Shown: positions 1 to 64,000 of the stretch, in pieces
Layout of the letters: each line of letters starts with the position of its first letter
Position numbering within the stretch: the stretch's first letter is position 1
From: Halobacteriovorax sp. JY17
GTDB lineage: Bacteria; Bdellovibrionota; Bacteriovoracia; Bacteriovoracales; Bacteriovoracaceae
Reading direction: 5' to 3'
NCBI RefSeq assembly: GCF_002753895.1
Contig: NZ_NJER01000002.1
Location: 496,001-560,000 of the forward strand
DNA length: 64,000 nt
Notes under the pieces: generated by a model
What the model saw: the letters and a program-made list of their open reading frames with translations, nothing else
What the model was told of the DNA's origin: nothing
Databases searched by the model: none
Position numbers and translations under genes: made by a program

Positions 1-1
1 C

Positions 2-688
2 AATGAAGTTATGTGCGAAGTCCTAGCGAACTCTATCGAAAATCTTGGAATGAGTGCAACGAGAGTAACTGACCCAGAAGAAGTTCTACCTCTTCTTGCG
101 TCTGAACGATTTGATTGTGTTATTTCTGATATTAGGATGCCAAATAAAGATGGCGTCGAACTCTTATCTGAGATAAGAAAGTCTCATCCTATTTGGCCAT
201 TTGTTATTCTCGTTTCTGGGCATCATGATTACGATATTGATGAGCTTCTAAATTTTGGAGCAGTGGCTTATGTTCCAAAGCCTTTTAAAATTGATGAAAT
301 TTTTAAGTTAATTTCGGATTATTTTATTGATGACTTAATACAGAGAAATAAATCTATGGTTAAGAGTAAGGAAATCCTTAGAGACTTCGAAAAAGAGATC
401 TTAGATTTAACAAAAGTTTCTGTCGGTACTGGTGGTGCTTTTATTTCTTTTTCTGATCTTCCTTGTATTGGGACAGCTGAGGTTGGAAAAATTTATGACT
501 TTAATGTAAAGGTTGAAGAGCAAGTTGCAACAATTAAAATTGCAGCTGAAGTCGTTTGGAAAAAAGATATTGGAGAAATTAATCCTGGCGTTGGAGTACG
601 CTTTGTTTCTCTAACTCCTGAGGTGGATAGTTTCATTAAGAAGTATATTAGCCAAAATAGTATTTCGAGTTTTATTCCAAATATCTAG
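2..688 (+). CDS. Response regulator receiver domain with C-terminal PilZ-like domain (5' end outside window)
   Basis: The reading frame is open from base 2 (N-E-V before the first Met at 11), so the start lies left of the window. The N-terminal part is a CheY-like receiver: the phospho-acceptor Asp lies in VISDIRMP, a conserved Ser follows in ILVSGHHD, and the Lys in the switch motif is in YVPKPF. A linker helix leads to a PilZ-like beta domain (GGAFISFSDLP ... AAEVVWKK ... PGVGVRFVSL), which resembles the PilZ domains common in delta-proteobacterial and Bdellovibrio proteins. The canonical c-di-GMP motif RxxxR is not visible, so it may have a structural role and not bind c-di-GMP. Probable role: phosphorylation-controlled adaptor in motility or surface behaviour. 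It ends five bases before the convergent reductase gene. Confidence 0.8.
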   Translation, partial: NEVMCEVLANSIENLGMSATRVTDPEEVLPLLASERFDCVISDIRMPNKDGVELLSEIRKSHPIWPFVILVSGHHDYDIDELLNFGAVAYVPKPFKIDEIFKLISDYFIDDLIQRNKSMVKSKEILRDFEKEILDLTKVSVGTGGAFISFSDLPCIGTAEVGKIYDFNVKVEEQVATIKIAAEVVWKKDIGEINPGVGVRFVSLTPEVDSFIKKYISQNSISSFIPNI

Positions 689-692
689 TTTA

Positions 693-2822
693 TTATTTTC
701 TTTGCCAAGAATGGTACTTTCGAACAAACTCAAGAAGTTTCTTTGGCTTTCTCTCACTCTTCCAAGCTCCTGCGAGATATTTATTCGCTTCTCCCATCGT
801 TGGATACATATGAATTGTTCCAAGAATCTTATTGAGACCATAGTTATTCTTCATCGCACTTATAAACTCCAGTAGTAAATCGCTTGCGTGGTTTCCAATA
901 ATGGTTGCACCTAGAATTTTATCACTACCTGGAATAGTTAAAACTTTTACAAATCCATAGTCTTCACTGTCGGCGATGGCCCTATCGAGATCGTCAATAT
1001 TGTATTTCGTAATTTCATACGCAATTTCTTCCTCTATACACATCTTCTCATTCTTTCCAACAGTGGCAACTTCTGGATCAGTGTAAGTGGCCCAAGGAAT
1101 AACAGAATAGTCGACCTTGAATTTCTTAAAGCGTCCAAAAAGCCCATTTACAGCGCAGTACCAAGCTTGATGAGCCGCTGTGTGAGTAAGCTGGAAAGGA
1201 CCAGCAACATCACCGCAGGCAAATATATTTGGAAAATTTGTTTGGAGAAATTCATTTGTTTCAATTGTTCCATTCTTTCTAAGTTTTACGCCAATTTCTT
1301 TTAGTCCAAATCCATTTGTATTGGCCTTTCTTCCAATAGCGATAAGAACATCAGTGAATTGAACTTCTACGTCCTGACCTTGGTACTCACAGATAAGAGA
1401 CATGGGCTTAAATTCCTTGGCCCTGTGACCAGTGAGAATATTGACTCCTTCTTTTGAGAGTCGCTCTTGCAGTGCTATCGAAACGTCAGAATCTTCTTTA
1501 GAGAGAAGAGTCTGAGACATTTCTACAAGAGTCACTTTAGACCCAAGTCTTGAAAAAGCTTGAGCTAACTCTACTCCTATTGGACCTCCTCCTAGAATGA
1601 GAAGATCTTTTGGCAATTTCTCAAGCTCCCAAATATTGTCAGAAGTTCTTATATGAGCAAGTTCTATACCTTTAATTGGAGGAACAAAGGGCCTAGCTCC
1701 TGTGGCGATGGTTATATTTCTCGTTGTCAGTATTCTTCCATTAACTTCTACTTCCCAGGGGGAAATAATATTGGCCTTACCCGTAATGCAGTCGACACCT
1801 AGTTGAGTATACCGCTCAATGGAATCATGGGGTTCAATCTTCTTTATAATAGATTTCACTCTATCCATAACGTCCTTGAAATTAAACTCTACTTTGATTT
1901 CTTTAATTCCAAAATCATTGGCCCTTTTAGCATGGTGAATGACACTTGCTGATTTAATTAGGGCCTTAGAGGGAACGCATCCAGTATTTAGACAATCTCC
2001 TCCCATCTTTCCTTGTTCTATGAGGGCTACTTTGGCATTGACTGTCGCTCCAATATAAGAGGTAACAAGACCTCCTGCTCCAGCTCCAATTGTTATCATA
2101 TTATAGTCATAACTCTTTGGTCTTTTGAAAGGACCATAAACTCTTCTTGTCTTGTAGATTGTAATAATTTTCTTAGCGATAAGTGGGAAAATTGCAAGTA
2201 AGGAAAATGATAGAATTAGTTTTGAATTAAGAATTCCACTTACAGAATCTAGTTTTGATAATTGAACGCCTGCATTCACATAGACAATGGTACCAAGAAG
2301 CATACCTGCTTGAGAAATAAGAAAGTAGGTGGTCATTTTTATTTTGGTAAGCCCCATCGCTAAGTTTATTAAAAAGAATGGGAAGGCAGGAATTAACCTA
2401 AGAGTAAGAAGATAGAAGTGTCCATCTCTTTCAATACCTTGATTGATTACTTTAAGAGTTTTATTAAATTTTCTTTGAACGAAGTCTCTAAGTAGAAAGC
2501 GTGCCATGGCGAAGGAGAGTGTCGCTCCGATCGTGCTTGCAAAGGAGATGATAATTGTTCCTTTTACTAATCCAAAAATAGCTCCACCTGCTAACGTTAG
2601 AATAAGTGCTCCAGGTATAGAGAGTGCTGTTGCTAGAATATAGGTAATTGAATATATGATAATTGTTCTTAGAGAATTCTGCGCGTAGAAGTCATCTAAG
2701 AGTTCTTTATTTTCTTTTAGAAAATCTAATGTGAGATAGTGGGTGAGATTAAAATATTTAGCGCAAAGAAAAGCGGTAACTATTATCAGTAGTAGTAAAA
2801 TCTTTGATATATTTTTTTTCAT
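693..2822 (-). CDS. Fusion of TVP38/TMEM64 (DedA-like) membrane domain with FAD pyridine nucleotide-disulfide oxidoreductase
   Basis: Residues 1-225 are a multi-pass TVP38/SNARE-associated membrane domain (several hydrophobic helices and a re-entrant-like LALSIPGALILTLAGG segment). Residues 235-709 are a full dihydrolipoamide/mercuric reductase-type flavoenzyme: FAD-binding GAGAGGL near residue 246, redox-active disulfide C277-LNTG-C282, a second nucleotide fold ILGGGPIGVE, ACGDVAG, and the C-terminal HMYPTMGE active-site histidine segment. No N-terminal HMA metal domain and no C-terminal mercuric Cys pair is present, so mercury reduction is unlikely. The likely job is NAD(P)H-driven disulfide or quinone reduction at the inner membrane. 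It lies 4 bases downstream of a lipoprotein MsrB in the same direction, so it may supply reducing power to envelope methionine-sulfoxide repair (inference). Confidence 0.85.
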   Translation of the reverse strand: MKKNISKILLLLIIVTAFLCAKYFNLTHYLTLDFLKENKELLDDFYAQNSLRTIIIYSITYILATALSIPGALILTLAGGAIFGLVKGTIIISFASTIGATLSFAMARFLLRDFVQRKFNKTLKVINQGIERDGHFYLLTLRLIPAFPFFLINLAMGLTKIKMTTYFLISQAGMLLGTIVYVNAGVQLSKLDSVSGILNSKLILSFSLLAIFPLIAKKIITIYKTRRVYGPFKRPKSYDYNMITIGAGAGGLVTSYIGATVNAKVALIEQGKMGGDCLNTGCVPSKALIKSASVIHHAKRANDFGIKEIKVEFNFKDVMDRVKSIIKKIEPHDSIERYTQLGVDCITGKANIISPWEVEVNGRILTTRNITIATGARPFVPPIKGIELAHIRTSDNIWELEKLPKDLLILGGGPIGVELAQAFSRLGSKVTLVEMSQTLLSKEDSDVSIALQERLSKEGVNILTGHRAKEFKPMSLICEYQGQDVEVQFTDVLIAIGRKANTNGFGLKEIGVKLRKNGTIETNEFLQTNFPNIFACGDVAGPFQLTHTAAHQAWYCAVNGLFGRFKKFKVDYSVIPWATYTDPEVATVGKNEKMCIEEEIAYEITKYNIDDLDRAIADSEDYGFVKVLTIPGSDKILGATIIGNHASDLLLEFISAMKNNYGLNKILGTIHMYPTMGEANKYLAGAWKSERKPKKLLEFVRKYHSWQRK

Positions 2823-2826
2823 AAGT

Positions 2827-3363
2827 TTATTCTTTCTTATCAGGTATTAATATTAGTGAAACTGAATTCATACAATAACGCTTTCCTGTGGGTTCTGGAC
2901 CGTCTGAGAAAACATGACCCAAGTGAGCTCCACATCTAGAGCAGATAATTTCAGTTCTAGTCATTCCAAATTTTGAATCATCAACTTCTGTTACAGCACT
3001 CTTAGTGATCGCTTGCCAAAAACTAGGCCAACCAGTTCCCGATTTATACTTTGTTTTTGAAGTGAATAAGTGTTGTCCACAATTTGAGCAAACATAGACT
3101 CCCGCTGTTTTAGAGTCCCAGTACTTTCCTGTGAATGCTCTCTCTGTTCCAGCTTCTCTCGTTACTTCATATTGAAGTGGACTTAGAACTTTCTTCCAAT
3201 AGGTCTTATCCTTCGCCTTCCAGTTGATTGTATCTGGATTTAAGGAAGAGAGATGGCTGTCCTTATAGTCTTTACCTTCTCCCGCTGCAGATGTTTTGAA
3301 AATATTGAGCATACATCCCGAGAGGAGCACTGAGGCCATAATTAGTAGAATAATTTTCTTCAT
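2827..3363 (-). CDS. msrB: Lipoprotein peptide-methionine (R)-S-oxide reductase, zinc-binding type
   Basis: This is MsrB with a lipoprotein signal: LLSG-C17 is a clear lipobox, so the enzyme is exported and lipid-anchored. The MsrB domain runs from about residue 57 to 178. Four zinc cysteines are present as two CxxC pairs (C92/C95 and C141/C144), and the catalytic cysteine is C164 in RYCMNS. In GWPSF the preceding resolving-Cys position is Thr (SGTGWPS, T110), so reduction probably needs another thiol or partner. It is the first gene of a tight pair with the TVP38-disulfide reductase (4-base gap). A second, cytoplasmic MsrB with the opposite cysteine pattern is encoded at 18706-19143. The start has a strong AGGAGAT ribosome site. 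Confidence 0.92.
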
Positions 3364-3418
3364 ATGAGATCTCCTTATCGCTACTAATTAGTGTAAAAAT
3401 AGAGCCTTTTGTGACAAT

Positions 3419-3985
3419 TTATTTAAGTCGCTGTTTTCTATAGAACTTTATCGCTATCATTAAGAGAGCACTTAAAAGTAGTAGTCCAGAAACACCAATC
3501 CACATAGACATAATATTTTGCAAGATAACTAAGAAAACAATGGCAAAGAGAAGAACGGTTGCTACTTCATTCCACATTCTGAGTTTGGTCGAGCTAATTG
3601 TGTAAGTATCTCTTTGAAGATTTAAAAATATTCTATGGCTTAGAAGGTGATAAATATAGAGAAGAAGAACAAAGAATAATTTTGCTAGCAGCCATGGGTG
3701 GTCAGAAATTGGAAAGTAAACATGTATTAAACTAGGACCAAAAATCAGAGTTAAAATCGCTGAAGGCCATGTGATTCCATACCAGAGTCTTTTAGACATA
3801 ATCTTAAACTGAGAAGTAAGGATATCTCTTTCAACTTGATTTCGCTCTTGCGCTTCAGTTTGATAAATAAAAAGTCTGACAATATAGAATAGACCTGCAA
3901 ACCAAGTTACAATAAAAATAATATGTAGTGCTTTTAAATATGGGAAAGCTTCCAAGAGAAATCCTTTTTCTTCATATTTTAGCAT
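3419..3985 (-). CDS. hemJ: HemJ-type protoporphyrinogen IX oxidase (UPF0093/CopD-like membrane protein)
   Basis: A multi-pass membrane protein of 188 residues with the HemJ pattern: a first helix with the conserved His (LKALHIIFIVTWFAGLFYI), the KRLWYGITWPSAILTLIFGP helix and the later HPWLLAKLFFVLLLYIYHLLSHR helices. HemJ oxidises protoporphyrinogen IX to protoporphyrin IX in heme synthesis, using a bound heme and quinones. It is slightly longer than many homologues because of an N-terminal stretch (MLKYEEKGFLLEAFPY). It is divergent from the histidine phosphatase with only about 30 bases between. No clear ribosome site precedes the chosen start. Heme made here could serve the quinol NO reductase encoded further along, but no heme genes are adjacent. 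Confidence 0.8.
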   Translation of the reverse strand: MLKYEEKGFLLEAFPYLKALHIIFIVTWFAGLFYIVRLFIYQTEAQERNQVERDILTSQFKIMSKRLWYGITWPSAILTLIFGPSLIHVYFPISDHPWLLAKLFFVLLLYIYHLLSHRIFLNLQRDTYTISSTKLRMWNEVATVLLFAIVFLVILQNIMSMWIGVSGLLLLSALLMIAIKFYRKQRLK

Positions 3986-4016
3986 AATTGTATAAGGGCG
4001 AGTAGGGGGAAGAGTG

Positions 4017-4628
4017 ATGGAATTCTATATTTTTAGACACGGTCAAACTGACTGGAATAAAGTCAAAAAAGTTCAAGGAAAGACGGATATTCCATTAAAT
4101 AATTTTGGGCGAAAAGAGGCGTTAGCACTGAAGGACTATTTCAAGAATATTAATATTGAAGCTGTCTATTCCTCAGACTTGCAAAGGGCCCATGAGACGG
4201 CAAAAATAGCATTTGATTCAAAAGAGATCGCAATTGAAACAACGAGTTCTCTACGTGAAGCAGACTTTGGAGAGGTTGAGGGAATGCTCCTCAATGATTT
4301 ACTCGAAAAGTTTTCAACTAAATTTTGGGATATTCATATTGGTGGAGAAGAAGCAGATGACTTTTCATATCCTGGAGGCGAGTCAAGAAAAGAAGTAAGA
4401 GAGAGACTTATTTCCTTTATAGATAAATTAAGGGGAGAGGCAAAGTTTAAGCAAGTGGCCTTAAGTACTCATGGTGGAGCCCTTAGAAGTATTATTCATC
4501 ACTATCTTCCTAACGAGAGTGAACTTGTAAAAATTCCTAATTGTGTAGTCTACAGAGTTAGCTTTAAAGGAGAGGAATTTAAAGTGGAAGGACCTTTTAA
4601 TAATGAGGATGATAGTTGCTACAATTAA
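4017..4628 (+). CDS. Histidine phosphatase family protein (phosphoglycerate mutase-like)
   Basis: The N-terminal FRHGQTDWN carries the catalytic RHG motif that forms the phosphohistidine. VYSSDLQRAHETA and LSTHGGALRSI supply the second Arg and the second catalytic His. At about 203 residues it fits the small phosphatase branch (CobC/GpmB-like broad-specificity phosphatases), and substrate cannot be told from sequence. An in-frame GTG lies directly upstream at 4014, but the AGGGGGA ribosome site at 4004-4010 is 6 bases from the ATG at 4017 and only 3 from the GTG, so ATG is chosen. Confidence 0.85.
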   Translation: MEFYIFRHGQTDWNKVKKVQGKTDIPLNNFGRKEALALKDYFKNINIEAVYSSDLQRAHETAKIAFDSKEIAIETTSSLREADFGEVEGMLLNDLLEKFSTKFWDIHIGGEEADDFSYPGGESRKEVRERLISFIDKLRGEAKFKQVALSTHGGALRSIIHHYLPNESELVKIPNCVVYRVSFKGEEFKVEGPFNNEDDSCYN

Positions 4629-4633
4629 AAACT

Positions 4634-4655
4634 TTGGGCCACGACTGTGACCCAA
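4634..4655 (-). terminator. Rho-independent terminator of pckA
   Basis: The arms TTGGGcCAC and GTGaCCCAA form a 9-base stem with one mismatch around a 4-base loop. Read on the minus strand the stem is followed by AGTTTTTAATT, a T-tract, so it serves pckA. On the plus strand no T-tract follows, so for the phosphatase gene it would be weak. Confidence 0.7.
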
Positions 4656-4663
4656 GGTTGAAG

Positions 4664-6244
4664 TTACTTATGTGTCGGAGCGCCTGCTAAATTCTTTTGA
4701 TAGAACTCACCAAAGTTTTCCATTTGCTTATGAAATGAGCTAGCTAACTCTTTAGCTTTCTCAGTATAAGCTGTCGAATTTTCCCAAGTTTGTTGCGGCA
4801 TGAGAAGCTCTGTTGGAACTTCAGGAACCGCACAAGGAATTGCTAAATTGAAAATAGGATCATTCTCAAAAGCAACTTCGTTTAACTTATTTGCTTGAAT
4901 TGATCTAATAATCTTTCTTGTAACCTTTAGAGGGAATCTCTGTCCTACACCGTAAGCTCCACCAGTCCAACCAGTGTTGATAAGCCATACTTTTATATCG
5001 TACTTATCAAGGTAGTGACCAAGAAGATCTGCGTAAACACTAGGGTGTCTAAGCATAAATGGTGCTCCAAAGAGAGGAGAGAAAGTTGCCTGTGGCTCTT
5101 GTACTCCAATTTCTGTTCCCGCTAATTTTGCTGTGTAACCAAGAACAAAGTAGAACATCGCCTGTTCTTTTGTAAGTTTAGATACTGGAGGAAGAACTCC
5201 AAAAGCATCCGCACAAAGAAAGAATATATCTTTTGGAATTTTTCCTTTAGACGATGTTTCAAGCTCTTTAATAAAACTTAGTGGGTAAGATGATCTACCA
5301 TTTTCAGCAATAGACTTGTCATCAAAATCAACTTTTCCAGTTTCTTCATCTAGAACAACGTTCTCTAGCATTGCTCCAAATTTATTTGAAGCATCCCAGA
5401 TTTCGGGTTCAGTGGCCTTAGAAAGCTGATAAGTCTTAGCGTAACAACCACCTTCAAAGTTGAAGATACCTTCATCACTAAGTCCGTGCTCGTCATCTCC
5501 TATTAGATAAGTTCCCTCATCTGTTGAAAGAGTTGTCTTACCTGTTCCAGAGAGACCAAAGAAAACTGATACGTCTTCATTTTCTAAACGAGATGCTCCC
5601 GAGTGCATTGGGAGGATTTTCTCTTCTGGTAGTCTGTAGTTCATTGCTGCGAACATACTTTTCTTGATTTCACCTGCGTAAAGAGTTCCACAAATAATTG
5701 TCGTATTAGTATCAAGACAAGTTACGATTGCCGTTTCAGTCTTTGTTTCAAACTCTGCTGGATCAAGCTTTAGTTCAGGAGCATGAAGAATTGTATAGTC
5801 AGTATTATTGAATTCTCTTACTTTTTCTCTGAATAAGTGCTTTGAAAAAAGTGCGTGCTGTGGGTGAGAAGTTATAAGTCTTGCCCCAATATTATATTTC
5901 TGATGAGCACCAACAGATCTCTCTGTAATGTATAAGTCTCCAGCAGCATTTAGATAATTGATCACTTTGGATTTAAGTGCTGCAAAAGTTTCAGCGCTCA
6001 TTGGATTAAGATTATTTTCCCACCATACTGGACCAGTTGTCGTTTCAGTCTTTACTATATATCTATCTTGCGCTGATCTACCTGTGTGTTTTCCTGTGAG
6101 AACAGTGAGGGCCCCGTCAGAAGTAAGTCGTCCGTATCCTTTTCTGACTGCTTCAGCGACTAAGAAACTTCTTGGTGAGTCTAAGTGTATTTTATGCTCT
6201 CCGCGCTCAGTATTGATTCCTAATTCTTTGTAGAAATTATCCAT
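4664..6244 (-). CDS. pckA: Phosphoenolpyruvate carboxykinase (ATP)
   Basis: Converts oxaloacetate and ATP to PEP, CO2 and ADP, the entry step of gluconeogenesis, in the cytoplasm. The 526-residue length is normal for the ATP-dependent family. The kinase-1a P-loop is GLSGTGKTTLST; the substrate-site RSAQDRYIV segment, the metal-binding DDEHGLSDEGIFNFEGGCY region and NTGWTGGAYGVG are all present. The start has an AGGAG ribosome site. The promoter region contains a 20-base perfect palindrome 40 bases upstream of the start (6284-6303), a likely operator. Such an enzyme would suit a bacterium that feeds on amino acids. Confidence 0.97.
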   Translation of the reverse strand: MDNFYKELGINTERGEHKIHLDSPRSFLVAEAVRKGYGRLTSDGALTVLTGKHTGRSAQDRYIVKTETTTGPVWWENNLNPMSAETFAALKSKVINYLNAAGDLYITERSVGAHQKYNIGARLITSHPQHALFSKHLFREKVREFNNTDYTILHAPELKLDPAEFETKTETAIVTCLDTNTTIICGTLYAGEIKKSMFAAMNYRLPEEKILPMHSGASRLENEDVSVFFGLSGTGKTTLSTDEGTYLIGDDEHGLSDEGIFNFEGGCYAKTYQLSKATEPEIWDASNKFGAMLENVVLDEETGKVDFDDKSIAENGRSSYPLSFIKELETSSKGKIPKDIFFLCADAFGVLPPVSKLTKEQAMFYFVLGYTAKLAGTEIGVQEPQATFSPLFGAPFMLRHPSVYADLLGHYLDKYDIKVWLINTGWTGGAYGVGQRFPLKVTRKIIRSIQANKLNEVAFENDPIFNLAIPCAVPEVPTELLMPQQTWENSTAYTEKAKELASSFHKQMENFGEFYQKNLAGAPTHK

Positions 6245-6283
6245 TTTGAATCTCCTCTTGTTCTAATTCAGTGGTGGATAGAT

Positions 6284-6303
6284 TTAGCAAAAGCTTTTGC
6301 TAA
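6284..6303. promoter_or_regulatory. 20-base perfect palindrome upstream of pckA
   Basis: TTAGCAAAAGCTTTTGCTAA reads the same on both strands. It begins 40 bases before the pckA start codon in the 238-base gap between the divergent pckA and alaS genes, and has no T-tract for termination. A dimeric regulator site controlling pckA is the simplest reading. The rest of the gap holds only shorter palindromes near alaS. Confidence 0.5.
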
Positions 6304-6430
6304 TAATATGTATTAGATTGAATGTGAGATACTAAACTGGAATTATCTATTTGGCACCCCTAAAATATGGACCTAGAGGCATCTTTTTTCACATATTTCT
6401 CCTTGAATCTTTTGGCGAAGTGAGTAAGTT

Positions 6431-6471
6431 GTTATATAACTAAAACTATAAAAAATAACATCTTGCGCAAG
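6431..6471 (+). promoter_or_regulatory. Two 10-base palindromes before alaS
   Basis: GTTATATAAC (6431-6440) and CTTGCGCAAG (6462-6471) are perfect palindromes 12 to 52 bases before the alaS start. E. coli AlaRS is known to repress its own transcription by binding a palindrome at its promoter, so autoregulation is possible, but short AT-rich palindromes also occur by chance. Confidence 0.25.
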
Positions 6472-6482
6472 GTTCTAAGTCA

Positions 6483-9119
6483 ATGAAAAGTCTTACTTCT
6501 AGAGAGATCAGAGAAAAATTCCTCTCTTACTTTGAAAAACATAACCATTTAAAAATTAAAGCATCATCTGTTGTACCACAGAACGATCCGACTCTTCTCT
6601 TTATCAACTCGGGAATGGCACCTCTAAAGCCATACTTTCTTGGAAAAGAAGAGCCACCTAATAAGAGATTATGTAATTTTCAACCGTGTATTAGAACGAA
6701 AGATATTGATGATGTAGGGGACAGACACCATCTCACAATTTTTGAAATGATGGGATCGTGGTCTATTGGAGACTACTACAAAGACCTCGCCTGTTCACTT
6801 GCTTATGGATTATTAGTCGATGAATTAGGGTTTGACCCTAAGAGATTATACTTCACTGTCTATGGTGGAAATGAAAGTTTAGGAATTGAACCAGATAACG
6901 AATCAGTTGAAGCATGGAAGAAGTGTGGGGTTCCGGCCGATCATATCGTGATGCTTGGTGATGATAATTTCTGGGGACCTGCCGGAGAGACTGGGCCATG
7001 TGGTCCATGTACGGAAGTCTTCTTTGATTGTGGACCAGAGTATGGAATTGAGTATAAGCCAGGTGGGCACTTTGATGATGTTTCAAGATATATAGAAATT
7101 TGGAACGCAGGTGTTTTCATGGAGCTTAATAAGAAGAAAGATGGAAGTTTCATTCCTCTTCCTCTTAAGTCTGTTGATACAGGTTCTGGGTTAGAGAGAC
7201 TTGCGATGGTGATGAATGGTCACGACTCAGTTTATGAGACTGACCTTATGCAACCATTAATGGATATTTCGCATAAACTTTTAAATTCTAATGGAAGCGA
7301 AGCTTCGATGAAGAAAGCGAGAATGCTAACGGATCATATTCGTGCAGCAGTTTTCATTTTAAGTGAAGGCGTTGCCCCATCTAATGAAGGTCAGGGTTAT
7401 ATCCCAAGACGATTAATTAGAAAGTGTGTCGCTGCTCTCATGGCAAAGAAAGTGGAGAAGATTGATTTCTCTGAAATGGTCGATGTGATTGTTTCGATGA
7501 TGAGTGATTACTACCCACAAATTAAATCTGCAAAAGATATGATTTCTTATAACTTAAATAATGAAATTAATGACTTCATTCCTACTGTAAAAACAGGTTT
7601 AGAGTTAATTGAAAAAGAATTATCAGAAAATAAATCTTCAAATAAAATTTTTCCTGGAAAGATTGCATTTGAACTCGTAACAACTCACGGTCTTCCACTT
7701 GATGTTTTAAAGTCTGACCTATCAGACAGAGGAATTGAATTAGACGACGCTGAGTACGAAAAGTGCTATGAAGAACATAGAAAGACTTCCAGAGTTATTT
7801 CAAGAAAAGGTGGTTCTGCAGATCAAGAACAAATCGAAGCTCTAATCTCAAAACTTTCAACTACTGACTTCGTTGGATATGAAACAGAGAGTACGACCTC
7901 AAAAGTAAATATGCTAATTAGTGAGAATGAAGTTGTCGAATCTGTGAATGAAGGTGAGAGCTTTCTCTTTACAACTGTGAAGACTCCTTTCTATGGAGAG
8001 TCGGGTGGGCAAGTTGGAGATTCTGGAATCGCCAAGAATGATCACGCAAAAATTGAAATACTCGATACAATGAAAATTGGAAAGATCCACGTTCATGTAG
8101 CTAACGTTATGTCAGGTAAGTTAACTTCAGGTGAAGAAGTTGAATTAACTGTTGATAATGAAGTTCGTGCAGATATTAAGAGAAATCACTCTGCGACTCA
8201 CTTACTTCACGCGGCCCTTCACAAAGTGGTTGGAAAGCACGCTGTCCAAAAAGGGTCACTAGTTAGATCTGATAGACTTCGTTTTGACTTTCAAAATCAG
8301 ACATCTGTTTCTAAAGACGATTTAGATAAGATCGAAGCTCTTACTAATCAATGGATTATGAATAATACGGCGGGGGAAATTGATCTTCTCGATTATGACG
8401 CTGCTATTGAAAAAGGAGCTATCGCTCTCTTTGGTGAGAAGTATGATTCAAAAGTTAGGGTCATCGCATTTGGCGAGAACTCAGTAGAACTTTGTGGAGG
8501 AACTCACGTTTCTAGGACAGGTGATATTGGACTCATGCTTATAACGGGAGAATCTTCTGTTGCAAAAGGGATTAGAAGAATTGAAGCTGTGACAGGTAGA
8601 GAAGCTTATAAACTTTTACAAGAAAGAAATAATATTCTTAGAAAGACAAGTGAACTTCTAAGCGTTAAGCCAAATGAGTTTGAAACAAAAATTCAAGAGT
8701 TAAAAAAGAAGTCATCGGTGAAAAAAGAAGCACCTAAGAAAGTTTCAGCTAGTGAAGCAAAGTTTGAAAATGAAAGTAAGATTGAAATTTCAGGAGAGAA
8801 ATTCTTTGTTGCTCAAATGAATGCTGATGCCCAAGTTTTAAAAGACCTTGGAGACCAGCTTTTAGCAAAGGGTGAGTATAAGATTATTTGCCTCGCAGGA
8901 AATGATGGGAAGACTATTAGAGCTTTTTCTTGGGTTGGCGATGGTCTAAATAAGAAAGTTAAAGCGGGAGATCTCTTAAAAGAACTCTTGAAACCAGTTG
9001 ATGGAAAGGGCGGAGGAAAGCCTCACTTTGCTCAAGGTGGCTCACCGGATGTTGCAGGAATGGATAAGATTTTTTCAAATATTGCAGAGGTAGAGAGTTT
9101 TCTAAAAGGAAAATTATAA
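6483..9119 (+). CDS. alaS: Alanyl-tRNA synthetase
   Basis: Charges tRNA-Ala. At 878 residues it is full length. The N-terminal class II core contains NDPTLLFINSGMAPLKPYFLG and the RHHLTIFEMMGSWSIGDYYK motif. The editing domain shows the zinc-site HSATHLLHAALH and CGGTHVSRTGDIG. A basic linker (about residues 735-755) leads to the C-Ala domain ending GGGKPHFAQGGSP. The start has only a weak ribosome site (AAGG, 6470-6473). hisS starts at the base after the alaS stop, so the two synthetases form an operon. No T-box leader is visible. Confidence 0.97.
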   Translation: MKSLTSREIREKFLSYFEKHNHLKIKASSVVPQNDPTLLFINSGMAPLKPYFLGKEEPPNKRLCNFQPCIRTKDIDDVGDRHHLTIFEMMGSWSIGDYYKDLACSLAYGLLVDELGFDPKRLYFTVYGGNESLGIEPDNESVEAWKKCGVPADHIVMLGDDNFWGPAGETGPCGPCTEVFFDCGPEYGIEYKPGGHFDDVSRYIEIWNAGVFMELNKKKDGSFIPLPLKSVDTGSGLERLAMVMNGHDSVYETDLMQPLMDISHKLLNSNGSEASMKKARMLTDHIRAAVFILSEGVAPSNEGQGYIPRRLIRKCVAALMAKKVEKIDFSEMVDVIVSMMSDYYPQIKSAKDMISYNLNNEINDFIPTVKTGLELIEKELSENKSSNKIFPGKIAFELVTTHGLPLDVLKSDLSDRGIELDDAEYEKCYEEHRKTSRVISRKGGSADQEQIEALISKLSTTDFVGYETESTTSKVNMLISENEVVESVNEGESFLFTTVKTPFYGESGGQVGDSGIAKNDHAKIEILDTMKIGKIHVHVANVMSGKLTSGEEVELTVDNEVRADIKRNHSATHLLHAALHKVVGKHAVQKGSLVRSDRLRFDFQNQTSVSKDDLDKIEALTNQWIMNNTAGEIDLLDYDAAIEKGAIALFGEKYDSKVRVIAFGENSVELCGGTHVSRTGDIGLMLITGESSVAKGIRRIEAVTGREAYKLLQERNNILRKTSELLSVKPNEFETKIQELKKKSSVKKEAPKKVSASEAKFENESKIEISGEKFFVAQMNADAQVLKDLGDQLLAKGEYKIICLAGNDGKTIRAFSWVGDGLNKKVKAGDLLKELLKPVDGKGGGKPHFAQGGSPDVAGMDKIFSNIAEVESFLKGKL

Positions 9120-10430
9120 ATGGCACTGAATAAGAAACCATATAAAGGGACTAGAGATTTTTTTCCTGCTGATAAGAGAGTTCAGGATTATATCTTTAAT
9201 AAAATGAAATCTAGTGCTGAAGCTTTTTCTTTTGAAGCTTATGAAGGGCCAATGCTTGAAGAGGTCGCCCTTTACAAAGCGAAGTCTGGGGAAGAGCTAA
9301 TTAACGAGCAGATTTACTCTTTTGAAGACCGAGGAGAGCGTTTCGTCGCAATTAGACCTGAGATGACTCCAACGGTTGCGAGAATGGTTGCTCAAGTACA
9401 CCGAGAGATTCCTAAACCTATTAAATGGTATTCTATTCCAAATCTCATGCGCTATGAAAAGCCGCAAAGAGGGAGACTCAGAGAACACTGGCAACTCAAT
9501 TGTGATATCTTTGGAGAGGTTGGTAGAAGTGGGGAAATTGAAATTCTTCAATTAATTACGCACTTATTTGAAAGCTTTGGAGCAAACTCAGAGCATTTTG
9601 AAATTCTCATCAATGATAGAGAGATAGTTAATATCGTCTTCAATGACTTAATGAAAATTGATGAAGAGACTTCCTATAAACTTTATAAAATAGTGGATAA
9701 AGCAAAGAAAGTGAAGCCAGAAGGCCTTCAGAAAATGATTTCAGAGTTGTCTCTTACTCAAGAGGCCGAAGATATTTTTAAGACGTATCTTGCGATTAAA
9801 AACTTTGATGAGCTCTTTTCATTCTTAGAGAAGTCTGGTTTTTCCGATAAAGGAGCAGGCTTTAAAGAGCTTTCTGATATCGCAACAGCTATTGGACTTA
9901 AAGATTACTTAGTCTATGACCCAACAATCGTTAGAGGTCTTGACTACTATACTGGAATAGTTTTTGAAGTCTTCGATAAGAACCCTGAAAATAGACGAGC
10001 ACTGTGTGGAGGAGGGGCCTACGCAAACCTTCTTCAAATTTTTAATGAGAATCCAGTTCCTGGGGTTGGATTTGGACTTGGCGATGTGACTCTTACTGAC
10101 TTCTTAACAACACACAAGCTTCTTCCTGACCTTTCAAAGAACGATGTAGATATTTATCTTACTTTTCAGTCAGAGAGTGCTCTTGCTAAGAATTTTGAGC
10201 TATCAGCTAAGGTTAGAGAGTTTGGTTTTAAATCTTTAAATTCTCTTGAGCCAGTTAAATTTAAGAAGGTTTTTTCTAACGGCGAAAAATTTGGAGCGAA
10301 ATTTGCTTCAATTCTTGGAGAAAAAGAATTAGAAGAAGGATTCTTCCAAGTGAAAAACCTTGAGACAAAGGAATCTTTTGATATCAAGTTTACGGAGCTA
10401 GAGAAGTTAAGAGAAATTTTAAAAGCTTAG
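9120..10430 (+). CDS. hisS: Histidyl-tRNA synthetase
   Basis: Charges tRNA-His. The 436-residue class II synthetase has the motif 2 region RPEMTPTVARM, the LREHWQLNCDIFGE segment, the histidine-specific GLDYYTGIVFEV, and motif 3 GVGFGLGDVTL. The C-terminal anticodon-binding domain ends LGEKELEEGFFQVKN. Its ATG directly abuts the alaS stop, so translation is likely coupled to alaS. The early KGTRDFFPADKRV segment confirms the start. Confidence 0.95.
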   Translation: MALNKKPYKGTRDFFPADKRVQDYIFNKMKSSAEAFSFEAYEGPMLEEVALYKAKSGEELINEQIYSFEDRGERFVAIRPEMTPTVARMVAQVHREIPKPIKWYSIPNLMRYEKPQRGRLREHWQLNCDIFGEVGRSGEIEILQLITHLFESFGANSEHFEILINDREIVNIVFNDLMKIDEETSYKLYKIVDKAKKVKPEGLQKMISELSLTQEAEDIFKTYLAIKNFDELFSFLEKSGFSDKGAGFKELSDIATAIGLKDYLVYDPTIVRGLDYYTGIVFEVFDKNPENRRALCGGGAYANLLQIFNENPVPGVGFGLGDVTLTDFLTTHKLLPDLSKNDVDIYLTFQSESALAKNFELSAKVREFGFKSLNSLEPVKFKKVFSNGEKFGAKFASILGEKELEEGFFQVKNLETKESFDIKFTELEKLREILKA

Positions 10431-10469
10431 ACTTATCCTATACAATTTCTAATTATTCGCTTTTTCGAC

Positions 10470-10500
10470 TATAATGACTCCAAATCTAAAGGAGTCATTA
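10470..10500 (+). promoter_or_regulatory. Consensus -10 box overlapping a 10-base inverted repeat that spans the ribosome site of the next gene
   Basis: TATAAT lies at 10470-10475; no convincing -35 is seen. TAATGACTCC (10472-10481) and GGAGTCATTA (10491-10500) are perfect inverted repeats with a 9-base spacer. The right arm contains the GGAG ribosome site and the A of the ATG. If transcription starts about 10482 the dyad acts as DNA operator; if mRNA reads through from hisS it can fold and hide the start. Confidence 0.45.
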
Positions 10501-11477
10501 TGAATAAGTACCTAACCATTTTCTTTTTACTTTTTCTCGTTTCATGTGCGAGTTCAAATAAACTATCTTTCGATAGCGAGCTATCAGAATTTAAATACCC
10601 TCACGCAGTTGAAACATTTGAATTTTCTTCACAGAGACAAGATTTGAAAATGAGGTATATGGATATTGGTAAAGAGAATAAGAAAACTGTGATTCTTCTT
10701 CATGGAAAGAATTTCTCTGGATATTACTTTGAGAAAATAATGAACGAACTTGAGACTAAGGGTTATAGAGTAATTGTTCCAGATCAAATTGGATTTGGAA
10801 AAAGTACAAAACCAGAACACTACCAATATTCCTTTGCTCAACTTGCAAGAAATACTCATGCACTCTTAAGGAGTTTGAATATTGAAAAATATACGGTTGT
10901 GGGTCACTCCATGGGAGGAATGCTTGCGGTTCATATGTCTACGATGTTTAAACTAGAAGTTCAAAAGCTTGTTTTAGTTAATCCGATTGGGCTTGAGACT
11001 TACTTAGATCTTGTTGAATTTAAAGATCCAGAGTTCTTCTATGGAAATGAGAAGAAGAAAACAGTTGAGATGTTTAGAAATTATCAGAAAAAGAATTACT
11101 ACGATGGTGCTTGGGATGAAAGCTATGAAGAGCTACTTACTCCATTTAAAGGGTGGAGAAATGGAAGTGATTGGGAGCTAGTTGCTTGGAATAATGCTCT
11201 AACATATTCACCAATTTTCTCTGACGATATAGTTGAGAAGTTTTCAAAAGTTAAGGCGCCGATCGTCTTAATCAATGGAACAAGAGATACCACTGGGCCA
11301 GGTAGAGGGTGGAAGCGTCCAGGTGTTACAAAGACTATGGGTGATTATAAGAAATTAGGGAAGGCCATTAAAAAGAAGAATAAGAAAGTCCAGCTCATAG
11401 AGCTGAACGGATTAGGGCATATGCCTCAATTTGAAGATTATGAGAGATTTTCAAAAGTATTCTATCCTCTCTTCTAA
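10500..11477 (+). CDS. Alpha/beta hydrolase lipoprotein
   Basis: The N-terminus MNKYLTIFFLLFLVSC is a lipoprotein signal with the lipidated Cys at 16. The mature protein is an alpha/beta hydrolase: LLHGKNFSGYYF (oxyanion region), the nucleophile elbow GHSMGG with Ser137, a later Asp in NGTRDTTG and His in GLGHMPQFE. The cap around GRGWKRPGVTKTMGDYKKLGK resembles secreted esterase or haloalkane-dehalogenase-like hydrolases found in proteobacteria. The substrate is unknown. It is lipid-anchored in the envelope. The 3' end overlaps the convergent META-domain gene by 4 bases. Confidence 0.85.
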   Translation: MNKYLTIFFLLFLVSCASSNKLSFDSELSEFKYPHAVETFEFSSQRQDLKMRYMDIGKENKKTVILLHGKNFSGYYFEKIMNELETKGYRVIVPDQIGFGKSTKPEHYQYSFAQLARNTHALLRSLNIEKYTVVGHSMGGMLAVHMSTMFKLEVQKLVLVNPIGLETYLDLVEFKDPEFFYGNEKKKTVEMFRNYQKKNYYDGAWDESYEELLTPFKGWRNGSDWELVAWNNALTYSPIFSDDIVEKFSKVKAPIVLINGTRDTTGPGRGWKRPGVTKTMGDYKKLGKAIKKKNKKVQLIELNGLGHMPQFEDYERFSKVFYPLF

Positions 11478-11872
11478 TCCCTTGTTGCTTTAAAGAGAAC
11501 CTTACCTTCTTTACTAAAGAGGGTGAGGTGGTTTCTCTCTGTCTCAAAGCGATGAACAAGTGGAAGAGATTGAAAGAATAAGAATTCATAATTATTTAAT
11601 TTTCCAAAACAGAGTTTCTTCGTTGAGCCAGACTGTGAAATCATGACTTCACTTCCTTTCACTTTGTAGGTTGCAAAGTAATTATTACAGCTTGAGTTAC
11701 CTCCAAGCTTATCTTCCATTTGAAAATTGAAATGGGAATCTACTTCTTTAGGAATTTCTACATTTTGAATATTAGTAACTTTCCACTTGCCTAAAATATT
11801 TTGATTCTTTGCTTCCTTGATCGTTGCACATGAGAATAGAAAAATTGAAGTAATAAATAGAATAGTTTTCAT
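11474..11872 (-). CDS. META/HslJ-like small lipoprotein
   Basis: A 132-residue lipoprotein (signal ending LFSC with C15). The remaining sequence, LGKWKVTNIQN ... DKLGGNSSCNNYFATYKV ... FFQSLPLVHRFETERNHLTLFSKEGKVLFKA, has the form of the META/HslJ domain: a W near the start, a G-N-x-x-C-N-N core and a final L-x-L strand. HslJ-type proteins are associated with stress and antibiotic tolerance; the biochemical role is unclear. It is convergent with the hydrolase gene, overlapping 4 bases. Confidence 0.7.
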   Translation of the reverse strand: MKTILFITSIFLFSCATIKEAKNQNILGKWKVTNIQNVEIPKEVDSHFNFQMEDKLGGNSSCNNYFATYKVKGSEVMISQSGSTKKLCFGKLNNYEFLFFQSLPLVHRFETERNHLTLFSKEGKVLFKATRD

Positions 11873-11937
11873 TATTAGTCCTTTCGTAGAAATGTGAGAA
11901 CTATTCTATCACTTATAAAAAAGAGATCAAATGCTAA

Positions 11938-12561
11938 TTATTTCCAGTTAGAATAAATGATGTGATGCTTGCCATCCTTAGAATCGTAAACGGCTTTTGA
12001 AGAGCTTCTAAGGTGATCTGAATCTAGCTCAGGAGAGATTCTTACTAATTGATAATTCCCAAAGTGTTTAACTTTAAAAGAAACTATTCGTTTTTCTAAA
12101 TGAATGGAATTCTTTCCTAGAATTCCGATGGCCGACTCTTTATGGCCAGTTTGGGAATGATAAAGTATGTGAAGATTCTTAGGGTCTATTCCGTCTTTAA
12201 GCTTAAAACTAACTTCAAGTGGAGTGCCTTCTTTAAAATTGGTACTACCTTCTGTTGGGCGAATATTTAAAGGTGCTGAAATTGGAGAAGACTTTTCAAT
12301 AATGCTAAAGTTCTGAGTAAATTTATCAGTTACTAAATCTTCTCCTCTATCAACTAAAATATCGATAGGGTCAGTCAGTAAGAATTGATGATGTTTAACT
12401 GAGGCTCCGGATGGTGCATCTGAAGTATACATAATTAAGCCAGCTTCTTCGCTATTTATATGATTCATATAATTCCTAACGAATACTGCAACTACAATAA
12501 TGAGAGCTAAAGTTATGTACTTACTTTTATTATTAAAAATTTGAATGAAGTCACTTACCAT
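11938..12561 (-). CDS. Membrane-anchored protein of unknown function
   Basis: I do not recognise a family. One hydrophobic segment near residues 14-30 (ITLALIIVVAVFVRNYM) anchors a soluble domain of about 170 residues, probably in the periplasm. That domain is beta-rich by eye, with LNIRPTEGSTNFKEGTPLEVSFKL resembling an Ig-like or CopC-like beta-sandwich strand pattern, but no copper ligands are arranged convincingly. It lies between a META lipoprotein and an AraC-type regulator, all on the minus strand with gaps of 65-80 bases. Confidence 0.6.
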   Translation of the reverse strand: MVSDFIQIFNNKSKYITLALIIVVAVFVRNYMNHINSEEAGLIMYTSDAPSGASVKHHQFLLTDPIDILVDRGEDLVTDKFTQNFSIIEKSSPISAPLNIRPTEGSTNFKEGTPLEVSFKLKDGIDPKNLHILYHSQTGHKESAIGILGKNSIHLEKRIVSFKVKHFGNYQLVRISPELDSDHLRSSSKAVYDSKDGKHHIIYSNWK

Positions 12562-12641
12562 TAGTTAATTCTATTAGATATTCCTAAGAGTAATGTGCCC
12601 ACAGTCTTAATTCTTTATCCAAATTGTGTCAAAATATCTGA

Positions 12642-13670
12642 CTAAAGTGCTTTAAACCAATTTTCCCATACTCTATCTGGAGAAGAGACATCGAATTTAA
12701 TTGATTGATGTTCACCCCTTAGAACATCTCGAGGAAGTTGATTGAAGAATTTCTTAAAGGCCCTTGAAAAACTAGATTCACTTTCAAATCCTGATTCGTA
12801 AGAAATTTGAGAAATAGTTTTATTTCCTCCATTTTTCATGGAGAGAGTTCTAAAAGCTTTTATGAGTCTTCTCTCTTTTACATAGCTCATTATCCCACCA
12901 TTCTGTGTAGGAAATAACCTATAAAGAGTAGACTTTGTAAGATTAAACTCAACAAGTATCAAAGGAATACTTAGGTTTGAATTTCCTAGATTGTCCTCAA
13001 TATAATTTTTAATTTTAAAAATGAGAGCGACATTCTTACTAGGAGCATAGCTGTCTGTGACTTCATTTGGATTATAAGAAATTGCTGCACAAACCATGTC
13101 CACGCTAGGGCTAACTATTGAGTGGGCAGAGTCATTTGTAATTTTACTTATATTAGCCTGAAGAGAGAGCATATGAGACTGAAGTAAGGAAGCAAATGGA
13201 TTGAGCTTAGTATCCAAGATTTTTCCATGAAGAATATCTTCATTTGGAACCTTTTCTCTTAAGAGTCTTCTAGGAATTACTAACGTTAGATTTCTAAATT
13301 TCCTATTAAAGGCCTTCCATGGTCTGGAAGTATCTATAACAATTAGTGATCCTGGACTACAGTTAAAGTGATCGTTATTTAACTCTCTCGTTGTATCTCC
13401 TTCTATAAACATTTGAATGAGAATATGATCAAGACCATCATTGGCAATTTTAGATTTTGTTCTCTCAAAATATTGGTCTAGCGTTGTGCAATCGATGAGC
13501 ATAATTTCACTTAGAAGAAAGCTGTGAATTTGAGCTTCAAAGAGGTCTTTATTTGTTTGATCTGTATTTGTGTCAAAGACAACGCCCATGCTTTCTTTAT
13601 AAGCTTCTATCTTCTCTTTGTCTGAGTAGGTAGAAGTCTTAAAAGTAGAATAGGGAACATTCTTGGACAA
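12642..13670 (-). CDS. AraC-family transcriptional regulator
   Basis: The C-terminal 100 residues carry two helix-turn-helix units of the AraC/XylS family: LILVEFNLTKSTLYRLF and the better conserved ISQISYESGFESESSFSRAFKKFFNQLPRDVLRG. The N-terminal half has a beta-rich AraC-binding-like domain (CSPGSLIVIDTSRPWKAF). The effector is unknown. The targets may be the divergent msrA (148-base gap) or the downstream minus-strand genes; neither is shown by the sequence. Confidence 0.88.
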   Translation of the reverse strand: MSKNVPYSTFKTSTYSDKEKIEAYKESMGVVFDTNTDQTNKDLFEAQIHSFLLSEIMLIDCTTLDQYFERTKSKIANDGLDHILIQMFIEGDTTRELNNDHFNCSPGSLIVIDTSRPWKAFNRKFRNLTLVIPRRLLREKVPNEDILHGKILDTKLNPFASLLQSHMLSLQANISKITNDSAHSIVSPSVDMVCAAISYNPNEVTDSYAPSKNVALIFKIKNYIEDNLGNSNLSIPLILVEFNLTKSTLYRLFPTQNGGIMSYVKERRLIKAFRTLSMKNGGNKTISQISYESGFESESSFSRAFKKFFNQLPRDVLRGEHQSIKFDVSSPDRVWENWFKAL

Positions 13671-13818
13671 GATGGTGCCTTTTCGTGAGTAATTATTTAT
13701 CTAAAGTGAATTTTTTCTCTTAATTTGTTGCTTGGCTACTTAAGAAAACATAAAGTTTTTATAGCTAAGTAAGTACTGTTATTATAAGAATGTAATTCAG
13801 CTATTTAGGGGAAGTTAT

Positions 13819-14316
13819 ATGAGTGATGCAAATAGAGATTACGTAATTTTGGCCGGAGGATGCTTTTGGGGGATGGAGCAACTTTTTCAAAAATTCGAAG
13901 GTGTCATTGATACGGATGTTGGTTATACGGGCGGAAAGCTAATAAATCCAACATACAAAGACGTTAAAACTGGTGAAACAGATCATGCTGAGGCAATAAA
14001 AATTACCTTTGATACAGATAGAACTAATTTAAAGAATATACTCCACTTCTTTTTCAAAGTTCACGACCCGACAACAGTTAATAGGCAAGGAAATGATGTA
14101 GGAACTCAATACCGTTCAGCAATTTTTGTTCGTAATAATGAGCAACGCATTACTTCAGAAGAAGTGATTAAAGAAGTTGAAGAACTAGAAAGATTTAAAG
14201 GATCAGTTCAAACAAACCTAGAAGATGAACGTGAGTTCTATTTGGCAGAAGACTTTCATCAAGATTATCTCTTGAAGAACCCAATGGGTTATACTTGTCA
14301 TTTTGTAAGAAAATAA
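13819..14316 (+). CDS. msrA: Peptide-methionine (S)-S-oxide reductase
   Basis: Reduces the S epimer of methionine sulfoxide in proteins. The catalytic motif GGCFWGMEQ places the active Cys at residue 15. VGYTGG, TGETDHAEAI, FFKVHDPTTVNRQGNDVGTQYRSAIF and EDFHQDYL are family signatures. There is no signal peptide, so it is cytoplasmic. A Cys near the C-terminus (GYTCHFV) may act in resolution. The ribosome site is GGGGAAG. It precedes the efflux operon that ends in an msrB, so three Msr genes lie in the first 20 kb. Confidence 0.95.
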   Translation: MSDANRDYVILAGGCFWGMEQLFQKFEGVIDTDVGYTGGKLINPTYKDVKTGETDHAEAIKITFDTDRTNLKNILHFFFKVHDPTTVNRQGNDVGTQYRSAIFVRNNEQRITSEEVIKEVEELERFKGSVQTNLEDEREFYLAEDFHQDYLLKNPMGYTCHFVRK

Positions 14317-14334
14317 AAACTATGGGAGGTGTCT

Positions 14335-14373
14335 ATGCTACGTAGGTTCCTGTTCGTCGAGTCAAACTCTTAG
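14335..14373 (+). CDS. Possible 12-residue micro-ORF before the efflux operon
   Basis: ATG at 14335 is preceded by the strong ribosome site GGGAGGTG (14324-14331) and encodes MLRRFLFVESNS before a TAG. It lies between msrA and tolC. It ends just before the predicted tolC promoter at 14375-14403, so if translated it would be on msrA-derived mRNA, not on the tolC transcript started there. No attenuator hairpin is evident. It may simply be a chance ribosome-site-like sequence. Confidence 0.3.
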   Translation: MLRRFLFVESNS

Positions 14374-14374
14374 A

Positions 14375-14403
14375 TTGTTAATGAACTTATATATGTCTAT
14401 AAT
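14375..14403 (+). promoter_or_regulatory. Sigma70-type promoter giving a near-leaderless tolC transcript
   Basis: TTGTTA (14375-14380), a 17-base spacer and TATAAT (14398-14403) make a good sigma70 promoter. The expected start of transcription is about 14410, only 1-3 bases before the tolC ATG at 14412. No ribosome site precedes that ATG, which fits leaderless translation. Confidence 0.55.
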
Positions 14404-14411
14404 TTCAGTCT

Positions 14412-15635
14412 ATGAAAAAACTAATTCTTACCTCTCTCGTTTTATTTAATATCAATACTCATGCATCAGTAGAAGATTTATTTCTAAAGTCTCTTAAGAG
14501 CTCTAATGAAGTAAATGTAATTAACCTACAGGAAAAGAAAACACTTTCAGAGTTAGATAGCACAGTCTCCACTCTCTATCCTTCTATCAATCTCGTTAAT
14601 TCAAATAAGTATGGAAATAATTCTTATCAGACAAAGTCTGGACTTAAGAAATTTGATAGCAGCGTAGCTCTCTCTTTTGAGCAAGACCTTTTTCAAGGTG
14701 GAGCAGAGTTCTCTATTTATAAATTAAATAAAATAATTCCTAAAAAAGCTATGGCCTTAAAAGAGCAGAGACTTGCTGAGTACTTTGCTCTTTTTAGTAC
14801 ATACTATTTTCAACTTTCTTCAGCATTAGAAGAGAAGAGAGAAGTCACTAAACTCCTGGTTAACCTAGAGAGAAGAGTTAAGCTTGTAAAGAAGAGAACG
14901 AAAATTGGTAGAGATCGTAAGGCAGATTTCTTGGCCCTTGAGTCTCAACATGACAGATTGAAAGCGGACCTATTTGCGACAGACAGTAGGCTAGAAGAAG
15001 CAAAAACAAACTTCTTGAATTTTTCAGGACTAAAGAGCGCAGGGAACTTTGAAAATAGAATTGATCCTCTCACGCTTTCTCTACAAGAAGAAGTTGATCT
15101 TGGAAAAAGACCTGAACTGAAGAGTCTTGAACTTGAATATGAAACATCAAAAGCAAGAGCACAAATTGAGAAATCAAATTATTTTCCACAAGTTTCTCTT
15201 GGATCAAATTACTACTTAGATAAGACGTACACTGGGAGAGATAACTGGGACGTTACTCTAAAACTTACGATGAATATTTTTGATTTTGGAAAAACATCAT
15301 CTTCAGTTGAAACACAAAATATTCAGGCGATGATAGATAGATCTAGATTTGAGTATAAAAAAGTAAATTCTAATCGTGATTGGGATAACTTTGTAAAAGT
15401 ATTTAATCACAAAAAGAGTCAGCTTATCTCTCTTAAGAGATCTCTAGCGCAAATTAAAAAATCCTATGCTGAACAAGTTAAAGATTTAGATAAAGGTCTC
15501 GTTGCTCAAATTGATGTAATTAGATCTCTTGATGATGTGATTAATTTAGAAAAACTTTATATAAATGCAGCTCTTGAGCTCAAATCATTATACTACCAAT
15601 CGAAAGCGTACTTGGGTGATTATCCTAAAAACTAA
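14412..15635 (+). CDS. TolC-family outer-membrane efflux protein
   Basis: A 407-residue protein with a short signal peptide (MKKLILTSLVLFNINTHA) and two halves rich in long helices, typical of the TolC outer-membrane channel fold: YPSINLVNSNKYG and YFPQVSLGSNYYLD are the equivalent strand segments, followed by LTMNIFDFGKTSS. It provides the outer-membrane exit for the RND pump encoded 11 bases downstream. No ribosome site precedes the start; see the promoter entry. No periplasmic adaptor (HlyD/AcrA family) gene is found here, so the adaptor must come from elsewhere. Confidence 0.88.
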   Translation: MKKLILTSLVLFNINTHASVEDLFLKSLKSSNEVNVINLQEKKTLSELDSTVSTLYPSINLVNSNKYGNNSYQTKSGLKKFDSSVALSFEQDLFQGGAEFSIYKLNKIIPKKAMALKEQRLAEYFALFSTYYFQLSSALEEKREVTKLLVNLERRVKLVKKRTKIGRDRKADFLALESQHDRLKADLFATDSRLEEAKTNFLNFSGLKSAGNFENRIDPLTLSLQEEVDLGKRPELKSLELEYETSKARAQIEKSNYFPQVSLGSNYYLDKTYTGRDNWDVTLKLTMNIFDFGKTSSSVETQNIQAMIDRSRFEYKKVNSNRDWDNFVKVFNHKKSQLISLKRSLAQIKKSYAEQVKDLDKGLVAQIDVIRSLDDVINLEKLYINAALELKSLYYQSKAYLGDYPKN

Positions 15636-15646
15636 AAAGGTTTAAA

Positions 15647-18600
15647 ATGAATATTTCAGAAATTTCAATAAAGAATCCTGTCTTTTCATGGATGATAATG
15701 TTCTCCCTTATTTTATTTGGAATTCTTGGATTTAAAAATTTAGGAATAAATGAAAATCCGGATGTGGATTATCCATCTGTTTCTATTTCTTATTCTTATG
15801 ATGGAGCAACCCCAGAGGTTGTTGAAAAAGATATTTTAGAGCCTGTTGAGTCTGTACTTGTATCAATGCAAGGTGTGAAGGATATGACTTCTACTGCAAA
15901 TAGGGGCTCAGGACGAATCGAACTTGAATTTACGTTAGATAAAGATATTGATTTTGCTCTTCAGGAAGTTCAGACACTACTTGGACGAGCTCAGAGACAA
16001 CTTCCTGATTCAGTAGAGACTCCAACGGTAACAAAGTCAAATGCGGCAGATGATCCGATTCTCTATCTCGCAATTACTTCAAAAACATTGAAAGAGAGAG
16101 AGCTTAATATTCTCTTCAAAGATGGAATTGTGGATAGGCTTACAACAATTGAAGGCGTTTCTGAAGTACGAGCTTTTGGTTCAAGAGAGCCAATGATGAG
16201 AATTGATGTCGATGCGAAGAAGTTAAGAAATTATCAGCTAACTCTTACTGATATTATTGATACTCTTGCTAGAGAGCATGTAGAGCTTCCTGCTGGAAAG
16301 TTTGAAACTTCTGAAAAAGAAGAGAGCTTAAGAGTATTAGGAGAAGGAAGAACTGAGAAAGAATTTAGAGAAATGATCATTAGTAAGAGGGGAGGGAGAG
16401 CGAACTACGTTCCTATTACTCTGTCTGATGTGGCAAATATTTATCAAGGCGTTGAAAATAGAACACGAATATCTAGAGTTGATGGGATTCCATCACTATC
16501 AATGCCAATTTATAAGCAACGTGGGGCCAATGCTGTAGATGTTGCAGATAGAGTTAAGGAAAGAGTTAAAGAGATTAGTGAGTCTCTTCCGGAGGGAACA
16601 AATCTAACAGTGAACTTTGACCGAACTCAATTTGTAAGGCTCTCAATTGATGAATTAATCCAAAACTTAATTATTTCAGCACTACTAACATCATTTGTGT
16701 GTTGGATTTTTCTAAATTCATTATCAGCAACATTTAATATCCTACTTGCAATTCCTACAGCAATTATTGGAACTTTTGCTTTCATGCATATGTTTGGGTT
16801 TACGTTAAATACTTTTTCTTTCTTAGGATTAACATTGGCCATTGGGATAGTGGTCGATGATGCGATTGTGATGCTTGAAAATATTGTTCGTTACGCTAAG
16901 ATGGGTCATGATAAGGTTCAAGCTTCATTTAAAGGAAGTAGAGAAATTACCTTTGCCGTTCTTGCAACAACAGCGGTTCTTATCGCTATCTTTGCTCCTA
17001 TTTCACTCATGCCAGGTATTGAGGGACGATTCTTTAGGGAGTTTGCTCTCACTCTCTGTGTTGCAGTTGCCCTCTCGTCTCTAGAAGCACTTACCCTTGC
17101 TCCGATGAGGTGTTCACAATTTCTAAATGTGAAATCAAAAGGAATCTTCATCCACCACTGGGTTGATAGAGCGGTAGAGAGTTCAAAGACTCTCTATGTA
17201 AAATGTTTGAAGGGAGCCCTTAAGCATAGAATTCTAGTTCTAAGTATTTCTACGATTGTATTTCTATTATCACTACTATCTTTAAACCATATTAATAAAG
17301 AGTTCGCACCAGAGGCCGATAGAGGCTTTATGTTCGTTGTCTTTATGGCGCCCGATGGGAAGAGTTTGGATTATACAAATGAGAAAGTTAAGCAATATGA
17401 AAAGATTGTAATGGCCAATGAGAATGTTCAAAGAGTAATTATCTCCGTTGGTGGAGGCCGAGGGATTTCATCTGGAAATAGAGGTTTTGGAGTAATTATT
17501 CTAAAAGATCAGGATAAGAGAAAGAAGAGCCAGTTTGAAGTTGCTTCAGATATTAGAAAAGAGTTGAAGGCGATTGAAGGAATTAGAATTATTGTTAGAG
17601 ACCGCCTAGGTTCAGCTATTAGTGGAAGAAGAGGGAGTCCTGTTGAGTTTACTATTACAGGGCCTAACCTTGCTGTGCAAAGAGAGTTATTTGGAAAGTT
17701 TCAAAAGGAAATGAGTGACTCAGGACTGATGGTTGGAATTAGATCTGATGATACAGGTGAACTTCCAGAAGTACATATTGTACCTAATAGATTAAAGGCC
17801 CAAGAAAGAGGAGTTGAGATTAATACAATTGCTCAAACTCTAAATGTTGGAGTCGGTGGTGTGACAGGTGGTAAGTATACAGAGGGTGGAAGAAGATACG
17901 ATATCTTTGTTCAACTTAAAGAAGAAGATAGGTTACCTGAAACAATTTCTTCTCTTCTATTGCAAAATAACCGTGGAGAATTTGTAACACTAACAGATGT
18001 TGTCGATATTGTCCCGGCCTTTGGACCGCAAAGTATCTACCGAGAGAATCGTACGAGAGGTGTGAGAGTTGATGCAAACTTAGGTGATAATGTCACTCAG
18101 AGTGAGGCCTTTGCTTTTATCAAGAAAATCGCACCCACAATTCTTCCAGCAAAGTACAATATAAATTTCTCCAAAGATCTAAATGAATCTTTAATCAGTA
18201 TTGTACTAATTATGGTTTTAGGCCTTGTGATTGCTTACATGGTTCTTGGAAGTCAGTTTAACTCTTTCCTTGACCCTATAACTGTTTTTCTAGCCGTTCC
18301 ATTTGGACTAACGGGATCATTCTTAGCATTACTCGTTACAGGTCAAACGTTAAATATTTATTCAATGATTGGTATACTTCTGACTATGGGAATCGTGAAG
18401 AAGACTTCAATTCTCATTGTAGAGTTTTCAAACCATTTGAGAGACGGTGGGATGACTGTAGAAGAAGCTGTTCTTTCAGCTTGTACGACGAGATTTAGAC
18501 CAATTATTATGACTACATTTACCACACTTGCTTCTGCTGTTCCTGCTGCCGTTTTAACAGGAGCAGGATCGGAGACTAGAATGCCAATGGCATTAGTGAT

Positions 18601-18703
18601 ATTAGGCGGAGTATCACTGTCGACAGTATTTACATTAATAGTTATCCCAACTTTCTACACTATGATTGCTAGAGAGAGACGTAAGATTCTAGTAGAGGAG
18701 TAA
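15647..18703 (+). CDS. RND-family efflux transporter, AcrB/MdtB-like
   Basis: An inner-membrane proton-driven exporter of 1018 residues. The start [18 protein letters not shown] is the family's first helix. The tandem acidic proton-relay pair is present in [14 protein letters not shown] of helix 4. Two large periplasmic loops flank the helices, and [16 protein letters not shown] is helix 10 with its Lys. The sequence resembles HAE-1 multidrug pumps more than metal (CusA) pumps, since no methionine pair for copper is evident. It sits between tolC and msrB in one operon; the msrB ATG follows two bases after the stop. Confidence 0.93.
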
Positions 18704-18705
18704 GA

Positions 18706-19143
18706 ATGACTAAGTACTTTAAAGATGAAGAAAAAGTTAGGGCGCTTACTCCTTCTCAATTTGAAGTCACACAGAGAGATGGTACGGAGAGGGCCTTTAC
18801 TGGAGAGTTTTGGGACTCTAAAGAAGAAGGACTCTATGTTGATATTGTTTCAGGTGAACCACTCTTTACTTCATTAGATAAGTTTGACTCTGGATGTGGT
18901 TGGCCTAGCTTTACAAAGCCTGTAAATGAAGAATTTATTACTGAGCATAGTGACGATAAATTCTCTATGAGAAGAGTTGAGGTGAGATCGAAGTATGGAG
19001 ACTCTCACTTAGGTCACGTTTTTCCTGACGGTCCGGGGCCAGATGGTCTTCGCTATTGTATAAATTCAGCTTCTCTTAGATTTATTGCCAAGAGTGATTT
19101 AGAAAGAGAAGGTTATTCAGAATTTTTAGAACTTTTCAAATAG
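18706..19143 (+). CDS. msrB: Peptide-methionine (R)-S-oxide reductase, zinc-less type
   Basis: A cytoplasmic MsrB of 145 residues: the catalytic Cys is C118 in [11 protein letters not shown] and the resolving Cys is C64 in SGCGWPSF. Both zinc CxxC pairs are absent ([11 protein letters not shown] and [11 protein letters not shown] stand in their place), so this is the metal-free form that uses an internal disulfide. It has the opposite cysteine layout from the lipoprotein MsrB at 2827-3363. It is the last gene of the efflux operon, starting 2 bases after the pump stop, so repair of oxidised methionine is co-expressed with efflux. It abuts the convergent Rrf2 gene. Confidence 0.93.
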
Positions 19144-19533
19144 CTATATTAAATCTTTTATTTTGTAGTCTTTTAGTTCTTTTAGAAATGCCTTTGTTGC
19201 TTTAGATAGCATAAATTTAAGCTTACAGCTTGGAGAAAGGTTACATGTATTAGTTTCTTGATTGAAGCATTCTACAATTTCCAGATTCTCAACTCTTTTA
19301 ACTAAATTTCCTACAGATGTATTTTTCATTTTCTTGTTAAATTCAATACCACCCTTTGGTCCTGGTACAGTTATGATATAGTCAAGTTCTGACAGAAGAT
19401 TGACTGCAACACTTAGATGGTTCTTAGAAATACGATAAGTATCTGCTATTTCTTGAATTTTAGCCCTTCTATTTACTGTTTGTAGATAGATTAAGGTTCT
19501 TAGGCAGTAGTCTGTTTTAGTTGTCAATTTCAT
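19144..19533 (-). CDS. nsrR: Rrf2-family regulator, NsrR-like nitric-oxide sensor
   Basis: A 129-residue Rrf2-type winged-helix regulator: MKLTTKTDYCLRTLIYL start, the recognition helix in ISKNHLSVAVNLL, and the wing VPGPKGGIEF. Three cysteines at 89, 97 and 103 (ECF...TCNLSPSC) match the Fe-S cluster layout of NsrR, the NO-responsive repressor. It is divergent from a quinol NO reductase gene, which fits that role well. The 102-base gap is extremely AT-rich and contains an NsrR-like half-site. The symbol is given because context and cysteine spacing agree; IscR is unlikely. Confidence 0.8.
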   Translation of the reverse strand: MKLTTKTDYCLRTLIYLQTVNRRAKIQEIADTYRISKNHLSVAVNLLSELDYIITVPGPKGGIEFNKKMKNTSVGNLVKRVENLEIVECFNQETNTCNLSPSCKLKFMLSKATKAFLKELKDYKIKDLI

Positions 19534-19570
19534 AAAATCTTCCTTCTTTATTCTTTACATTAATATATTT

Positions 19571-19581
19571 AATATGTATTG
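19571..19581 (+). promoter_or_regulatory. Candidate NsrR half-site in the nsrR-norB gap
   Basis: AATATGTATTG agrees at nearly every position with the AAnATGyATTT half-site I recall for NsrR. The surrounding sequence is a near-dyad (ACAT 19557-19560 against ATGT 19574-19577, and AATATAT/ATATATT arms). AT-richness makes chance matches likely, so the assignment rests mostly on context. Confidence 0.35.
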
Positions 19582-19635
19582 ATATATTTTATATATATGA
19601 ATATAGTGTTCTTATAAATTTAATTGGAGTAACAA

Positions 19636-21873
19636 ATGAAGAAGTACTGGTGGGGTCTACTAAGTGTTCTAGTAGTAACATTTACAATTTTAGGATTTTA
19701 CGGAAGTGAGATATATAGGCAAGCACCACCTATATATAAGAATATTCAAACGATAACAGGAAAAACTCTTTATACTGAAAAAGATATTTTAGATGGCCAA
19801 GTCGTTTGGCAATCAATTGGTGGACAACAAATTGGTTCAATATGGGGGCATGGTGCATATCAAGCTCCAGATTGGACTGCTGATTGGCTTCATAGAGAAC
19901 TTGTTAGCTTTCAGTCAATAACTTCTTTAGAAAAATTTGGTAAGGAATTTGAAAAATTGAATGATCTTGAGAAAGCTCAAGTTAAATCTATTACTCTTGA
20001 TGAGTATAGAAAATCAAAAGTTGTTAATGGGATTGTAACAATTTCTGAAAATAGAGGAAAAGCTTTTGAGGAGACTAAGAAGTATTATATGTCTCTTTTT
20101 AGTAATTCTGAAGAACTTAGAGCAACAAGAATTGCCTATGCAATTCATGAGGAAGTATTACCATCAGTTCTAAATAGAGAGAAGATGATGTCTTTCTTTC
20201 ATTGGTCAACTTGGGCCGCTTCAGCAAATAGACCTGAGAAAAATTATACTTATACAAATAATTGGCCACACGAACCAATTATTAATAACGTTCCTACTTC
20301 TGAAAATATCTTCTGGTCTATTTTAAGCGTTGTTATTCTTATCTTGGCCCTTGGTCTTCTTATTTGGTTTTATGCTTTTCAAAAAGATGGAGATGAATTA
20401 GAGGCAGAACTACCTAAGAAAGATCCTCTTAAGAATTTTAATGTAACGCCATCAATGAGGGCCCTTTGGAAATATTGGGCAACGGTTATTCTTCTCTTTA
20501 TTTTACAAATTGGATTGGGGGGAATTCTTGCTCATTACACAGTTGAGGGGCAGGACTTCTATGGAATTCCTATTTCTACAGTGCTTCCTTATTCTGTCGC
20601 TAGAACTTGGCATATTCAAATAGCTCTTTTTTGGATTGCTACTTCATTTCTTGCTTCGGGACTATTCCTTGCTCCAATTGTTAATGGAGGAAAGGATCCA
20701 AAGTATCAAAAACTGGGAGTAAATATACTTTTTGGAGCTCTTCTCGTTGTTGTATTTGGTTCTTTGACTGGAGAGTGGCTAGCGATTCATCAGAAAATGG
20801 ATTTGGGGCTTAGTTTTTGGTTTGGACACCAAGGTTATGAGTATGTAGATCTTGGACGATTTTGGCAGATATTATTATTGGTCGGTCTTGGTATATGGCT
20901 TTTATTAATGCTTAGATGTATTGCACCTGCTCTTAAAGTTGCAAAAGACTCAAAGCAATTATTACTTTTATTTACAGCATCAACTGTTGCAATCGCTCTC
21001 TTCTATGGTGGAGGTTTGTTCTACGGGGCAAGAACTCATATAAGTATAATGGAATTTTGGAGATGGTGGGTTGTTCACCTTTGGGTAGAAGGATTCTTTG
21101 AAGTTTTTGCTACAGTTGCTATTGCATTTATTTTTGTAACACTTGGATTAATTAAGCCTAAGTCAGCAACAAAGGCTTCATTACTTTCAACTTCTATCTT
21201 TTTAGTCGGTGGAATTCCCGGAACATTTCACCACTTATACTTCAGTGGGACACCGATTTCTGTAAGTGCTATTGGAGCATGTTTCTCGGCCCTTGAAGTT
21301 GTTCCTCTCGTTCTTGTAGGTTTTGAAGCATTTCATAATTTCAAACTACAAAGTGTTACAAGTTGGATGCAGAATTATAAGTGGCCAATTACTTTCTTCG
21401 TTGGAGTTGCATTCTGGAATTTGGTAGGAGCAGGAGTTTTTGGATTCTTAATTAATCCTCCGATTGCCCTCTACTATCTACAGGGGTTAAATACGACTGC
21501 GGTACATGCTCATGGAGCTACATTTGGTGTGTATGGAATGCTATCTTTAGGTTTAGTTCTTTTGATTGTTCAAACTTGTTTTCAAGAAAAAGAATGGAAC
21601 TCTAAACTAATGAATTATTCTTTTTGGGGATTGAATTTAGGATTAGGATTAATGATCGTTATGAGCTTGTTGCCGATTGGGCTTATTCAATTTCAAGCTT
21701 CTCTTGAGCATGGTCTTTGGTTTGCTAGAAGTTCCGAAGTAATGCAAACAGATTTAATTCAGAACTTACGTTGGATGAGAGCAGTTGGAGATACTATCTT
21801 TGCGATGGGTGGAATATGCTTTGCTCTTGCAGTCATTGAAAGAACAGGGATCTTAAAGCAAATAAAGTCGTAA
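19636..21873 (+). CDS. norB: Quinol-dependent nitric oxide reductase (NorZ/qNorB)
   Basis: Reduces two NO to N2O using quinol. The 745-residue length and the N-terminal extension (IYRQAPPIYKNIQTITGKTLYTEKDI, GQQIGSIWGHGAYQAPDWTADWLHRE) identify the single-subunit qNOR, not the cytochrome-c type, so no norC is needed. The catalytic core has the heme and FeB ligands in RTWHIQIALFWIA, the Glu-bearing HLWVEGFFEVFATV, the His pair GTFHHLYFSG, and HAHGATFGVYGML. About 14 membrane helices are visible. The ribosome site is GGAG. It is divergent from the NsrR-like gene, which probably represses it until NO appears. It serves detoxification or microaerobic respiration. Confidence 0.95.
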   Translation: MKKYWWGLLSVLVVTFTILGFYGSEIYRQAPPIYKNIQTITGKTLYTEKDILDGQVVWQSIGGQQIGSIWGHGAYQAPDWTADWLHRELVSFQSITSLEKFGKEFEKLNDLEKAQVKSITLDEYRKSKVVNGIVTISENRGKAFEETKKYYMSLFSNSEELRATRIAYAIHEEVLPSVLNREKMMSFFHWSTWAASANRPEKNYTYTNNWPHEPIINNVPTSENIFWSILSVVILILALGLLIWFYAFQKDGDELEAELPKKDPLKNFNVTPSMRALWKYWATVILLFILQIGLGGILAHYTVEGQDFYGIPISTVLPYSVARTWHIQIALFWIATSFLASGLFLAPIVNGGKDPKYQKLGVNILFGALLVVVFGSLTGEWLAIHQKMDLGLSFWFGHQGYEYVDLGRFWQILLLVGLGIWLLLMLRCIAPALKVAKDSKQLLLLFTASTVAIALFYGGGLFYGARTHISIMEFWRWWVVHLWVEGFFEVFATVAIAFIFVTLGLIKPKSATKASLLSTSIFLVGGIPGTFHHLYFSGTPISVSAIGACFSALEVVPLVLVGFEAFHNFKLQSVTSWMQNYKWPITFFVGVAFWNLVGAGVFGFLINPPIALYYLQGLNTTAVHAHGATFGVYGMLSLGLVLLIVQTCFQEKEWNSKLMNYSFWGLNLGLGLMIVMSLLPIGLIQFQASLEHGLWFARSSEVMQTDLIQNLRWMRAVGDTIFAMGGICFALAVIERTGILKQIKS

Positions 21874-21880
21874 AAAATTA

Positions 21881-21915
21881 AAATGCCATCTCTTACTTTG
21901 TATTAGATGGCATTT
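21881..21915 (-). terminator. Rho-independent terminator of the mscS-like gene
   Basis: AAATGCCATCT and AGATGGCATTT form an 11-base perfect stem around a 13-base loop containing the mscS stop codon. On the minus strand the stem is followed by TAATTTTTTA, a T-tract. It may also slow transcription out of norB, though no T-tract follows on that side. Confidence 0.7.
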
Positions 21916-22759
21916 CAATTGTTCTAATAGGGAATGGAATTGTAATACCATTTTGATCGTAGATTTTTTTTATATTAATTATTGCTTGATGTCTGGCATT
22001 TAAAAAGGTTTGATTCTTTGGGTAGTACACCCATACTTTAGCAGTTAAATTAATTGAGCTATCTCCAAATTCTTCAAAATGTACTTCAACTTCATTCCCT
22101 TCAACTCTTCCTTCTATTGATGAAAGTGCCTCTTTCGTTACTTCTGTGACTTTTTCTAGGTCATCAGAATAGGAGACTCCTACTTTTATATCTAATCTTC
22201 TCTTTGGTGTTGTGGTTAAATTAGTAAAAGGCTTAGTGAACATATCTTTATTAGGGATAAGAACCTCTAACCCCTGAAAAGTCATAATACTTGTTGTTCT
22301 AAGGCTTATCTTGATAACTTCTCCGAAGTAATTTTCGATCTCTACAATATCTCCAACTTGATAGGGTTCCTTGAAAGCAATGAAAACTCCCGAGACAAAG
22401 TTAGATGCAATTTCTTGAAAAGCGAAACCAAGAGCAAGTCCAATGACCCCAGCTCCGGCAAGTAGGGATGTGACAGTCTTATCTAGGTGCAGTATTTCAA
22501 GAGAAATAAAGAGACCAATAGTTAAAATTGTTAAATAGATGATAGAACCAAAGAGGTCTCTTATTGTTTGGCTTTTAGAAATTCTTTTAATAACTTTTGT
22601 AAAAGCTTTTTTTACAAAGTGAGCAAGTACCAGAAAGAGAATGAAAATGAAAATAGAAACAATAAGGTTTGGGATTACTTTTATTGCCGAGTTTGTCCAC
22701 GTTCCAATTTTTGTTTGAAGTATGGACGCTATCTTTTCTAAATTTAAGTAATCTAACAT
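21893..22759 (-). CDS. mscS: Small-conductance mechanosensitive channel (MscS family)
   Basis: A 288-residue inner-membrane channel that opens on osmotic downshock. Three membrane helices come first, the third with the pore-like LLAGAGVIGLALGFAFQEIASNFVSGVF. The beta domain follows with AFKEPYQVGDIVEI, LRTTSIMTFQGLEVLIPN and the C-terminal alpha/beta domain ending GITIPFPIRTIEMP. These are all MscS signatures and the length is normal. It is 12 bases downstream of the metallopeptidase/barrel gene on the same strand, so the two may be cotranscribed. Confidence 0.93.
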   Translation of the reverse strand: MLDYLNLEKIASILQTKIGTWTNSAIKVIPNLIVSIFIFILFLVLAHFVKKAFTKVIKRISKSQTIRDLFGSIIYLTILTIGLFISLEILHLDKTVTSLLAGAGVIGLALGFAFQEIASNFVSGVFIAFKEPYQVGDIVEIENYFGEVIKISLRTTSIMTFQGLEVLIPNKDMFTKPFTNLTTTPKRRLDIKVGVSYSDDLEKVTEVTKEALSSIEGRVEGNEVEVHFEEFGDSSINLTAKVWVYYPKNQTFLNARHQAIINIKKIYDQNGITIPFPIRTIEMPSNTK

Positions 22760-22771
22760 TTTAAATTCCTT

Positions 22772-25597
22772 TTAAAATTCTAGTGAAGTTGCTGTGTAAA
22801 CTTCGCCTAAGTTATTTCCTGCTTTAAGTTTATGAACGTATCTTGCTCCAAAACTTATTGGTAGTATTCTAAAGAACTTAGACTCTAGCTCAAGTTCTAA
22901 ACCAGTACTATTGTAGGTATCATTTTTGAGGTTAGACTCTAATTTAGTACTATCGAAGAAAGTATTTATTGTCGCTCTTCTTAGGTAGTAAATTCCCCAG
23001 AGATCAAAGTCAGGAGTGGCCAAGGGAAAAGCATAATTTGCAGTCACTTTCTGATAGTGAGGGATGCTTTCATATTTATAACCTCTAGAAAAGACATTTC
23101 CTAGGCGATTGAATTGAGTTGGAAGAAAGCGGTAGGAGTTGATATCATTTTTTTGCTTTTCTTCACTATAAGTAAATTTAAAACCATCATGATTAAAGAA
23201 TCCTGGTACTTGAACTTTTCCTGAATGAAAGAATCGATAAGAAGAGTCTCTATCCTTAATGTTTCCTTCTGCATTTTCATATTTCGCAAAGTATCCAAAA
23301 GACCAAGGAGACATTATTGATCTTGCTGTCAGATCTTTAGAGAGATCAGTATAGAATTCGACAGAAGAGTTTTTGAAGTATCTATTGCCATAAGTAGGTC
23401 TTGAAACAGTTGCCTTGTACTTTCTTGTGTCGACATACTTTCCTGAGAAAGTAAGAGCATTGGTGAATGTGTATAAGTTCTTTTTATAAGTGTAAGGAAG
23501 TGTCATGGAGAGACCCGCCTGTTTTTCTTTCCACACAAGTATGTCTTCACTATTGAAGAAGTCCACTTCTCTATTTCTTATTTCTCCACTTATTTGAAAA
23601 ACTGGATAGAACTCACTGTAACTCATGCTAAATTGAGTATAGTTTTGATCTTCATTCCCATCTTTACCAACTTGAGCAAAAATCCCCATTGTGTTTAAGT
23701 AGTTATTTGTATTGGCAGAAAGTCCAAAACCATTTCCTGCAAAGAAGCTCCACGAATGGGGCGTGACTAAGGCCTTATCAAGGTCACCGTAGTTTTCACT
23801 ACTATATTTCTTAGGAGAACTTTGTCTTAGACTTACTTGATCTTTAAAAAGAACAGGAGCGAAATTATTATAATTATCTGAAGGATTTTGACCAAGGTAA
23901 TTATAATCTACAAGTTCAGAAGATTTAATGGGAGAACACTTTGTAATCGGAGTCACTTTAATGTGTGAACCATAGGCATCTTCATTACTATAGAAAATAT
24001 TCTGATTGTTTGCAGATGGAGATGTTGCATTGAAGTCTACATCCGTACATTTTGAAATCATCTTATCTGCGGTAATCTTGAAGATTTCAGTAACACCTTT
24101 ATATTGAGCTTCAAAGAATGTTTCATTTCTTTCATTTATATATAAAGAACTTATATTATTTCTAGATTTAGGGAGAATCGTATTTGATTTCTTAGTCTTT
24201 AGATTCATTTTGGAAATATATTTATAACCGGCAGGATCTGCTAAAATGGCCATGACCTCATCTGAGTTTAATGGGTAAACTTCGACAAGAGTGTCTTTAT
24301 CAAAACTCGTAGAGAAAATCTTCTCTCCTTTTAAATCATATTCGGATAAAGTCCATTTTAAGTCATCATTAAATTCTGAAACCAAAATACTCTTATTGTC
24401 TCTGCTAAAGCGAGGATTATAGAGTCTTTTTCCTGATGTGATTTTACTTTGTTCACCAGTCTTAAGGTCGATAAGAACTAGGTCAGAACTTCCTTTGTAG
24501 CCGTATCTTGCATTCGGTAAGAACTGTGAATAAATTGCTTGTTCTCCTCGTATATCAATTTTACTCATGCCTTTAGAAAAAGGTATTTCTGCAACGACTT
24601 CTTTCTTTACTCCTGTCTTCTTATAAAGTGTCCAGTAAGTATCCATAGAGTAGTGGAGATAGTAGGTTGATTTCCCATCATTGAATGGTGAAGTATTTTC
24701 TCGGTAATCGACTCTATTTTCAGAATGACCTTTAATATCTTTAGACCAAGTGGTCTTTAATTCATTCATCGTTTCATCGTAAAATTTGAAAAAGTCTTGT
24801 CCAGATACATGTTTAAATGCGTGGTAAAGTCTGTATGGATGAGGGAAATAAGAGATTTCTTCAGCGACTTTCTTCCAGAAATCTTCTCCAAACTTCTTAG
24901 TCGCGCTTGAGATGAGAATGTATCCAAAAGGGTAATGATTTGGAAGTCTGGTATTATAAGAGCCGTTGACGAGTTCATCATAGGTTGGAATTTGATCACT
25001 TGTAACAAGAGCTTTTAGCCTAGAGAGAAATTGCGGTGCTCTACCACGGCCAGTATCTGTATACTTTGTTTCTGCCCAGACAGCATCACCTTCAAAGAGC
25101 CACGGTTGAGTTCCAATGAATGTCCCAATCATCTGACCTGTGTCACCAAATAGCCAGCTCAAGAACTTAATAGTCTTCATATTAAAATGGTCAAATTGTT
25201 GAACATGTCTATATTCGTGAATTGCTAGAGTTTGATACCATTCTGCAGAGCCAAGACTTGTGGAGAACATGGATGAACTAAACCACTCACTTCTTCTTGG
25301 AGCGAGGCCCACAAAGCCATTGGGTTGGGCGACTTCAGGGCGAATGATAATTGGAACTTTCTTGGGATTTGTTATTCCGTAAGTTAGTCCAACGACTTTT
25401 GAATAGTGTTCAATGAGGTTGGCAATATAGTCAGAGTCTCTTCCGAGATAGTCAGGATAAATCAATTTCACATGATCGTTTTCAATAGTTTTCCAGTTAA
25501 TAGAGCTTGAGCTCTGCCCTAGATCAGCTTCTTGAAAAGCTTGAGAGAAAGCATGTCCGGAAAATAGAATACTTAAAAGTAAAACGAACTTTGTCAC
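22772..25597 (-). CDS. Secreted HExxH metallopeptidase with beta-propeller repeats and C-terminal beta-barrel-like region
   Basis: Signal peptide MTKFVLLLSILFSGHAFS. Residues 35-290 form a metallopeptidase domain: HEYRH (127-131) is an HExxH zinc motif and WLFEGDAVWAE (166-176) offers the third, glutamate, ligand of a gluzincin. Residues about 300-590 look like TolB/WD40-type propeller blades (KITSGKRLYNPRFSRDNKSILVSE and similar). The last 300 residues alternate aromatic and polar residues and end in SLEF, the typical terminal Phe of an outer-membrane beta-barrel. So it is probably an outer-membrane-anchored surface or periplasmic protease. The start codon is GTG. Similar three-part proteins are known among Bdellovibrio-like bacteria, but the function is untested to my knowledge. 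Confidence 0.75.
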   Translation of the reverse strand: MTKFVLLLSILFSGHAFSQAFQEADLGQSSSSINWKTIENDHVKLIYPDYLGRDSDYIANLIEHYSKVVGLTYGITNPKKVPIIIRPEVAQPNGFVGLAPRRSEWFSSSMFSTSLGSAEWYQTLAIHEYRHVQQFDHFNMKTIKFLSWLFGDTGQMIGTFIGTQPWLFEGDAVWAETKYTDTGRGRAPQFLSRLKALVTSDQIPTYDELVNGSYNTRLPNHYPFGYILISSATKKFGEDFWKKVAEEISYFPHPYRLYHAFKHVSGQDFFKFYDETMNELKTTWSKDIKGHSENRVDYRENTSPFNDGKSTYYLHYSMDTYWTLYKKTGVKKEVVAEIPFSKGMSKIDIRGEQAIYSQFLPNARYGYKGSSDLVLIDLKTGEQSKITSGKRLYNPRFSRDNKSILVSEFNDDLKWTLSEYDLKGEKIFSTSFDKDTLVEVYPLNSDEVMAILADPAGYKYISKMNLKTKKSNTILPKSRNNISSLYINERNETFFEAQYKGVTEIFKITADKMISKCTDVDFNATSPSANNQNIFYSNEDAYGSHIKVTPITKCSPIKSSELVDYNYLGQNPSDNYNNFAPVLFKDQVSLRQSSPKKYSSENYGDLDKALVTPHSWSFFAGNGFGLSANTNNYLNTMGIFAQVGKDGNEDQNYTQFSMSYSEFYPVFQISGEIRNREVDFFNSEDILVWKEKQAGLSMTLPYTYKKNLYTFTNALTFSGKYVDTRKYKATVSRPTYGNRYFKNSSVEFYTDLSKDLTARSIMSPWSFGYFAKYENAEGNIKDRDSSYRFFHSGKVQVPGFFNHDGFKFTYSEEKQKNDINSYRFLPTQFNRLGNVFSRGYKYESIPHYQKVTANYAFPLATPDFDLWGIYYLRRATINTFFDSTKLESNLKNDTYNSTGLELELESKFFRILPISFGARYVHKLKAGNNLGEVYTATSLEF

Positions 25598-25732
25598 TTG
25601 GGTCTACCTTGGTAAGGGTTTAATTTTAAATAATTTTTAGAATAGTTGAGAACCTTTTGCAAGTTTTACGCCTAGTGTTGTCATCGTGGTTTTATTTTGG
25701 GTGTCAGCTTCATTTTATGATAGAATTTCCTA

Positions 25733-25738
25733 TATAAT
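25733..25738 (+). promoter_or_regulatory. Consensus -10 box for the CBS-domain gene
   Basis: TATAAT lies 20 bases before the start of the CBS gene, with a GAGGAAG ribosome site between. The -35 region (TTCATT, 18 bases upstream) is a poor match. Confidence 0.35.
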
Positions 25739-25758
25739 AGTTTAAAACGAGGAAGAGT

Positions 25759-26208
25759 ATGAACGTATCAGAATTCATGACTAAGGATGTAATCTCTTGT
25801 ACTGAAGATAATACAGTAGAAGAAGCTGCAAAAATAATGTGTGAAAAAGGTTTCAGTGTGATGCCTGTTGTAGACTCTAGTGGAGATTTGGTTGGTATAC
25901 TTACTGAATCGGACTTTATTGGAAGAGATGCTAATATACCGCATGCACTAGCTTCGATTAAGACCTTATTTGGACAAAATTTCTATTTTAGTGATGTTGA
26001 AGATATTTACAAAAAATCCAAGCAAAAAAAGTTATCAGAAATAATGACTACAAATGTGAAAACAGTTAAGGCTGAGCAAACTCTTTCAGATGTTGTTTCT
26101 TTAATGTCCCACAATCATCTAAAGAGAATTCCTGTTCTTGATGGGAAGAAACTTGTAGGAATGATTACAAGAAAAGATCTATTAAAAGCTTATAATAAAT
26201 TAGTTTAA
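25759..26208 (+). CDS. Two-CBS-domain protein
   Basis: A 149-residue stand-alone pair of CBS domains (Bateman module). Repeat one is MTKDVISCTEDNTVEEAAKI ... GILTESDFIGRD; repeat two is MTTNVKTVKAEQTLSDVVSL ... GMITRKDLLKAY. Such modules bind adenine nucleotides or S-adenosylmethionine and act as energy or ligand sensors for a partner. No effector domain is attached and no partner is obvious next door. It is a monocistronic gene ending before a strong hairpin. Confidence 0.92.
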   Translation: MNVSEFMTKDVISCTEDNTVEEAAKIMCEKGFSVMPVVDSSGDLVGILTESDFIGRDANIPHALASIKTLFGQNFYFSDVEDIYKKSKQKKLSEIMTTNVKTVKAEQTLSDVVSLMSHNHLKRIPVLDGKKLVGMITRKDLLKAYNKLV

Positions 26209-26214
26209 ATATTT

Positions 26215-26250
26215 TGAACTCCCTCTCATTATTTTTTGAGAGGGAGTTCA
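26215..26250. terminator. Hairpin between convergent CBS and wzz-like genes
   Basis: A 13-base perfect stem (TGAACTCCCTCTC / GAGAGGGAGTTCA) with a 10-base T-rich loop lies between the two convergent stop codons. Neither side has a good T-tract after the stem, so it is a plausible but atypical bidirectional terminator. Confidence 0.55.
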
Positions 26251-26259
26251 GTCTAAGAA

Positions 26260-27438
26260 TTATACTTGTGATTGAGTCTTTATAGGTTTAAATAATTCGA
26301 TTAAGTAGATTAATGTGAAACCTACTACCTGTGAAATCATAATCGCAATCAGAATGAGAAGAAGTATTCCCGGTCTAGAGCGAACTCTATCGAGTCTTTC
26401 AAATTCAAGAATATCAATTTTATTTTGAATATAAGTCTTTTGAAGGCCAATCTTTGCGAGCTTATCTCTCAGGCCCTCGTAAATTTTAAATTCAAAGTGA
26501 TAGTTAGCCTTTATCTTCTCCATTTCTTGTTCAAATGGAACTAACTCTAGCTTTTGATTACTTATTTTCTTTAAGTATCTTTTACTAGTAGATATTTTGA
26601 TACGAAGAGCAGAGTTCTCATCATTAAGTTGCATAATTCTCGCCTTAACTCCAAATTTTGACTGGTTCTTAGAGTCAGTTCTTTCCTTTTTTTTAAGCTT
26701 TTTTATTGTTGAATTATTCTCTGATATCTTTATTTGAGAATCATTAATTTGTTTTTTTAGACCACTTAGGTACTTTGTCCCTTCACCTTTTTCTTCGTTT
26801 AGTGAGATAACATTTCTTTGCTGCATTTTCTGTATGGAAGAGTGTTTTAAATCATTTAGGTTATTAAGAGTGTGGTCAATTTCACTTTGAAAGTATAGTT
26901 CCGCTTCATTGTATTCCTTCATTTCTCGAACTGTTAGATAATTCTTCGCAACGATGAGGCCTTGGTTAACGATAGTAGTGGATAGTATTCTTCTATTAGA
27001 GTTCACATTAAAGAAAATCTGCCCACCTTTATTAAGGCGAAACTTCAGCTTTGATCTTAAGTTACTTGCTAGGCCTTGGTTATTATCTTTAAAGGAATTA
27101 ATGTAGTTACTTATCTCGGAGTCTTCTTGCTTATTTGTCTTAAAATGATCTGCTAACTCTAGAAAGAAATCATTTGTTTCAAGAAGGATTATGGCCCTTT
27201 CTGCAGGATTTATATTCTGTTGGCTCCCTACAATTGTGTCTAGAAATGATCTTAATTGACTATTTTCAGAGGTTTTTATAAGGAGTTTCCCTTGAGCTGG
27301 GTAGGTTGGAAATCTCTTATGTCTGACAACGGCAATTAGAATACAGCAAAGAGCAAGAATAAGTAGAAACTTCCATTTTGAAAGGAATATTTGTAATATT
27401 TCATACATTGAAATTTCATCATTCATCTTAAGAGCCAT
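26260..27438 (-). CDS. Wzz/chain-length-determinant-like polysaccharide co-polymerase
   Basis: Two membrane helices at the ends (WKFLLILALCCILIAVV near residues 17-40, and ILLLILIAIMISQVVGFTLIYLI near 360-382) enclose a long charged, coiled-coil periplasmic region. This is the Wzz/polysaccharide co-polymerase architecture. The first domain has the typical YPAQGKLLIKT. No C-terminal kinase domain is fused. It is divergent from an SLBB export-type gene and an O-antigen ligase-like gene, so it very likely sets chain length for a surface polysaccharide. Other in-frame Met codons at residues 5 and 11 are possible starts; none has a strong ribosome site. Confidence 0.8.
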   Translation of the reverse strand: MALKMNDEISMYEILQIFLSKWKFLLILALCCILIAVVRHKRFPTYPAQGKLLIKTSENSQLRSFLDTIVGSQQNINPAERAIILLETNDFFLELADHFKTNKQEDSEISNYINSFKDNNQGLASNLRSKLKFRLNKGGQIFFNVNSNRRILSTTIVNQGLIVAKNYLTVREMKEYNEAELYFQSEIDHTLNNLNDLKHSSIQKMQQRNVISLNEEKGEGTKYLSGLKKQINDSQIKISENNSTIKKLKKKERTDSKNQSKFGVKARIMQLNDENSALRIKISTSKRYLKKISNQKLELVPFEQEMEKIKANYHFEFKIYEGLRDKLAKIGLQKTYIQNKIDILEFERLDRVRSRPGILLLILIAIMISQVVGFTLIYLIELFKPIKTQSQV

Positions 27439-27557
27439 ATCTTCTAAGTTATTGTTAGTTTATTATCGACACTAAAAAAAAATAACTTAGAAGAAGGTTT
27501 TATTTAGGAAAAAAATTGGTAGGATATTTAATCAATAACTTATAATGGGAATTATTT

Positions 27558-28043
27558 ATGAAATATATTCGTTCTTTTTTAATAGTGTATTCATTATTCT
27601 TAAGTTCTAGTCAGGTATTTGCTCAGAGCTTTAATGCAGGGGTGGGTTTTGGAAAACCATCTGAGTTTGTATTTCAGTCATATAAGAATCAAGAGCTTAT
27701 TTCTCTTCGTCTTTTGGGAGCAGTTAATAAAGCTGGGCTCTATCATGTTCCTAAAGATATTAAACTCATTACTCTCTTATCTCTTGCTGGAGGAACAAGT
27801 AAGGATGCAGAAGTCGAACAGATCATGATCGGGAGTGAGTCTCGAAAAGAAGTCATTAAGGTGAATTTATACGAGGCCATTAATGAGCAAGCTCATAGAG
27901 AATATGAATTTAATTCGAATGACACGATTTTTGTAAAGCATAAGAAACCTTTCATTAGTAACGACTCATGGAAAATTATCTCAGTAATAAGTGTTCTTCT
28001 AACTACTGCTTTAACAGCTATTGCTATTGATGATAAAATTTGA
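27558..28043 (+). CDS. SLBB-domain protein of polysaccharide export type
   Basis: A 161-residue protein with a signal peptide (ending QVFAQS) and an SLBB beta-grasp domain: ISLRLLGAVNKAGLYHVPKDIKLITLLSLAGGTSKDA ... FNSNDTIFVKH. A C-terminal hydrophobic helix (WKIISVISVLLTTALTAIAI) follows. The polysaccharide export N-domain seen in Wza is absent, so it is a short Wza-like or accessory export protein. It overlaps the next gene. TATAAT at 27541-27546 is a candidate -10, with a poorly spaced -35. Confidence 0.75.
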   Translation: MKYIRSFLIVYSLFLSSSQVFAQSFNAGVGFGKPSEFVFQSYKNQELISLRLLGAVNKAGLYHVPKDIKLITLLSLAGGTSKDAEVEQIMIGSESRKEVIKVNLYEAINEQAHREYEFNSNDTIFVKHKKPFISNDSWKIISVISVLLTTALTAIAIDDKI

Positions 28044-29325
28044 GTCACTAAATTATCCAGCGAGTAAGGTATCTGAAAAACTTTGTATATTCTTACTCGG
28101 GCTGATATTTGTTTCTAAAATTTCTCTAAAGTATCTCAAGGTTCCGCGAAATGTTCCCTACCTTATCTTTCAGCATGGATTACATCCTTATATAAATTTC
28201 GCTTTAAACTTCTTTGTAGGTGCTTTGATTTTATTTTACTTTGTTAGGAGAAAGAGGCATCACAAATTTAAACATCAGTATATATTCTTATTGATAATAA
28301 CAGCTTCTGTTTTATTAATTCAGACATTATTTCAAATTGCTTTCGTCCACCCATTTAATTCATGGGTTCTACAATTTGGAGGACTTGTTATAGCCTTAGC
28401 ATTGATTCAAATATATGGTGTGATGATTCCAGACATTTTCTCTGTTGATAAATTTGTAAAAACGATAAGAAATATTGCTGTACCTCTTGTTATTATTTCA
28501 GTGTGCTTGATTCCTGTGTTTAATATACAACTCTTTAGAGGGGGGCGTTTCATTGGAGTTTTCAAGCATATTCCTCATATGGTTTCAGCTTCAACCTTTG
28601 CTTTTATATTTTACTTTCCTCAAATTTTTAATCCTAAGATAAATATTTTAAAGCGCTATCTTACAATATTTATTCTCTTTATAGCTGTTTTCTTAACAGC
28701 AACGAAGGCCGCCATGATAACAATTCTCATTGTCTCGGGAGTTGGGGTATTGACCTTTGGAAATAAAGACAAGAATACTCGCATTTTTAAATTTGTCTTT
28801 GTTGTTCTAGGGGCGCTCTTCTTTCTCCTCTTTGGTGCTCAGCTGACAACCTTTCTCTATGAGGTTGCTTCTGGTCAAACTGGATTTCTGATGAGACCGG
28901 CTCAAGATGGAATAGCTACTCGAATGGAGGAGGTTACTCGTGGACTCCAGATGTTTATGGAGCATCCAAATTTCGGGCAGGGGATCCTCTATAAATTTAT
29001 GAGTAAGTCAGGTATCGACGTTGGGGGCTATAACTCATTTAAAGATCCACATAATATCTTTGTATCTGCAGGAGTTATTGGGGGATGGCCATTTATGGGA
29101 GTGATCATAATAGGCTTTATCCTTATGATTGTAGGGAGTTTTCGAGGAATATTAAAAGGGGATCAAAGTACGCAGGTTGCAGCTATCTTTCTACTCTCTC
29201 ACATTCCTGTTTTCGTCATTTATCATGTACATTTATCCCTTGGGGGAATGGGAGATCGGATGTATTGGCTTATTTTCGGCTACTTAGCTCTCAAGCTAGG
29301 GGAGAGTAATAAAAAAAGCGTGTAA
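28030..29325 (+). CDS. O-antigen ligase/polymerase-like membrane protein (Wzy/WaaL type)
   Basis: A multi-pass membrane protein of about 431 residues with the Wzy_C/WaaL signature late in the chain: the periplasmic loop with GRFIGVFKHIPHM and ATRMEEVTRGLQMFMEHPNFGQG, then DPHNIFVSAGVIGG, where HN is the conserved motif. It would polymerise or ligate surface polysaccharide repeats outside the inner membrane. The ATG at 28030 is preferred to an in-frame TTG at 28021; it overlaps the SLBB gene by 14 bases, so translation is probably coupled. No glycosyltransferase genes are nearby, so the rest of the pathway lies elsewhere. Confidence 0.82.
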   Translation: MIKFESLNYPASKVSEKLCIFLLGLIFVSKISLKYLKVPRNVPYLIFQHGLHPYINFALNFFVGALILFYFVRRKRHHKFKHQYIFLLIITASVLLIQTLFQIAFVHPFNSWVLQFGGLVIALALIQIYGVMIPDIFSVDKFVKTIRNIAVPLVIISVCLIPVFNIQLFRGGRFIGVFKHIPHMVSASTFAFIFYFPQIFNPKINILKRYLTIFILFIAVFLTATKAAMITILIVSGVGVLTFGNKDKNTRIFKFVFVVLGALFFLLFGAQLTTFLYEVASGQTGFLMRPAQDGIATRMEEVTRGLQMFMEHPNFGQGILYKFMSKSGIDVGGYNSFKDPHNIFVSAGVIGGWPFMGVIIIGFILMIVGSFRGILKGDQSTQVAAIFLLSHIPVFVIYHVHLSLGGMGDRMYWLIFGYLALKLGESNKKSV

Positions 29326-29396
29326 AACTTTTAATTTTTTCTTCTAAATTTCACAATTGTGCTATAAGTTCCACGAAATCAAACCAAGGAACGACC

Positions 29397-29480
29397 ATGA
29401 AAGCTGTTAGCAAGATTGACTACGCAATCATCTCTTTAATCTGTATTATTTTTATAATGAGTGTTCAGGCGCAACTATAA
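29397..29480 (+). CDS. 27-residue hydrophobic peptide (candidate small membrane protein or type I toxin)
   Basis: ATG at 29397 has an AAGGA ribosome site 6 bases upstream (29386-29390) and encodes a peptide beginning MKAVSKIDYAIISLICIIFI and ending MSVQAQL. One hydrophobic helix of about 15 residues follows a basic N-terminus, and the stop codon lies in the loop of a strong terminator. A TATAAG box (29363-29368) could be its -10. Size, topology and dedicated terminator resemble type I toxins or other small bacterial membrane proteins, but no antisense RNA promoter is evident. Confidence 0.5.
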   Translation: MKAVSKIDYAIISLICIIFIMSVQAQL

Positions 29481-29493
29481 AAGTTGCGCTTTT
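29469..29493 (+). terminator. Rho-independent terminator of the 27-residue peptide gene
   Basis: GCGCAACT and AGTTGCGC form an 8-base perfect stem with a 5-base loop, followed by TTTTCTCATTTT. A clear intrinsic terminator that overlaps the end of the small ORF. Confidence 0.8.
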
Positions 29494-29794
29494 CTCATTT
29501 TCCAATTATTTGAATTCAAGCTGTAAAAAATACTTTTAAAATCCAATGTCGCTCATGAGTCTTAATCTTGGACTCTATTCTTCAAACTAGTAAATTTAAA
29601 AATTTGAGATTCGGAAGATGGTTGAACCAAGTTTAAGAAAGGTGGAAGGATATAGCAGAAAAAAGCTTACTGAACACTTTTTAAAACCTATTAACACAAT
29701 TAATTTTTGTTAAAAAGGCGACCATTTAAAAAGTTCAATAAGGGTTACCGCCTTTGAGTTCTTTCACTCAAAAATTAGCTGAGAGAAATTAGCC
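29494..29794. other. Non-coding accessory stretch with hairpins and an ORF remnant
   Basis: No convincing gene is seen in these 300 bases. An ORF of 31 codons on the plus strand (29618-29713, start MVEPSLRKVEG) has no spaced ribosome site and could be a relic. Two hairpins stand near the ORF6N gene: AAAGGCG/CGCCTTT (29714-29755) and TTTGAGT/ACTCAAA (29753-29772). The first may end minus-strand transcription from the ORF6N gene. Confidence 0.4.
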
Positions 29795-30316
29795 TCATTT
29801 TTTCAGACCAATTTTTCTGCGATTAGGTGCAAGCTTTGGAGAAATTTGTACTTCAATATCATCAAGTCTTTCAAAGACGATTTTGAAAAGTTTATGAGTG
29901 CCTTGTTCAAGTTTATCAACTCTGCCTTCGACTGAATTTTCCATAGCAAGAAAGCTTCTGAGCTTGGTAAAAGTTCTCATGATGGCGATATTCACTTGGA
30001 TGGCCTGTTTACTATTTAAGACGGTTGATAACATTGCTACACCATTTTCAGTAAACATCATTGGCTTGCTTCTTCTTTTGTAACTCCAGCTATTTATGTT
30101 GTTTGAGGTCGCAAATTGCGACCGCAAAACGTCTAAGTCATCAGAATTACATTCAAGCATGAAGTCCTCTGGAAAACGCTCAATATTTCTTCTAACTTGC
30201 TCATTTAGCCTTTTGGTTTCAACTCCATAGAGTTTGGCCAAATCGCTGTCGAGTATAACTCGCTGGCCTCTAATTTCATAAATCATGTTTTGAATTTGAT
30301 CGATTGGAAAATCCAT
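29795..30316 (-). CDS. ORF6N-domain DNA-binding protein
   Basis: The N-terminal 90 residues (IRGQRVILDSDLAKLYGVETKRLNEQVRRN ... FPEDFML ... MMFTENGVAMLSTVLNS) are an ORF6N/KilA-N-type domain, found mainly in phage anti-repressor-like and mobile-element proteins. The C-terminal part is a helical coiled coil. At 173 residues it is the usual size of chromosomal ORF6N genes. It lies between a small peptide gene and tRNA-Leu, so it is probably acquired DNA, but no integrase or direct repeats are seen. The ribosome site is AGGAGGAAG. Confidence 0.88.
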   Translation of the reverse strand: MDFPIDQIQNMIYEIRGQRVILDSDLAKLYGVETKRLNEQVRRNIERFPEDFMLECNSDDLDVLRSQFATSNNINSWSYKRRSKPMMFTENGVAMLSTVLNSKQAIQVNIAIMRTFTKLRSFLAMENSVEGRVDKLEQGTHKLFKIVFERLDDIEVQISPKLAPNRRKIGLKK

Positions 30317-30512
30317 AAAGCTTCCTCCTGTGCAAAGCAGGAGAGAGTATTAAGAAAATTATTGAGAGGCTATTTTTGTATGGGCTACAGGACGAGTTTT
30401 TCCATTTTTGAAATGAAGCTATTCTTTAAATACTTAAGTGAATAATTCTATAAAATCTGTCTCAACTATATAAGGGGTTAGAAAGCTTTGATGGTTCGAA
30501 TAATTTGACAGA

Positions 30513-30596
30513 TGGTGGCCCGGGCCGGACTTGAACCGGCACGCCCGAAAGCAACGGATTTTGAATCCGTCGTGTCTACCATTTCACCACCGGGCC
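30513..30596 (-). tRNA. tRNA-Leu (anticodon CAA)
   Basis: On the minus strand GGCCCGG and CCGGGCC pair as the 7-base acceptor stem, followed by A and an encoded CCA. The anticodon stem ACGGA/TCCGT encloses TTCAAAA, giving anticodon CAA (reads UUG). The T arm is GCCGG-TTCAAGT-CCGGC and there is a long variable arm, as expected for a class II leucine tRNA. Length is 84 bases with CCA. Confidence 0.96.
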
Positions 30597-30608
30597 ATTT
30601 GTATTGGT

Positions 30609-30637
30609 ATAGTAGGAACTATGGCCATAATAGTCAA
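30609..30637 (-). promoter_or_regulatory. Sigma70-type promoter of tRNA-Leu
   Basis: On the minus strand TTGACT, a 17-base spacer and TACTAT stand 13 bases before the tRNA 5' end. This is near consensus and correctly spaced. Confidence 0.75.
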
Positions 30638-30777
30638 TAATTTACTCGCGTATTTTACATTGATGCGAGGAGTAAGACTTCTGAATCGCCTTACTCTTTC
30701 TCTCAACTATGGGCCTTTTTGTAATGAATAAGCACTCTTTTTTTAAGTAAATTATATTTGTATTCCGAATAGATCTT

Positions 30778-32037
30778 ATGAAGAAGAAATCACTTTTAGA
30801 GATAAATAGAGAAGTCATAGAGTTAGTCCAAGGGATAAAGATCTTAGATAAAATAAGTTGGCCTAAGGAAGTTGAGAGAGATTTCTTCGATAGTCGTCTA
30901 AGAAAATCAAAATTTAAAATAGATTTCAAATATCCTAAATATGATTTCCATGATCAAAGAGAGAGATTAGAAAAGTTAAAAAAACTAGTTTCTAGCGAAG
31001 ATCCATTATATCAATTTACTGCTTCTACTATAGAGAGCTATTGTAAATCTTTCGATATGATACATTCTGTGGGCTCAAAAGATTTTGAGGATTTAAGTAT
31101 TGAAGTCTATGGTAAGCCGACTCACTTACTCTTTGGAAGTAAATACTCTCATCTTGAAACAGCGAAGATATTTATTAAGTCCTTAGAAGATTATGAACAT
31201 CCTTATATGAAAGATGTTCAAAATCTTATTTCAGCTAAAGATCTTAGAAAGAAGTTGCAAAGTGAGTCGACAAAGTTCTTTGGAGAATATTCTCCTTCAG
31301 TAACCTTGAGTGACACTCTTGTTTCTAAGGCCGCGGCAGGAAAGAGTTATGTTAGATTAAGAAAAGGAGAGATGTTCACCGGCTATGACCATGATCAGCT
31401 TCTTGTTCACGAAATTATGACCCACTCACTTACTGCTATTAATGGATCTCTCCAAGAGAAGCTCCCTCTTCTTTCAATGGGAGCCGCTAGAACAACTAAG
31501 ACCCAAGAAGGGCTTGCTACATTTTCAGAGATCATTACAGGCTCGTTGGATTTAAGCCGTCTAAAGAGAATTTGTCTGCGAGTAATTGCTCTAGATATGG
31601 CCTTAAATGGGGCAGACTTCTACGAACTCTTTAATTTCTTTCTAAGTCATAATAGTGGTAATGAAAAAGATTGTTATTTATCGGCATCTCGAATTCTTAG
31701 AGGTGGCTATGCTTCTGGTGGAATTTGTTTTACTAAGGATGGTGTTTATTTAGAAGGACTCATTCGAGTGCATAGCTTTTTTAGGTGGGCGTTTAAGTCT
31801 GGTAATTTAGATTTAGTTCACCTCTTATTTTGTGGAAGATTGGATATCAATGATATTTTTCTATTAAGCCCTTCTTTAGAAAATGGAGATATTTCAGCAC
31901 CTAAGTTTTTACCAACTTGGTATACGAATATAGATCTCTTCGCAGGAAAGCTTGCTTTCTCTCTAATCTTAAATGGGATTGACTTAGATTTAGTTGAGAA
32001 GCATTTCTCAACTAAAAATCTAAAAGCAGCTGCTTAG
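30778..32037 (+). CDS. DUF1704 / QEGLA-motif metallopeptidase-like protein
   Basis: The central motif HEIMTH (H211-E212 ... H216) and the family-defining TQEGLATFSE (QEGLA at 243-247) identify the DUF1704 family, annotated in databases as 'flavohemoglobin expression-modulating QEGLA motif protein'. The family is now known to include eukaryotic tubulin-tyrosine carboxypeptidases (MATCAP), with HExxxH plus a Glu as zinc ligands, so a carboxypeptidase activity is likely. It is convergent with, and overlaps by 4 bases, a P1/DmpA peptidase that follows a tandem ATP-grasp ligase. That trio suggests synthesis and trimming of a peptide (inference). No ribosome site precedes the ATG. Confidence 0.85.
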   Translation: MKKKSLLEINREVIELVQGIKILDKISWPKEVERDFFDSRLRKSKFKIDFKYPKYDFHDQRERLEKLKKLVSSEDPLYQFTASTIESYCKSFDMIHSVGSKDFEDLSIEVYGKPTHLLFGSKYSHLETAKIFIKSLEDYEHPYMKDVQNLISAKDLRKKLQSESTKFFGEYSPSVTLSDTLVSKAAAGKSYVRLRKGEMFTGYDHDQLLVHEIMTHSLTAINGSLQEKLPLLSMGAARTTKTQEGLATFSEIITGSLDLSRLKRICLRVIALDMALNGADFYELFNFFLSHNSGNEKDCYLSASRILRGGYASGGICFTKDGVYLEGLIRVHSFFRWAFKSGNLDLVHLLFCGRLDINDIFLLSPSLENGDISAPKFLPTWYTNIDLFAGKLAFSLILNGIDLDLVEKHFSTKNLKAAA

Positions 32038-33146
32038 TACTTATCTCTTAATTTATTTTTTAAATGTGAAAATTTTTCTATAATATTTTTTAGCTCGTAT
32101 CTATTGATTCCTGGAACTTCATGATTATCTAAGCCTGTCATAGTATCAGAGTAGCTTAGGGAATTTAAAATAGCTTCCTCTGTAGCTTCGATAACTGCTC
32201 TATAGGCACCATTCATATGATCTTCCATAATGACATTGAGTTTTGAGTGAGGTTTCTTATTATCGTGTTTTAAAATATTTCCTGTCGAAAATCCAACGAC
32301 AATTTCTCCACTACCATGTGCCGCAATTGTCCCAACTCTTCCAATTCCTAGAGCCGCACGCTTACAGAGTCTATTGATCTGATTTACAGTACAAGGTATA
32401 TCGGTTGCAACGACAACAATAATTGATCCATAATTATCAACTCTCTTCTTGTAGTCTCCTTGTAGTGGCTCTAGAATTTGTCCAACAGGGTACCCGTCAA
32501 TTTTCATATCCTTCATGTAACCAAAATTTGACATCACAAGCACTCCGACTGTGTAGTCAATTCCTTCAATGCTGACAATTCGGCTAGAGCTTCCAATTCC
32601 ACCTTTTAGATCACAGCAGACCATTCCTGTTCCGCCGCCAACTGAGCCCTGAGGGAATTTACCACTCTTGCAATCTTTGATGGCAGAGAGGACATGCTTT
32701 TCTTCAATATGAAAGTTAATGCTATCATTTAAAAAACTATCATCACATTCCCCAACAACGGGAATGATGACGTATCTCTGATCCCAGATTTTATTAAATT
32801 TCTTACTCATCCATTTACTTATGCCTTGGCCTACGTGACCAACTGACATTGTATTAGTTAAAGCGATGGGGGTTTCTAGAATTCCCCATTCTTTTATTTG
32901 AGTGATTCCTGAAAGTTCTCCGGCACCATTTAGGATGAAGCTTCCAGCAATCAATTTCTTATTGAAAATATTCTCGTTTGGCATAATGACTGTTACACCA
33001 GTTTTAATATTTTCTTCTTGATCGAGAGTGCAATGACCAACCTTAACGCCTTTAACATCTGTGATTGAGTTGAACTTTCCCGTAGGCATTTCTCCAATCT
33101 TTACACCTAATTCGCGCACTCCTTGTGGAGGAATATAATTTTTCAT
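32034..33146 (-). CDS. P1 family peptidase (DmpA-like aminopeptidase/D-esterase, self-processing)
   Basis: A 370-residue N-terminal-nucleophile peptidase of the DmpA/S58 family. Signatures are ITDVKGVKVGHCTL at the start, LNGAGELSG, GSVGGGTGMVCC, and DNYGSIIVVVATDIP, where self-cleavage between G240 and S241 should expose the catalytic Ser. DmpA-type enzymes release N-terminal residues, including D- or beta-amino acids. Its start overlaps the stop of the tandem ATP-grasp gene (ATGA), so the two are translationally coupled and probably act on the same peptide. There is no signal peptide. Confidence 0.93.
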   Translation of the reverse strand: MKNYIPPQGVRELGVKIGEMPTGKFNSITDVKGVKVGHCTLDQEENIKTGVTVIMPNENIFNKKLIAGSFILNGAGELSGITQIKEWGILETPIALTNTMSVGHVGQGISKWMSKKFNKIWDQRYVIIPVVGECDDSFLNDSINFHIEEKHVLSAIKDCKSGKFPQGSVGGGTGMVCCDLKGGIGSSSRIVSIEGIDYTVGVLVMSNFGYMKDMKIDGYPVGQILEPLQGDYKKRVDNYGSIIVVVATDIPCTVNQINRLCKRAALGIGRVGTIAAHGSGEIVVGFSTGNILKHDNKKPHSKLNVIMEDHMNGAYRAVIEATEEAILNSLSYSDTMTGLDNHEVPGINRYELKNIIEKFSHLKNKLRDKY

Positions 33147-35155
33147 TGTTGTGCACTCTTTCTCCAGCGTCTTATTGCTGGCTTTAAAATTTGATCGATT
33201 AATTTGTTGTAATTAAGTCCATTCTTATTAGCAATAATAGGAAGGTCGCTGAAGTCGGGGCTTAACCCTGGTAGAGGATTCACTTCAATAAAGTAAATCT
33301 TCTCATCGCTAGTAATTCTAAAATCAATGCGAGCAACATCACGACACCCTGTTGCTTTAAAGATTCCCTTTGATGTCTTTAAAAGTGCTTTCTTCAGTTT
33401 ATCATTAAGTTCAGGAGGACTGATCACTTGAAATTCACTATTATTAAGAGGGTCATCAATTTGTTTTAATTCATAGGAATATACTGGGAATTCACTATTT
33501 CCTTTGAAAACAATCTCACTAATACCTATTACTTTAACTGTAGAATTTTCAAGTAAACCAACTGTTACTTCTCTTCCTGTAATATATTCTTCTGCAAGTA
33601 GTAGAGAACTAAAGTCGCTGAATCTTTCATTAATAAATGATTTAAGTTCTTCGTCACTATTAACAACAGAGTTATTATATATTCCTTTGGATGAACCTTC
33701 TTGGTTAGGCTTTACAATTATTGGATAGGTTAAATCGTGGACATACTTCTGAGATCTAGGATTAATGAGGGCCGATCTTGGAACGTAGAATCCTGATTGA
33801 GCAACAATTTTTGAAGCGATTGACTTATTGAGGGTAAGGCATAAGCAAGTAGCGTCACTTCCAGTGTGTTCAATACTCAAGAGGTCACATAGGGCAGGGA
33901 CCTGGGCCTCTCTTGAGGACTTGTTAATTCCTTCGGCAATATTAAAGACAACATTGATATTCTCTCTTTCAAGATTTGTTGCAAGGTCTTTATTCGCTTC
34001 AATCATCTTACAATCAAAACCATTAAAATCAATAGCTTCCTTTATTGCGTTAACGGTATCTTGAGAGTCAAACTCTGCTTCAATCTCATAACCATCTTCA
34101 CCTGCTTTCTTTCTTTTAAGATTGTAAACAAGAGCAACATTTGGTTTCGCTTTCTTTAATGGTCGAACTTTCTTTATTCCAGAGTTATTAGAACGATTTG
34201 TAGCAGCTTCAAGAATTTTACTTATAGTCTGTCCATAGTCTAATCCAAGTAGTGAGGTTGCTGCAAAGATTCCAGCGCCTTCTTGTAAGCTTGGAAGAGC
34301 GTTGACTTCGATAAAGTAAATATCCCCTGTGGGGGTGACTCTAAAGTCTGCTCTCGCCATATCATTAATTCCAAGAGATGAGACGACTACTTTCATATAT
34401 TCTTTAATTTTTAGATTTGCATCTTCTGAAATTTCAGCTGGACAGAGAACACTAATGAGATCGTCGTCACCATTTTTCATTTCATAGTCATAAATATTTG
34501 ACCCGTTCACAGCGGTTCCAACATATTCAATAGGCTCTAAAACCCCATCATGACCTAGACCTGAAATATAGGGAATTGTGATATCCTTTCCCTCTATATA
34601 GTCTTCTACAATTAATCCATGAGAGAATTCTTTTAGAGATGCTTTTGCATACTTTAGAAAAGATGTCTTATCTTTACACTTTGAATCTTGCGTAATTCCT
34701 TTTGAGGAGCCTTCAAAGTTTGGTTTAACAAATACAGGGTAGTTTAACTCATCTGCAATTAGATCTATTTCCTGTGAACTTGAAATAAAGTATCCCTTAG
34801 GGGCGGGAACACCTTTGGCCATCACGACACTTTTACAAAGAAATTTATCTAGAGTTAGAAAACACGCATAAGGTCCTGAGCCAACATATTTTAGATTAAG
34901 TTGTTCAAAGACTGTAGGTGCATAGGCTTCTCTTCCCATGCCAATATAGCCCTCAGCTGTATTAAAAATAATATCAGGATTTGAGTTCTTTAAGAGATCT
35001 ATCCATTTACCATCTTTCGTCATTTCTACAGGAACTACTGTATGAGTTTCACCTTTCAAACCCTCTGTTATTGATGCGATAACGTCTTGAGTGTCGAATT
35101 CAGCCTCTTCCATGGAAGTGGATCTTTTTAGGTTGTAGACAAACGCAATTTTCAT
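33143..35155 (-). CDS. Tandem ATP-grasp ligase (two D-Ala-D-Ala ligase-like modules in one chain)
   Basis: The protein is an internal duplication: residues about 1-325 and 338-670 each begin KIAFVYNLKR or NVALVYNLKR, each has EAEFD-xQD, an NxAEG segment, a YPVFVKPNFEGSSKGI or YPIIVKPNQEGSSKGI ATP-binding strand, and a closing FIEVNALPSLQEG or FIEVNPLPGLSPD metal-binding motif. Both modules look catalytically complete. The fold is that of D-alanine-D-alanine ligase, but the substrates are probably other amino acids. The ATG at 35155 is preferred over an in-frame TTG six bases upstream. It is coupled to a DmpA-like peptidase, suggesting a peptide-forming and peptide-cleaving pair. Confidence 0.9.
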   Translation of the reverse strand: MKIAFVYNLKRSTSMEEAEFDTQDVIASITEGLKGETHTVVPVEMTKDGKWIDLLKNSNPDIIFNTAEGYIGMGREAYAPTVFEQLNLKYVGSGPYACFLTLDKFLCKSVVMAKGVPAPKGYFISSSQEIDLIADELNYPVFVKPNFEGSSKGITQDSKCKDKTSFLKYAKASLKEFSHGLIVEDYIEGKDITIPYISGLGHDGVLEPIEYVGTAVNGSNIYDYEMKNGDDDLISVLCPAEISEDANLKIKEYMKVVVSSLGINDMARADFRVTPTGDIYFIEVNALPSLQEGAGIFAATSLLGLDYGQTISKILEAATNRSNNSGIKKVRPLKKAKPNVALVYNLKRKKAGEDGYEIEAEFDSQDTVNAIKEAIDFNGFDCKMIEANKDLATNLERENINVVFNIAEGINKSSREAQVPALCDLLSIEHTGSDATCLCLTLNKSIASKIVAQSGFYVPRSALINPRSQKYVHDLTYPIIVKPNQEGSSKGIYNNSVVNSDEELKSFINERFSDFSSLLLAEEYITGREVTVGLLENSTVKVIGISEIVFKGNSEFPVYSYELKQIDDPLNNSEFQVISPPELNDKLKKALLKTSKGIFKATGCRDVARIDFRITSDEKIYFIEVNPLPGLSPDFSDLPIIANKNGLNYNKLIDQILKPAIRRWRKSAQQ

Positions 35156-35395
35156 AAGCAACTCACTATTTAGTAAAAGTGTTGATTTAGACGAATAATA
35201 GCTGATGTTTAAATTGAAAGAAAGAAAAAGGAGCTTCTCTTAGAAGGGGAGCTGTTTCAGAAGGCTCCCTACTTACTTTCTAGGTTTGACTAATAAATAG
35301 ACAATTACTTGTAAATCTTTCAAGTACTTAAAATATGGTTGATGCGCGACGCGTTTGTTGGTACTTTTTCATATAATTTATTGAGGATAAGTACT

Positions 35396-36040
35396 ATGGA
35401 TAGAAGACCACTGAAAACAAGGGGCGCTAGTTGGGCCAAGAATCTTGCTGCAAGTTTAGCACAGCTTGGATTAACTCCAAATCTCATCTCTCTATTGAGT
35501 GTGGTCTTTGCATTTCTCGTTTTATTTGCAGGTAGTTTGGCCAAGTCAAATCCGTCTTACTTCTTAATTTGTGCGGGATTAATACAGCTTCGACTTTTGT
35601 GTAATCTTCTTGATGGAATGGTTGCTGTTGAGCACGGGAAATCTTCTGCTAACGGAGAGTTATTTAATGATGTTCCAGACCGATTCGCAGATATTTTCAT
35701 TATAGTAGGAGCAAGCTTTTCAATTGTTGATGATGGTTACGTTATAAGTCCATTAAACCTTGCTTGGATTGCTTCGAGTCTGGCAGTGATCACTGCTTAT
35801 ATTAGAGTTCTTGGGAAATCTCTTGGAACAAGTTCATACTTTATAGGGCCAATGGCAAAACAGCATAGAATGTTTTTGTTAACGCTTGCTCTGATCATTG
35901 AATTCTTTCTCATAGGAAGCTCATTTTCAACGAAGATCCTCTATATCGCATTAGTGATTATTGCTACTGGAAGTTTAGTGACTACTTTTAGAAGGCTGAG
36001 AATAATTTCTTCTGATCTCTTAAAGGGAAATCTTAAATGA
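35396..36040 (+). CDS. CDP-alcohol phosphatidyltransferase family protein (YnbA-like)
   Basis: A multi-pass membrane enzyme of 214 residues that would join a CDP-activated lipid to an alcohol. The motif region reads LLDGMVAVEHGKSSANGELFNDVPDRFAD. Relative to the canonical D-x2-D-G-x2-A-R-x8-G-x3-D-x3-D, the first Asp is Asn and the Arg is Val, and another Asp is Asn; this departure is seen in the YnbA-like branch. The true start is probably the ATG at 35396 with GAGGA 8 bases upstream, not a TTG at 35339. It overlaps the CdsA-like gene by 4 bases (ATGA). Confidence 0.8.
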   Translation: MDRRPLKTRGASWAKNLAASLAQLGLTPNLISLLSVVFAFLVLFAGSLAKSNPSYFLICAGLIQLRLLCNLLDGMVAVEHGKSSANGELFNDVPDRFADIFIIVGASFSIVDDGYVISPLNLAWIASSLAVITAYIRVLGKSLGTSSYFIGPMAKQHRMFLLTLALIIEFFLIGSSFSTKILYIALVIIATGSLVTTFRRLRIISSDLLKGNLK

Positions 36041-36996
36041 CACAATCAATTTCTGAACTGACTGGGTTCACTTCCTTATTTTCTGAAATTATTATTGGGA
36101 TATATGCTCTCTTGGTTATGTTCACTCTCATCTTTATCCCTTGGGAGAAGATGAAACCTTCTAAGGGGATGCACGAGATAGTTTTAAGAGTGTATTCTTG
36201 GTGGGCGATTTTAATTCTTGCTACTGTTATGTTTCTACTACCCGGAACAATTGCTCTTATATTAATTATACTTCTAACATATATTTCACTAAGAGAATTT
36301 CTCACAAAACTCTCAGTCACAAATCACTTTAGAAGCACACTCTTCTTTGTTTATTTGGCAATACCAATTCAATACTACCTTGCTAAGAACGGAACAACTT
36401 ATAGTTTCAATTCTTTTATTCCGGTTTATATGTTCTTCTTAATCCCTATTGTTAATATATTAAATGGCGAGTATGAGAAATATTTAGAGTTTAATGGAAA
36501 GGTTTTTTGGGCCACGATGTTAATCGTCTATGGTTTTTCTAATATTACATTCCTTATTCATCAAGGTGAAATAAGGGGATATATAGGTGAGCAAAACCTC
36601 CTGATACTACTAATTGTCTTTCTTACTCAAATTAATGACGTTCTTCAATTCCTTTGGGGAAAAACAATTGGTAAGCATAAGCTAAGTCCAACAATAAGCC
36701 CAAATAAGACAATTGAAGGATTTCTCGGAGGAGCAATAACATTAAGTGCTCTGAGTTTTTCTTTATCAAGTTACTTGCCTTTTGATAGCTCCCTTGAGGC
36801 TGCCGGCTTTGGATTTCTCTTAAGTGTCTTTGGATTGCTTGGGGATTTAAATATGTCTGCTGTTAAAAGAGATTTAGGAGTTAAAGATATGGATGATCTT
36901 ATTCCTGGTCATGGTGGAATCCTAGATCGTCTAGATTCTCTTTCTTTTACGCTACCGTTTACTGTGCATTATCTACTTTTAAGAGGATATTTATAA
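36037..36996 (+). CDS. Phosphatidate cytidylyltransferase-like protein (CdsA/YnbB-like)
   Basis: A 319-residue multi-pass membrane protein. The CdsA signature is near the C-terminus: SAVKRDLGVKDMDDLIPGHGGILDRLDS, with the metal-binding Asp residues. It makes CDP-diacylglycerol from phosphatidate and CTP in this family. It overlaps the phosphatidyltransferase upstream by 4 bases and the acyltransferase downstream by one base, giving the same order as E. coli ynbA-ynbB-ynbC. So it is probably a second, specialised CDP-lipid pathway beside the housekeeping CdsA. Confidence 0.88.
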   Translation: MTQSISELTGFTSLFSEIIIGIYALLVMFTLIFIPWEKMKPSKGMHEIVLRVYSWWAILILATVMFLLPGTIALILIILLTYISLREFLTKLSVTNHFRSTLFFVYLAIPIQYYLAKNGTTYSFNSFIPVYMFFLIPIVNILNGEYEKYLEFNGKVFWATMLIVYGFSNITFLIHQGEIRGYIGEQNLLILLIVFLTQINDVLQFLWGKTIGKHKLSPTISPNKTIEGFLGGAITLSALSFSLSSYLPFDSSLEAAGFGFLLSVFGLLGDLNMSAVKRDLGVKDMDDLIPGHGGILDRLDSLSFTLPFTVHYLLLRGYL

Positions 36997-37622
36997 TGGA
37001 AAATTTAGCATTTATTATTAGAGTCATTCTTTTTAAAGGGATACTCGCTCCTTTTGTGAAAATCATTCTCGGAGTTAAATTTCGCTATGACGAAAAACCA
37101 TCATTTGATAAGTCTAAAATTATTGTAGCTAATCATAGTAGCCATGTTGATGCGATAGCAATCCTTTGTAGTCTTTCAATTAGAGACTTAAAAAGAGTTC
37201 ACCCTGTTGTGGCGAGAGATTATTTTTACCGTAATTCTGTTACGAAGGTATTTGCCAAACTTTGCTTAAATTCAGTGGCAGTTTCAAGAGATAGACAATT
37301 TGAAAATCCTCTTCATCAATGTGAGAAGCTTTTAGAAAAGGGGCATTCTCTGATAATTTTTCCCGAAGGTACAAGAGGAAGCTCAGATGAAATGAAAGAG
37401 TTTAAAAAAGGTGTTTCAATTCTTTTAAAGAAATATCCAGATGTTGAATTTGTTCCAGCTTTCTGTGAAGGGTTTGGAAGGATTCTTCCAAAAGGGCAAT
37501 GGCTTATTTTACCATCTAATTCATCACTGAAAATTGGAAAGAGTAAGAGAGTTGATCAGGAACTAGAGATAAATGATATAACTAGTTTCATTAGAAAAAG
37601 CATTTTAGATTTAAAATTTTAG
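36996..37622 (+). CDS. 1-acylglycerol-3-phosphate acyltransferase-like protein (PlsC family)
   Basis: A 208-residue acyltransferase with the NHSSHVDA (H-x4-D) catalytic motif and FPEGTRGSSDEMKEFKKG binding motif, plus an N-terminal membrane segment (FIIRVILFKGILAPFVKIIL). It would acylate lysophospholipid on the inner membrane. It begins on the last base of the CdsA-like stop (TAATG), so the three lipid genes form one coupled operon. Confidence 0.88.
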   Translation: MENLAFIIRVILFKGILAPFVKIILGVKFRYDEKPSFDKSKIIVANHSSHVDAIAILCSLSIRDLKRVHPVVARDYFYRNSVTKVFAKLCLNSVAVSRDRQFENPLHQCEKLLEKGHSLIIFPEGTRGSSDEMKEFKKGVSILLKKYPDVEFVPAFCEGFGRILPKGQWLILPSNSSLKIGKSKRVDQELEINDITSFIRKSILDLKF

Positions 37623-37631
37623 GAGAGTTTC

Positions 37632-37991
37632 TTGAAAGATCAACTTGTTCCAGCTTTACTTTATCTCGTTGCCGCCTTTATTGGAGCAATTGGACAATAT
37701 GCTTATAAACTTGGTGGAAATAAGCTAAGTGAAGTTCCTGTCTATATGAACTTTCCTCTTATTCTAGGTATTCTTTTATTTTGTTTGGTAATGGTATTGT
37801 TTGTAGTTTCTTTTAAGTTAGGTGGAAGACTAAGTGTTGTCTATCCGATCTATGCAACAACATTTATATGGGGAACACTTATTGGAGTCTTTGTTGATAA
37901 GGAAGTTGTATCTGTAAATCAGATACTTTGCACTCTACTTGTTGTTCTTGGTTCTGCTGGAGTGGCTTACTTCGCTCCAGCAACAAATTAA
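37632..37991 (+). CDS. Small four-helix SMR/EamA-like membrane protein
   Basis: A 119-residue protein with four membrane helices, Gly/Pro-rich in helix one (LVAAFIGAIGQYAYKLGG) and ending LVVLGSAGVAYFAPATN. It resembles ArnE/ArnF-type half-transporters of the SMR/DMT superfamily that flip lipid-linked sugars, which fits its place after the lipid operon. The start codon is TTG with a good AGGAGAG site. Drug export is the alternative role. Confidence 0.7.
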   Translation: MKDQLVPALLYLVAAFIGAIGQYAYKLGGNKLSEVPVYMNFPLILGILLFCLVMVLFVVSFKLGGRLSVVYPIYATTFIWGTLIGVFVDKEVVSVNQILCTLLVVLGSAGVAYFAPATN

Positions 37992-37992
37992 G

Positions 37993-38769
37993 CTATCTCT
38001 TTACGTAACTAGTCGGGTCTTGCTTGTAAAAACCTTGGAGCTGATCGTATAGGTCTGGATGCTTTCTCTTGAAAGTTATTGGTTTCTCAAAGAAAGACTC
38101 GGTGATAACAGCAAAGAACTCAGCTCCGCTTGTTGCTCCGTACTGGTCTATAAAAGTCTTATGATGGTGTTTAATATCATCTTTTAAGTGATTAAACTCC
38201 GAAGACATAATATTTGCCCAGGCTCGGTAAGAGGAGTTTGATGAAAGTCTAGGTGCTCCATTGACTATTCCTGTTTCTGAGTCGAGTTGATGGGCAAACT
38301 CATGCAAGACAACATTTCTTCCACTGTGAGGGTTAAGCGCTTGTCCTTTAACGCTGTCCCATGCGAGCACAACTGTTTTTGTATGATGGTTTGATTCTCC
38401 AATTCTTGCTTCTTTTTTTGAAAGAGAAAAACCGCCCGCAAGAGGTTGGCGAATTTCGGAGCAAAAAGTTGTTTCATATATTACAATTGTATTAACGTTT
38501 GGGAAATAGTCTTTGGGCCTATGTAGAAGTAAGAGAGATGCTTCTGCACAGATAAGAACCTTCATTTCTTCTGTTACCAATAATCCATGAGCACCAATAA
38601 ACTCTTTCTCATGATAGAGAATCTTTAAAGTTGCTTCTAGTTCTCTCTTATCTTGCTCATTGAGAGTTATATAAAGAGGCATTTCTTTATTTAGTATATC
38701 AAGCCATTCTTTAGAAAACTCCATTTCTAGATATTTCTTTCTTCTTCTATTTTTAAACCAATTAAACAT
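37993..38769 (-). CDS. mtfA: MtfA-like zinc peptidase (M90 family)
   Basis: A 258-residue protein with HEFAH at 156-160 in NVVLHEFAHQLD, the zinc motif of MtfA (Mlc titration factor A). The N-terminus W-F-K-N-R-R-R-K is also typical, as are LLLLHRPKDYFPNVNTIVIYE and WANIMSSEFNHL. E. coli MtfA is an aminopeptidase that binds the regulator Mlc; no Mlc gene is seen here, so the role may be wider. It stops next to the convergent SMR-like gene. Confidence 0.85.
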   Translation of the reverse strand: MFNWFKNRRRKKYLEMEFSKEWLDILNKEMPLYITLNEQDKRELEATLKILYHEKEFIGAHGLLVTEEMKVLICAEASLLLLHRPKDYFPNVNTIVIYETTFCSEIRQPLAGGFSLSKKEARIGESNHHTKTVVLAWDSVKGQALNPHSGRNVVLHEFAHQLDSETGIVNGAPRLSSNSSYRAWANIMSSEFNHLKDDIKHHHKTFIDQYGATSGAEFFAVITESFFEKPITFKRKHPDLYDQLQGFYKQDPTSYVKR

Positions 38770-38856
38770 TTTCTTCTCGCTTGCTTTACGAAGTAGATAT
38801 TAGTTTCTATATTTTATAGAAAGTACTGGCTTATTCAAGACTCAAATGGAGAATAC

Positions 38857-40062
38857 ATGGAAATTCATTCGCTAGCTTATTTATTTCTGATGACTCTTTT
38901 CTTAGTTATTCTATTTTCTAAGAGAGTTATGAGAAATAGAGTGTGGACTGCGACGATGACTCCTCTAGCATCTATTATCGGGAGTGGATTTTTAATTGCT
39001 GCTCCTCTTTTAAATGAGCTAAGTGGGGATAATGCTCCATACCTCATGTTGATCCTCTGTATTGCTTCTTTCTGTGTAGGAGAAGTTATAAGATGGAATA
39101 TTATGAGTGTTGAATCTATTGTTGAAAAAGGGGCTGGAAGTAAGAAAATACTTCTAAGTGAAAAAGTAGGTGAGTGGGCACTTGCTTTTGCTTACATTTT
39201 ATCGATTACTTACTATCTCTATTTATTTTCTTCCTTCTTTCTTAGAATGACTCACATTTATAATCCTGTAATTGAAAAAGGTGTCGTAACTTTACTCTTT
39301 GTAGGGATTTCATTCTTCGGGCATCAGCATGGGCTAAATTCTTTAGAAAAGATTGAGTCAATTTCAGTTAATGTAAAACTTTCTATTATCCTAACGATAT
39401 TAGTTGCTCTAGGTGTTTACCATTTTTCTCCAGAAGCCTCAATTGAAGTGATGAAAGAAACAAAAGATTTTAACTTTGATACCCTATTTATTTCTTTAGG
39501 ATTATTAATAATGGTACAAGGCTTTGAGACTAGTCGATATCTATCTGAAAAATACTCTGGTGCTCTTAGAGTAAAGAGCATGAGAAATTCTCAAATAATA
39601 AGTTCCATGATTTATATGCTTTTGATTATATTATTTATTCCCGTTTTTGATCATCATCCTTTAGGGGAAAAAATAAGTGAAACATCTGTCATTGATATTG
39701 GGAAGTTTGTCTTTGTCTTAGCTCCTACTTTTCTCTTTGCTGCAGCAATGTCTAGTCAGCTAAGCGCAGCTATTGCTGATATGGGAGGAGGCGGAGGTCT
39801 TTTTAGTGAATTATCAAATAAGAGAATAAACTCTAAAAATGCCTATCTTCTCATTGCAGCATCTGGAATATTTCTTGTTTGGACGTTTGATATATTTAAA
39901 ATTATTTCGTTTGCCTCAAAGGCATTTGCACTTTATTACTCTTTTCAGTGCCTGAGCTCAACTCTTTATCAATTTAGAAAGAATCACGTGAAGTTTGTAT
40001 TCTCCATCCTTGTCGGAACTCTTTGTTTAGGAATATTTATTCTAGGTAGACCTTTTGAGTAG
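38857..40062 (+). CDS. Multi-pass membrane protein, APC-superfamily-like
   Basis: 401 residues with about 11 hydrophobic helices. The start MTPLASIIGSGFLIAAPLL looks like the unwound helix-1 'GSGFL' of amino-acid/polyamine/cation (LeuT-fold) transporters, and later LLIMVQGFETSRYLSE resembles helix 6 of the same fold. No specific family is recognised. A Gly-rich loop ADMGGGGGLFSEL is unusual. It could be a transporter or a receptor-like derivative; the substrate is unknown. Confidence 0.6.
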   Translation: MEIHSLAYLFLMTLFLVILFSKRVMRNRVWTATMTPLASIIGSGFLIAAPLLNELSGDNAPYLMLILCIASFCVGEVIRWNIMSVESIVEKGAGSKKILLSEKVGEWALAFAYILSITYYLYLFSSFFLRMTHIYNPVIEKGVVTLLFVGISFFGHQHGLNSLEKIESISVNVKLSIILTILVALGVYHFSPEASIEVMKETKDFNFDTLFISLGLLIMVQGFETSRYLSEKYSGALRVKSMRNSQIISSMIYMLLIILFIPVFDHHPLGEKISETSVIDIGKFVFVLAPTFLFAAAMSSQLSAAIADMGGGGGLFSELSNKRINSKNAYLLIAASGIFLVWTFDIFKIISFASKAFALYYSFQCLSSTLYQFRKNHVKFVFSILVGTLCLGIFILGRPFE

Positions 40063-40065
40063 AAA

Positions 40066-41025
40066 TTATAATTTTAACTTTAATAACTCAAGGGCTTCTT
40101 TAGTTGAAAACCTAAGGAAATCATCTTTTAGGTGTTTTTTTAACTCTGCATTATCGATCACGCAGCTAAATTTTATGTACTCAATGAGGTAGTCTGGAAA
40201 GTTCCAGATTTTCTTTACAGCAAGAGTCATAGGGGAGAGAGTTATGAGTGGAATCTTAAAAGTAGGAAGACCAATGATTTCCTTTGCTTTCTTTATGCTT
40301 ACAACTTCATCTGGCGCAACATTATAAATTCCTGTCGGAACTTCCTTTAGTGATCTTGCAAGAATATTTGCCATATCGAACTCATGTATGAATTGAAACA
40401 TTGGATTAAAGTCAACCCCTAGTGGTACATACTTTGTTGTGAGGTATTGGCTCATAGAGTTTCTTATTTGTGGCCCAATAATACTACATGGCCTAAGTAC
40501 TACGGTTTCAATTCTATGTTGATTCTTCCACATCCAGTTAGTGGCAAGTTGATCCATTTCAGTCACATCACGAAGTTCTGGATGTTTAATGCTTGCTTTT
40601 AGAGGAGCATCTTCCGCAATGAAGGTTGGGTTGTCGGATAAAGCACCATAGACATGATAAGTACTAAGAATAATCATTTTCTTTACATCAAATTTCAGAG
40701 CGAGCTCTAAGATTCTATTCGTTCCCATAATATTTAAATCTAATCTTTGTGCGAGATTTGATTTATTAGAGTAGGCGTGACTCATTCTTGCTAAGTGGTA
40801 TACTGCGTGAAATTCATTATCTCTAAAAAGTTTTTCGAAATTCCCACGTGTGTATCTAATCTTTAGGAATTGAACATTCTCTCTTTTAAATTCTTCAACC
40901 TGAGGTCTTGAGTCTACACCAATAATTTGATCTTCAGGGTTAGCCTTAGATAAGATACTAGTAAGTATTCTAGCAAGCCCGCCAGCAGCTCCAACGATTA
41001 ATATCTTTCTAGATTTATTTAGCAT
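40066..41025 (-). CDS. SDR-type NAD-dependent epimerase/dehydratase-like protein with altered active site
   Basis: The N-terminus KILIVGAAGGLARIL is a Rossmann nucleotide-binding loop, followed by VYHLARMSHAYSN, MIILSTYHVYG and VVLRPCSIIGP, the extended-SDR pattern. The usual YxxxK catalytic pair is missing: the aligned stretch reads DVTEMDQLATNW. It may bind NAD(P) without oxidoreductase activity. I chose ATG 41025 (11-base overlap with the upstream acyltransferase); a longer form from 41061 exists but lacks a ribosome site. The pair probably acts in lipid metabolism. Confidence 0.75.
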   Translation of the reverse strand: MLNKSRKILIVGAAGGLARILTSILSKANPEDQIIGVDSRPQVEEFKRENVQFLKIRYTRGNFEKLFRDNEFHAVYHLARMSHAYSNKSNLAQRLDLNIMGTNRILELALKFDVKKMIILSTYHVYGALSDNPTFIAEDAPLKASIKHPELRDVTEMDQLATNWMWKNQHRIETVVLRPCSIIGPQIRNSMSQYLTTKYVPLGVDFNPMFQFIHEFDMANILARSLKEVPTGIYNVAPDEVVSIKKAKEIIGLPTFKIPLITLSPMTLAVKKIWNFPDYLIEYIKFSCVIDNAELKKHLKDDFLRFSTKEALELLKLKL

Positions 41026-41863
41026 TTGCCCAAAAGTTCCTTCTCTTTTTAAGTCCATCATTAGTCATTTTTTGAATAATACTTTCAATTTCAAAAATAT
41101 GTAGGTCAATATCTTTATCTGTTGAATCCGAATTCAAATGACTTGGTGGCATATAAGCCTCTCCAATATAAATATCAATCGGTGAGGGGAGTGGTATATA
41201 GTTCGCACTTATTGGCAGTGCTGGAAGACCAAACTTCTTTGCAATCGACTTTGCCTGATAAACGTAAGGGAAGAACTCTTCCGCTCCAATAACAGCGATA
41301 GGAAGAATTGGAACGCCTGAACTTAAGGCAATCCTAAAAAATCCTCTTGTAAAATTTTGAACTTTATAAAAGTCTTTTGTGCTCTTTGATATCCCTTTCA
41401 CGCCTTCAGGGAAAACTAATACTGACTGATTTCTCTCAAGAAGCTTTTCACAATTTTGTCTGTCACCTAGGACTGCTCCACCTTGTGCTGCCCATGTTCC
41501 AATAAAAGGAAGGCCAGTAAAGAATCTTTCTACCATGGCACGAAGAATTCTTGGAGGGCCAATCTCCATAGCGAAAGCAGTGGAGATAAGCATTCCGTCT
41601 ATCGCTATCTGACCAGTGTGATTTGAAGTGATCATATAAGGCCTATCTTCAACGTTTTCTTTTCCAAAAACTCGTACTTTGAAATATTTCTTATAGAGGG
41701 GCCAAACATATTCAATACTATTCTTCGTTTTATGAAGGTCAAGTCCCCAAGGGTCCTCACTTTCTCCGTAGATGGAATAGAGTTTTGAAAATACTTGATC
41801 AAATTTCTTTCTGTCTTCAGAACTAGTCTTTAAATTTATCGTTTTAAGAATATCTTTTAACAT
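41015..41863 (-). CDS. Lysophospholipid acyltransferase family protein
   Basis: A 282-residue PlsC-like acyltransferase. The catalytic box is SNHTGQIAIDG (H-x4-D displaced by two residues), then FPEGVKGISKSTKDFYK and VPILPIAVIGAEEFFP. The N-terminal 60 residues (EDPWGLDLHKTKNSIEYVWPLYKKYF) are shared with a group of proteins often fused to, or next to, SDR-like genes, as here. It overlaps the downstream SDR start. It is likely to work in lipid remodelling. Confidence 0.85.
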   Translation of the reverse strand: MLKDILKTINLKTSSEDRKKFDQVFSKLYSIYGESEDPWGLDLHKTKNSIEYVWPLYKKYFKVRVFGKENVEDRPYMITSNHTGQIAIDGMLISTAFAMEIGPPRILRAMVERFFTGLPFIGTWAAQGGAVLGDRQNCEKLLERNQSVLVFPEGVKGISKSTKDFYKVQNFTRGFFRIALSSGVPILPIAVIGAEEFFPYVYQAKSIAKKFGLPALPISANYIPLPSPIDIYIGEAYMPPSHLNSDSTDKDIDLHIFEIESIIQKMTNDGLKKRRNFWANAK

Positions 41864-41938
41864 AATTCTTTAATTGTAGTGGTTTAGAAGAATTTTAGGG
41901 AGGGGACAGTCTTTACCACATTTGAAGAAATGAACCAC

Positions 41939-41966
41939 TTTCAAAGTAATTTATAAATGGTATAAT
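41939..41966 (+). promoter_or_regulatory. Sigma70-like promoter of the 99-residue protein gene
   Basis: TTTCAA (41939-41944), 16 bases and TATAAT (41961-41966) precede the CTGGAGA ribosome site and the start at 42006. The -10 is perfect and the -35 weak. Confidence 0.4.
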
Positions 41967-42005
41967 TCATAACTAGATAATGACTGAAATAGTCTGGAGA
42001 CATAT

Positions 42006-42305
42006 ATGCAAAAACAACCTCAATGGAAAGATCGCTTTAGTGAAATGGTTCAAGTTTGCCAAGAAGAGTTAAAGAGAACTACAGAAATTGGTAAGAAGAT
42101 GCTTTCTGCTTCTAAAACTAATACAACTTTGCATGAAGCTTATGAAGAACTTGGACATCTAACTTTCAAAGCAGTAGAAGAAGGGAAGCTTGAGTTCGAT
42201 GATGCTAGAGTTAAAGAGCTTGTGAATACGATTAAGTCTTGTGAGTTCGATTTAGAGAAAATTGAAAATGATGTAAATGATATTAAGAAAAATTCTAAAG
42301 AATAA
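42006..42305 (+). CDS. Small helical protein of unknown function
   Basis: A 99-residue charged, helical protein (QWKDRFSEMVQVCQEELKRT, ...TLHEAYEELGHLTFKAVEEG, ...KIENDVNDIKKNSKE) with no signal or membrane segment and two cysteines. I do not recognise the family. It resembles small proteins of about 100 residues seen near genes for outer-membrane protein control, but that is a weak impression. Good promoter and ribosome site support a real gene. It is convergent with and overlaps the 76-residue ORF by 11 bases. Confidence 0.7.
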   Translation: MQKQPQWKDRFSEMVQVCQEELKRTTEIGKKMLSASKTNTTLHEAYEELGHLTFKAVEEGKLEFDDARVKELVNTIKSCEFDLEKIENDVNDIKKNSKE

Positions 42306-42525
42306 TAATACTATTAAAATATCTAAGAATGCAGGTCATGAATCCTAGAAATGCACTACTGACAAAAAGCAGTAGTGCAAATAAACATCTAATTTGAAAA
42401 TTTCCATAATTAAAAGAAAAACGTTTTAGGAAATCTGGTCTTGCAAAGAAGACCAGAGTGATATTTAGCATCGCTACATAGTAGAAAAAAATAGTAAGAA
42501 AAATTAAAATTAATTTAGAATCCAT
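42295..42525 (-). CDS. 76-residue two-helix membrane protein coupled to engB
   Basis: Its ATG overlaps the engB stop (TAATG), implying coupled translation. Two hydrophobic stretches (LILIFLTIFFYYVAMLNITLVFF and CLFALLLFVSSAFLGFM) separated by a basic loop give a hairpin membrane topology. No family is recognised. The end of the gene overlaps the convergent 99-residue protein by 11 bases. Confidence 0.55.
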   Translation of the reverse strand: MDSKLILIFLTIFFYYVAMLNITLVFFARPDFLKRFSFNYGNFQIRCLFALLLFVSSAFLGFMTCILRYFNSIIIL

Positions 42526-43199
42526 TACATTGATTCTAATAGGTCTCGCTGTCTTAATAAATAGGAGATAATTGCTTCTTCCACTTGATCAATCCCATTT
42601 TTCTTCTCGGCAGAAGTGAAATAGATTTGTCTTACCCATTTAAATTCTTTGGAGAGAATTGGTTTTAACTTATTTAAAGCAGATCTTTCTTTTTGAGTTT
42701 TTAATTTATCAATTTTATTGAAGAGAAGAAATGTTTCAAAATTAAATCCTTTAAGGAAGTGGTGAAACTCCTGATCTGATTTTTGATTTGGATGTCTCGC
42801 ATCTTGAATATTTACCATAAGTGTATGGAGAGAAATACTTCCAAAGAAAGTGGACATAAGGGCTTCCCAGTTCTTTGACATCTCTTTTGAAACTTCAGCG
42901 TGCCCATAACCAGGAAGGTCATAGAAGAAAAATTCTGGAATTTCCTCAAGAATCTTTCCATCACTCTTTATTTTAAATGAGAAAATATTGATTTCTCTTG
43001 TTCTTCCTGGTGTTTTAGAAGTTTTGGCAATTTTATTTCCAAAGAGGCTATTTATAGTACTCGACTTGCCAACATTTGATCTTCCAACAAAGCTTAATCC
43101 AATGGCATGAGGATTTTCCTTTAACCACTCTTGTAGCTGTTCTGGGTTACTCATCCCGTATCTAAAAGTTGATGTTTCTCTTGCAATCTCAAATGCCAT
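42525..43199 (-). CDS. engB: Ribosome-biogenesis GTPase EngB/YsxC
   Basis: GTPase needed for large-subunit ribosome assembly. Motifs in order: G1 GRSNVGKSST, the G2 threonine in TPGRTREI, G3 DLPGYG, G4 NKID and G5 TSAEK. The 224-residue size is normal, with a standard N-terminal ETSTFRYG segment. The lone monocistronic-like position is common. It overlaps the small two-helix protein downstream. Confidence 0.94.
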   Translation of the reverse strand: MAFEIARETSTFRYGMSNPEQLQEWLKENPHAIGLSFVGRSNVGKSSTINSLFGNKIAKTSKTPGRTREINIFSFKIKSDGKILEEIPEFFFYDLPGYGHAEVSKEMSKNWEALMSTFFGSISLHTLMVNIQDARHPNQKSDQEFHHFLKGFNFETFLLFNKIDKLKTQKERSALNKLKPILSKEFKWVRQIYFTSAEKKNGIDQVEEAIISYLLRQRDLLESM

Positions 43200-43339
43200 G
43201 ATTTTATTCCTTCCAGGTGGTTTATTTATTGAACCGGCCTTTAATCTAATTTATTGAAATGACTTTATATAGTATGGCACAAAATATGGAAATGGCAGGG
43301 TTGAAAAAAGTTCTCGATATTAGGATAAAAGGAGTCATT

Positions 43340-44581
43340 ATGAAGGATTTTAGTCAAGATTTACAGGAAAGCTCAAAGTATCACTCTAAATTTATGCTTA
43401 AGCCCCTTTATGGAATAAGCAAAGAAATCATTCTCAATAGAACAGAATATAAGATTATAAAGTCTAAAAACGATCTATTTAGCCAAGAGCATTTCATTAT
43501 TCAGTTACCAACCTTGGAAAATGACAGAATTGATTTATCTTTAAAATGGAAAAGTTCGGAAGGTGATAGTTACTATGTCTTAGAAAGTTTAAATGATGTT
43601 CCTTTTAGACTTAATGGAAATATTGTTCTTAGCGCGATTGTTACAAATGGAGATAAAGTAGATATCGCACACAATAGACTTGAATTTAATTGCGCAAATA
43701 AAGTTTTTGAATCTAATTATGGAGTTTGCCAAAGAGTAATAAATTCCAACCTCAATATACTCTTAGAAGGAGAGACTGGGACAGGAAAATCATTTCTAGC
43801 GAAGAAGATTCATGAAGAGAGTGGTCGCCTTGGAGCTTTTGTTCATTTAAATTTATCATCATTTTCAAAGAACCTTATCGAGTCTGAAATATTTGGACAT
43901 GTAAAAGGGTCCTTTACTGGAGCCGTTAATAATAAGACTGGTGCATTGAAAGAAGCAGATTATGGAACATTATTTCTCGATGAAGTGGACTCCCTTCCTT
44001 TGGATATACAAACAAAGTTATTACTCTTTTTAGATTCTAAGAAATTTAGAAGCGTAGGAGATCACAAGGAGACTTCAACGGATGTTAGAATTATTTTTGC
44101 CTCAGGAAGATCTTTAGAGGAAATGGTTGGAAAGGGAGAATTTAGAAAAGATATGTTCTTTAGAGTTTCAAGTGGAGCCGTAAAAAAAATACAACCTCTT
44201 AGAAGAGACAAGCAGAGAGTTGGAGAACTCTTGAAAAAATTTGAACAAGATAAGGACTGTGTTATTTCAAAGAGGCTTACTAACTTCTACCTAAACCTCG
44301 AATGGCCAGGTAATATTCGACAACTTCTAGGGCATTTAGAAAAGAAAGTTGTCATGACTAATGGACGAAAGCTGGATTATGATTCTTTAGATGAGTCCTT
44401 AATATTATCACCTTTTACTTTAACAGATGATCTTACTGAAGAATACATTACTTATAGAGAATTGAAGTTAAACTACTTTAATAAAGTCTTTACACGTGTG
44501 AATGGGGACTACCGAGTTGCTGCAAAGAAATTAGATGTTTCAATAAATACAGTGAAGAATGTTCTGAGAAAGGCTGGGTAA
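43340..44581 (+). CDS. Sigma54-interacting AAA+ activator with FHA-like N-terminal domain
   Basis: Middle domain: Walker A GETGTGKS, the GSFTGA loop (the usual GAFTGA with Ser), Walker B LFLDEVDSLP and sensor FRKDMFFRVSS are those of bacterial enhancer-binding proteins. The C-terminus is a Fis-type helix-turn-helix (DYRVAAKKLDVSINTVKNVLRKAG). The N-terminus (about 1-115) is beta-rich with FRLNGNIVL ... NGDKVDIAHN, resembling an FHA phosphopeptide-binding domain, not a receiver. The start at 43340 is chosen because it has AAAGGAG immediately upstream; an earlier ATG at 43259 lacks one. It may control sigma54 genes, flagellar or otherwise. Confidence 0.85.
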   Translation: MKDFSQDLQESSKYHSKFMLKPLYGISKEIILNRTEYKIIKSKNDLFSQEHFIIQLPTLENDRIDLSLKWKSSEGDSYYVLESLNDVPFRLNGNIVLSAIVTNGDKVDIAHNRLEFNCANKVFESNYGVCQRVINSNLNILLEGETGTGKSFLAKKIHEESGRLGAFVHLNLSSFSKNLIESEIFGHVKGSFTGAVNNKTGALKEADYGTLFLDEVDSLPLDIQTKLLLFLDSKKFRSVGDHKETSTDVRIIFASGRSLEEMVGKGEFRKDMFFRVSSGAVKKIQPLRRDKQRVGELLKKFEQDKDCVISKRLTNFYLNLEWPGNIRQLLGHLEKKVVMTNGRKLDYDSLDESLILSPFTLTDDLTEEYITYRELKLNYFNKVFTRVNGDYRVAAKKLDVSINTVKNVLRKAG

Positions 44582-44584
44582 ATT

Positions 44585-45466
44585 TTAACCCGCAAGAATT
44601 GAATTGATATGAACTTCTTTGATCTCTCCCTTTATTCCTAGGTCTTGAATCAATTGATTAAGTTCATATTTGATTTTTTCTTTTATAATTAACTTTCCTT
44701 CAATCTCAAGTGGAAATTCTGGGATGAGAGGTTCAATGGTGGTGTTGAGTTTATCTTTTATTAAGTGTCTATTATTTTCAAAATAACTTTTAATATATTT
44801 ATTAGAACTAATGAAGGTAAGGTCAATACTCAGGGTTTTTAAATTGGTAGAGTTTCCGATATAAACGGGCATGATGACATGATTAATACTGAAGCGTTTC
44901 TCATCTAATTTGTAATACCCTTTTCTCTTACTTACTTCTGTTGCATTTTCTACTTGAGACGCAGGTTCTCTCATTGAGCTATCGCTAGCTTTCTCGGAGA
45001 TCTTCTGACTTTCCTTGTATATTGTTATTGATGATAGAGTCACTGCAGTTAAAGCAAAAGTTGAACCTAGGATAAACTTTGGACTTAGATTTATTAACCA
45101 CGTCTTAAGTTTTAAAATAATAGGAGAGAAAATAAGAAGAGCGCTTAAAAGCAGTTTTCCATATTCAACTCTTCTATAGTCTACTTCTTTTGCCTTAATA
45201 ATAATTTCTACACTTTTATTTTGAATTTTATTTGCAGTTTTAAGAGTTTTATCTTTTACAATGACTGCGCTTGTTATCGCTTTTGCACCTTGGTGGCCAA
45301 TTGACTTCTTTGCATTGTCTCTTGTTTTAATAAATTGGTCTTGTCCTGAGCCAATAGTTTTCTTAATTTTATTTGGTGTTATTTTTGAAATAGCTCTGCC
45401 TAGAGCAGAAAGAATCTGTTCTATAATTGTATTTAAAAATGCTTCTATTTTGATCCAAAATTTCAA
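44585..45466 (-). CDS. FliL-like membrane protein with long N-terminal extension
   Basis: The last 120 residues have the FliL pattern: YYKLDEKRFSINHVIMPVYIG, then a strand run, an exposed helix, and the closing FPLEIEGKLIIKEKIKYELNQLI ... GIKGEIKEVHINSILAG, where FliL has its terminal TDVYFTSF-type strand. Two hydrophobic helices (LLLSALLIFSPIILKL and FILGSTFALTAVTLSSITIY) precede it, and the first 100 residues are lysine-rich. FliL supports the flagellar stator. The start codon is TTG with TAAGGAGG upstream, and a sigma28-like promoter supports a flagellar link. It is about 12 kb from motA. Confidence 0.7.
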   Translation of the reverse strand: MKFWIKIEAFLNTIIEQILSALGRAISKITPNKIKKTIGSGQDQFIKTRDNAKKSIGHQGAKAITSAVIVKDKTLKTANKIQNKSVEIIIKAKEVDYRRVEYGKLLLSALLIFSPIILKLKTWLINLSPKFILGSTFALTAVTLSSITIYKESQKISEKASDSSMREPASQVENATEVSKRKGYYKLDEKRFSINHVIMPVYIGNSTNLKTLSIDLTFISSNKYIKSYFENNRHLIKDKLNTTIEPLIPEFPLEIEGKLIIKEKIKYELNQLIQDLGIKGEIKEVHINSILAG

Positions 45467-45484
45467 AGAAGCCTCCTTAGGTAC

Positions 45485-45511
45485 CTATCGGTATATTTTC
45501 AATTACTTTTA
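45485..45511 (-). promoter_or_regulatory. Sigma28 (FliA)-like promoter of the FliL-like gene
   Basis: On the minus strand TAAAAGTA, exactly 11 bases, and ACCGATAG resemble the FliA consensus TAAAGTTT-N11-GCCGATAA (the CCGATA core and the TAAA are intact). It lies 18 bases upstream of the start, with the ribosome site between. Confidence 0.6.
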
Positions 45512-45664
45512 GGGTCTTTATTTTCTTATATGGCAGACTGTTATAGTCGGTTACTGAAAGAAAATTCCCCCTAGGGATTTATAGGTCAAAATACTTAGAT
45601 CTGCCCCCTGAAATCCGATGAGTGATATGTATTCAGAGTTTTGAATACTTAGATAACTTTAGAT

Positions 45665-46327
45665 ATGGATCGAATTATGTGGGCGATAAAATCAATACTT
45701 GTTATTTCTCTTTTACTCAACCTCTCTGGATGTGCAGAACTTCTTACAAGCAGGAGTTTTATCGATGAAATGGATAGAGAGTCGGATTCTTTTTGGGTCG
45801 CAGGTGAAGACTTTAATGTAACGGCTGGTGATAGTGGTAGAGCTCATCGAACTAGAGCAGAGATTATGAAGAGAACTCCATTAGATGGTCTCACAAAAGA
45901 AGAGATTCAAGAAAAGACTTTGCTGAGTAAAGAGCTAACAAGAAAAGTTAATGCTATGACAGATGAGGAGTACACTCAATATGTAAGTATCAGAGATAAG
46001 TTAGAAACAGACTCTGAAAAAGCTTATTACCTAAATCTTTCTAAGCACGACAGAGGTGAGTATTTGAGAACTAAGTTCTTTACTGCCTATCAAAAAGACA
46101 GTCGCTCGCCAGCGAGTCACGATTTTGGATTTAGAAGAACAAAGACTACGAAAGTCGATATGGGAATGAATAAGAATGACATTATGAAAATTTGGGGACG
46201 TCCAATGCAAGTTGATGTGGCCGGAGATCCACGCTACGAAAATGAGCGCTGGTCATTCTATGATGGTAGCCATGTGAAGCAAATTTACTTCGAAAATGGT
46301 GTTGTAAGTGGTTGGATTCTCGAATAG
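45665..46327 (+). CDS. Lipoprotein with BamE/SmpA-like C-terminus
   Basis: A 220-residue lipoprotein (signal ending LLNLSG-C, Cys about residue 23). The C-terminal 60 residues, MGMNKNDIMKIWGRPMQVDVAGDP ... NERWSFYDGSHVKQIYFENGVVSGW, match the BamE/SmpA-type fold: a G-M-xx-x-D/E-V-xx-xWG-P turn followed by a W-x-Y strand. The middle region is charged and helical. It may be an outer-membrane biogenesis factor; the exact role is unknown. A second in-frame Met lies at 45677. Confidence 0.7.
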   Translation: MDRIMWAIKSILVISLLLNLSGCAELLTSRSFIDEMDRESDSFWVAGEDFNVTAGDSGRAHRTRAEIMKRTPLDGLTKEEIQEKTLLSKELTRKVNAMTDEEYTQYVSIRDKLETDSEKAYYLNLSKHDRGEYLRTKFFTAYQKDSRSPASHDFGFRRTKTTKVDMGMNKNDIMKIWGRPMQVDVAGDPRYENERWSFYDGSHVKQIYFENGVVSGWILE

Positions 46328-46367
46328 TTATTTAAGTGAAATTTGAATGCGCAATGCGTATAATATT

Positions 46368-46393
46368 AAAGAGGCTTTGGGCCTCTTTTTTTT
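46368..46393 (+). terminator. Rho-independent terminator after the lipoprotein gene
   Basis: AAAGAGGC and GCCTCTTT form an 8-base stem with a 5-base loop, followed by a run of T residues. A strong intrinsic terminator 41 bases after the stop codon. Confidence 0.85.
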
Positions 46394-46492
46394 GCTCTAA
46401 ACTTTCCAAATGCCTCGAATTTTCCTAAGATTGGGAACCAAAAATAACGGTCAAATACATAGAATTATTCAAACAAGTTGGTGAGGTAGAAT

Positions 46493-47473
46493 ATGAGTGA
46501 TTTACTCAATAATTACACATTAGAATTTGAAAAACCTGTAAGAGATTTAGAAAATCAAATTAAAGAATTACAGGAAGCTTCTCTTCGTCCCGAAATTGAT
46601 ATTAGCAAAGAGATCAAGGCACTCCAAAAGAAAGTAAGTACGCTCATTAAAGATATTTATGCCAACCTGAGTCCTTGGGAGAGAGTGCAACTTTCAAGAC
46701 ACCCAAATCGTCCCCATACAATTGATTATATCAGTGAGATGGTTGAGGACTTTAAAGAACTTTGCGGTGATAGACATTTCGCCGACGATCCAGCCATCAT
46801 TACAGGCTTTGGTCGAATTGATGGTAGGCAAGTTGCCATTGTTGGAATTGAAAAGGGTAGAAAGACAAAAGAAAAGGTTCACCATAATTTTGGAATGCCA
46901 AGACCGGAAGGTTATAGAAAGGCCCTTCGAATTATGCAAACGGCAGGTAGATTTGGAATTCCTATTGTGACATTCATTGATACTCCAGGCGCTTATCCAG
47001 GTATAGGCGCTGAAGAAAGAGGTCAGGCCTGTGCTATCGCAGAAAACCTAGCAGAAATGTTTGATATAAAATCTCCAATTGTTTCAGTTGTCATTGGTGA
47101 AGGTGGATCGGGCGGAGCTCTTGGAATCGCCATTGCAGATAAAGTGATGATGATGGAGTACTCAATTTATTCAGTAATTTCACCAGAGTCATGCGCTTCA
47201 ATTCTTTGGGCAGATCCAAAGAAAGCAGAAGAGGCGGCGAACTCTTTAAAGCTCGTCCCTTCAAAAGCATTAGAGCTTGAAGTTGTTGATTCAGTAATTG
47301 AAGAGCCAATCGGTGGTGCCCATAAAGACAAGACGGCAGCATTTGAAATGGTTAAGAAGTCTATTTCTAAAGAACTAAAGGCACTATCGAAAGTAAGTAC
47401 TGAAAAGTTATTAGAGCAGAGATTTGAAAAATTTAGAAAAATGGGTAATCAGACAATTACTCAAGTTCAATAG
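46493..47473 (+). CDS. accA: Acetyl-CoA carboxylase carboxyltransferase subunit alpha
   Basis: With AccD it moves the carboxyl group from biotin to acetyl-CoA, starting fatty-acid synthesis. The 326-residue chain has the family's N-terminal helical part (YTLEFEKPVRDLENQIKEL), then LSPWERVQLSRHPNRPHTIDYI and the core GIPIVTFIDTPGAYPGIGAEERGQ and SVVIGEGGSGGALGIAIAD, the CoA/oxyanion glycine segments. It heads a row accA-yicC-gmk-rsh. The 'RHPxRP' motif confirms the alpha subunit. A terminator lies upstream, so it has its own promoter. Confidence 0.96.
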   Translation: MSDLLNNYTLEFEKPVRDLENQIKELQEASLRPEIDISKEIKALQKKVSTLIKDIYANLSPWERVQLSRHPNRPHTIDYISEMVEDFKELCGDRHFADDPAIITGFGRIDGRQVAIVGIEKGRKTKEKVHHNFGMPRPEGYRKALRIMQTAGRFGIPIVTFIDTPGAYPGIGAEERGQACAIAENLAEMFDIKSPIVSVVIGEGGSGGALGIAIADKVMMMEYSIYSVISPESCASILWADPKKAEEAANSLKLVPSKALELEVVDSVIEEPIGGAHKDKTAAFEMVKKSISKELKALSKVSTEKLLEQRFEKFRKMGNQTITQVQ

Positions 47474-47482
47474 GGAGCTAGC

Positions 47483-48355
47483 GTGGCCATTCAGTCAATG
47501 ACAGGATTTGGAAAAGGTGAGGCAAGTGGTGACGATTGGGTTATCACTGCTGAGATAAAGAGTGTGAATCACCGATTTAAAGATTTGCGTTTTAAGATGT
47601 CATCTCTCTTTGCTCCGATTGAAATTGATTTAAAGAATAGGCTGACAGAAGTTTTTAAACGTGGAAGCTTTGATATTTATATCAATTACAAAAAGGCCGA
47701 AGGAAAAACCAAGTTTGATGATATTGATGAGGAGAAGGTTTCTCTTTTTCTTGGGAAAATTTCAAAAATAGTGAAGAATCAGGGGTTGGATTTAGCTATT
47801 TCTCCGAGCGAGTTTCTAAGACAAGATTTTTATAAGGATCTAGATGACTCTAGTGAAGAGAGTTTTGATCTAGCGAGAACGGCCTTTGTTAATGCAATGG
47901 AGTCTCTTAAGGAATCTAGATTATCTGAGGGAGATAAGATGTTAAAAGTCATCAAGTCTCACAAGGAACAATTTGAGAAGCATTATTCTGTGATTGTCGG
48001 TCTAGCTGATACTTTTCAGGAGAATGTCGAAGAGAGGCTTAGAAAGAGGTTTCAGGACTTTTCAGAAGAGCTAGGAGTTGATGAACCAAGATTTCTTCAG
48101 GAAGTCGTTTATTATTTAGAGAAAATGGATGTTCATGAGGAAATAAATAGAATTGCGGCTCACCTTGAGAAGTTAGATTCTATTTTGGTTAATGGCGGAG
48201 AGATTGGAAGACAGCTTGATTTTCTTATTCAGGAGCTGAATAGGGAAACAAATACCATAGGTTCAAAATCTTCTCTAAAGGAAATCTCTGATAATGTCGT
48301 TCAGATGAAAGTACAATTAGAAAAAATTAGAGAACAGGGCTTAAATTTAGAGTAA
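47483..48355 (+). CDS. yicC: YicC-family endoribonuclease
   Basis: The 290-residue protein starts MAIQSMTGFGKG with a GTG codon and an AGGGAG site; the SMTGFG start is a hallmark of YicC. The C-terminal half has the DUF1732 pattern VDEPRFLQEVVYYLEKMDVHEEINRIAAHLEKL and ends REQGLNLE. YicC of E. coli has been reported as an RNase acting with PNPase on the sRNA RyhB. It lies between accA and gmk, a common arrangement. Confidence 0.92.
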   Translation: MAIQSMTGFGKGEASGDDWVITAEIKSVNHRFKDLRFKMSSLFAPIEIDLKNRLTEVFKRGSFDIYINYKKAEGKTKFDDIDEEKVSLFLGKISKIVKNQGLDLAISPSEFLRQDFYKDLDDSSEESFDLARTAFVNAMESLKESRLSEGDKMLKVIKSHKEQFEKHYSVIVGLADTFQENVEERLRKRFQDFSEELGVDEPRFLQEVVYYLEKMDVHEEINRIAAHLEKLDSILVNGGEIGRQLDFLIQELNRETNTIGSKSSLKEISDNVVQMKVQLEKIREQGLNLE

Positions 48356-48357
48356 GT

Positions 48358-48924
48358 ATGAGTATTGGTAAGATTATTGTTATTGTTGCACCTTCGGGAA
48401 CTGGAAAATCTACTTTAATTAAAAAAGTTAAAGCAGAATTTTCTGAATTATTAGAGTCTGTCTCTTATACCACTCGTGGAATACGAGAAGGTGAAGAGAA
48501 TGGTGTTGCTTATAATTTTATTGATGAGAAAACTTTTTTAAAAATGAAAGATGATAATGAGTTTTTGGAGTGGGCCAAGGTTCATTCTAATTACTACGGG
48601 ACCTCTAAGAAATTTGTGGAAGGGGAACTTGAGAAAGGAAAGAAGCTCTTGTTTGATCTTGATGTTCAAGGGGCCGATTCCTTTAAAGCCTATTTTGGAG
48701 ATAGGGCGCAGATTATCTTTATTGCGCCACCATCTATTTTGGAGCTTGAAAAAAGGTTACGTGGACGAGGAACAGATAGTACTGGTGTTATTAATCTCAG
48801 ACTTGAAAATGCAAAGAGAGAAGTTCTTAGAAAAGATGATTACGACTTCTGTGTAAAAAACGAAGAACTCGATGTGGCATTCGAAGATCTTAAAAATACG
48901 ATTACAAAAATATTAAATTCATAA
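48358..48924 (+). CDS. gmk: Guanylate kinase
   Basis: Phosphorylates GMP to GDP. P-loop APSGTGKSTL, GMP-binding SYTTRGIREGEENGVAYNF and the YGTS segment, and IFIAPPSILELEKRLRGRGTDS, the lid. 188 residues is a normal size. The start is 2 bases after the yicC stop. Joining gmk to an RSH gene is a common bacterial linkage in guanine-nucleotide metabolism; the usual rpoZ in between is absent here. Confidence 0.96.
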   Translation: MSIGKIIVIVAPSGTGKSTLIKKVKAEFSELLESVSYTTRGIREGEENGVAYNFIDEKTFLKMKDDNEFLEWAKVHSNYYGTSKKFVEGELEKGKKLLFDLDVQGADSFKAYFGDRAQIIFIAPPSILELEKRLRGRGTDSTGVINLRLENAKREVLRKDDYDFCVKNEELDVAFEDLKNTITKILNS

Positions 48925-48937
48925 GGTACTAAAACAA

Positions 48938-51127
48938 ATGTTTCACCGCTTAGACTTCTCACATGAAAGAGACTTAAATATTGATGAATTAGCAAAGAGG
49001 ATGGAAGCCTATTATCCTGATGCTGACTTTGCTTTACTTAAGAAAGCTTATTACTTTGCTGAGAAATCACACAAGGGACAAATGAGAAGCTCTGGAGAAG
49101 AGTATATCATTCATCCACTTAATGTTGCTGGAACACTTGTTAAGCTTAGAATGGATATGGAAAGTGTTATTGCAGGTCTTTTACACGATGTCGTAGAAGA
49201 TTGTGATGTGACACCAGAGGAAATAGAGAAAGAATTCTCTCCTGAGATCGCTCAAATTGTTGTAGGTCTTACAAAAATTTCAAAAATCAAATTTAAAACT
49301 AAAGAAGAGTCTCAAGCTGAAAACTTTCGTAAGATGGTTGTCGCTATGGCGAAAGACTTACGAGTTATTATCGTAAAACTTTCGGATAGAATGCATAATA
49401 TGAGAACTCTTCAATATGTTTCTGATGAGAAGCAAAGAAAGATTGCAACAGAAACGTTGGAAATCTATGTTCCTCTTGCAAGTCGTTTAGGTATTAACTC
49501 TGTAAAGGGTGAGCTTGAAGATCTCTGCCTTAGGTTTATGAAGCCTGAGATTTACTATCGTCTCGCTGAAAAAGTTGCGATGAAGAAGTCTGAAAGAGAT
49601 ATCTACATCAGAGAAACAATTGATGTAATTAAAGAAAAACTTCTAGAATACTCAGTAAAAAGTGATGTTAAGGGACGCTCAAAGCACTTCTATTCTATCT
49701 ATAAGAAAATGAATGCAAGGGGAGTGGATTTTGAACAAATTCAAGATGTCCTTGCTTTTAGATTAATTGTTGGAAATATCACTGAGTGCTACAAGTCTCT
49801 TGGTATTATCCATTCTTCTTTCACGCCAATTCCAGGTAGATTTAAAGACTACATAGCTATTCCAAAAGTAAATAATTACCAATCACTTCATACTACTGTG
49901 ATTGGGCCAAAGGCCGAGAGGATTGAGATTCAAATTAGAACTCAAGAGATGGATGAAATTGCTGAAAGAGGTATTGCTGCTCACTGGAAGTATAAAGAAG
50001 GAAAGAATGCCTTCGCTAAGAAGCTTGATTGGGTTCAAGAGCTCTTAGAATTCAATTCAAGTGTCGATAATAATGACGACTTCATGGACGTTATTAAGAA
50101 TGATCTAGATGTCGGTGGGGTCTTTGTTTTTACTCCTGACGGAGATGTACGTGAATTAAGATATGGGGCAACTCCACTTGATTTTGCTTACGCTGTTCAC
50201 ACTGAAATTGGGCATAAGTGCGTAGGAGCTAAGGTTAATAGCCGAATGGTTCCTCTTCGCTATACTCTTAAGTCTGGTGATACTGTTGAAATTCTAACGA
50301 GTAAGTCTCAAACACCAAATAAAGATTGGATTAATGTTGTTAAGTCTTCAAAAGCAAAACAGAAGATTAAGCAGTGGTTATTAAAAGTTGAAAGAGATAA
50401 GAATAAAGAAGTTGGAAAAGAGATCTTAGAAAAGGCCTTCAGAGTTGTGGGAACATCGATGAAGAATGCTTTTAAACTTAATGAAGTATCAAAAGTTTTA
50501 AAGTCTCTAGGTGTTTCAAATGAAGACGATCTGATTATAAATGTTGGGGCAGGTAAGTTTACGGCCAAGCAAGTTGTTGAAGAGTTTCCTTCTTTAAAGA
50601 AAAATGAAGACGATAAAGCAATTAGTGAGCTAGATGAAATTGATAGCTTCTCTCAAAAGCTTTCAAAAACAGCTAGAAAGAAATCTAATAAAGATAATGC
50701 TGTCATTGTCGATGGCATGAACGATGTCATGGTGAGAATGGCCCGTTGTTGTAATCCAATTCCAGGTGATCCAATCACTGGATATATTACTAGGGGTAGA
50801 GGGATCACTGTTCACACGACTAAGTGTAATAGAGTTGACTCTGCAGAAATCGGAAGAAGTGTCCAAGTTGAGTGGAATTCAGAGTTTTCATTTAAACATC
50901 CTGTAAATATCAGAGTGATAACTCATGACAAGCCGGGGATACTATCTCAAATCTCTAAGAATATTAATAATATAGGTGTCAATATTAGATCAGCTTTGGC
51001 TAAATCATTACCTGACAGGAAGGGTAGCTTTATCTTTGAAGTAGAGGTAAGAGACTTTTCTGAATTAATAAAAACAATTAATTGTGTAGAATCTGTGGAA
51101 GAAGTGATTTCTGTGGATAGGGTATAA
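48938..51127 (+). CDS. Bifunctional (p)ppGpp synthetase/hydrolase (RSH, SpoT/Rel type)
   Basis: Makes and degrades the stringent alarmone. The 729-residue chain has the intact HD hydrolase domain (HKGQMRSSGEEYIIHP, GLLHDVVEDCD near residue 83, KLSDRMHNMRTL), the synthetase domain (RSKHFYSIYKKM, GRFKDYIAIPKVNNYQSLHTTV and EIQIRT), then TGS (VFVFTPDGDVREL), a helical/zinc-finger part (RMARCCNPIPGDPITGYITRGRG) and a C-terminal ACT. The RFKD motif is the RxKD form typical of bifunctional enzymes. It follows gmk by 13 bases. Confidence 0.96.
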   Translation: MFHRLDFSHERDLNIDELAKRMEAYYPDADFALLKKAYYFAEKSHKGQMRSSGEEYIIHPLNVAGTLVKLRMDMESVIAGLLHDVVEDCDVTPEEIEKEFSPEIAQIVVGLTKISKIKFKTKEESQAENFRKMVVAMAKDLRVIIVKLSDRMHNMRTLQYVSDEKQRKIATETLEIYVPLASRLGINSVKGELEDLCLRFMKPEIYYRLAEKVAMKKSERDIYIRETIDVIKEKLLEYSVKSDVKGRSKHFYSIYKKMNARGVDFEQIQDVLAFRLIVGNITECYKSLGIIHSSFTPIPGRFKDYIAIPKVNNYQSLHTTVIGPKAERIEIQIRTQEMDEIAERGIAAHWKYKEGKNAFAKKLDWVQELLEFNSSVDNNDDFMDVIKNDLDVGGVFVFTPDGDVRELRYGATPLDFAYAVHTEIGHKCVGAKVNSRMVPLRYTLKSGDTVEILTSKSQTPNKDWINVVKSSKAKQKIKQWLLKVERDKNKEVGKEILEKAFRVVGTSMKNAFKLNEVSKVLKSLGVSNEDDLIINVGAGKFTAKQVVEEFPSLKKNEDDKAISELDEIDSFSQKLSKTARKKSNKDNAVIVDGMNDVMVRMARCCNPIPGDPITGYITRGRGITVHTTKCNRVDSAEIGRSVQVEWNSEFSFKHPVNIRVITHDKPGILSQISKNINNIGVNIRSALAKSLPDRKGSFIFEVEVRDFSELIKTINCVESVEEVISVDRV

Positions 51128-51179
51128 GAGAAGAATTTTCCGGAGATAATTCCTTATCGTTTTCATGTAGAATATTTCT

Positions 51180-51782
51180 ATGGAAAATGTTGATAATCCA
51201 AATTCATTAAAAATATCTAAAAGAAAACTTCGAGGAAGAGAGCTCTTTGCAACTCTTCCAAACTCTAGTTTGGAAGAAGGATTATCTAAAACGGCAAATG
51301 AATCTCTAGTAAAAGAATCAGCAATTAGTGTCCAGGAAGAGACTATTGAAGGGTTGAGTAGTGATATTAGCCAACTTGAAGAAATTAGAGAAAAAGAACT
51401 AGCATACTCAATGAAGCTTAAGAATAAAATTCAAGAAAATAAAGAGCAAATTGAAATTTTGCAATTCAAATTTGATAAAATTAAAGAAAGTTATATAAAT
51501 CTTGAAAAAGTTAATCAAGATTATCAGAAAGAACTTATTGTTCTTGAGGCCACTAGATCTAAGAAAGAAAGTAGTTTAAGATTGCTTGAAAATCAGCACA
51601 AGGACTTGAGTGCATCTATCATATCGCTTCGAAATAGAAAAAGAAAAATAACTGATGAAAAGAATAATATTAGTTTGAAACTAGTAAAAGAAGAGAAGTC
51701 CGTACAGAAACTGATGCTTGTTATTGATGAGGATGAAGAGCAAAATGTCTTAAGTTTCCTTCCTCCTGTTCCTGGATTATAG
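51180..51782 (+). CDS. Coiled-coil protein of unknown function
   Basis: A 200-residue protein with an N-terminal stretch of low order (LKISKRKLRGRELFATLPNSSLEEG) followed by long heptad-like coils from about residue 55 to 185 and the tail NVLSFLPPVPGL. No membrane segment or signal. It is 53 bases from the rsh stop and 80 bases before a larger coiled-coil gene with the same character, so the two may act together. No ribosome site is near the ATG; the TAGAAT box (51168-51173) suggests it may be leaderless. Function unknown. Confidence 0.65.
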   Translation: MENVDNPNSLKISKRKLRGRELFATLPNSSLEEGLSKTANESLVKESAISVQEETIEGLSSDISQLEEIREKELAYSMKLKNKIQENKEQIEILQFKFDKIKESYINLEKVNQDYQKELIVLEATRSKKESSLRLLENQHKDLSASIISLRNRKRKITDEKNNISLKLVKEEKSVQKLMLVIDEDEEQNVLSFLPPVPGL

Positions 51783-51862
51783 CCTCCTTTATACCCGATA
51801 AATATTGCCCGTACTGTTTTTTTACAGCATGAAATGAGAAAATAAATAGAGGATTTTTCCTT

Positions 51863-54187
51863 GTGTATAAACTCGTTTTCTTGAGAGAAGAAATGAAAAG
51901 TATAAAAATTATTGTAGCTAAGAAATGTCTCGATTCAATTATGAAGTCTCACCTTGACTCGAGGGAGAAAGAAGCTCAACGGAGAGTGGTTGGCCTACAG
52001 GGAAAGGATAGACTAACTGAAACGTATAGAGCTATTTCTAGTGATATTGTATCTCTCAGGGAAGAAATCAATAAATTACTTACGAGTAATAATAATTTAA
52101 GAGAAGCAAACTTTAGTTTAGAAGGAAAGGTAAATAGAGTATTTGATCAACTAATTGTTGAAAATAAAAAGCTGGAAGTAGAGAAAGAAAGTTCAAGAAC
52201 CTTAAGCAGTAGAGAAGCTGAGCTCATTCGAGAAAAGGCTAATGTTGAAAATGAAATTAAAAAAATAACTAATGAAAGATCAGATCTTTTAGATTTAAAA
52301 AGACAACTTGAGAGCAATATTAAAACTATCGAAGAAGAAACAAAAGAGCTTGAAAAGCATTCTTTAACCATTCAAAAAGATAGCAATTTTGCAAGAGAGA
52401 CTTTTAATAAAGTAGAAAGTCGCTTCGAACAGAAAAGAACAATACTGGAAGTGAAAAGAAAAGAAAGAGAAGCTCAGAATCTATACCTATCTGAAATTGA
52501 AAAGGAATTAGCATCTCTTGAAAGTCGGTATGAAGAAATAGAGGATCAGTCAGTAGAAGCCAAGCTTGATCTTGAAAGAATTATCGAATCACAAGAGAAA
52601 GTCTCCAGTGATTTAAAAGCAATCAAAATCGACGCTTTGAAGGTTGAGGTGGAGATTGAAGATTGTTTAGAATTGATTTCAAACCAAAGTAAGAAAGAAG
52701 AAAATTTAAAGAGCGAATATTTAAAAAATAAAAATGATCTTGAAGAAAGAAGAGAGACTCTAAGAGCGGATAGAGAAAAACTAGATGATGTGAAAAAAAT
52801 AGTCGAAGAAAAAAATAGTGAACTGTCACAGCTTCAGGTTGAGCTTGAAGGGTTGAAAGCTGACGGAGTTAAAGTTAATAATGATCTTAGAAAAAAACGA
52901 AAAGAGCTTGAAGAAGTTGAGAATGCCAAGACGTTGTTAGTTTCCAAAATAAATGATCAAGATAAATTCATTAGGGTACTGAAGGAAGAATCTTCTAAAG
53001 TTTTAAGTGAAGTTGAAAATACTCAGGAGATATATAATTCTAAGCTTGAAAAGTATGAGGAAAATGAAAAACTCTTGATTGACCTTCGTAAAATTAAGGA
53101 TTGCGCTAGATCGAAAATAGAAAAAGAGAAGCAATCATTAGAGAAGATGGAAGTAAGGGGCTTGAAGACCTCTAGAGCGATTGAAAGCTTAGAGCAGGAG
53201 AATATTCTATTAGAGGGGAAGTTAGATTCACTGAGAAATACTAAAATATCATTGGAGACAAAAGTTCATAGTGTTACGGCGAGCTATGAAGAAGAGAGAG
53301 CTCAAAAATCAAAGAATCAGAAAGATATAACTATTTATGAAATAGAGATCGCTGAACTTAAGTCATCATTAAAATCAATAGAAGAGCAAAGGAATGCTTT
53401 TCAAGAGGAATATGAAAGAACTTGTGATGAATTGAATTCTTCAGTTTATTCTGTTGATATGATTAAAAATAGTATTGAAGAGAGAAAAGCTGATGTTGAA
53501 TGCTTACAGCAAAGGACTAATGGGGCAGAAGAAGAAATTAAGTTGAAAGAGAATGAGTTGAAAAGAATGAAGAGAGATCATTGTTCAACAGAAATTAGCC
53601 TTAAAGAGATGGAAGAGAATTACGGTAAAGTTGAGAAGGACTTAGTCGCACTTGAGAAAAGTGTGGAGAGAGAAGCTGGAAAATATAAAAATATAAAGAA
53701 TATCTATGTAGAAAAGAAGAGAATGTTTGAAAAGGCTCAAGAGCGAAAGACGTCTCTAGATAAGCTTCTTTCGAGGACTCGGAAAGTTGTAGTGACTGCA
53801 AATGACACTATTGTTGAGTTGCAAGAGCGAAACAATGCTGTCCTTGCCGAAAATGAAGCTAATGCCAAAGTTTATTCTGAAATGAATAAATCTCTAGCAA
53901 GGAAAAAGAGAGAGTTTAAAAATCTTACAGAAGAAAGTGAAGCTAATAACTTAAGAAAGCAAGAGCTTGAAATTAAGAATAAGAAAGTGAGAGAAGAGCT
54001 TGCTGAAATTGATGTTTATCTCGCTGTTGAGAAGACAAAGACCTCTAGGAATAACGATACTTCTAAGCTTGAAAAAAATAATGGCGAGCTTAGAAGAGAA
54101 TTAGAGCGAAAAGAGAGAGAGCTTGCTGACTTGATAGAGTCTCGTGGACCTCAGAAAGTGATTAGAAGAAAATCTGGAATATGTTAA
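51863..54187 (+). CDS. Long coiled-coil protein of unknown function
   Basis: A 774-residue protein that is almost wholly coiled coil from residue about 50 to 765 (repeated E/K/L heptads such as NNLREANFSLEGKVNRVFDQL), with low complexity and no membrane or enzymatic domain, and a short positive tail (KVIRRKSGIC). It is long enough to span a large distance in the cytoplasm. The start GTG at 51863 has AGAGGA 9 bases upstream; ATG at 51893 is an alternative. It is convergent with the minus-strand Mot operon. SMC- or CcrP-like structural roles are possible but unproved. Confidence 0.65.
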   Translation: MYKLVFLREEMKSIKIIVAKKCLDSIMKSHLDSREKEAQRRVVGLQGKDRLTETYRAISSDIVSLREEINKLLTSNNNLREANFSLEGKVNRVFDQLIVENKKLEVEKESSRTLSSREAELIREKANVENEIKKITNERSDLLDLKRQLESNIKTIEEETKELEKHSLTIQKDSNFARETFNKVESRFEQKRTILEVKRKEREAQNLYLSEIEKELASLESRYEEIEDQSVEAKLDLERIIESQEKVSSDLKAIKIDALKVEVEIEDCLELISNQSKKEENLKSEYLKNKNDLEERRETLRADREKLDDVKKIVEEKNSELSQLQVELEGLKADGVKVNNDLRKKRKELEEVENAKTLLVSKINDQDKFIRVLKEESSKVLSEVENTQEIYNSKLEKYEENEKLLIDLRKIKDCARSKIEKEKQSLEKMEVRGLKTSRAIESLEQENILLEGKLDSLRNTKISLETKVHSVTASYEEERAQKSKNQKDITIYEIEIAELKSSLKSIEEQRNAFQEEYERTCDELNSSVYSVDMIKNSIEERKADVECLQQRTNGAEEEIKLKENELKRMKRDHCSTEISLKEMEENYGKVEKDLVALEKSVEREAGKYKNIKNIYVEKKRMFEKAQERKTSLDKLLSRTRKVVVTANDTIVELQERNNAVLAENEANAKVYSEMNKSLARKKREFKNLTEESEANNLRKQELEIKNKKVREELAEIDVYLAVEKTKTSRNNDTSKLEKNNGELRRELERKERELADLIESRGPQKVIRRKSGIC

Positions 54188-54212
54188 AAAAAGGACCTTT
54201 TAAAGGTCCTTT
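54186..54212 (-). terminator. Terminator of the Mot operon
   Basis: AAAGGACC and GGTCCTTT form an 8-base stem with a 7-base loop; on the minus strand it is followed by TTTTT. The stop codon of the last gene lies in the loop. Confidence 0.8.
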
Positions 54213-55765
54213 GGAAGCTTGTCTATCCCTCTTAGGCAGTCAAGAGATAAGAGTTGAGAAGTTATAATATAGGTTTTCCACTCGTGATTTGGTCTAAAAC
54301 TTTTTGATAATTTAAAAGATTCCTCGCACCTCTTGGAGAATACTAAGTTTTTAAGTCGTCTTAGATCAACCATTTCTTTTTCATTCTCTGTTGTGTTCTT
54401 GTTGATTTTCTTTGCTTCTGAGTCAAGATAGGTTTTGGCGTCATCTCTTAAATAGTTCCAGTGACTTTGTACTTCCGAAGTTAGGTCGTAGCTTCCATCT
54501 TTAAAGTTAATGTTCCAAATTGTGTGCATGATGTCTAGTTTTTCTCCAGTGAGATTTCGAGGAATCCAGTATCTATCAATTTTATTCTTGTAAATAGTAA
54601 GAGTTTTTTCAAATAAGTTTGAAAAGTTTTTAACTGTAAGAGAATTTCGAAGTAGCGGAAATGTAATTGCTAAGGCATCAGATTCATTCATTGCAATATT
54701 CTGTAGCAATGAGAGCCTTGAGTCTTCTCTATTTGTTTTTAAGATGACAAAGAGAAGTAATACCACAATCGCGCCTATCTTTATGAAATCTAAAAAGGAG
54801 GAGAGGAAGGCCGTGAAGACAATTTTCTTCTTTTGGGTATTGAGAATGTCAATCTTATCAAGCTTGTTTAGTTGGTTGAGAGTTCCATCTGTAGACATTG
54901 TCTCAAGTTTGTTAATTTTGCTTAAGTATTCCAAGCTGGCAAGATTTTCAAGTTTATTAAGACTTTCAAGTTTAGATAGGTGATCAAGTTTTGATAATTC
55001 TCCTAATTCTTTTAACCCATCAATCTTGTCTAAATTTGATAAATTCTCTAGTCGATCTAGATATTGTAGGTCTTTTAAATTATCTAGTCCTCGTAGTTGA
55101 TTTAGGGATTCAAGATGATCTAATTTTTCTAGATTATTAAGTAAGTCTAGCTTTTGAAGATTTTGTAGGTCATTACCTTTTTCCTTTAGGATTTGTAAGA
55201 AGGAGTCCAGGCGGTCTAGTTCTTTTAAGTTTTCTAGTTTCTTTAATTCTGTAAGATCATCTAACTTGTTAAGAGATTTAAGTTCATCAAGCTTATTTAA
55301 TGAGGTTAGGTTATCAAGTTTAGAAAGGATCTCTAACTTTTCAAGCTTAGAGAGAGAGTCTAGTCTATCTAGTGATTTTAAGTTATCTAGCTCTTTAAGT
55401 TTTGATACATTACTTTCAAAATGTCTATTTACAAGTTCAAGATTCTTTAAAAGGTCAAGCTTATCTAAGGAGCTCAAATATTCTAGATTAGTTAAATCTT
55501 TTAAGTTATCAAGTTTTGTGAGCTTCGATAAGCTTTCTAATTGCGTAAGTTGAGAAAGGGATTGCAAGTTGTTTAACTTCTCAAGATTGTCGAGAGAAGA
55601 CAGTTTACTCAATTCTCGTAATTCATCAAGCATCGAAAGGTTTTTAATAAGACCTGAGTCAATTAAATTATTTAATTTTGTGATTTGATCTACGAGATAG
55701 TCAGTACTCGAAAGATTAGGGTCTTTAATAACATCTTGATTTTCTGAGATCTCTGTATTACTCAT
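54200..55765 (-). CDS. Leucine-triplet (L-x-x)n rod protein with a transmembrane helix, last gene of the Mot operon
   Basis: The N-terminal part is a striking repeat: a Leu (sometimes Ile, Val, Phe or Met) falls at every third residue. I count unbroken blocks at residues 43-112 (24 triplets), 123-192 (24) and 200-290 (31), plus 296-308 (5), 84 triplets in all. Example: LDNLKSLDRLDSLSKLEKL. A strict period of three does not fit a normal coiled coil (3.5) or LRR; it is the pattern expected of hexad-type alpha/beta coiled coils. A basic stretch QKKK is followed by a membrane helix (about 326-342, KIGAIVVLLLFVIL) and a 180-residue C-terminal domain with two cysteines, probably periplasmic. Overlaps the 187-residue gene by 8 bases. 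Confidence 0.75.
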   Translation of the reverse strand: MSNTEISENQDVIKDPNLSSTDYLVDQITKLNNLIDSGLIKNLSMLDELRELSKLSSLDNLEKLNNLQSLSQLTQLESLSKLTKLDNLKDLTNLEYLSSLDKLDLLKNLELVNRHFESNVSKLKELDNLKSLDRLDSLSKLEKLEILSKLDNLTSLNKLDELKSLNKLDDLTELKKLENLKELDRLDSFLQILKEKGNDLQNLQKLDLLNNLEKLDHLESLNQLRGLDNLKDLQYLDRLENLSNLDKIDGLKELGELSKLDHLSKLESLNKLENLASLEYLSKINKLETMSTDGTLNQLNKLDKIDILNTQKKKIVFTAFLSSFLDFIKIGAIVVLLLFVILKTNREDSRLSLLQNIAMNESDALAITFPLLRNSLTVKNFSNLFEKTLTIYKNKIDRYWIPRNLTGEKLDIMHTIWNINFKDGSYDLTSEVQSHWNYLRDDAKTYLDSEAKKINKNTTENEKEMVDLRRLKNLVFSKRCEESFKLSKSFRPNHEWKTYIITSQLLSLDCLRGIDKLPKDL

Positions 55766-56321
55766 TTTTGGCCCTTGTTAAACTAATTTTATAGGTTAGG
55801 AATTTATTTATTTCTTTCTTTGTTTGTGTTGAAAGGGTCTCATTTGTTTCATTCTTATACCTCATTACTTTGTTTTGAGAAGAAGTAAGATCTCTTTGTA
55901 ATGAGTATTTAATGATAGGAAGTATAGTAACTTGAAAGAAGTGAAGACGATCAGTTTGAAGATAAAAAGAATTTAAATTATCAAGAATTAAATTCCAGTT
56001 CTTTGTGTACTGATAAAAATTCGATTCTACCTCTCCGCTTATTCTTGTTGATCTATTCATGATTTCATTGTTTGTATTGATAATATGATAAATCATGATA
56101 GGGGTGGCTTCTGAAAAAATATTACCAATTTTCTTTTGAAAGCAATAAAGTTCTGTCTCATTATTCAGTTGGCAAAGACTTTCTGTGTTTCCACTCTTAA
56201 AAAGCTTTAATTCTTTTGGATTATTGATGTCGTTGAAATTTAGTTCATATAGAATAGCTAAGACAATAAAAATTGAAAAAATACTGAAGAATTTTATTAT
56301 CTTAAATATGGAGCTATTCAT
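55758..56321 (-). CDS. Bitopic membrane protein of the Mot operon, unknown family
   Basis: A 187-residue protein with one N-terminal membrane helix (ISSIF-like hydrophobic run, about residues 8-26: IIKFFSIFSIFIVLAILYEL) and a helical domain that should lie in the periplasm, with two close cysteines (CQLNNETELYC). No family is recognised. It overlaps the MotB end by 8 bases and the leucine-triplet start by 8 bases, so all four genes are translationally linked. It may link the motor to the rod protein or to the outer layers. Confidence 0.7.
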   Translation of the reverse strand: MNSSIFKIIKFFSIFSIFIVLAILYELNFNDINNPKELKLFKSGNTESLCQLNNETELYCFQKKIGNIFSEATPIMIYHIINTNNEIMNRSTRISGEVESNFYQYTKNWNLILDNLNSFYLQTDRLHFFQVTILPIIKYSLQRDLTSSQNKVMRYKNETNETLSTQTKKEINKFLTYKISLTRAKNE

Positions 56322-57027
56322 CTAAGTAGACTCCAAGACCTAATTTTATTTTCTTCTGTCCTTCATTAACTGGTTTAGCCACTTTTATTACAACTCTTCT
56401 GTTTTGAAGAATATTCCTCATGATTGGTTGACCTTTGTCGTCAGTATTCTCTGCCACAGGTTTTGATTCACCTTTTGAGATTGCTACTAAATTCTTTGCA
56501 GAGAAACCTAGGTATTCAAATCTTTCTAAGACTTTACTTGCTCTTATGGCCGCAAGTTCCCAAGAGGAAGTAACACTCTTGTTCTTTCTATGCTCAAATG
56601 GATCACTATGTCCTTCAATGATAACTTGATAGTTCGCATTCTTAGTTCTGATGATATCGACGAGCGTATCTAAAGAATCTACAAGTTCTTTTGGAAGTTT
56701 TGTTTGCCCCTCTGGAAATAAAACACTTCCTGAAAAAGTAATTGCAAGTTCAGAATTATTTAAAGTTATTTTAGACATTTTTTTAAGTGTAGGGTGGCGA
56801 GCAATTTCCTCATTGATTTCATTGAGCTTAATGTCAGAGCTTTTCCACTTTCCCTTGTTGAAACTTTTTGATAGCTCCTCTGCTTTTTGATTAAAGCCTA
56901 CGGGATCGAAATTAGCAAAGGCCATCATGAGTATAAAGAAACACGCAATAAGTGTCATCATGTCGGCGTAACTTACTAGCCAACCTGAACTATCATCTTC
57001 AGCTTGTTCTTCTTGAAAATCTTGCAT
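56314..57027 (-). CDS. motB: MotB-like stator subunit (OmpA peptidoglycan-binding domain)
   Basis: A 237-residue protein. The membrane segment VSYADMMTLIACFFILMMAF holds the proton-carrying Asp at residue 22. A plug-like linker leads to an OmpA domain that grips peptidoglycan (VIIEGHSDPF ... WELAAIRASKVLERF ... GESKPV ... NRRVVI). All key features of a MotB are intact. It follows motA by 8 bases. The usual role is to form the ion channel with MotA and anchor it; here it is part of a four-gene operon and may drive something other than the flagellum. Confidence 0.9.
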   Translation of the reverse strand: MQDFQEEQAEDDSSGWLVSYADMMTLIACFFILMMAFANFDPVGFNQKAEELSKSFNKGKWKSSDIKLNEINEEIARHPTLKKMSKITLNNSELAITFSGSVLFPEGQTKLPKELVDSLDTLVDIIRTKNANYQVIIEGHSDPFEHRKNKSVTSSWELAAIRASKVLERFEYLGFSAKNLVAISKGESKPVAENTDDKGQPIMRNILQNRRVVIKVAKPVNEGQKKIKLGLGVYLDE

Positions 57028-57035
57028 ATCTTTCC

Positions 57036-57818
57036 TTAGGCTACAGTTTTCCAGTCAAGTCTATCTTTCGGGTCTAGGTATGAATTCAGATCTTCAGCAA
57101 CAAATATAGGATTTGATTTCAACATTATATGTTTTATACCTTCAAGAATAATTTTATCTTTAGTATTCATTTGTCGTTGGATTTCTTCAAGGTTTTCAGA
57201 TATTGGAATAAAGACTAGGTTTGCAATAATAACTCCATAGAGTGTCGTAATAAGACAAACTCCCATGGCCGGACCAATGGTTTTCATAGCATCTGCTCCA
57301 CTTAAGTTTGCAAGGAGAACAACCATACCAATAGTTGTTCCCATCATTCCAAATGCTGGTGGGAATTTTCCAAGTGCCTTAATCTTTCTTGTTTGTTCTG
57401 ATCTAATATAGGCCATCTGTTTTGCTCTTTTTTCAAGAACTTCGACGAGGGCAACCTTATCTAAAATTCCATCTGAAATAAGAGAAATACCCTCTTCAAG
57501 AAATTCATCTGATGCTTTTGAAGAGATTGATTCTAAAGATTCACCTCCTCTTAGTGCTGAACATATACTCATAACATTCTCGATGAGTTTTGTGTTATCA
57601 ACCATTTTACCCATTAAGAAGTTTCTAAAAAATATTTTAAAAATAGCTCCTAATTTATTGAGCTGAAAGGCAATGCAGGTCGCTGCAAAAGTTCCCCCGA
57701 TAACAATAAATAAACTTGGTCCATCAAAGAAGATTTTAAGATTGTCAGAGGACATTTTTAAGCCTGCCATGAGCACGACAGTGGCGATAATTAGTCCAAT
57801 TAAAGAGAAAATATTCAT
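57036..57818 (-). CDS. motA: MotA-like stator subunit
   Basis: A 260-residue four-helix protein: the start MNIFSLIGLIIATVVLMAG, the SLFIVIGGTFAATCIAF helix, the cytoplasmic loop with charged residues (SEQTRKIKALGKFPPAF), then GMMGTTIGMVVLL and PAMGVCLITTLYGVIIANLVF. The conserved prolines and glycine-rich helix of flagellar MotA are present. Size is that of a standard MotA, with no long ZorA-like tail. It is the first gene of the minus-strand operon. No FliA promoter could be found upstream. Confidence 0.92.
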   Translation of the reverse strand: MNIFSLIGLIIATVVLMAGLKMSSDNLKIFFDGPSLFIVIGGTFAATCIAFQLNKLGAIFKIFFRNFLMGKMVDNTKLIENVMSICSALRGGESLESISSKASDEFLEEGISLISDGILDKVALVEVLEKRAKQMAYIRSEQTRKIKALGKFPPAFGMMGTTIGMVVLLANLSGADAMKTIGPAMGVCLITTLYGVIIANLVFIPISENLEEIQRQMNTKDKIILEGIKHIMLKSNPIFVAEDLNSYLDPKDRLDWKTVA

Positions 57819-57922
57819 AGATTTTAGTTCCTTCTTAAACTTTAAATTAGTTATTTAACTACGTTTCAAATTATATTTTATTGGACATTTTACTTACTGC
57901 AACTAGCGGAAAATATTAACTA

Positions 57923-58036
57923 TTGCCTATTGTTTGACTCAAATAGTTGCCTATTGGGGTTGGGAGTGTCGTAAGGTTCGTGGGGTAAGCACAAGGAATA
58001 TTTATCCATCTTAAGAAAATTAACACAAAGTGTTAA
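57923..58036 (+). promoter_or_regulatory. Repeated and palindromic elements before the giant lipoprotein gene
   Basis: In the 292-base gap between motA and the giant lipoprotein gene, TTGCCTATTG occurs at 57923-57932 and 57947-57956 (24-base spacing). A 7-base inverted repeat TTAACAC-aaa-GTGTTAA lies at 58020-58036. These look like regulator sites for either gene. The rest of the gap is AT-rich with no gene. Confidence 0.35.
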
Positions 58037-58110
58037 GATTGTCAGACACTTTAACGAAAAGTTATTGAGAATTATATTGCGCGAAATATCTTTCATTTAA
58101 AGGATTAATT

Positions 58111-61100
58111 TTGAAGAATTTCTTATCACTATTTCTTTCTATCTGCGTTGCCTCCTGTGTGGGGACGGTAGATGACAAAAATTTAGATACGACTAAGACA
58201 GCTATCTCCACAGAGAAGAAGCTAGATTTTAATGGTATTGTAGATGCTCAGGCAATTTCTGATTCTAGAGTTGCCGTATTCTTTAATGCTGTTGCAGGTG
58301 ACCCAGCTGATTTTTCTTACCAAATTGTTGTTAATAATTCTCAAAATCCAATTAATGTCAGAGGAGATAGTTTAGAAGTAAATTCAGCAGGGCAATATAC
58401 CTATATTGTAACAGATCTCTCTCCAGCAACTAAGTATGCATTCAATGTTAACGTAAGTGGTGCAGATGGTTCTAGTGGGGAAGGTTCACTAAATATTTAT
58501 GCGACGACGTTTTCTAATAAGACGTGCGACTTTGAAGGGGTTTCTTCTGTTGATGTTCCTGCAGGTTCTGGAGGAAAAACATCCTTGGTTGTACGCTGGG
58601 TCCCTGCGGTTACAAGATCTACAAGTGTGGTTTATAAGAATATTCAAGATCCTTATAAGTATGTCATTTATAAAATTGATGCTTATGGAGGATCTGGAAA
58701 TCTTTTTAATGACTCTTACAACAGTCCTGATAAAGAGGTTGTTGAAATTCCTGCAGGTGGAACAACAGAGTATCGTTTTCCTGGTCTCGATTCTGGAAAG
58801 AAGTATTACTTTGGAGTTAGATGTCTTCATGAAGGATATAAATCAAATCCATCATTATTAGTTGAGAAGAACTTAAAAATTATTTCTCAAACAACGAGGG
58901 ATAATACAGCTATTTTTGATTGGCAACCAACAAGTGTGAATATTATTACTCCGAGTGGGAAAAATGGTGAGAAGAGTAGAATCTTTACTTGGGAATCAGC
59001 GGCGGGTGATTTCTTTAATTATAGATTGTACTACCAAGGTTATACAACTGACCCTTCTCTTGTTCCTGATCCATTTACCGATGTAACTTTGGCCGACCCA
59101 GAATCAAAGATATATAGAACAATTAATGCTGAAGATGTTTCTTATGAATTGAATTTAACAGATGGAGATAAGTATAAGTATTATCATATGAAGCTTATAG
59201 CATGTGCTACATCTCAGTGCTTAAGTGGTCAAAGAATTGGTATTGATTCGACTTATTTAATTACGAAGCAAATAATTCCTAAAATTGCTCCTTTTCAAGG
59301 GATCCAGAAAATAGAAAACCCAAAATCTGCTACGGCTGTTGATTCTATTTGGATTAAAGCTGAAGCGCCTGCGATGACGGAAGGACATGCTCATAGGTTA
59401 AATCTTTATTGCTTAAAGGATGGTGCTGACAAGTCTACTAGGTTCTTAAAAAGAGCGGATGGAACTTTTGGAACTGGTGCTGACGATAGAGGAAGTTGTG
59501 CAGATCTTACAGTTGCTGGAACAGTTCCAGCAACAGAAGCTCAACTCTATGCCTTTACGGAGCTGGAGATTAGTGGAGCTAAAACGGATGGAACAACTTA
59601 TTGCTTAATGATGGTACCTGTTTTAGAAAATATAACACCAGCATATTACTATGAAGATATTGGTGGTGCCTCTATAAGATGTATTACACCTGAAATTGTT
59701 ACTCCAAAAATTTATGAGTTTGCAGGAAAAGATTCTTGTAGTCTCATTGGATCAAGTAGTTCTCAGTTGGATGTTAACTGGTCTCAGCCTGGGGGGGGGA
59801 TTTATAGTGGATACTATGTTTACTATAAGGATGAAGAAGTAGGAACTAAGTTTAATTTTGCTGCAGCTCTTCAAGCACAAGAAGATGTAGACGATTCTGA
59901 ATATTTTACACCAGTTGATATCGCAAACCGGACAACGTATACAAGTCGACTTTCTAATCTCATCCCAGGGCATTCTTATGAGATTGGAGTTCTGACATAT
60001 GTTGATGTTGGTGGTGTAAAAAAGTTTTCAGAAGGAAACCTAAATACCTATTCTTGTACTGTTCCAATTCCTGAATACTCATTTCAAGAGTGGACAGGTG
60101 TAATGGCCCTCGGTCCTAAAACAAATGAGCTCTATCCAAAGAATATGAATGCATACTTTGTTCAAGAGTCATTAGATGCAATGAATAGACCATTTGAAGT
60201 TTTAATGAAGGAGATAGGAACTCCTGCTGACTTTGATGAAGAAGCTGCCGATTCAACACCAACTTTTGGACTAGATAATGAATATGTAAAGACAGATCTC
60301 TACGGCAGTGCAAGTGAGTTCAATGGTACTTATGGTTCAACAACAAATTCTGAATTCATGAGTACTGCTTTAAAATATTCAAATACAGGGGTTATTAAAT
60401 TCGCTTTTAAAGACGTCTTGATAAATATTGATGGAACAAGTGTAAATCTTTCCGATTATGCTATTAATACCATAGGACTTCCTGCTGCGAAGAAAGATAG
60501 AAAGTATGGTTATAAAATCTTAAGATCAGAAGATAATGGAACTTCTTGGGTTGATATTACGAAGGGGAATTTTGCATATCAGAATGCAACGAATGAAGGA
60601 CTTGTTGTCGCTTCAAATATTCCTAAGGTTAGGCCTCATGCGGGAGAGGATTTACCGGCTGGTAATGAATGGATTATTAACTTTACGGACTATTCAGTAA
60701 AAGCTGAGAAATTATCATCGACTTATACTGAGAGAGCGAGAATCTATCAGTATAAAGTTGTTCCTATTTTTGATGGGAAAGAGTTAACGATGGTATCATC
60801 TTCCAATAATCCTACTCATAATATTATTAAGATTACTCTTCCGCCGCCGAATATGGCACTTGTTCATAGATGGATGGCGAATAGAACTTGGTGTCGTGAG
60901 ATCGGAAGAAATCCAAATACTGCTGAAGGTGTAAACTACTCTTGCTCTTATTCTGGGCTTGGCTCTCAGGGGGTAACTCTTCCATGGAGACTAGGACAGA
61001 CTGTTATTGACTTGGGAGGAGATTTACTTGTTGATAGATTTGAGCTTGGTTGTGGATTTTCAAGAGGAGATACTACTCAAGATCAGTCTTTAAATAAGAG

Positions 61101-63270
61101 TTCGTTTTCAGGTTCTCAATTAGACTTTGAAGGATTGAATGATCTTACTAGTCCGAGTGAGTTTAAAGGTTGTTATTACGATGAAGGCAGTGCTGCCTCT
61201 GATAATAATTTAGCTTCTCAGTTTAGTCGAGAGAATGGTGGGCAAACAGGTTCGAGATATTCTCAAATGGTAAGAGGAGACTGTCTTGGTGACGGGAAGA
61301 ATCTAGTTATTCCAAGAGAGTATTGTGATTCACCGATTAAATCTTTTGATGAAAACGTTTATTACCCAGGAAATGTTAATACGCCGGGAAGTTGTTCGAC
61401 AGTTACTCATGCTGGAGATGGAGGAACAACCGCTTATAACTATGAAGAAAATAGTGTGCAGAGTCTATTTGCTTCAGTTTTCTATCAACGTTCTAAATAT
61501 TCTTCTAGGCACTATGGTTTAGTAAATCCTCATTATACAGCACCAGACAGTGCAAGACTTACCATAAATGGTGATGGGTTTATGAATAACTGTATGATTA
61601 ATCTCCCTTATATAAATGGATCTGGAAAGTATAGACCTAGATGGTTTGGTACTTCGGCCTTAATGTCGGGAGTTAGAAATTCAATCACAGCTGTAAATAG
61701 TATTCTCTATAATAAAACGGTAGGTGAAGTTCTTGCGAATACAAATCTCTACAATTTATCTGATGTCGCCGCCCCTTCTCTTCCTGAGGGGATGAATTCA
61801 GATACTCCAATGGGAAGAGTCTTTTCAAGCAATGGGTCAGGGCTTCCTCCATTGGATGGAATGGATCAGGAGGATACTCATAACCTTTGCAGTACGTTTA
61901 ATGTGGAAGTTGGGATAAAGGTTGGGAGTGACCCTTTTGCTTCCTTTGGGCAGAAAAAACCTAAGAGACTTTTAAGAAGAAAAGAATTTATTGCATCCTC
62001 TGCTTGGAGTGAATCCTTGGCCGCAAGAAATACTGCAAGTCCTTATAACGATGCGTCTAATGACGGTACAATTCTTCAAATTGAAGCTGAAGAATGCAAT
62101 AGTAATTATAAAGGAGTCGATGCTGTTAGTGGTGGAGCTGACTATAATCAAATTGGAGAAGATATAAGGTCTAATTTTGGTTTTGTTGGAGCTACTTCGA
62201 CTCGAGTACCACTTCTTACTGGAAGTGGTGTAAGTACGGGAGTAAATAGCAGTTCTGCAAAGTGTGTTAGTAAGTATGGAATTCAAGATTTAGTTGGAAA
62301 TGTTGTAGAAAGTGTAAGTGATCAACTCTTTTGTTTTACTGGTGAAAGAATAATGTTCAATAAGACAAGTGCTGGCTTAGGTTCAGGTGATGCAGAGTGG
62401 ACAGAGTATCCAGGATCTAGTTTTATAGAAGAAAATGAGTTTAACTCTCTCTTTCAGACTCCTTTTCTCGATACGATAAATACTGGAAGGTGTTCAGTTA
62501 ATGAAGAAGGTGCGTCGAGAGCTTATGATGCATTAATTCCTGGTTCAAGTATCATTAATTCTATATTTACTGAGATAGGTTCAACTACAGTAAATCCTTT
62601 AGTTGTTCCAAAAGTAAAAAACTTTGATATTGAATCTCTTAATCAGGCAAGAAATGGAGATGGAAGCTTCTTAGACTTTGGAAATGATAGACTAGGTCCT
62701 AATTTGTCTAATTCTAATAATTTAAGTTCCGGAGGATACTTTAGTCATCTGCTGGGGCTACCTCTCTCCTGCTCGGGGACAGCTTGTAATGACTCTCTTG
62801 ATAATGAAGTCATAAATATTGATGCAGCATTTGATACATCCGGAAGAACGCTCTCGTCAGTGAATGATGTTTCATTTGCAGATGGAATGATTTACAAATT
62901 CTCTCTTGGGAATTCTAGATTTACTAATTCGGGTACATTAGATGTTAGTGTTGAGACTAGAACTTTTGACCCTGCGACTATGGAAGATAATCAATCTTTT
63001 AATTATATTACAGACCTAGACTATAGTGGGGGAACTTGGACTGCAACAACTGCTGATGCAAAAGATAATGGAGGAGTTGTGGTGGCGAAGAGATCTCTTT
63101 TCTCAATTCCAAGAAGTGGAGCAGTACTCTCTATTCCTTCTGGCGGAAGCGTTTATGAGCAAAAAAGTGGTAGGTATACGGCAAATATTAAAAGAGTTAG
63201 TGGAAATATTAAGAGAGTTCTAAGTTCTGGAATGGCCGGGAGATGCTCTATTTTAATCAATGAAAATTAA
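58111..63270 (+). CDS. Giant lipoprotein with fibronectin-III repeats and FGE/SUMF1-like C-terminal region
   Basis: 1719 residues with a lipoprotein signal (LSICVASC, Cys 16). Residues about 30-1000 hold several fibronectin-III-like domains (for example YTYIVTDLSPATKYAFNVNVSGADG). The later region has the look of a formylglycine-generating-enzyme/SUMF1 type domain (VDRFELGCGF, then YGIQDLVGNVVES, like the family's DMxGNVWEW), probably without FGE activity. It is rich in cysteines. The start codon is TTG with AAAGGA upstream. It is a surface or periplasmic structural or adhesive protein. A second lipoprotein gene follows 38 bases after the stop. Confidence 0.75.
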   Translation: MKNFLSLFLSICVASCVGTVDDKNLDTTKTAISTEKKLDFNGIVDAQAISDSRVAVFFNAVAGDPADFSYQIVVNNSQNPINVRGDSLEVNSAGQYTYIVTDLSPATKYAFNVNVSGADGSSGEGSLNIYATTFSNKTCDFEGVSSVDVPAGSGGKTSLVVRWVPAVTRSTSVVYKNIQDPYKYVIYKIDAYGGSGNLFNDSYNSPDKEVVEIPAGGTTEYRFPGLDSGKKYYFGVRCLHEGYKSNPSLLVEKNLKIISQTTRDNTAIFDWQPTSVNIITPSGKNGEKSRIFTWESAAGDFFNYRLYYQGYTTDPSLVPDPFTDVTLADPESKIYRTINAEDVSYELNLTDGDKYKYYHMKLIACATSQCLSGQRIGIDSTYLITKQIIPKIAPFQGIQKIENPKSATAVDSIWIKAEAPAMTEGHAHRLNLYCLKDGADKSTRFLKRADGTFGTGADDRGSCADLTVAGTVPATEAQLYAFTELEISGAKTDGTTYCLMMVPVLENITPAYYYEDIGGASIRCITPEIVTPKIYEFAGKDSCSLIGSSSSQLDVNWSQPGGGIYSGYYVYYKDEEVGTKFNFAAALQAQEDVDDSEYFTPVDIANRTTYTSRLSNLIPGHSYEIGVLTYVDVGGVKKFSEGNLNTYSCTVPIPEYSFQEWTGVMALGPKTNELYPKNMNAYFVQESLDAMNRPFEVLMKEIGTPADFDEEAADSTPTFGLDNEYVKTDLYGSASEFNGTYGSTTNSEFMSTALKYSNTGVIKFAFKDVLINIDGTSVNLSDYAINTIGLPAAKKDRKYGYKILRSEDNGTSWVDITKGNFAYQNATNEGLVVASNIPKVRPHAGEDLPAGNEWIINFTDYSVKAEKLSSTYTERARIYQYKVVPIFDGKELTMVSSSNNPTHNIIKITLPPPNMALVHRWMANRTWCREIGRNPNTAEGVNYSCSYSGLGSQGVTLPWRLGQTVIDLGGDLLVDRFELGCGFSRGDTTQDQSLNKSSFSGSQLDFEGLNDLTSPSEFKGCYYDEGSAASDNNLASQFSRENGGQTGSRYSQMVRGDCLGDGKNLVIPREYCDSPIKSFDENVYYPGNVNTPGSCSTVTHAGDGGTTAYNYEENSVQSLFASVFYQRSKYSSRHYGLVNPHYTAPDSARLTINGDGFMNNCMINLPYINGSGKYRPRWFGTSALMSGVRNSITAVNSILYNKTVGEVLANTNLYNLSDVAAPSLPEGMNSDTPMGRVFSSNGSGLPPLDGMDQEDTHNLCSTFNVEVGIKVGSDPFASFGQKKPKRLLRRKEFIASSAWSESLAARNTASPYNDASNDGTILQIEAEECNSNYKGVDAVSGGADYNQIGEDIRSNFGFVGATSTRVPLLTGSGVSTGVNSSSAKCVSKYGIQDLVGNVVESVSDQLFCFTGERIMFNKTSAGLGSGDAEWTEYPGSSFIEENEFNSLFQTPFLDTINTGRCSVNEEGASRAYDALIPGSSIINSIFTEIGSTTVNPLVVPKVKNFDIESLNQARNGDGSFLDFGNDRLGPNLSNSNNLSSGGYFSHLLGLPLSCSGTACNDSLDNEVINIDAAFDTSGRTLSSVNDVSFADGMIYKFSLGNSRFTNSGTLDVSVETRTFDPATMEDNQSFNYITDLDYSGGTWTATTADAKDNGGVVVAKRSLFSIPRSGAVLSIPSGGSVYEQKSGRYTANIKRVSGNIKRVLSSGMAGRCSILINEN

Positions 63271-63308
63271 ATAAAAAATTAAATAAAGAATTAAATTGGA
63301 CGTTAGTG

Positions 63309-64000
63309 ATGAAATTCTTAAATTTTAAAATTTTTAAAAAGCAAAGCTTTCTATTGCAGATTCTTTGCCTCTTTGTTTTGGTTTCCTGTAATGGAGCAGG
63401 TGAATCTGGCGATGGGGTGACTATTCGCACCGGTGAAATCTTTAATAAAGCGAAGGTTTCGGTTGATAAACCTCTTGAGATTGGAGATATTATCACCGGT
63501 AGTGAAGCTGTTAAATATCTTATTACAATTAGAAACGATTCAAATTTTGAGTACACAGATATTGGTGTTGATTTTAAAGTCAATGGAGATGGCTTTAGTT
63601 ATAGTAAAGACGAAGAAGGAGCCGATAATGGATTTCCTGGATACGGTGGAACATGTGGTAAGAAACTTTCTAGTAAATCAACCTGCTTAATTCGTTTAGA
63701 GTACTCTCCTCTTAGATCAGGTGAATTTGAATTTCCTTTCGTTGTAACATTCAAAAACCTTGTTGATGTTGAAAAGTATGACTTTAAAATCACTGCCACA
63801 GCAGGACTTCCTGCAAACTTAGTTTTTGAATCAGGGACAACTGTAAATAGTCTTGGACCAACAGAGCAGACGGATTCAAGTGTGAGATCAGCGCTCTTTA
63901 TCGTAAAAAACACCGGTGGTTTAAGTGCTAAGAATATTAGTATTGAACTTATTGAGGATATTCCAAACTCAGAGAAGGGATACTCTCTAAATAATATAGA
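63309..64000 (+). CDS. Lipoprotein with Ig-like (Hydin/DUF1573-type) beta-sandwich repeats, cut at the window end
   Basis: Reading from ATG 63309 the frame stays open to the end of the window (230 codons). The N-terminus is a lipoprotein signal (LCLFVLVSC). The first domain reads YLITIRNDSNFEYTDIGVDFKV ... GTCGKKLSSKSTCLIRLEYSPLRSGEFEF, the 'C-x-S-C-x-I/L-x-V-x-F/Y-x-P' pattern of choice-of-anchor-D/Hydin-like domains; a second one starts near 63810 (ALFIVKNTGGLSAKNISIEL). It follows the giant lipoprotein by 38 bases on the same strand and is likely to be cotranscribed. Confidence 0.75.
   Translation, partial: MKFLNFKIFKKQSFLLQILCLFVLVSCNGAGESGDGVTIRTGEIFNKAKVSVDKPLEIGDIITGSEAVKYLITIRNDSNFEYTDIGVDFKVNGDGFSYSKDEEGADNGFPGYGGTCGKKLSSKSTCLIRLEYSPLRSGEFEFPFVVTFKNLVDVEKYDFKITATAGLPANLVFESGTTVNSLGPTEQTDSSVRSALFIVKNTGGLSAKNISIELIEDIPNSEKGYSLNNI

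Follow-up and report, generated by a model that had tools for sequence, protein, structure and literature searches.

Can a three-residue repeat form a stable protein rod? Fibrous folds are few and are defined by their periods: 3 residues in collagen, 5 or 6 per side in β-solenoids, and about 3.5 to 3.67 in coiled coils. We know of no established fold for a natural leucine period of exactly 3 that extends over up to 285 residues. The 64,000-nucleotide stretch of Halobacteriovorax sp. JY17 DNA analyzed here (the window) encodes a protein with a long N-terminal rod of Leu-x-x (Lxx) triplets, which makes this question testable.

Leucine period, joints, and family of the rod protein

The protein consists of the N-terminal Lxx rod, one membrane helix, and a helical C-terminal domain, encoded as follows.

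54200..55765, minus strand: rod protein gene, 521 amino acids, ATG start (ORF list, family, selection on the period)
55430..55648, minus strand: Lxx block 1, residues 40–112, 25 triplets (spacing-3 run count)
55409..55429, minus strand: joint 1, residues 113–119, 8-residue step, 2 mod 3 (joint comparison)
55190..55408, minus strand: Lxx block 2, residues 120–192, 25 triplets (spacing-3 run count)
55169..55189, minus strand: joint 2, residues 193–199, 8-residue step, the joint shared throughout the family (joint comparison)
54896..55168, minus strand: Lxx block 3, residues 200–290, 31 triplets (spacing-3 run count, AlphaFold2)
54842..54880, minus strand: Lxx block 4, residues 296–308, 5 triplets (spacing-3 run count)
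54740..54796, minus strand: membrane helix, residues 324–342 (Kyte-Doolittle mean 2.74)
54203..54739, minus strand: C-terminal all-helical domain, residues 343–521 (AlphaFold2, BamD match, Cys pair)
54190..54212, no strand assigned: inverted repeat AAAGGACC-TTTTAAA-GGTCCTTT covering the end of the rod gene (read directly from the sequence)

The runs of 25, 25, 31, and 5 triplets were counted with Leu, Ile, Met, Val, and Phe all accepted at spacing 3. The original prediction reported Leu or Ile at every third residue for 24, 24, 31, and 5 triplets, and a count restricted to Leu and Ile gives nearly those values. The longest Leu/Ile-only run in the window protein is 30 triplets, and 91% of the period-3 hydrophobic positions in the whole family are Leu. 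When the sequence was shuffled 20,000 times, the longest run never exceeded 12 triplets (whole protein) or 15 triplets (rod residues alone). These results confirm that the period-three rod is real and unusual. The rod is not the product of a DNA tandem repeat, because TRF finds none within the rod and the rod a positions use a mix of the six Leu codons. A conserved LxKLDKxDIL motif lies in the block 4 region, ahead of the membrane helix. Two plus-strand ORFs (54744–54983 and 55266–55553) oppose the rod gene, and the pattern of silent changes among homologues indicates that the minus strand is coding. The inverted repeat at 54190..54212 lies between convergent genes and, from its sequence, appears to be a terminator-like element.

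The leucine period of three is kept by selection. In eight pairs of close homologues, amino-acid change affected 0–9% of the Leu positions, compared with 10–73% at the two other positions of the triplet, and 55–88% of the same Leu codons differed silently. Insertions and deletions in the rods of these pairs were mostly of 3, 6, 9, or 12 residues, with a few exceptions (4, 8, and 20).

The interruptions between blocks are likewise ordered. The two breaks of about 8–10 residues that had been described in the window protein do exist, but neither is random: the hydrophobic positions on either side of each break stand exactly 8 residues apart, and the break forms a conserved joint. In nearly all members of the family, the hydrophobic positions that flank the joint are 8 or 11 residues apart, a step that is always 2 mod 3, and the joint has a recognizable motif (ILKEKGNDLQNL in the window, TLEKEGHKFEKL in G013, LLENNSEKFMML in G007, and LMQDHAEDFQKL in G117). 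The rods of G035 and G106 have a different register change, with a step of 4, and those of G123 and G082 have longer interruptions that remain in phase. The joint is a feature common to the rods and not a sign of decay.

We found the combination of rod, membrane helix, and C-terminal domain in 14 genomes from six genera, all within the bacterial family to which the window belongs. Homologues from other genera keep the period of 3, and their longest runs range from 27 to 95 triplets; the G035 homologue has an unbroken run of 283 residues. Among 369 genomes of the phylum that were searched, no further convincing rod protein appeared outside that family, tblastn against plasmids and phages gave no rod match, and a scan of genome contigs for rods gave only LRR-like proteins from other phyla. 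In G026, G033, and G091, the membrane helix and C-terminal domain follow an unrelated low-complexity N-terminus, and the rod is therefore a replaceable module. Homologous genes (L033 574–2412, L034 1312–3138, and L035 1306–3081) encode the C-terminal membrane half with a long acidic low-complexity N-terminus and no Lxx rod.

Pfam, NCBIfam, and the PDB sequences contain no family-level match to the rod or to the C-terminal domain, and Pfam, NCBIfam, and PADLOC give no convincing match to the rod. Several candidates were rejected. Apparent rods in L002, L036, and L037 and ESL repeats in L137 are low-complexity sequences or come from DNA repeats translated in an arbitrary frame. The match of the rod to a PADLOC type II methyltransferase model (PDLC03289, 4e-21) was judged compositional; the similarity comes down to a single stretch of the model that aligns to the rod four times over, and in the window genome the model finds the rod alone. 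Shorter Lxx stretches may occur in other natural proteins.

Fold of the rod

As judged from the period, a heptad coiled coil is excluded: the heptad a/d spacing (3-4, period 3.5) is absent, and the period is strictly 3.0 over 25–95 triplets. The argument made in the original prediction that a period of 3 differs from that of a heptad coiled coil, a pentapeptide repeat, or a leucine-rich repeat (LRR) is borne out by the sequence. Among the papers available to the literature search, none described a natural leucine coiled coil with a three-residue period.

Structure prediction and charge statistics give conflicting evidence on the fold. In an AlphaFold2 model of the full protein, the rod has no confident fold (pLDDT about 40), and a Foldseek search after structure prediction, which the original prediction had suggested, was run on this full model and returned nothing under E 0.1. 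When block 3 was modeled in isolation with a phase-locked 25-row alignment, AlphaFold2 drew one helix over residues 2–92 (pLDDT 83.6). This model favors a plain long α-helix with the leucines winding around it, many such helices being packed side by side into an array or sheet, a possibility that we nevertheless regard as doubtful. AlphaFold2 monomers tend toward helices for low-complexity rods of this kind. At 100 degrees per residue, each triplet would drift by 60 degrees, and no single hydrophobic face would result. The composition is also unlike that expected for a plain helix, since Ala is rare (2–4%), Asp makes up 26% of the residues directly after Leu, and Asn makes up 14% at the next position.

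As a guide to the backbone, we measured the pairing of charges between the exposed positions b and c and compared it with shuffles made separately for b and for c. Charges of opposite sign couple at i+1 (z −6.0), i+2 (z −9.5), and i+3 (z −4.7 and −5.2) and are avoided at i+4 (z +4.3), statistical values obtained from blocks that are partly related to one another. The sign of the lag-2 coupling was the same in 12 of 12 genomes and that of lag 4 in 11 of 12. Two predicted coiled-coil proteins from the same window, used as α-helix controls, showed coupling at lags 3 and 4 only, with modest z values of −1.9 and −2.5, so that the avoidance at i,i+4 and the coupling at i,i+2 in the rod reverse the helix signature of the controls; the coupling at i,i+3 is common to both. 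The size of the lag-4 effect is less telling than the lack of attraction there, because coupling at lags 1–3 indirectly yields some avoidance. The control genes (51863–54187 and 51180–51782, both plus strand) encode two apparent long coiled coils and are convergent with the rod gene; Pfam gave no informative family match for either.

By these statistics, the charge pattern argues against a plain α-helix and would favor a three-residue helical repeat or an extended chain. It would fit a three-residue helical repeat in which position c and the following position b flank one Leu layer. The spacing and surface charges of the rod match no known fiber fold among those testable in this analysis. We tentatively propose, while holding it to be well short of probable, that the rod represents a new class of fiber: a natural in-register bundle whose every triplet would make up one turn, as in 3-10-like helices or some other backbone repeat of three residues. 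Leu would pack at every turn, for up to 95 turns, and the rod would give a non-flagellar MotAB machine a cytoplasmic arm of adjustable length.

The original prediction raised the possibility of a trimeric α/β coiled coil, in which hexads form β-layers. Hexads and nonads do give β-layers in trimers, and a minimal hexad fiber was predicted by Hartmann et al. (2016), who sought one and found none; proteins with hexad spacing had not been detected, and a hexad-only version was neither found nor built by those authors (PMC4786415). The strong i,i+2 coupling in the rod would suit short extended stretches. In the β-layer motif, [aliphatic]-A-T-K-[polar]-[DE], however, the second residue is small (Hartmann et al., 2016; PMC4786415). 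The rod shows no such preference: Ala (2.1%) and Val (2.0%) together account for about 4% of the residues after Leu. There is also no period-6 alternation: triplet identity is not raised at lag 6, is highest among the short lags at lag 9, and is flat beyond nine. Comparison with DUF16 and hexad families, a check suggested together with the trimer idea, gave no match. The α/β coiled coils of OMP100, Tcar0761, and DUF16 MPN010 resemble the rod in that periodicities in multiples of three break heptad geometry (PMC4786415), but they consist of nonads or isolated β-layers within heptads, whereas the triplets of the rod are all alike and lack the β-layer motif. We consider a hexad trimer improbable.

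A degenerate LRR solenoid seems very improbable. The LRRs of internalin and PP1 regulatory subunit 7 carry LxxLxxL on their convex side, and rod segments match them with E 1e-8 to 3.5e-11, but these matches slide and require gaps, and we rejected the PDB sequence matches of the rod as hits to LRR proteins with LxxLxxL in common. The rod lacks the LxLxxN consensus, has no match to Pfam LRR models, and has no repeat unit longer than 3 residues; neither the Pfam search nor the lag identities revealed an LRR unit of 20–29 residues with LxxLxLxxNxL. Internalin LRRs thus share LxxLxxL stretches and a similar composition with the rod but differ from it in their 20- to 24-residue unit and strand consensus.

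Membrane half, operon, and genomic linkage

The original prediction that the protein crosses the membrane and ends in a domain of unknown fold agrees with our results: there is one helix, at residues 324–342, and the C-terminal domain has no Pfam or PDB sequence match. AlphaFold2 predicts this domain of about 180 residues to be all-helical (pLDDT about 80–94), apart from two very short strands at residues 422–427. Its last helices are TPR-like and align to BamD (Z 6.0, rmsd 1.4 over 51 residues), which reflects a common arrangement and is no proof of kinship. The VIA-align Z values were all below 8 and mostly represent common helical arrangements, so that a missing match to PflB there proves nothing. 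A Cys pair occurs at the same columns of the domain in six diverged members.

The rod gene is the last gene of a tightly packed motA2-motB2-u187-rod operon, and the same set is present in G013 and G082. The neighboring features are as follows.

55758..56321, minus strand: u187, 187 amino acids, N-terminal membrane helix and two conserved Cys (ORF list, homologue comparison)
56314..57027, minus strand: motB2, plug and OmpA-type peptidoglycan-binding domain (Pfam MotB_plug 1.9e-13, OmpA 2.6e-12)
57036..57818, minus strand: motA2, in a clade apart from the flagellar MotA of the same genomes (Pfam MotA_ExbB, alignment, tree)
58111..63270, plus strand: fibronectin-III protein, 1719 amino acids, lipoprotein-like N-terminus, divergent from motA2 (neighborhood comparison)

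The u187 gene overlaps motB2 and the rod gene by 8 nt at each junction. Its product has no detectable kinship to the C-terminal domain of the rod protein (hhalign probability 1.7%). The rod protein has no signal peptide-like N-terminus. Lysines precede the membrane helix, but charge is weak evidence of orientation because it is similar beyond the helix; the Cys pairs of the C-terminal domain and of u187 suit the periplasm. Judging from these sequence features, the C-terminal domain is probably periplasmic and the rod cytoplasmic.

Where a genome has both genes, the linkage of rod and motA2 is strong: they are no more than about 6 kb apart in all nine genomes that carry both on a long enough contig, a count that leaves out G035 and G129, whose contigs end too soon. 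In G117, G118, G123, G131, and G132, the rod gene is head to head (divergent) with motA2, and in G106 it is about 6 kb from motAB2; genes for PilZ-domain and guanylate-cyclase-domain proteins lie between motAB and the rod in that genome (L053 2264–7557). We found motA2 in 11 of 14 genomes with the rod and in 33 of 115 without it (Fisher p 4e-4, uncorrected for relatedness and with four weak motA hits of E above 1e-50 omitted). In many genomes, motAB2 occurs in the absence of the rod; G004 and G015, which are close relatives, are among them. In genus g4 (G007, G143, and G145; L018, L057, and L058), the rod has a different neighborhood, near groESL, and no match to motA2 was found at E 1e-40. 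In many relatives, including some that lack the rod, one or two copies of fibronectin-III homologues adjoin motA2 or the rod. The original prediction is partly supported by these analyses, but it did not note the motAB operon, the conservation of the joint, or the existence of a family.

The second MotAB pair and its relation to known motors

Besides motB2, the window genome has one more MotB_plug gene (C1:1569199), which belongs to the longer type seen in those flagellated relatives that were tested. The relative G001 has one MotB_plug gene, and one motAB pair has been reported in Halobacteriovorax marinus (PMC11323537). In a phylogenetic tree, the clade of window-type MotAs is split from the MotAs encoded beside the longer (flagellar-type) MotBs with support of 100/100, and the rod-linked MotAs are spread over several branches of the motA2 clade. 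MotA2 lacks an ARRES-x-FALEK stretch that the flagellar MotAs of these genomes conserve. From the alignment, this stretch would correspond in position to the region of MotA described as contacting the rotor (PMC12505986). FliF was not found in genus g32 (genomes up to 99% complete), and FliG was not found in the two g32 genomes tested, G035 and G106. Both of these genomes retain motAB2 together with the rod, and both features are absent from G104 and G105.

A flagellar role was our first reading of the operon, and it was demoted after the FliF/FliG result. Because MotA2 forms a separate clade, lacks the conserved motif, and is kept with MotB2 and the rod in genomes without FliF and FliG, the second MotAB machine is probably not flagellar. 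In this bacterial family, the rod gene would then be a marker of a second MotAB machine that is apparently non-flagellar. The machine may act in surface movement, attachment, or envelope work; gliding is a guess at its role.

It is unlikely that the rod protein is instead an accessory of the flagellar motor, such as a stator scaffold or a swap-in stator. Most rod carriers are flagellated, MotA2 and MotB2 belong overall to the flagellar type, plug and OmpA domains included, and the layout of the rod protein is like that of PflB; this reading is, however, at odds with the absence of ARRES-x-FALEK from MotA2 and with the retention of motAB2 and the rod in G035 and G106. We regard a Zorya-like defense complex with its tail on a separate chain as extremely improbable: MotB2 matches PADLOC ZorB models (best 5e-15), and the MotAB-like motor of Zorya has a 5:2 stoichiometry and a long tail in the cytoplasm (PMC11890865), but the ZorB scores are judged to be those expected from any MotB, no ZorA model matches MotA2, no Zor model in PADLOC matches the rod or u187, and by inspection of the ORF list, no neighboring ORF resembles ZorC, ZorD, or ZorE.

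Taken as a whole, the proposal that the leucine-triad rod is the cytoplasmic arm of a non-flagellar MotAB complex stands, in our judgment, at an even balance. The rod protein would be a single-pass inner-membrane member of the second MotAB complex, and its cytoplasmic N-terminal part would be a stiff rod of Lxx triplets. The leucines would line one face and probably pack against those of neighboring chains, the length of the rod would be tuned through gain or loss of whole triplets, and the conserved joint would link the blocks while shifting the register by two residues. The membrane helix would lead into a small periplasmic, partly TPR-like helical domain that may work beside MotB2 and u187, and in the cytoplasm the rod may serve as an arm or scaffold, holding the MotA2 ring, setting its spacing, or coupling it. 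We infer that the rods oligomerize, that the protein contacts MotAB2 physically, and that it has a role in the motor.

Such an arrangement would resemble PflB of the Campylobacter motor or the ZorA tail of Zorya. The ZorA tail is, as the Lxx rod would be, a long cytoplasmic rod of a MotAB-like motor (PMC11890865), but it is part of the MotA-like chain, whereas the rod is a separate membrane protein, and no Zorya effectors were recognized near it. PflB, a flagellar stator scaffold, has a cytoplasmic N-terminus, one membrane helix, a periplasmic helical (TPR) part, and a MotB partner (PMC11870540), which the layout proposed for the rod protein would resemble. No sequence match between the two proteins was found, an Lxx rod is undescribed for PflB, and the rod protein, unlike PflB, is kept in genomes without FliF and FliG. 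PflB has a long periplasmic TPR superhelix with paired strands, whereas the C-terminal domain of the rod protein has only about 180 residues. Removal of the cytoplasmic N-terminus of PflB, the part that would correspond to the rod, halves motility (PMC11870540).

Follow-up and report, generated by a model that had tools for sequence, protein, structure and literature searches.

Candidate stator genes of a proposed flagellum-derived, non-flagellar rotary machine in predators related to Bdellovibrio

Four adjacent genes in the window (the whole 64,000-nucleotide stretch of DNA that we analysed) are likely to encode the stator half of a rotary machine, derived from the flagellum but non-flagellar, that would span the whole cell envelope. 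These genes, encoding MotA2, MotB2 and two further membrane proteins, Bit and Rod, form one half of a conserved divergent cluster of ~24 kb. The other half, which begins within the window and extends 14 kb beyond it, encodes giant FN3/Ig lipoproteins, two outer-membrane-barrel-like proteins, a PEGA/TPR protein and FliGL, a candidate rotor protein. Since MotA2 is linked to FliGL, and since an ordinary FliF and FliG and a separate, canonical flagellar MotAB pair are encoded elsewhere in the genome, flagellar stator and rotor have apparently been recruited to a non-flagellar trans-envelope machine. The pair is probably unlike an ordinary flagellar stator, as an earlier note on this DNA had suggested.

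Stator genes and the divergent cluster

The four open reading frames are intact between 54200 and 57818, all on the minus strand (Table 1). The gap between motA2 and motB2 is 8 nt, and the motB2/Bit and Bit/Rod pairs each share 8 nt, which makes translational coupling across the four genes plausible from sequence. The stator domains are supported by a Pfam scan (MotA_ExbB 3e-16, MotB_plug 2e-13, OmpA 3e-12), bearing out the earlier description of a complete MotA/MotB pair with extra membrane partners.

Table 1. Features of the four-gene locus and of the adjoining divergent half, in window coordinates
Feature	Position	Strand	Description
motA2	57036..57818	-	260 aa; stator A subunit, flagellar (PomA/MotA) type
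motB2	56314..57027	-	237 aa; stator B subunit, plug and OmpA peptidoglycan-binding domain, Asp22 in YAD motif
Bit	55758..56321	-	187 aa; single-pass, predicted periplasmic helical domain
Rod	54200..55765	-	521 aa; N-terminal Leu-x-x arrays, one TM, C-terminal domain
Leu-x-x triplet arrays of Rod	54836..55648	-	aa 40-310; runs of 25, 25, 31 and 5 triplets
Rod transmembrane segment	54737..54796	-	~aa 324-343, invariant D326 and K329; from alignment
Rod C-terminal domain, predicted periplasmic	54203..54736	-	basis of Rod family profile A2
Intergenic region common to both divergent halves	57819..58110	.	gene coordinates
Predicted lipoprotein with FN3 domains, 1719 aa	58111..63270	+	Pfam fn3 7e-17; first gene of divergent half
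Start of 1971-aa predicted lipoprotein, Ig-like	63306..64000	+	HYDIN-like Ig 3e-6; runs on to G000:C2:565221

As for the type of stator, profile comparison places MotA2/MotB2 nearer to flagellar stators than to ExbB/TolQ. Among NCBIfam models, MotA2 matches PomA at 1e-43 and TolQ at just 0.035, and solved MotA/PomA structures match it at 3e-36. The residue that corresponds to R90 of E. coli MotA, where that protein contacts the rotor, is R or K in 31 of 33 MotA2 sequences. There is no exact counterpart of E. coli MotA E98 in MotA2, with E93 and E96 lying close by in the window protein. The ion-binding Asp22 of MotB2 is kept in 32/32.

The divergent cluster is conserved across the eight genomes compared, whereas its flanking genes are not, and homologues of the 1719-aa lipoprotein are found near MotAB2 in six other genomes. 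Matches of cluster proteins to OMP_b-brl, TPR and PEGA are weak. Among the cluster genes, none was recognised as encoding FliM/FliN or an export apparatus, rod, hook or filament. In a promoter/terminator scan, promoter-like matches in the common intergenic region were no higher than chance.

FliGL and its association with MotA2

FliGL is a membrane protein encoded 18 kb from the four genes, outside the window. Profile and fold give the domain order FliF RBM3, then TM, then full-length FliG, so that by both measures FliGL is a natural FliF-FliG fusion. When the FliGL profile was compared with solved structures, the best sequence matches were FliF M-ring proteins, two of which aligned in two colinear stretches; the profile also finds FliF from other bacteria, with E 1e-5 to 2e-5 across 280 residues, and FliG at E 3e-4. 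In a structural model of one FliGL (pLDDT 74), residues 24-189 resemble FliF RBM3 (Z 11.3, rmsd 3.4, 97 aligned), OsmC-like folds being within ~2 Z units of FliF for this part, while residues 306-611 resemble full-length FliG with its N, M and C domains (Z 9.9, ~275 aligned). The top seven Foldseek matches of the model are all FliG. Direct sequence similarity between FliGL and FliG is weak (HHalign probability 5%, E 0.008, with a shallow FliG alignment). In distant families, however, a version of 740-799 aa encoded beside MotA has a significant FliG match (G043, G050, G057), and it is the combination of profile, fold and these bridging families that identifies FliGL as a FliG relative. A charge pair is kept where R281 and D289 of FliG would lie (K in 14/18, D/E in 18/18). 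A short FliG-only protein was also considered in the solved-structure search, in which its matches were noise.

MotA2 and FliGL co-occur almost perfectly. Among the 129 genomes of the family, 45 have both, 82 have neither and each is found alone once (Fisher 1.7e-32, a value that ignores the relatedness of the genomes). Within the genus the distribution is patchy, G000 and G004 having both proteins and G001-G003 neither. On contigs that carry both, all 57 FliGL loci are at most 20 kb from MotA2; 19 of these belong to six other families of the phylum and are all within 7 kb. As exceptions, FliGL occurs without a listed MotA2 in two genomes from other families, while in G129 MotA2 is present and FliGL is not.

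Proposed machine and alternative readings

From the gene order, co-occurrence, FliF and FliG homology and fold, stator class and key residues observed, we infer how a ring might assemble, rotate and couple to surface proteins, and what its biological job might be. MotA2/MotB2 would be an ion-driven stator, anchored on peptidoglycan via the OmpA domain of MotB2, and would turn a FliGL ring with its FliF RBM3 in the periplasm, a TM and its FliG in the cytoplasm. The ring might then transmit torque to the PEGA/TPR protein in the periplasm, to the outer-membrane barrels and to the giant surface FN3/Ig lipoproteins, producing force against a substrate or a prey cell. The job of the machine is most likely to move surface adhesins, in gliding or prey contact. 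A broader proposal, which we favour only slightly over its negation, is that of a self-contained engine, now without its flagellum, that powers a surface machine of giant FN3/Ig lipoproteins across Bdellovibrionota and whose rotor is tuned or anchored in some lineages by the Leu-x-x protein, a new kind of triplet-repeat membrane protein.

MotAB2 could instead serve the ordinary flagellum as an additional stator, with Bit and Rod as accessory motor proteins. Such a role would suit a MotA2 that is of flagellar type and retains R90, along with the MotB Asp, in Bdellovibrionota, where several MotAB pairs are often present, and a Bit whose size and predicted periplasmic site fit a MotE-like cofactor. 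MotA2, however, tracks the FliF-FliG fusion almost perfectly and adjoins it, not flagellar genes, and G001-G003, of the same genus, encode flagellar FliG along with a MotA of flagellar type while lacking both MotA2 and FliGL. We consider a second flagellar stator quite improbable. It is unlikely, if somewhat less so, that the motor energises transport or outer-membrane maintenance, moving giant lipoproteins or other cargo and not serving motility. Instead of acting as force points, the barrels and lipoproteins may be cargo or clients, any adhesive function of the predicted lipoproteins is putative, and type 9 secretion, in which one rotary motor can serve both transport and motility, offers a precedent. 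On the other hand, the genes scanned yielded no recognisable secretion ATPase, channel or export gene, and a FliG-type rotor implies ring rotation, not TonB-like pulling.

The earlier note had also raised a link to Zorya phage defence, in which the ZorA tail would be split off as a separate protein. MotB2 does match ZorB models (5e-15), as expected of any MotB with an OmpA domain, but no ZorA model matches MotA2, and none of the nine neighbours scanned (a set outside which the two largest lipoproteins fall) matches ZorC, ZorD or ZorE. Moreover, Rod is missing from most MotAB2 loci and carries its own transmembrane segment. A defence role is thus extremely unlikely. The machine proposed here shares with ZorAB a MotB-type B subunit with an OmpA domain, but its 260-aa MotA2 is without the long cytoplasmic tail of ZorA and its conserved neighbours are envelope proteins.

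The non-flagellar machine resembles the bacterial flagellar motor in its homologous MotA, MotB, FliF RBM3 domain and FliG and in its predicted topology, which is the same. It differs from that motor in having FliF and FliG parts in one protein and in being linked to a PEGA/TPR protein, outer-membrane barrels and giant lipoproteins. The Myxococcus Agl-Glt gliding machine, which has Bdellovibrio homologues (PMC3169522), is likewise trans-envelope, with a stator of the proton-driven family, a periplasmic TPR protein and outer-membrane barrels. However, AglRQS is of the ExbBD/TolQR type and MotA2/MotB2 of the flagellar type, and no FliG-like rotor is described there, whereas a dedicated rotor candidate is present here. 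The Bacteroidota type 9 secretion/gliding motor (GldLM) combines a rotary motor with surface adhesins, the logic proposed here, but no relative of GldLM or GldKN was recognised, short of a direct search.

According to a 2026 review, the Bdellovibrio gliding machinery is unidentified, and its motor, adhesins and force transmission are a major open challenge (PMC13104615). The cluster is a concrete candidate for a gliding or prey-contact motor in related predators, with motor, rotor, periplasmic link, outer-membrane parts and surface proteins co-encoded. If this is true, it would be an instance of a flagellar motor core (stator and rotor) functioning independently of the export, hook and filament parts of the flagellum, with a bearing on how such machines evolve. 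We found no paper describing this machine in the open-access literature, the scope of our search, and it is apparently previously undescribed in predatory bacteria.

Bit and Rod

Bit is directly after MotB2 wherever the contig permits a check, in all 12 genomes with a strong match. It has invariant residues C50, C60 and P74 and no confident Pfam family or other known family, and is predicted to be a lineage-specific, Cys-paired partner of MotB2. Most likely it would be a periplasmic cofactor on MotB2, in a role like that of MotE/MotK, accessory stator proteins in Cereibacter and alphaproteobacteria (PMC10954123). These are small periplasmic partners of MotB, and Bit is similar in size (to MotE) and predicted location. 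Unlike them, Bit is membrane-anchored with a Cys pair, and no sequence relation was found.

Rod has no confident Pfam family. It crosses the membrane once, its arrays lying N-terminal to the transmembrane segment and a domain of ~180 residues forming the C-terminal part. The three longest runs (25, 25 and 31) are unbroken, with hydrophobic residues at exact 3-residue spacing; shuffling the same region 10,000 times gave runs of 12 at most. A Rod homologue from a different genome carries a single run of 95 triplets. Of the "leucine-triplet rod" in the earlier note, the triplets thus hold, while "rod" was a guess at shape. In an AlphaFold model of low confidence (mean pLDDT 38), residues 310-343 form a helix. 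An ordinary coiled coil fits poorly, since on an alpha helix a period of exactly three shifts the Leu stripe by ~60 degrees with each triplet. Matches to solved structures of leucine-rich-repeat proteins are weak (E 0.001-0.02), with no Pfam LRR and no LxLxxN strand. A tandem repeat was ruled out at the DNA level, there is no PHROG match that would make Rod a phage protein, and a PADLOC match to a type II methyltransferase (4e-21) reflects low-complexity Leu, not enzyme homology. The most likely role of Rod would be that of a scaffold or spacer in the cytoplasm, anchored in the membrane and used in some lineages only. Its relatives occur in 17 of the 129 family genomes, 14 of which have MotA2. 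The constancy of the last two genes beside motAB in relatives holds for Bit and is mixed for Rod: two close relatives, G004 and G015, lack it beside MotAB2. The same four-gene order including Rod is found in G000, G013 and G082, and in another genus Rod is encoded divergently beside MotAB2.

The window stator and its divergent cluster

As for the operon reported in the earlier note, all four genes are uninterrupted open reading frames in the same orientation, at the positions listed in the table, and Pfam and NCBIfam both agree on the identities of MotA and MotB. MotB overlaps Bit, a bitopic protein, by 8 nt, and Bit likewise overlaps Rod, a membrane protein with Leu-x-x arrays and a C-terminal domain. 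The 3.47-Mb genome (family Bacteriovoracaceae/Halobacteriovoraceae in public records) has two MotA genes, including the window copy; the second is canonical and only 32% identical to the window protein, hereafter MotA2. Ordinary FliF and FliG adjoin each other elsewhere in this genome (L309). When a MotA2 profile was scored against 129 family genomes, the scores were bimodal with a clear gap (MotA2 at or above about 285 bits, other MotA at or below about 217 bits), and MotA2 was found in 46 genomes. MotA2 is therefore a group of its own. The stator is shown to be of the flagellar class; its ion-binding Asp is intact, and position 90 of MotA2 is conserved as R/K.

MotAB2 loci often adjoin a PEGA/TPR protein and FliGL, a membrane protein of 600-770 aa with an MgtE_N-like signal; a search with FliGL placed the copy of this genome 18 kb from MotA2. 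Comparison of regions stitched from eight genomes revealed a conserved divergent cluster, with non-conserved flanking genes on both sides. One arm is MotA-MotB-Bit-Rod, all in the same direction, while the opposite arm encodes the proteins listed in the table, the three large ones starting with lipoprotein-type signal sequences (VASC, LVSC, LTSC). The cluster families were found again in 33 named contigs carrying MotA2. Two long coiled-coil proteins converging on Rod are probably outside the cluster, since they lack homologues in the other seven regions. A protein of ~500 aa that recurs near the cluster looks PAS-like and combines one TM with a periplasmic part; it is possibly a sensor and had no Pfam match.

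Features of the cluster and related loci (G000, genome of the window; C, contigs; L, loci)
Feature	Position	Size (aa)
MotA2	window 57818-57036, minus strand	
MotB2	window 57027-56314, minus strand	
Bit	window 56321-55758, minus strand	
Rod	window 55765-54200, minus strand	
Leu-x-x arrays of Rod	window 54836-55648	
Opposite arm 1, FN3 lipoprotein	window 58111-63270	1719
Opposite arm 2, Ig lipoprotein		1971
Opposite arm 3, FN3 lipoprotein		640
Opposite arm 4, barrel-like		449
Opposite arm 5, no assignment		178
Opposite arm 6, no assignment		497
Opposite arm 7, barrel-like		205
Opposite arm 8, PEGA/TPR		200
Opposite arm 9, FliGL	G000:C2:571905-574049	714
Coiled-coil protein	window 51180-51782	200
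Coiled-coil protein	window 51863-54187	774
PAS-like-looking protein	G000:C2:569199-570692; L141 7657-9189	~500
FliG-only protein	L141 5919-6986; L142 5294-6361; L144 3156-4226	355
Rod relatives, acidic N-terminal part	L146 2358-4196; L147 4747-6573; L148 4646-6421	
Divergent membrane protein, other families	L301 2616-4838; L303 7544-9898; L304 5545-7944	740-799
Extra FliG_C proteins	G000:C1:1207331; G000:C2:231018; G000:C1:1298778	

FliGL and its linkage to MotA2

By its sequence profile and the fold of a model, FliGL is a FliF-FliG fusion. Among solved structures, the top matches of its profile are FliF M-ring proteins (best E 0.018); two of these align in two colinear stretches, one at RBM3 and the other at the tail with which FliF contacts FliG. 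When 1265 proteins from an independent set were searched, the profile matched 280 residues of FliF (1e-5 to 2e-5) and then 150 residues of FliG (3e-4), the order expected for a fusion. In the modeled McBI.35 protein (L201; pLDDT 74, near 90 in the FliG part), residues 24-189 match FliF RBM3 and 306-611 match full-length FliG. The charges of the FliG torque helix are kept (K in 14 of 18, D/E in 18 of 18), at positions that are inferred since they were mapped by alignment. In three genomes of other families (G043, G050, G057), the gene upstream of MotA encodes a 740-799 aa protein with a direct FliG match (FliG profile about 1e-9; FliG_C 5.6e-10 in G043). In this more divergent version, from which the machine may have descended, the membrane protein and a PEGA-like protein precede MotA-MotB. 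In addition to flagellar FliG, G000 has small FliG_C-only proteins of about 145 aa and one protein of 371 aa; most family genomes have several such proteins.

Among the 129 family genomes, 45 have both MotA2 and FliGL, one has MotA2 alone, one has FliGL alone, and 82 have neither (P = 1.7e-32, relatedness ignored), presence being patchy within genera. Across the phylum, FliGL occurs in 66 of 368 genomes. MotA2 is on the same contig at 57 of 72 FliGL loci, always within 20 kb and within 5 kb at 43; 19 of these 57 are from other families, where the distance is 593 to 6788 bases. For the remaining 15, either the assembly is fragmented and the two genes are on different contigs, or no MotA2 is listed.

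A proposed machine

In the machine that we propose, FliGL would form a ring rotated by MotA2, and force would pass via PEGA/TPR and the barrels to the lipoproteins, serving gliding or prey contact. It would work like the core of a flagellar motor, and is probably not a member of the flagellum; nor does it belong to Agl-Glt, from which its motor class differs. The defense role suggested earlier, by analogy with Zorya, is not supported: MotA2 matched no ZorA model, and none of the nine neighbors scanned matched ZorC, ZorD or ZorE. Our best guess is gliding, for two reasons: the cell surface is where the cluster ends, and the Bdellovibrio phylum has a known, yet unexplained, gliding independent of flagella and pili (PMC13104615). 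Searches of the open literature gave no description of such a machine.

Bit and Rod

A profile of Bit gave strong matches in 12 genomes, directly 3' of MotB2 wherever the contig permits a check, and only weak ones, at other loci, in two more. It has a single N-terminal TM, an invariant Pro and two invariant Cys ~10 residues apart, which suggests a periplasmic disulfide. We place Bit on MotB2 because its gene comes after motB2; MotE/MotK is a precedent for such a partner (PMC10954123). In the close relatives G004 and G015, MotA2-MotB2-Bit is present and Rod is absent. Rod is therefore an optional part.

A profile of the C-terminal domain found Rod relatives in 17 genomes, 14 of them with MotA2 (Fisher 3e-5). 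Rod is the fourth gene, in the window order, in G000, G013 and G082. It is divergent from and beside MotA2 in genus g24 (G117, G123, G131, G132; also G118), two genes away from the PEGA-TPR/FliGL pair in G106, and present without MotA2 nearby in genus g4. In G117, G131 and G132, it is followed directly 3' by a FliG-only protein without the FliF part, divergent from MotAB2, the full fusion being elsewhere in the same genomes; here, Rod may substitute for the membrane anchor. Its own anchor and neighbor genes tentatively point to a scaffold.

The Leu-x-x run of Rod (31 triplets versus at most 12 in 10,000 shuffles) is far above chance and is a protein-level, not a DNA-level, repeat. The arrays matched no known fold. 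Array length differs (209 residues in G007, 309 in G013, 460 in G035), and triplets are wholly absent in three relatives. A type II methyltransferase model of PADLOC also matches the arrays (4e-21); similar triplet arrays therefore occur in unrelated proteins. At L146, L147 and L148, the N-terminal part of the Rod relatives is acidic and of low complexity, without Leu triplets.
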